The position numbers and the translations under genes were made by a program. This document shows, one piece after another, positions 1 through 10,099 of a stretch of DNA of 10,099 nt. The notes below the pieces were generated by a model. It ran no database searches, had not been told where the DNA came from, and saw nothing but the letters and a program-made list of their open reading frames with translations. Position 1 is the first letter of the stretch; the number at the start of each line of letters is the position of its first letter. The DNA is taken from positions 1 through 10,099 of the forward strand of contig CAMGAL010000049.1 of assembly GCA_946007445.1 (NCBI GenBank), written 5' to 3'. Source of the DNA: an uncultured Mediterranea sp. GTDB lineage: Bacteria > Bacteroidota > Bacteroidia > Bacteroidales > Bacteroidaceae.

Positions 1-1399
1 CGTCGTCGATGTGGCAGAAGGTGTGGATGATGAACCGCAGGGGCTGCTGGCCGGTGCGGCGATGGTAGGCGACGAGGGTTTCGGGGATGTGGGCGACCAG
101 CGCCTCGGGTCTCAGCTGGTCCAGCAGTTTGAAGTGGTCGAAGATGCCTTCGGGGGTGAGGTCGTAGCCTACGGAGAGGCTGCTCCGCTTGCCGTTGTCG
201 ATGCGGTGCGAGCAGATGGCCATCAGCACGTCGGTGGGCGGCATGGCGGGCTGGCTGATGGACCAGGGCTGTCCGCCCGTCTGGGTGATGACCTGCAGCA
301 CCAGGCTCATCTGCGTGTTGCACCAGTGGTTCTTGCGCAGCTGGCCTTTGTAGAGCAGGCTGACGGGGTGGCGGTTCATCAGCAGGAGCAGCACGGGTTT
401 GTACCTCTCCTTCTCCAGCAGCAGATACTCGTCCTTCCTGCAGTGGGGCACGAGGATGTAGTAGTGCTGCAGCGTCTCGTCGGGGCGCATGGAGGCTGTC
501 TGTTGCCTGAGCTTCTCAGTCAGATCTTCGGGCGAGGTGTAGCAGATGTCGTGAGCGGCGTTGTGGTGGAACCTCATGCCGCTGAAGTGCATCACCCAGC
601 CCATCCCATCCAATGCGTCGGAGAAGAGCTCCGAAATCCGGTGGTACATGCCTGTCTTTCCCATGGGCAGCAGCAGGTGCAGCTCGATGTCCTTCCGTGG
701 GGAGAACTGGTAGGCCTGGTGGGTCAGTATGCCGTGGCGGGCGTTGAGGGTCTTCTCTCCGTCGTGGAAGCAGAGTAGGGCGTAGTCGGTCGGGATGGAG
801 TAGAGTTCCTCCTCCGCGGGCTGGCGCCAGGTGCCTATCTTGGCAGGGCCCAGGCGGGTGCCTTCGGGCAGGTAGGTCTGCTGGAAGCGATGGATGAGCT
901 CGAAGTAGAATTTGTATCGAAGTTTGTTTTTTACCGGGTGGAAGTCGCCGGCGATTTCGGGAATCTGCTTGTAGCGATTTGTCGGAATGACCAGCCGCGC
1001 GTCCCTCGTATGGTTCTGCATCTCCTCGTAGCTCACTATCCGGTTGCCCTGGCACATCAGGTCTTTCTGTTTAGGGATGTAATCTTTCGGCCACTGCATC
1101 ACGTAGGCGTGTCCTTCAAACGATATTTGCAGTATCGGTATCGACGTGTGGTGGATGAGCGGTTTCAGTAATAGTTTACAGTAAGTTTTGTAATACCTTC
1201 CCCACCATCCCGGAGGTGCCTCTACCCACACTTCGACGGAGTTGCTGTGGGGACAGACCAGCAGCTTCGTATGCTGCTCCATGTGCGTCTGCAGCGCGGC
1301 GTGCAGCTTCTTGAGAATCTCTTTCGGGTTGTTTTCGCTCTCATCTGTACGGTGCAATACCAGTACGTTCTCCTGAAAAGAAACATACGCTTTTTTCAT
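1..1399 (-). CDS. Argonaute-like (MID-PIWI) protein, catalytically degenerate, C-terminus beyond window
   Basis: Reading from ATG at 1399 to the left edge gives 466 uninterrupted residues; the gene is cut there. Seen: residues about 205-245 (an 'LLCFHDGEK' strand, then 'GILTHQAYQF' and 'IELHLLLP') match the strand run that precedes MID in prokaryotic Argonautes. Residues 312-351 resemble MID, with Y333-K334 and 'HPVSLLYK' where families usually have 'xIPSQ'. Residues 361-381 have the PIWI entry signature N...L..I....GG.PW (G375, G376, P378, W379). The following 'TDVLMAICS' aligns with the usual 'ADVIIGIDV', so the first catalytic Asp is Cys396. 'FIIHTFC' at 456-462 aligns with 'viiyRDG', so the second Asp is Phe461. 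Residues 1-200 are unrecognised and could correspond to N/L1 or APAZ-like domains; no PAZ is evident. By family layout roughly 130-150 residues should be missing. Inference: guide-directed nucleic-acid binding without cleavage, probably defence or element control. Assignment is by eye only, with no profile search. Confidence 0.72.
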   Translation of the reverse strand, partial: MKKAYVSFQENVLVLHRTDESENNPKEILKKLHAALQTHMEQHTKLLVCPHSNSVEVWVEAPPGWWGRYYKTYCKLLLKPLIHHTSIPILQISFEGHAYVMQWPKDYIPKQKDLMCQGNRIVSYEEMQNHTRDARLVIPTNRYKQIPEIAGDFHPVKNKLRYKFYFELIHRFQQTYLPEGTRLGPAKIGTWRQPAEEELYSIPTDYALLCFHDGEKTLNARHGILTHQAYQFSPRKDIELHLLLPMGKTGMYHRISELFSDALDGMGWVMHFSGMRFHHNAAHDICYTSPEDLTEKLRQQTASMRPDETLQHYYILVPHCRKDEYLLLEKERYKPVLLLLMNRHPVSLLYKGQLRKNHWCNTQMSLVLQVITQTGGQPWSISQPAMPPTDVLMAICSHRIDNGKRSSLSVGYDLTPEGIFDHFKLLDQLRPEALVAHIPETLVAYHRRTGQQPLRFIIHTFCHIDD

Positions 1400-1426
1400 T
1401 TTTGTATAAAGTTTTAAGTTATAGCG

Positions 1427-1434
1427 CAAAGATA
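1427..1434 (-). promoter_or_regulatory. Bacteroidales -7 promoter element (TATCTTTG) of the Argonaute-like gene
   Basis: On the minus strand TATCTTTG matches the primary sigma consensus TAnnTTTG of Bacteroidales exactly. It lies 27 bases before the ATG at 1399, in AT-rich DNA. The -33 box is weak: the closest candidate is TTTA, 22 bases upstream. Transcription would start near 1420, giving a leader of about 20 bases without a Shine-Dalgarno motif, which is normal in this order. It indicates that the Argonaute-like gene is transcribed separately from the replication module upstream. Confidence 0.6.
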
Positions 1435-1507
1435 AGAGTTTTTCAGCAATAATACGTAAATAAGGCGTTAATTCCTGTATTTTAACATAATTTATACAGG
1501 GAACCAT

Positions 1508-1603
1508 AGAAAAGCCTCCCTACCAGCTCCTTACCAACTCCCTACCTGCTCCCTCCCTTAGGAGAGGAAGCGGGTAGGGCGAGGGTAGGGCCGGGAGGGA
1601 GGC
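1508..1603 (-). terminator. Long GC-rich imperfect palindrome built of 11-base units, followed by TTTTCT
   Basis: This lies six bases after the DUF3987 stop codon. The outer stem pairs 1514-1520 (GCCTCCC) with 1597-1603. A middle stem pairs 1540-1550 with 1569-1579 (11 bases, one mismatch that can form G-U in one strand). An inner stem pairs 1553-1556 with 1561-1564. The left arm is three tandem 11-base copies of TACCnnCTCCY (1521-1531, 1532-1542, 1543-1553). The right arm carries GGGTAGGG-type counterparts, also spaced 11. On the minus strand the last stem is followed at once by TTTTCT (1513-1508), so intrinsic termination of the replication operon is likely. It could also be a REP-like dispersed repeat. 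Confidence 0.6.
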
Positions 1604-1608
1604 AGGGG

Positions 1609-3357
1609 TCACAGCTTGCGGTAGTCGTTTTGGGCGTAGTGCAGCAGCTTCTTCTGCTCCACTAGCCGCTGTACGTAGCGCTCGGCGGTGCGCGGGTGGA
1701 TGCCTAAGGCCTCGGCCAGGCGCAGGTAGTCGGCGCGGTCGAACTGCGGCGGCAGTCGCTGCGCGAAGAGCTCGGCGGCGGTCTGCCCCGTGGCTTGGGG
1801 CGAGGTGTAGGCTCCCGTGGGGTCGTAGCTCACGAAGACGCGGCAGGTGTGGCGCAGCAGCAGGCGGGTGAGCAGCAGCACTCCGCGGAAGTCGTCGTCG
1901 CAGGGGGTGAGTGGTGCCGCCAGCGTGGTGCCCTCGTAGGGGGTGTCCATGAGGCGCAGCACGGTGCAGATGGCCATCATGCGGAAGGCACTCAGACCGG
2001 CCCGCTTGATGCAGGCGGCAAAGCCTTCGGCCTCCAGCCAGCTGTACTCTTGCAGCAGCTGGGCAAAGCAGTCGTTGAAGCGCCGGGCCTGCTCCTGGCT
2101 GAGCTGCACATCGACCTCCTGCTCCAGTAGCCAGCGGTAGAAGGGGGTGTAGCTCTGCCCCAGGCGGCGTGCCACGTCCTCGGGCACCTCGCCGCTGCCG
2201 GGCTGGGCAAAGACGTCGCGCCACTGCGTGGTGCCCTCCAGCAGGAAGTAGAGGAAGCGGGAGAAGAGACCGTTCTCGCGCTCGGGCGTCAGCTTCCTGA
2301 CCTGCCCGGGGGTGCCGCTCAGCATGACGCTGAGCAGCGGACGGGGGATGACGACGTACTCGTTGTCCGTGCGCCGCTTGTAGCTGCACTCCTCGTTGTG
2401 GTAGGCCTTGCGCAGCGTGGTGCTGTAGTCGCCGTGCTCGCTCTTGAAGGACTGGCTCACCTCGTCGCCCTCGCTCTCGAAGAGGAGGGCGCAGCCGTCG
2501 TTCTCGGCCAGCGTCTGCAGGATGGCGGTGGCGCTGCTGTTCGAGGGGATGCGCAGCAGCAGCTGGGGCGGCGTCTCGGGCATGGGGCCGCGCTCCTTCT
2601 TGGGCTTGGCCTCCCACTCGGCCATCTCCGCCCGATACTGCTCTCTGCGCTTTCGGCCCTCCTCGTAGCGCTCCTGCTGTATCTCCTCCACCAGCAGGTA
2701 GGCGTAGGCCATGATGCCCTTGCCCGAGGCGGCGGGTGCCACCACGAAGCCGTAGAGGTTGACGCCCACGCGCTTGCCGTCGTAGGTCAGCGTCAGCCGT
2801 CGCAGGGTGCTACTCAGACACACCAGGCCGCTGAAGAGCAGCAGCACCCTCTCCGAGAGGCTGCGGCCCAGCCCCTGCAGCCCCTGCAGCAAGGAGGCCC
2901 ACAGAAGGCTCACTATCTGCTCCATCAGCGCCCGGTCGGCCTCGTCCGTTTCGCCCACCGGTACGACAAGCGCGGGGGGTGTCGAAAGTGGCGAAAGTGG
3001 CAATGGCGTCGGTCCTGTCGGCAGTGTGGCCGGTGGCTGGATGAGGGGTCGGCTGGCGGGCTGCACGCTGATGCCTGCCTGCTGGGCCAGGTAGAAGAAG
3101 GTGCTGATGCTCACATCGCCCCGCCCCTGGCTCAGGCAGATGGAGTACTGTCGGTCGGGGTCGATGCTCTGAGGCCCGGGGTGCAGGCGGCTCAGCCGCA
3201 GGAAGGCTTCGCGTCCCTGCTCGCCGGCCTCCCCGGCCAGGGCGAACCCCATTTTCAGCCACTGGTCGTAGCTGGGTGCCAGGTCTATGCCGCTGGCTTC
3301 GGCTTGCTCCACCACTTGGCGGATTTCGTCTGATGTATCAAGCTTGTTCATCCTCAT
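1609..3357 (-). CDS. PriCT-2 / DUF3987 primase-associated helicase-like ATPase
   Basis: A 582-residue protein. Residues about 14-98 resemble the PriCT-2 domain ('SYDQWLKMGFAL' ... 'ISTFFYLAQQAGIS'), found C-terminal to or next to PrimPol primases. A Pro/Thr-rich linker (about 100-135) leads to the DUF3987 P-loop domain. Its Walker A is APAASGKG at 207-214, a Walker-B-like strand CALLFESEGDE lies at 289-299, and there is an Arg/Trp-rich segment near 367-381. A charged helical insertion spans about 225-258. The last 55 residues look like a winged helix (LAEALGIHPRTAERYVQRL). It overlaps the primase gene by 20 bases (14 if Met3 at 3351 is used), implying translational coupling. In Bacteroidales mobile elements this pair probably unwinds and primes element DNA for replication after transfer or excision. 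Family assignment is firm; the exact role is inferred. Confidence 0.85.
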   Translation of the reverse strand: MRMNKLDTSDEIRQVVEQAEASGIDLAPSYDQWLKMGFALAGEAGEQGREAFLRLSRLHPGPQSIDPDRQYSICLSQGRGDVSISTFFYLAQQAGISVQPASRPLIQPPATLPTGPTPLPLSPLSTPPALVVPVGETDEADRALMEQIVSLLWASLLQGLQGLGRSLSERVLLLFSGLVCLSSTLRRLTLTYDGKRVGVNLYGFVVAPAASGKGIMAYAYLLVEEIQQERYEEGRKRREQYRAEMAEWEAKPKKERGPMPETPPQLLLRIPSNSSATAILQTLAENDGCALLFESEGDEVSQSFKSEHGDYSTTLRKAYHNEECSYKRRTDNEYVVIPRPLLSVMLSGTPGQVRKLTPERENGLFSRFLYFLLEGTTQWRDVFAQPGSGEVPEDVARRLGQSYTPFYRWLLEQEVDVQLSQEQARRFNDCFAQLLQEYSWLEAEGFAACIKRAGLSAFRMMAICTVLRLMDTPYEGTTLAAPLTPCDDDFRGVLLLTRLLLRHTCRVFVSYDPTGAYTSPQATGQTAAELFAQRLPPQFDRADYLRLAEALGIHPRTAERYVQRLVEQKKLLHYAQNDYRKL

Positions 3358-4084
3358 TCAGTATGTTATGGTTTAACTTTTGTTGTACTGACTCTTGCTG
3401 GCTCTCGATGCGAAAGAGCACCGCGTCGGGGTCGTGGGGCAGGAAGCAGCAGCGGGCCACGTTCCTGCCTGAGGCATCCACCTGCACGCCGTAGGTCAGC
3501 AGCATGTAGTGGCTCAGCGCCTCAAACCACTCGGCGTGGCTGCCGAGGCTCAGGTCGATGGCCACCACCACCTTCAGTCCGTCGCCGCTGGGGCTGCGAA
3601 ACAGCAGCCTCAGGGCCAGCTCCTCGTCCGTCAGCAGGGCGTATCGCAGGCCCTCCACGCCGGCCATCTGTGCCACGGGCAGGTCGGGCCGACGGGCGGC
3701 GAAGAGGGTGCCTCCGGCCTGCCACCGGTGGATGTGGTCGATGTCCATCGTCAGCAGTCCGCTGTGCTCCAGCAGTCCCTCGTCCTTGCGTCCGTCGAAG
3801 CGTCCGCTCATGGTGGCGCTGCCGAAGAGCTGCCCCTTCCTGCGGCGCACATGGCTCATGGCCTGCTTACAGTCCGGGTCGGCCTGTGCCAGCAGCTGCC
3901 GGTACTGCTGCGTGGCCTCCTGCCAGCGCGGGCCGGTGATGCCCCGCCACAGCTGCCAGAGGCTCGCGGTGCCGCAGGGCTGGGTCTGGGTGATGGGTGG
4001 CTGGTAGATGCTGATGCAGCGTCGGGTGGCCTGCAGCCACTCGCTCTCGGAGAGCCACAGCGGTCGGGTCAGATGCGCTGTCAT
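3338..4084 (-). CDS. PrimPol-like primase, BT4734/BF3469 (VirE N-terminal) family
   Basis: A 248-residue protein with the three signatures of an archaeo-eukaryotic-primase/PrimPol fold: the metal-binding hDhD motif 'LLTMDIDHI' (D114, D116), the nucleotide-binding strand 'FRSPSGDGLKVVVAID' (about 162-177), and the third acidic/polar motif around D203 with 'SGRNVARCCFLPHDPD' (205-220). The VirE-N/BT4734 family is common in Bacteroidales integrative elements directly before DUF3987 genes, as here. Expected activity is primer or short DNA synthesis on single-stranded element DNA. The helicase and PriCT part is a separate downstream polypeptide. The ATG overlaps the stop of the HTH gene by four bases (ATGA at 4084-4081), so the two are translationally coupled. 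About the last 25 residues are polar and look like a flexible linker to its partner. Confidence 0.85.
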   Translation of the reverse strand: MTAHLTRPLWLSESEWLQATRRCISIYQPPITQTQPCGTASLWQLWRGITGPRWQEATQQYRQLLAQADPDCKQAMSHVRRRKGQLFGSATMSGRFDGRKDEGLLEHSGLLTMDIDHIHRWQAGGTLFAARRPDLPVAQMAGVEGLRYALLTDEELALRLLFRSPSGDGLKVVVAIDLSLGSHAEWFEALSHYMLLTYGVQVDASGRNVARCCFLPHDPDAVLFRIESQQESVQQKLNHNILNEDEQA

Positions 4085-4395
4085 ACGCGTTCCTCCTTTC
4101 CGTGTGCCTTGAGTTTGAACATCACGTAGCGGTTGCGCAGCACCTGGTCGATGTCTTCGCGCCGGTAGTAGATTTTGCCTCCCAGCTTGGTGAAGGCCAG
4201 GGTGCCGTTGCTGCGCAGGGTCTGCAGCATCCGAGGCGAGATGTGCAGCAGCTGCATCACGTCGGTATTGTCCAGCAGTTGGCCTACGAACGCCTTACTC
4301 TCCTTGCTCTGCCCCACGCTCGGCAGGCAGAGTCGGTGAAGCTCCTTGACGAGCCTCTCCATTTCCAGCAGTCGCCGGATAGTTTTTGTTTTCAT
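4081..4395 (-). CDS. Excisionase-like helix-turn-helix DNA-binding protein
   Basis: A 104-residue basic protein. Residues about 1-30 form a charged helix. Residues 40-92 fit the MerR/excisionase-type HTH_17 fold: 'DVMQLLHISPRMLQTLRSNG' (helix-turn-helix) followed by the wing 'LGGKIYYRREDIDQVL'. Such proteins open the HTH-PrimPol-DUF3987 modules of Bacteroidales mobile elements, acting as excision factors or operon regulators. I chose ATG 4395 because family members usually begin in this Lys/Arg-rich helix. The in-frame ATG at 4437 would add a Ser/Pro-rich 14-residue tail that looks non-conserved. The repeats in the 450 bases upstream are natural candidates for its binding sites, but this is inference. 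Confidence 0.82.
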   Translation of the reverse strand: MKTKTIRRLLEMERLVKELHRLCLPSVGQSKESKAFVGQLLDNTDVMQLLHISPRMLQTLRSNGTLAFTKLGGKIYYRREDIDQVLRNRYVMFKLKAHGKEERV

Positions 4396-4458
4396 TGTTT
4401 GGTTGTCGGGATGTGGTGATAGACTGCCGCGGCCCATCCGTCTGAAAACAGTAGCAGC

Positions 4459-4495
4459 CGCAAGCTCACCGTTGCCTTTTTTTTCGGAGCTTGCG
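4459..4495. repeat. Perfect 9-base inverted repeat with A8/T8 tract in the loop
   Basis: CGCAAGCTC (4459-4467) and GAGCTTGCG (4487-4495) are exact inverse copies around a 19-base spacer containing eight consecutive T on the plus strand. It lies 64 bases before the chosen start of the HTH gene, so it would be in that operon's leader RNA. It could be an attenuator hairpin, a dimeric protein site or part of an oriT. Confidence 0.6.
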
Positions 4496-4519
4496 ACGGC
4501 GTATGTAGTGGAGGCTCAT
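4466..4519 (-). CDS. Possible 17-residue basic micro-ORF in the leader of the HTH operon
   Basis: ATG 4519 to TGA 4466 encodes MSLHYIRRRKLRKKRQR, very rich in Arg and Lys, ending inside the left arm of the 9-base inverted repeat. The frame is open upstream to a stop near 4588 without another ATG, so this could also be the decayed 3' end of an older gene. A purine-rich AGGAGG occurs but is too far upstream (about 20 bases). It could be a leader peptide or chance. Confidence 0.2.
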   Translation of the reverse strand: MSLHYIRRRKLRKKRQR

Positions 4520-4603
4520 TAGGATGAAGTTCGGCCTCAGTTCCTCCTGCGCCGGGGTTGGGCGGCTGAACTGTCTAACTGCTTATATATAGTGATTTAA
4601 AAG

Positions 4604-4671
4604 AATGAATAAAAAGATGAATTTCGGATGAAAAAAGATGCTTCATCCACATTTCATCCTCTTTATTCATT
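4604..4671. repeat. Nested palindrome of GATGAA/TTCATC motifs
   Basis: The outer arms AATGAATAAA (4604-4613) and TTTATTCATT (4662-4671) are exact inverse copies. They continue inward into GATGAA (4616-4621) opposite TTCATCC (4653-4659). Inside sits a second perfect 7-base inverted repeat, GGATGAA (4626-4632) and TTCATCC (4642-4648), with a 9-base loop. GATGAA therefore appears four times in alternating orientation within 45 bases. The AT-rich context fits an origin or regulator-binding cluster. Confidence 0.6.
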
Positions 4672-4684
4672 ACGAAATATGTAT

Positions 4685-4717
4685 ATAATATATGGTTGCA
4701 TGGTAATTCCGGACAAA
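4685..4717 (-). promoter_or_regulatory. Candidate promoter of the HTH-PrimPol-DUF3987 operon
   Basis: On the minus strand TTTG (4717-4714) is followed after 21 bases by TATATTAT (4692-4685), a six-of-eight match to the Bacteroidales -7 box TAnnTTTG. Transcription would begin near 4677, so both the GATGAA palindrome and the 9-base inverted repeat would lie in a leader of about 280 bases. The -33/-7 boxes overlap the first direct repeat, as an operator might. Only moderately convincing. Confidence 0.3.
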
Positions 4718-4761
4718 CGACACACATGCTTGTGCATTCCGGGTGGACCTTTGACACACAT
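4706..4761. repeat. Two direct repeats of ATTCCGG...GACACACAT
   Basis: ATTCCGG occurs at 4706-4712 and 4736-4742; GACACACAT at 4719-4727 and 4753-4761, with 6 and 10 bases between the two halves. The left halves are 30 bases apart and the right halves 34. A weaker third copy (CTTCCGG, with GGCACACC after it) lies near 4819-4840. The iteron-like arrangement suggests binding of an element protein. Confidence 0.5.
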
Positions 4762-4843
4762 CATAACACAAAATGTGATGGGGACTCGGGATGACGAGTT
4801 GGCAGGTATAGTCCTCAACTTCCGGATGACAGGGGCACACCCG

Positions 4844-6292
4844 TTACTTAAGCAGCCGTTTCACCGCCTGATACAGCCCCGAATGCGTATGCTTGATATT
4901 TGTCAGCGTATTATCTAGGTTCTGTGCTAAATTCCTCGAAATACTATCTACACTTGCCTGGTAATCGAACGTATTGACGATAAAATTCGCCCATTGAGTC
5001 TGAGTTATTCTCTTTCGTGGATCAATCAGGTAGATGAAATAGAAAACATGTTTGGTCAGCTGTTTGCTTCCCACCCTGATGCGAGGCGTAAGGGGGTTCT
5101 GCTCAAAGTGGTTGAGCATCCCATGTACGGCCTGATGAAGTCGGTTATACTCATTCGTAGAGAGATCCAGCAGGCTAAGTGCTTGGTCGACCAGCATAAA
5201 GTCATTGGTGCTCATATCCTCACGTCGGTGCACAAGGGGCTTTTTGTCCTGTTTGGGCAAGTAGCTGGTGGAGTGATGCTCGAAGTATTGTAATTCGGTC
5301 TGCAGGAATAAGGTCATACGGTGAGGCAGGCTCTCTGCAATCGGCTGTGGAAAGTCTCTCTGTATAGAGCCTTGCAGTTCACGCAGGCGACGTAGCCACT
5401 CGATGCCTGTCTGCATGTTATCATACTCCTCCAGCAGCTCCTCGCGATGCTCGTCTTCCCACTCCCTGACGGCCTCGTCGTCGTCGGCAGGCACGTGGTG
5501 TGCCCCGTGGGTATGCAGGTAGATGGCGTTGGCCATCCACTGTGCGAGTTTCGCCACATAGGCAGGCTGGCGATGCTGCGGAAAGTGGTTATTCTGCGTA
5601 AACTGGTGGCAGAGGTTCACCATCTCTTGGAGCAGGGCCTTGGCCTTTCTGACGGGGAACTGCTCGCTTCGCATGGCCAGCATCCGCTCGCTACGCGTGC
5701 AGAGGCGCATCAGGCGGTAGAGGGCCGAGGCTTCGGCGGGCAGCGCGAAAGACTGGTCGTGGGCCACGAAGCGCCTCAGGTCGTTGATGTCCCGCTCCTG
5801 CAGGAAGGCTTGTATGCAGAGGCCGATGTTCTCCAGGCTGTGTTGCAGAGGCTGGCTCAGTCGATTCATGTCCCTCAGCAGGTCTGCTATTCGGCGGCAT
5901 TCGCCATACCACTCCTGGCTATCCCACATCCGTTTCATATCCTCCCTCCTGAAGCTGTCTGCTTGAAGCAGGCGCAGCATGGTCCACTTGTAGTCCAGCC
6001 GCATGAGGGCCGTCAGCCGGTGGCTCTCGGTATCGGTCGTCACCTCCAGGGGCATCCAGCCGGCAAACAGCAGTCTGCCTGGTAAGCAGGGTGCGGTATA
6101 GTCAGGCGGCGTGCTGAATAGAGCGTACGGCGTGTAGTCATCTGGCGGGGCGACCGACAGCCCCCACAACTCCTCGATGCGATGGCTCAGCTCGTCGCAG
6201 TCGTCGATAGACATCAGTCTCCTTATGTCCCAGGTATTGAACAGGTATTCGTCGTACAAGGCCTTGCCCGTCAGTAGCATTATCTCTTCCAT
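4844..6292 (-). CDS. Protein of unknown function with weakly RteC-like C-terminus
   Basis: A 482-residue, mostly helical, soluble protein with no signal peptide or membrane segment. I do not recognise residues 1-400. They contain aromatic and acidic patches, including 'HVPADDDEAVREWEDEHREELLEEYD' around 267-291, which may form a charged coil. Residues 405-482 ('GSKQLTKHVFYFIYLI' ... 'ITQTQWANFIVNTF' ... 'SISRNLAQNLDN') resemble in layout the C-terminal half of RteC, the excision/mobilization regulator of Bacteroides conjugative transposons, but identity looks low. The ATG at 6292 lacks a ribosome site; Met5 at 6280 is preceded by GGAAGAG and could be the true start. It has its own promoter and is separated from the HTH operon by the repeat-rich region. 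Role in element regulation is inferred from position only. Confidence 0.7.
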   Translation of the reverse strand: MEEIMLLTGKALYDEYLFNTWDIRRLMSIDDCDELSHRIEELWGLSVAPPDDYTPYALFSTPPDYTAPCLPGRLLFAGWMPLEVTTDTESHRLTALMRLDYKWTMLRLLQADSFRREDMKRMWDSQEWYGECRRIADLLRDMNRLSQPLQHSLENIGLCIQAFLQERDINDLRRFVAHDQSFALPAEASALYRLMRLCTRSERMLAMRSEQFPVRKAKALLQEMVNLCHQFTQNNHFPQHRQPAYVAKLAQWMANAIYLHTHGAHHVPADDDEAVREWEDEHREELLEEYDNMQTGIEWLRRLRELQGSIQRDFPQPIAESLPHRMTLFLQTELQYFEHHSTSYLPKQDKKPLVHRREDMSTNDFMLVDQALSLLDLSTNEYNRLHQAVHGMLNHFEQNPLTPRIRVGSKQLTKHVFYFIYLIDPRKRITQTQWANFIVNTFDYQASVDSISRNLAQNLDNTLTNIKHTHSGLYQAVKRLLK

Positions 6293-6551
6293 GTCATATC
6301 TATTTTTTGCAAAGCTACTGAATTTGCATTACATGGAGAAAGAACTTGGAAGAAAACGTAAATGTGTATCAGTTTGGATACCATGGTTCGGGAAAAACGA
6401 TATCTTTGCATCGTCATTCTAAAATTCATCAAGTTATGCTTGGTGTATCGCATCTATGATGACATAGTGGAGGTATTGGTCTTATCTTCATACGGCCACT
6501 ACATCTGATTTTTCCCCTTGGTTGAGTATTACATAGAGAAATATCTTTCCG
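6293..6551. other. AT-rich junction between the cobalamin operon and the accessory region
   Basis: 259 non-coding bases. It holds the promoter of the 482-residue protein, a plus-strand TATCTTTG (6401-6408), a small CTATG/CATAG hairpin (6454-6467), and TAGTGG (6465-6470) paired with CCACTA (6496-6501). None of the hairpins is followed by a T run on the minus strand, so I see no clear terminator for the cobalamin operon. No attachment-site duplication or tRNA is visible here. Confidence 0.45.
6310..6341 (-). promoter_or_regulatory. Bacteroidales promoter of the 482-residue protein
   Basis: Minus strand TTTC (6341-6338), then 20 bases, then TAGCTTTG (6317-6310), an exact fit to the -7 consensus TAnnTTTG with a near-consensus -33 box at the usual 19-21 base spacing. 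Transcription should start near 6303, only about 11 bases before ATG 6292 or 23 before ATG 6280, which slightly favours the later start. Confidence 0.6.
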
Positions 6552-8402
6552 CTACTCCAACATGATAACCTCCCCCTCCTCACCGATGAGCAGCAGGGTG
6601 AGGTGGCCTGTGGGGTAGAGGGGGCGGCAGTGGTCGTAGCAGGCCTGCAGCAGCCGGAGGGCAAAGGAGTGCATCTGGGCGGCCGGGAGCAGCTGCCACA
6701 GTTCGCGGGCCAGGGTGAGGCGGCTGATGGACTGCAGTTGCGCAGGCGTGCAGAGGCCGGAGGCTAGCCGGCAGATGAAGTCGGTGTTCATGGTCACCTC
6801 GCGGCTGTGGGTGTCGAGGTGTCCCTCGGCCAGCTTGACGGCTTTGCCTATCATCACGCCCAGGGTGATGGCCGGCAGGCGGAGCTGGTGGGCGGCTTGC
6901 AAAGAGTCACCAATATAGTTGCCATAGTGTACGAATGCCTGTATGGGGAGTTCGGGATAGAGTCTGCGCAGGAATTTTTCGCTCTTGGCGCCGGAATTGA
7001 GCACAATGCGCTCGGCTCCCGTAGCGCGTGCCACCTCTAAGGATTTGCGGATGGAGTCGACAAAGGCGCGCGCGGAGAAGGGCTTGATGATGCCCGAGGT
7101 GCCGATGATGGAGATGCCGCCCTCGATGCCCAGACGGGGATTGAAGGTGCGGGGGGCCAGGGCTTCGCCGTCGGGGACGGAGATGGTCGCTACCCATTCT
7201 GCCCGGTGGGGCGGGATGTGGCGACGTCGCAGCAGCAGGCTCAGGTTGTGTATCATCATCGCGCGGGGAGTCTGGTTGATGGCCGCTTCGCCTACAGGCA
7301 GTCCCAGCCCGGGTAGTGTCACCCTGCCCACACCTTCGCCTCCTTCTATCCGGATGCGGTAGTCCTCCGTGTCCCATGACTCTGCAGCTGCGAGGGGGAG
7401 CAGCTCTACCTGCGCACAGATGCGCCGCCCCTGGGTGATGTCGGGGTCGTCGCCACTCTCTTTGACGACGCTTGCCTGGCCTATCGCATCGGACGATGCC
7501 CGGACGGGGATGGTTTCGCCGTTGGGCAGGCAGACCGGCACCTCGCGTGTGGCGTGGTCGGTGGCGCCCTCTATCAGGGTCTCTGCAGCCAGCAGCAGTG
7601 CAGCCGTGGCACAGGTGCCCGTGGTCAGTCCGCTATGCAGGGGATAGAAGGAGGGGAGCCATTGCTCCACGGCTCGCCGCAGTCCGTGGGGCCCATCGAC
7701 CGTTGCGCAATATCCGTCGGGAAGGGGGGGGCGACAGATGGCGAAGATGCGTATGCCAGCCTGGCGGGCCGCTTCCACTTTGTCCATAAATCCGCCACTT
7801 GCGCCACTCTCTTTCAGCACGATGGCATCCGGCTGCCACTGCTCCAGCACGCTCTCTTCTCGCTCTCCTGTCCGGTAGTAGCAGATGCGCTCCAAGGGGA
7901 ACCCCTGACGCAGGGCCAACTGTCGCGAAGAGTCTCTATCCAGAATACGGAAATAGCATTCGATACTCCCTTTCTGCCAGATTTTGCGTAGCTTCCCGAT
8001 GGTCTGTACTCCGGTTAGAGCCAATAGTTTGGATGGATTTGCTCGAGTAATTTCTAATACGGCTTCCTCAAAGTCTCTGCACCAGCAGATGTCTGCGGAG
8101 CGTTCCGCATAGATGCGCTCCAGCCGGATGGCCGGAATGGCCAAATCGGCAGCTGCCTGCACGACGGTGAGGTGCAGCTGGGTGGCGAAGGGATGGGCGG
8201 CATCGACCAGCAGCTTTATCTCCTTTTGTCTGCAAAATTCTACGATGCCTGCTCGGTCTAAGGCCCCATGCAGGCGGGTGCCGTGGTGGAGGGTCACCTC
8301 CTGCTCGTCGCCGCGGGTGGAGTAGTAGTAGGGCGAGCCGGCCTCTTCGAGGGCCTCGATGGCCACACGCCCCTCGGTCGTGCCTCCAAAGAGCAGTATC
8401 AT
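6552..8402 (-). CDS. Fused precorrin-6A reductase (CbiJ/CobK) and cobalt-precorrin-5B C1-methyltransferase (CbiD)
   Basis: A 616-residue bifunctional enzyme of cytoplasmic cobalamin synthesis. Residues 1-250 are CbiJ/CobK: the Rossmann start 'MILLFGGTTEGR', 'LLVDAAHPFA' (64-73), 'LLALTGVQTIGKL' (126-138) and 'AIVLKESGASGG' (193-204); this half reduces (cobalt-)precorrin-6A with NAD(P)H. Residues about 255-616 are CbiD: 'HSGLTTGTCATAA' (256-268), 'GIEGGISIIGTSGIIKP', 'VHYGNYIGD' and 'MNTDF'; this half methylates C1 of cobalt-precorrin-5B with SAM. The length equals the sum of the two families. The two act one after the other, so fusion couples consecutive steps. The ATG at 8402 overlaps the upstream stop (ATGA); the longer in-frame extension to 9017 lies within the other gene and was dismissed. 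CbiD indicates the early-cobalt pathway. Confidence 0.92.
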   Translation of the reverse strand: MILLFGGTTEGRVAIEALEEAGSPYYYSTRGDEQEVTLHHGTRLHGALDRAGIVEFCRQKEIKLLVDAAHPFATQLHLTVVQAAADLAIPAIRLERIYAERSADICWCRDFEEAVLEITRANPSKLLALTGVQTIGKLRKIWQKGSIECYFRILDRDSSRQLALRQGFPLERICYYRTGEREESVLEQWQPDAIVLKESGASGGFMDKVEAARQAGIRIFAICRPPLPDGYCATVDGPHGLRRAVEQWLPSFYPLHSGLTTGTCATAALLLAAETLIEGATDHATREVPVCLPNGETIPVRASSDAIGQASVVKESGDDPDITQGRRICAQVELLPLAAAESWDTEDYRIRIEGGEGVGRVTLPGLGLPVGEAAINQTPRAMMIHNLSLLLRRRHIPPHRAEWVATISVPDGEALAPRTFNPRLGIEGGISIIGTSGIIKPFSARAFVDSIRKSLEVARATGAERIVLNSGAKSEKFLRRLYPELPIQAFVHYGNYIGDSLQAAHQLRLPAITLGVMIGKAVKLAEGHLDTHSREVTMNTDFICRLASGLCTPAQLQSISRLTLARELWQLLPAAQMHSFALRLLQACYDHCRPLYPTGHLTLLLIGEEGEVIMLE

Positions 8403-10099
8403 GGGCGGAAGAGGTGTTTGAACTCGTGGGCATAGAGGCGCGAGAGACCCTGGCGGTTGTCGATGGCCTCGCCTACGACAATCATGGTGGTCAGCGTCAG
8501 GTGGTTGTCCTTCACGATGCGGGCCAGATCCTGCAGTTCGCCGCGGTAGATGTGCTCGTCTTTCCAGGTGAGGTGGTGGCAGACGGCTACCGGCGTGGTG
8601 GGCGGATAGGCTTGCAGCAGTTCGGCCTGCACCTTGTCGGCAATGCCGGCGCTGAGGAAGATGCACATGGTGCTCTGCGAGCGGGCCAGCAGGTGGAGCT
8701 TCTCCTTCTCGGGCATGGGGGTGCGGCCTTCGCCCCGGGTGAGGATGATGCTCTGCACGCGCTCGGGGATGGTGAACTGCGAGCGCAGGGCGGCGGCTGC
8801 GGCCTGGAAGGAGGAGATGCCGGGCGTGATGTGATACTCCATGCCGTAGCGGTCGAAGTAGTTCATCTGCTCCTGGATGGCGCCGTAGATGCAGGGGTCG
8901 CCGGTGTGGAGGCGCACCACCAGCAGACCGCGGTCGTAGTACTCCTTCATCAGGGCAAACTGCTGCTCCAGGTCCATCGAGGCGGAGCTCTCCACCCTGC
9001 AGCCGGGCTTGGCGCAATGGGTCAGCTCGACGGGCACCAGACTGCCGGCATAGAGGATGAGGTCGGCCCGCTGCAGGAACTGGCGGCCGCGCACGGAGAT
9101 GAGGTCGGGGTCGCCGGGGCCGGCACCGACTATCTCGATGTGGCCGCGGCGCAGCTGGCCGGTGGCGATGGCCACGGCCACGGTGTAGTTGCTCCCTTTC
9201 TGCTTGGGCAGTATCAGGGTGCCCTCGGCCAGGGAGTCGCTGGTGGCCAGTATGGCGGCTGCCTCGCTGACGCTGGGCGTGCCTACATGGCCCTGCACCA
9301 CCTCGCTGGGGGTGGGCACGGCAACAGCGGCCAGGGCTTCGGCGGTGAAGAGGCTGACGGGGAGTCCTTCGGCCTGCAGGGCTTGCAGCACCGGCTCGTC
9401 CTGCTTGAGGTCGATGGTGGCCAGGCGGCTGATGCTCTGCCAGGCAATGCCGTGCTGCTGCAGGCAGGCCTTCACCTCGCTGACTACCTGCTCCACCGGT
9501 TGGGCCTGATGGGCCAGCCCTAACCCTAAGCAGAGCGTGCGGGGCTGGTAGGCGAGGAGCTGCACATCGGCAGGCAGTGCCGATGCGTCGGGCAGGAGGG
9601 GCGACACGGCGATGATGAGCTTGTAGGTCGTGGTGTCGATGGTGTCGAAACTGCGGAAAGTGCGTACGAAGGGGGGCAAGTGGCTCTCCATCCAGTCGGT
9701 GCCGGCATCGCGAATCTGGAGCAGCAAGGCGGTGGGCCGGCCGGCGGTGAAGTGGCTGATGGCGGCATTGAGCGAGCCGGAGGCCACGGTGTGCCAGCCG
9801 AAGCGACGGCCCAGCGTGTCGAGTGCCCAGAGGCCGGCCAGGTCGCTGTAGGTGGTGATGACGGGCTGTGCGCCCAGCAAACGGGCCACCTGGAGGGTCA
9901 GCTCGTTGGCGCCGCCCACGTGGCCGGAGAGGACGGAGATGGCCTGGCTGCCTAGGCTGTCGATGCAGAGCACGGCGGGGTCGGTGTGCTTGTCGGCAAT
10001 GTAGGGGGCTATGGTGCGCACACAGATGCCCATGGCTCCCACGAAGAGGAGGGCCCGGCGGTGGGGGAAGACCTCGGCGGGGGAGCGGGGGAGGGGGGC
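8399..10099 (-). CDS. Fused cobalt-precorrin-5A hydrolase (CbiG) and precorrin-4 C11-methyltransferase (CobM/CbiF), N-terminus beyond window
   Basis: 566 residues are visible; the frame is open through the right edge. GTG 10042 is not the true start, because 'ALLFVGAMGICVRTIAP' is an internal CbiG motif, so perhaps 50-70 residues are missing. Visible residues up to about 320 are CbiG: 'VLSGHVGGANELT', then the CobE-like C-terminal part 'CLGLGLAHQAQPVEQV', 'PSEVVQGHVGTPSVSEAA' and 'LPKQKGSNYTVAVA'. From about residue 321 comes CobM/CbiF, a SAM-dependent tetrapyrrole methylase: 'IEIVGAGPGDPDLISVRG', 'LILYAGSLVP', 'RLHTGDPCIYGA', 'ITPGISSFQAAAA' and a C-terminal 'TLTTMIVVGEA'. CobM methylates C11 of (cobalt-)precorrin-4 and CbiG opens and deacylates the product, so the fusion joins successive steps. 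More pathway genes are expected to the right. Confidence 0.93.
   Translation of the reverse strand, partial: APLPRSPAEVFPHRRALLFVGAMGICVRTIAPYIADKHTDPAVLCIDSLGSQAISVLSGHVGGANELTLQVARLLGAQPVITTYSDLAGLWALDTLGRRFGWHTVASGSLNAAISHFTAGRPTALLLQIRDAGTDWMESHLPPFVRTFRSFDTIDTTTYKLIIAVSPLLPDASALPADVQLLAYQPRTLCLGLGLAHQAQPVEQVVSEVKACLQQHGIAWQSISRLATIDLKQDEPVLQALQAEGLPVSLFTAEALAAVAVPTPSEVVQGHVGTPSVSEAAAILATSDSLAEGTLILPKQKGSNYTVAVAIATGQLRRGHIEIVGAGPGDPDLISVRGRQFLQRADLILYAGSLVPVELTHCAKPGCRVESSASMDLEQQFALMKEYYDRGLLVVRLHTGDPCIYGAIQEQMNYFDRYGMEYHITPGISSFQAAAAALRSQFTIPERVQSIILTRGEGRTPMPEKEKLHLLARSQSTMCIFLSAGIADKVQAELLQAYPPTTPVAVCHHLTWKDEHIYRGELQDLARIVKDNHLTLTTMIVVGEAIDNRQGLSRLYAHEFKHLFRP

What the first reader, a model, noticed from the sequence alone, without database searches (positions are those of the whole stretch)
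1..1399. Argonaute-like protein with a degenerate MID-PIWI in an accessory locus
Seen: an Argonaute-like order of motifs (pre-MID strands near 205-245, MID-like helix 331-351, PIWI entry GG-x-PW at 375-379). The first two catalytic Asp positions are Cys396 and Phe461, and the usual Gln of the MID 5'-end pocket is Leu348. Known: inactive prokaryotic Argonautes usually act with a partner nuclease, NADase or membrane effector. Inference: a divergent, non-cutting, guide-using protein without PAZ, about 600 residues when complete, with any effector to the left of the window. It differs from the short-pAgo plan because about 200 extra N-terminal residues are in the same chain.
Basis: partly seen in the sequence, partly recalled or inferred. 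Interest (0 to 1): 0.88.

Follow-up and report, generated by a model that had tools for sequence, protein, structure and literature searches.

The report
Pocketless Argonaute in Bacteroides primase-helicase cassette
The gene is a real but heavily worn Argonaute that has lost both its cutting site and the usual pocket for holding a guide, yet it is kept beside a primase, a helicase and a distinctive promoter switch in several Bacteroides species, which suggests a job other than guided cutting.

Summary

'Guide-using' is weakened. Five MID-pocket positions are invariant in 112 of 112 canonical relatives; the window type keeps one, its Bacteroides cousins none (Arg for Lys at best), and the C-terminal LWFL tail is gone. 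It is not free decay: dN/dS 0.22-0.34 in five cousins, though 3 of 13 carriers look broken.

No TIR, SIR2 or nuclease partner was found adjacent. A cassette recurs instead: HTH_17, PrimPol (BT4734/VirE_N), DUF3987 helicase, pAgo, DUF6266, often amidase. A promoter element, GCA-N7-GCA-N7-GCA-N38-TAnnTTTG, follows the pAgo: 28 sites in 12 of 157 genus genomes, every one a pAgo carrier; a 13th carrier keeps one box. Sixteen sites lie away from the pAgo.

Most likely a guide-pocketless Argonaute serving a primase-helicase mobile cassette whose HTH_17 protein controls DUF6266 promoters. The pAgo-VirE_N association was known.

The parts
1..1399 (-). Degenerate PAZ-less long-B-like Argonaute (N-terminal 466 of about 625 residues; rest on contig C197:4311-4664)
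1400..1608 (.). Spacer between the DUF3987 gene and the pAgo start, with an 11-bp tandem array (CTCCCTACCAG, 3.5 copies) at 1516-1554
1609..3357 (-). PriCT_2 + DUF3987 putative helicase (582 aa); Walker-A-like APAASGKG by eye
   Evidence: Pfam PF13148 E=1.2e-51, PF08707 E=1.9e-08
3338..4084 (-). BT4734-like (VirE_N) PrimPol, metal motif DID retained
   Evidence: Pfam PF08800 E=3.8e-14; NCBIfam PrimPol_Db E=1.5e-09, 37.6 bits against a cut-off of 200; motif alignment
4081..4437 (-). HTH_17 small DNA-binding protein, proposed regulator of the triple-GCA promoters
   Evidence: Pfam PF12728 E=2.7e-11; same subfamily in the 11 genus carriers whose loci could be read and in G365
4844..6292 (-). 482-aa ORF of unknown family at the upstream end, in the place of the ~500-aa ORF of sister cassettes but without detectable similarity to it
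   Evidence: no Pfam/PADLOC/PHROG/NCBIfam match; comparison

Best explanation
The gene is a catalytically dead, PAZ-less, single-chain Argonaute of the long-B type that has also lost the canonical 5'-phosphate guide pocket. It is a standing component of a Bacteroides accessory cassette: (unknown ORF of about 500 aa) - HTH_17 - BT4734/VirE_N PrimPol - PriCT_2/DUF3987 helicase - pAgo - operator/promoter - DUF6266, often followed by an amidase. Shown: identity and fold, joint loss of pocket and tail, recurrence of the cassette, purifying selection in one clade, and a promoter element with further copies away from the pAgo in carrier genomes. Inferred: the Argonaute no longer works with a 5'-phosphorylated guide but serves as a nucleic-acid-binding or scaffold subunit of the primase-helicase module; the HTH_17 protein binds the three GCA boxes one helical turn apart, as excisionase-type regulators do, and switches the DUF6266 promoter beside the cassette and those elsewhere.
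Against: No binding was measured. Frames look broken in 3 of 13 carriers (G639 two in-frame TAG, G676 one TAG; G668/B. rodentium disturbed). dN/dS was measured in one clade only, not in the window lineage; the neighbouring ~500-aa ORF is as relaxed as the pAgo (0.19-0.37), while PrimPol, DUF3987 and DUF6266 are tighter (0-0.24). G055 has HTH_17, the element and DUF6266 beside a pAgo with an intact pocket and no PrimPol/DUF3987, so pocket loss is not needed for the element. The copy behind the pAgo is inherited by linkage; only the distant copies are informative, and they come from about two lineages, 2 of 16 (G668) possibly belonging to the cassette's own neighbourhood. The window's DUF3987 fell with the HU-type copies in the best tree (one clade with the others not rejected, AU p=0.078), and two order-level pAgo-linked copies fell outside (one clade rejected, p=0.013). 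The structure alignment was mostly canonical rows.
Confidence: 0.5

Rival explanations
1. Guided abortive-infection defence as in BPAN/BPAS/BPAM: the dead pAgo still takes an unusual guide (for instance 5'-OH as in MpAgo) and triggers an effector, which would be DUF6266, the zeta-like kinase or the PrimPol-helicase.
Against: No recognised nuclease, SIR2 or TIR domain in the pAgo operon. DUF6266 follows a promoter motif of its own behind the pAgo and 23 of 28 sampled DUF6266 matches are not by a pAgo. The zeta-like gene is convergent and was seen only in the window's genome among the cassettes read.
Confidence: 0.25
2. Decaying passenger: a once useful pAgo is degrading in a mobile cassette and has no present function.
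For: Catalytic and most pocket residues lost; frames look broken in 3 of 13 carriers; B. rodentium lacks DUF6266 next to it.
Against: Open frames of 623-653 aa in 7 degenerate-type carriers (G665, G640, G698, G729, G626, G623, G690), dN/dS 0.22-0.34 in 10 of 10 pairs; P0002 and P0003 are complete at 65% identity.
Confidence: 0.2
3. The triple-GCA element belongs to DUF6266 mobile units whose movement or replication, rather than transcription, needs the cassette (satellite and helper).
For: Distant units share sequence from about 146 bp before the element through most of DUF6266 at unrelated sites, with an inverted repeat at the left border; distant sites were found only in pAgo carriers. Related primases belong to mobile elements (PMC5862659, passages).
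Against: The spacing from the boxes to TAnnTTTG is exactly 61 bp in 11 of 11 DUF6266 upstreams that have the boxes (in one search it was imposed by the pattern), which points to transcription. One arm of the inverted repeat also occurs in G625 and G728, which lack the pAgo. No right border or target duplication was sought.
Confidence: 0.15

Closest known systems
[quoted passage not shown] 2023, PMC10620215)
   Same: Dead pAgo with a VirE_N gene; the paper says such a subclade exists and leaves its function to future work.
   Different: No pocket loss, HTH_17/DUF3987/DUF6266/amidase cassette or promoter element appears in the parts read. Whether og_54 pAgos are this clade was not tested (that PF08800 was formerly called VirE_N is recalled).
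Split or PAZ-less long-B pAgos: AfAgo/AfAgo-N (PMC10954474, passages)
   Different: Single chain here; AfAgo keeps the Y/K/Q/K pocket (alignment).
Canonical ~690-aa pAgo family (PADLOC PDLC02385), e.g. G055/P0004
   Same: Same family by profile; also without the two Asp (G and Y, 112 of 112).
   Different: Pocket and LWFL tail intact there, lost here.
BT4734-DUF3987-HU-like-amidase cassettes of Bacteroides
   Same: Same PrimPol-helicase order and a related amidase.
   Different: HU-like protein instead of pAgo-DUF6266, and no HTH_17 (4 of 4 fetched loci L143-L146).

Membership tests
Prokaryotic Argonaute, long-B type | MID-PIWI fold and profile match | tested here: met
Prokaryotic Argonaute, long-B type | Catalytic tetrad substituted | tested here: met
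   C396 and F461 at the first two Asp columns; Glu finger and last position not mapped
Prokaryotic Argonaute, long-B type | Placement in the long-B branch of the pAgo tree | tested here: inconclusive
   The tree held only this family; top profile hits are AfAgo, EcAgo and the RsAgo entries (long-B status from PMC10954474 and PMC10620215 passages)
Guide-loaded Argonaute (canonical) | 5'-phosphate pocket Y-K-Q-N-K | tested here: not met
   1 of 5 positions kept in P0002 and P0003, 0 of 5 in the oleiciplenus type, G623 and G676 (Arg for Lys in places)
Short pAgo (SPARTA/SPARSA/SPARDA) | MID-PIWI only, with an APAZ effector partner | tested here: not met
   N-terminal domains in the same chain; no such partner recognised next to it
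BPAN / BPAS / BPAM | Associated nuclease, SIR2 or transmembrane effector downstream of pAgo | tested here: inconclusive
   Downstream gene is DUF6266, no nuclease or SIR2 domain by Pfam/PADLOC; transmembrane prediction not run
og_54 VirE_N-associated long-B pAgo subclade | Operon with VirE_N protein and same subclade | tested here: inconclusive
   PF08800 gene in the operon; their sequences were not at hand
BT4734-like archaeo-eukaryotic PrimPol | Metal-binding motif I and family profile | tested here: met
   PF08800 E=3.8e-14; D-[IF]-D in 8 of 8 aligned rows
Excisionase-type (RDF) regulator, for the HTH_17 protein | Binds direct repeats about one helical turn apart | not testable with these tools
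   HTH_17 domain and 10-bp-spaced repeats are present; binding not shown

The most novel reading that the evidence does not exclude
A guide-independent Argonaute: it has shed cutting site, guide pocket and tail, yet is kept as the nucleic-acid-handling subunit of a PrimPol-helicase cassette that, through an excisionase-like HTH_17 protein and a three-box operator, commands a set of dispersed DUF6266 satellite units in the same genome.
Probability: 0.2. Interest if true: 0.87.

Novelty: new variant of a known kind. Interest (0 to 1): 0.64.

Why it matters
Argonautes are known by guide binding. A lineage in which the pocket is lost together with the C-terminal tail, while the gene is kept under selection beside a primase and a helicase, would show what the fold can do without a guide. 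It also gives a handle on the functionally open VirE_N-associated pAgos and on DUF6266, for which this library holds no paper, through a short promoter element that is simple to test.

Tried and rejected
Pfam and NCBIfam did not recognise the window-type pAgo; a single-sequence PDB search found only chance. Protein search with profile A3 returned only the two known relatives. A first genome-contig scan found nothing; the second gave 4 loci. Rfam: 0 gathering-level matches in 55,953 bases. DUF6266 as a dedicated pAgo effector was not adopted, since 5 of 28 sampled DUF6266 matches lie by a pAgo (4 adjacent, G623 with an insertion). A GGCGAAAGT repeat was suspected of being a family-specific site; 6 matches with at most one mismatch in the genome, not pursued. 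My first residue table put the pocket Gln one column off, corrected. Fisher tests (4e-17 element versus pAgo, 4e-9 distant sites versus pAgo) treat genomes as independent, which they are not, and are not relied on. Phage, plasmid and viral-contig collections were not searched. A Foldseek search of the pdb library could not be queued.

Full report
What is there. The finding is an open frame on the minus strand, window 2-1507, with the likely start MKK at 1399. The window is a whole contig, C49 of genome G000 (2.43 Mb, 394 contigs, 73% complete), so the gene stops at an assembly edge, not at a biological end. A search of the same genome with the complete relative P0002 (625 aa, 97% identical) found residues 508-625 at C197:4311-4664. 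About 41 residues between the contigs are not assembled; I treat C197 as the left continuation because it carries the missing C-terminus, an inference.

The family. PDLC02385 matched 33 of 393 genomes of the order at E<=1e-15. A canonical member in the same genus, G055 (P0004, Bacteroidaceae bacterium HV4-6-C5C), scores 669 bits and has a Piwi domain.

The pocket. AfAgo's four pocket residues (Y123, K127, Q137, K163; numbers counted on the alignment, their role recalled and described for RsAgo in PMC6299218, passages) were mapped on an alignment of 10 cassette rows and 112 canonical proteins longer than 600 aa (of the 118 proteins P0006-P0123 listed). Y, K, Q, N and K are each present in 112 of 112. 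In P0002 they are Y333, L337, S347, S365, Q373; P0003 has the same letters. The five oleiciplenus-group rows have S, R, G, S, Q; G623 V, R, G, T, R; G676 G, R, E, D, S. G055 has all five. The C-terminal LWFL or LWIL tail is in 107 of 112 canonical proteins and in none of the 8 full-length degenerate rows; the G676 row is an N-terminal piece. That the terminal carboxylate helps build the pocket is recalled. The first two catalytic Asp columns are G and Y in 112 of 112, so the sampled family is non-cutting too; the window has C396 and F461.

Is it kept? DUF6266 gives 0-0.14, DUF3987 0.09-0.15, PrimPol 0.06-0.24, and the ~500-aa ORF 0.19-0.37 in 6 pairs. So the pAgo is constrained, but no more than the least constrained neighbour. 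Against function, the frame is broken in G639 (two TAG) and G676 (one TAG) and looks disturbed in G668/B. rodentium, 3 of 13 carriers. Seven degenerate-type carriers have open frames of 623-653 aa. G665, G698, G729 and B. rodentium share left-hand neighbours, so that clade counts as one lineage.

The cassette. In the window, minus strand, HTH_17 (4081-4437), PrimPol (3338-4084), PriCT_2-DUF3987 (1609-3357) and pAgo follow each other, the first three overlapping; on C197 a DUF6266 gene and a convergent zeta-toxin-like kinase follow. The same order with DUF6266 and an amidase occurs in G626, G640, G665, G698 and G729, in some with a gene inserted before the pAgo (amidase domain checked by Pfam in G626, the rest by similarity to it). 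G623 has a transposase-like gene (by eye) before and an HTH-M78 gene after the pAgo. In B. rodentium a 557-aa gene follows instead of DUF6266. G676, G688 and G690 touch contig ends. G055 lacks PrimPol and DUF3987 in the stretch read and has an HTH gene with a HipA-like gene (by eye) instead; G639 has the two halves on different contigs. Outside the genus, G365 shows HTH_17-HTH_17-BT4734-DUF3987 before a canonical pAgo.

DUF3987 is common: 74 matches in 32 of 60 sampled genus genomes, 4 of them beside a pAgo. In four fetched loci without pAgo (L143-L146) the order is PrimPol-DUF3987-HU-like-amidase; the HU-like protein of L143 scores 62.6 bits, just under the NCBIfam cut-off of 68.6. So pAgo plus DUF6266 stand where the HU-like gene stands there. 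In a tree of 37 DUF3987 proteins seven genus copies linked to pAgo, G639's and G365's group at 99/95. The window copy, on a long branch, falls with the HU-type group in the best tree, but one clade with the nine is not rejected (AU p=0.078); a clade also holding the pAgo-linked copies of G547 and G558 is rejected (p=0.013). The pAgo tree joins the window type and the oleiciplenus type at 98/96, with a long-branch warning, and puts G055 elsewhere.

The promoter element. Aligning the spacers between pAgo and DUF6266 showed GCA boxes at 10-bp steps (by eye). Of 29 DUF6266 upstream stretches 24 have a Bacteroides-type TAnnTTTG (motif recalled) within 260 bp, and 11 have the triple, each exactly 61 bp before a TAnnTTTG; 0.005 stretches with the triple are expected from mononucleotide shuffles. 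The joint pattern was scanned in 157 genus genomes: 28 sites in 12 genomes; the reversed pattern gave 0. A pAgo search with a profile that included degenerate members found 13 of 157 genomes: these 12 plus G690, where only the promoter-proximal box is exact. The profile was built partly from pAgos found beside the element in G668 and G688, so the two searches are not fully independent; the earlier search without them had found 10 of 158, all with the element. Twelve sites lie behind the pAgo, one per genome, with genes inserted between in G623; DUF6266 follows in 10 of the 12, another gene in G668, a contig end in G676. Sixteen lie elsewhere in 7 genomes: 13 before a DUF6266 gene, while the 3 in G000 are not before a recognisable DUF6266. 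Two of the 16, in G668, are on other contigs next to RHS-like or other genes resembling those behind the cassette in G640 and G698 and may belong to the cassette's neighbourhood. The sites behind the pAgo are linked to it and prove nothing about dependence; the distant ones are informative but come from about two lineages.

The distant units. In the oleiciplenus group they share sequence from about 146 bp before the element through most of DUF6266 at unrelated places; the left border is an inverted repeat with arms of about 16 bp. One arm, searched with up to one mismatch, occurs in 8 of 156 genomes, including G625 and G728 without pAgo. The G000 copies share 100-190 bp pairwise at 73-76% identity, mostly upstream of the element.

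Who binds the boxes? The HTH_17 subfamily was found in 11 of 11 genus carriers whose loci could be read (in G639 on the other contig), in G365, more weakly in two further order-level pAgo loci (L056, L061), and not in L143-L147 (G688 and G690 not readable). In G639 further triples without the promoter motif lie around the HTH_17 gene. Excisionase-type factors bind direct repeats one helix turn apart cooperatively, and one of them, Apl, regulates promoters (PMC7498355, abstract and passages). That makes HTH_17 the best candidate, an inference; pAgo itself or the ~500-aa ORF are not excluded.

Known and new. Song et al. (PMC10620215; abstract, section 6 and passages) report that a subclade of long-B pAgos goes with VirE N-terminal proteins and leave its function open. 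PAZ-reduced single-chain long-B pAgos are described (PMC10954474, passages). VirE_N-type PrimPols occur in Bacteroidetes CRISPR loci and mobile elements (PMC8211822, passages), and the window's PrimPol has a sub-threshold match to that model. Searches for DUF6266 (0 papers), for Argonaute with Bacteroides, VirE and primase (0), and for Argonaute, Bacteroides, MID domain and degenerate (0) found nothing in this open-access library; subscription journals are not covered. What seems new is the loss of the pocket together with the tail, the recurring cassette, and the promoter element.

Verdict, my estimates. Argonaute identity about 0.97; dead site about 0.97; no canonical 5'-phosphate pocket about 0.9; recurring cassette about 0.9; element a real promoter-linked operator about 0.85; HTH_17 its binder about 0.5; guide-independent role of the pAgo about 0.45.

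Noticed in passing
window 6552-10099 (-): Cobalamin genes next to the cassette: a CbiJ/CobK-CbiD frame and a CbiG-TP_methylase frame.
   Followed up: partly
L005 2636-3244 (C197), +: Zeta-toxin-like kinase (PF06414 E=4.4e-12) convergent to DUF6266; an antidote gene was not sought; seen only in the window's genome among the cassettes read.
   Followed up: partly
L005 4197-4281; window 1516-1554; L149 8686-8783: Short iterated or inverted arrays of about 9-11 bp units lie on both sides of the pAgo, with different units in different lineages; iteron-like, unexplained.
   Followed up: partly
L162, L170, L176 (G000 C29, C110, C124): Three copies of the triple-GCA promoter with 100-190 bp of shared flank but no recognisable DUF6266; what they transcribe is unknown.
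   Followed up: partly
L154, L161, L163, L166, L167, L171-L174, L178, L180: Inverted repeat GCACTTGCTCCGTACC/GGTACGGAGCAAGTGC, dispersed, up to 10 pattern hits per genome (G665) in the B. oleiciplenus group.
   Followed up: partly
L037-L063: Many canonical relatives in the order sit among recurrent gene families of about 1000, 500 and 420 aa that look like type I restriction-modification sets (clusters 1, 2 and 4; names recalled, no domain search run).
   Followed up: no
L055-L058 and L059-L061: Two divergent pAgo subfamilies (620-649 and 759-763 aa) each have their own adjacent gene family (347-358 aa and 291-298 aa), possible dedicated partners.
   Followed up: no
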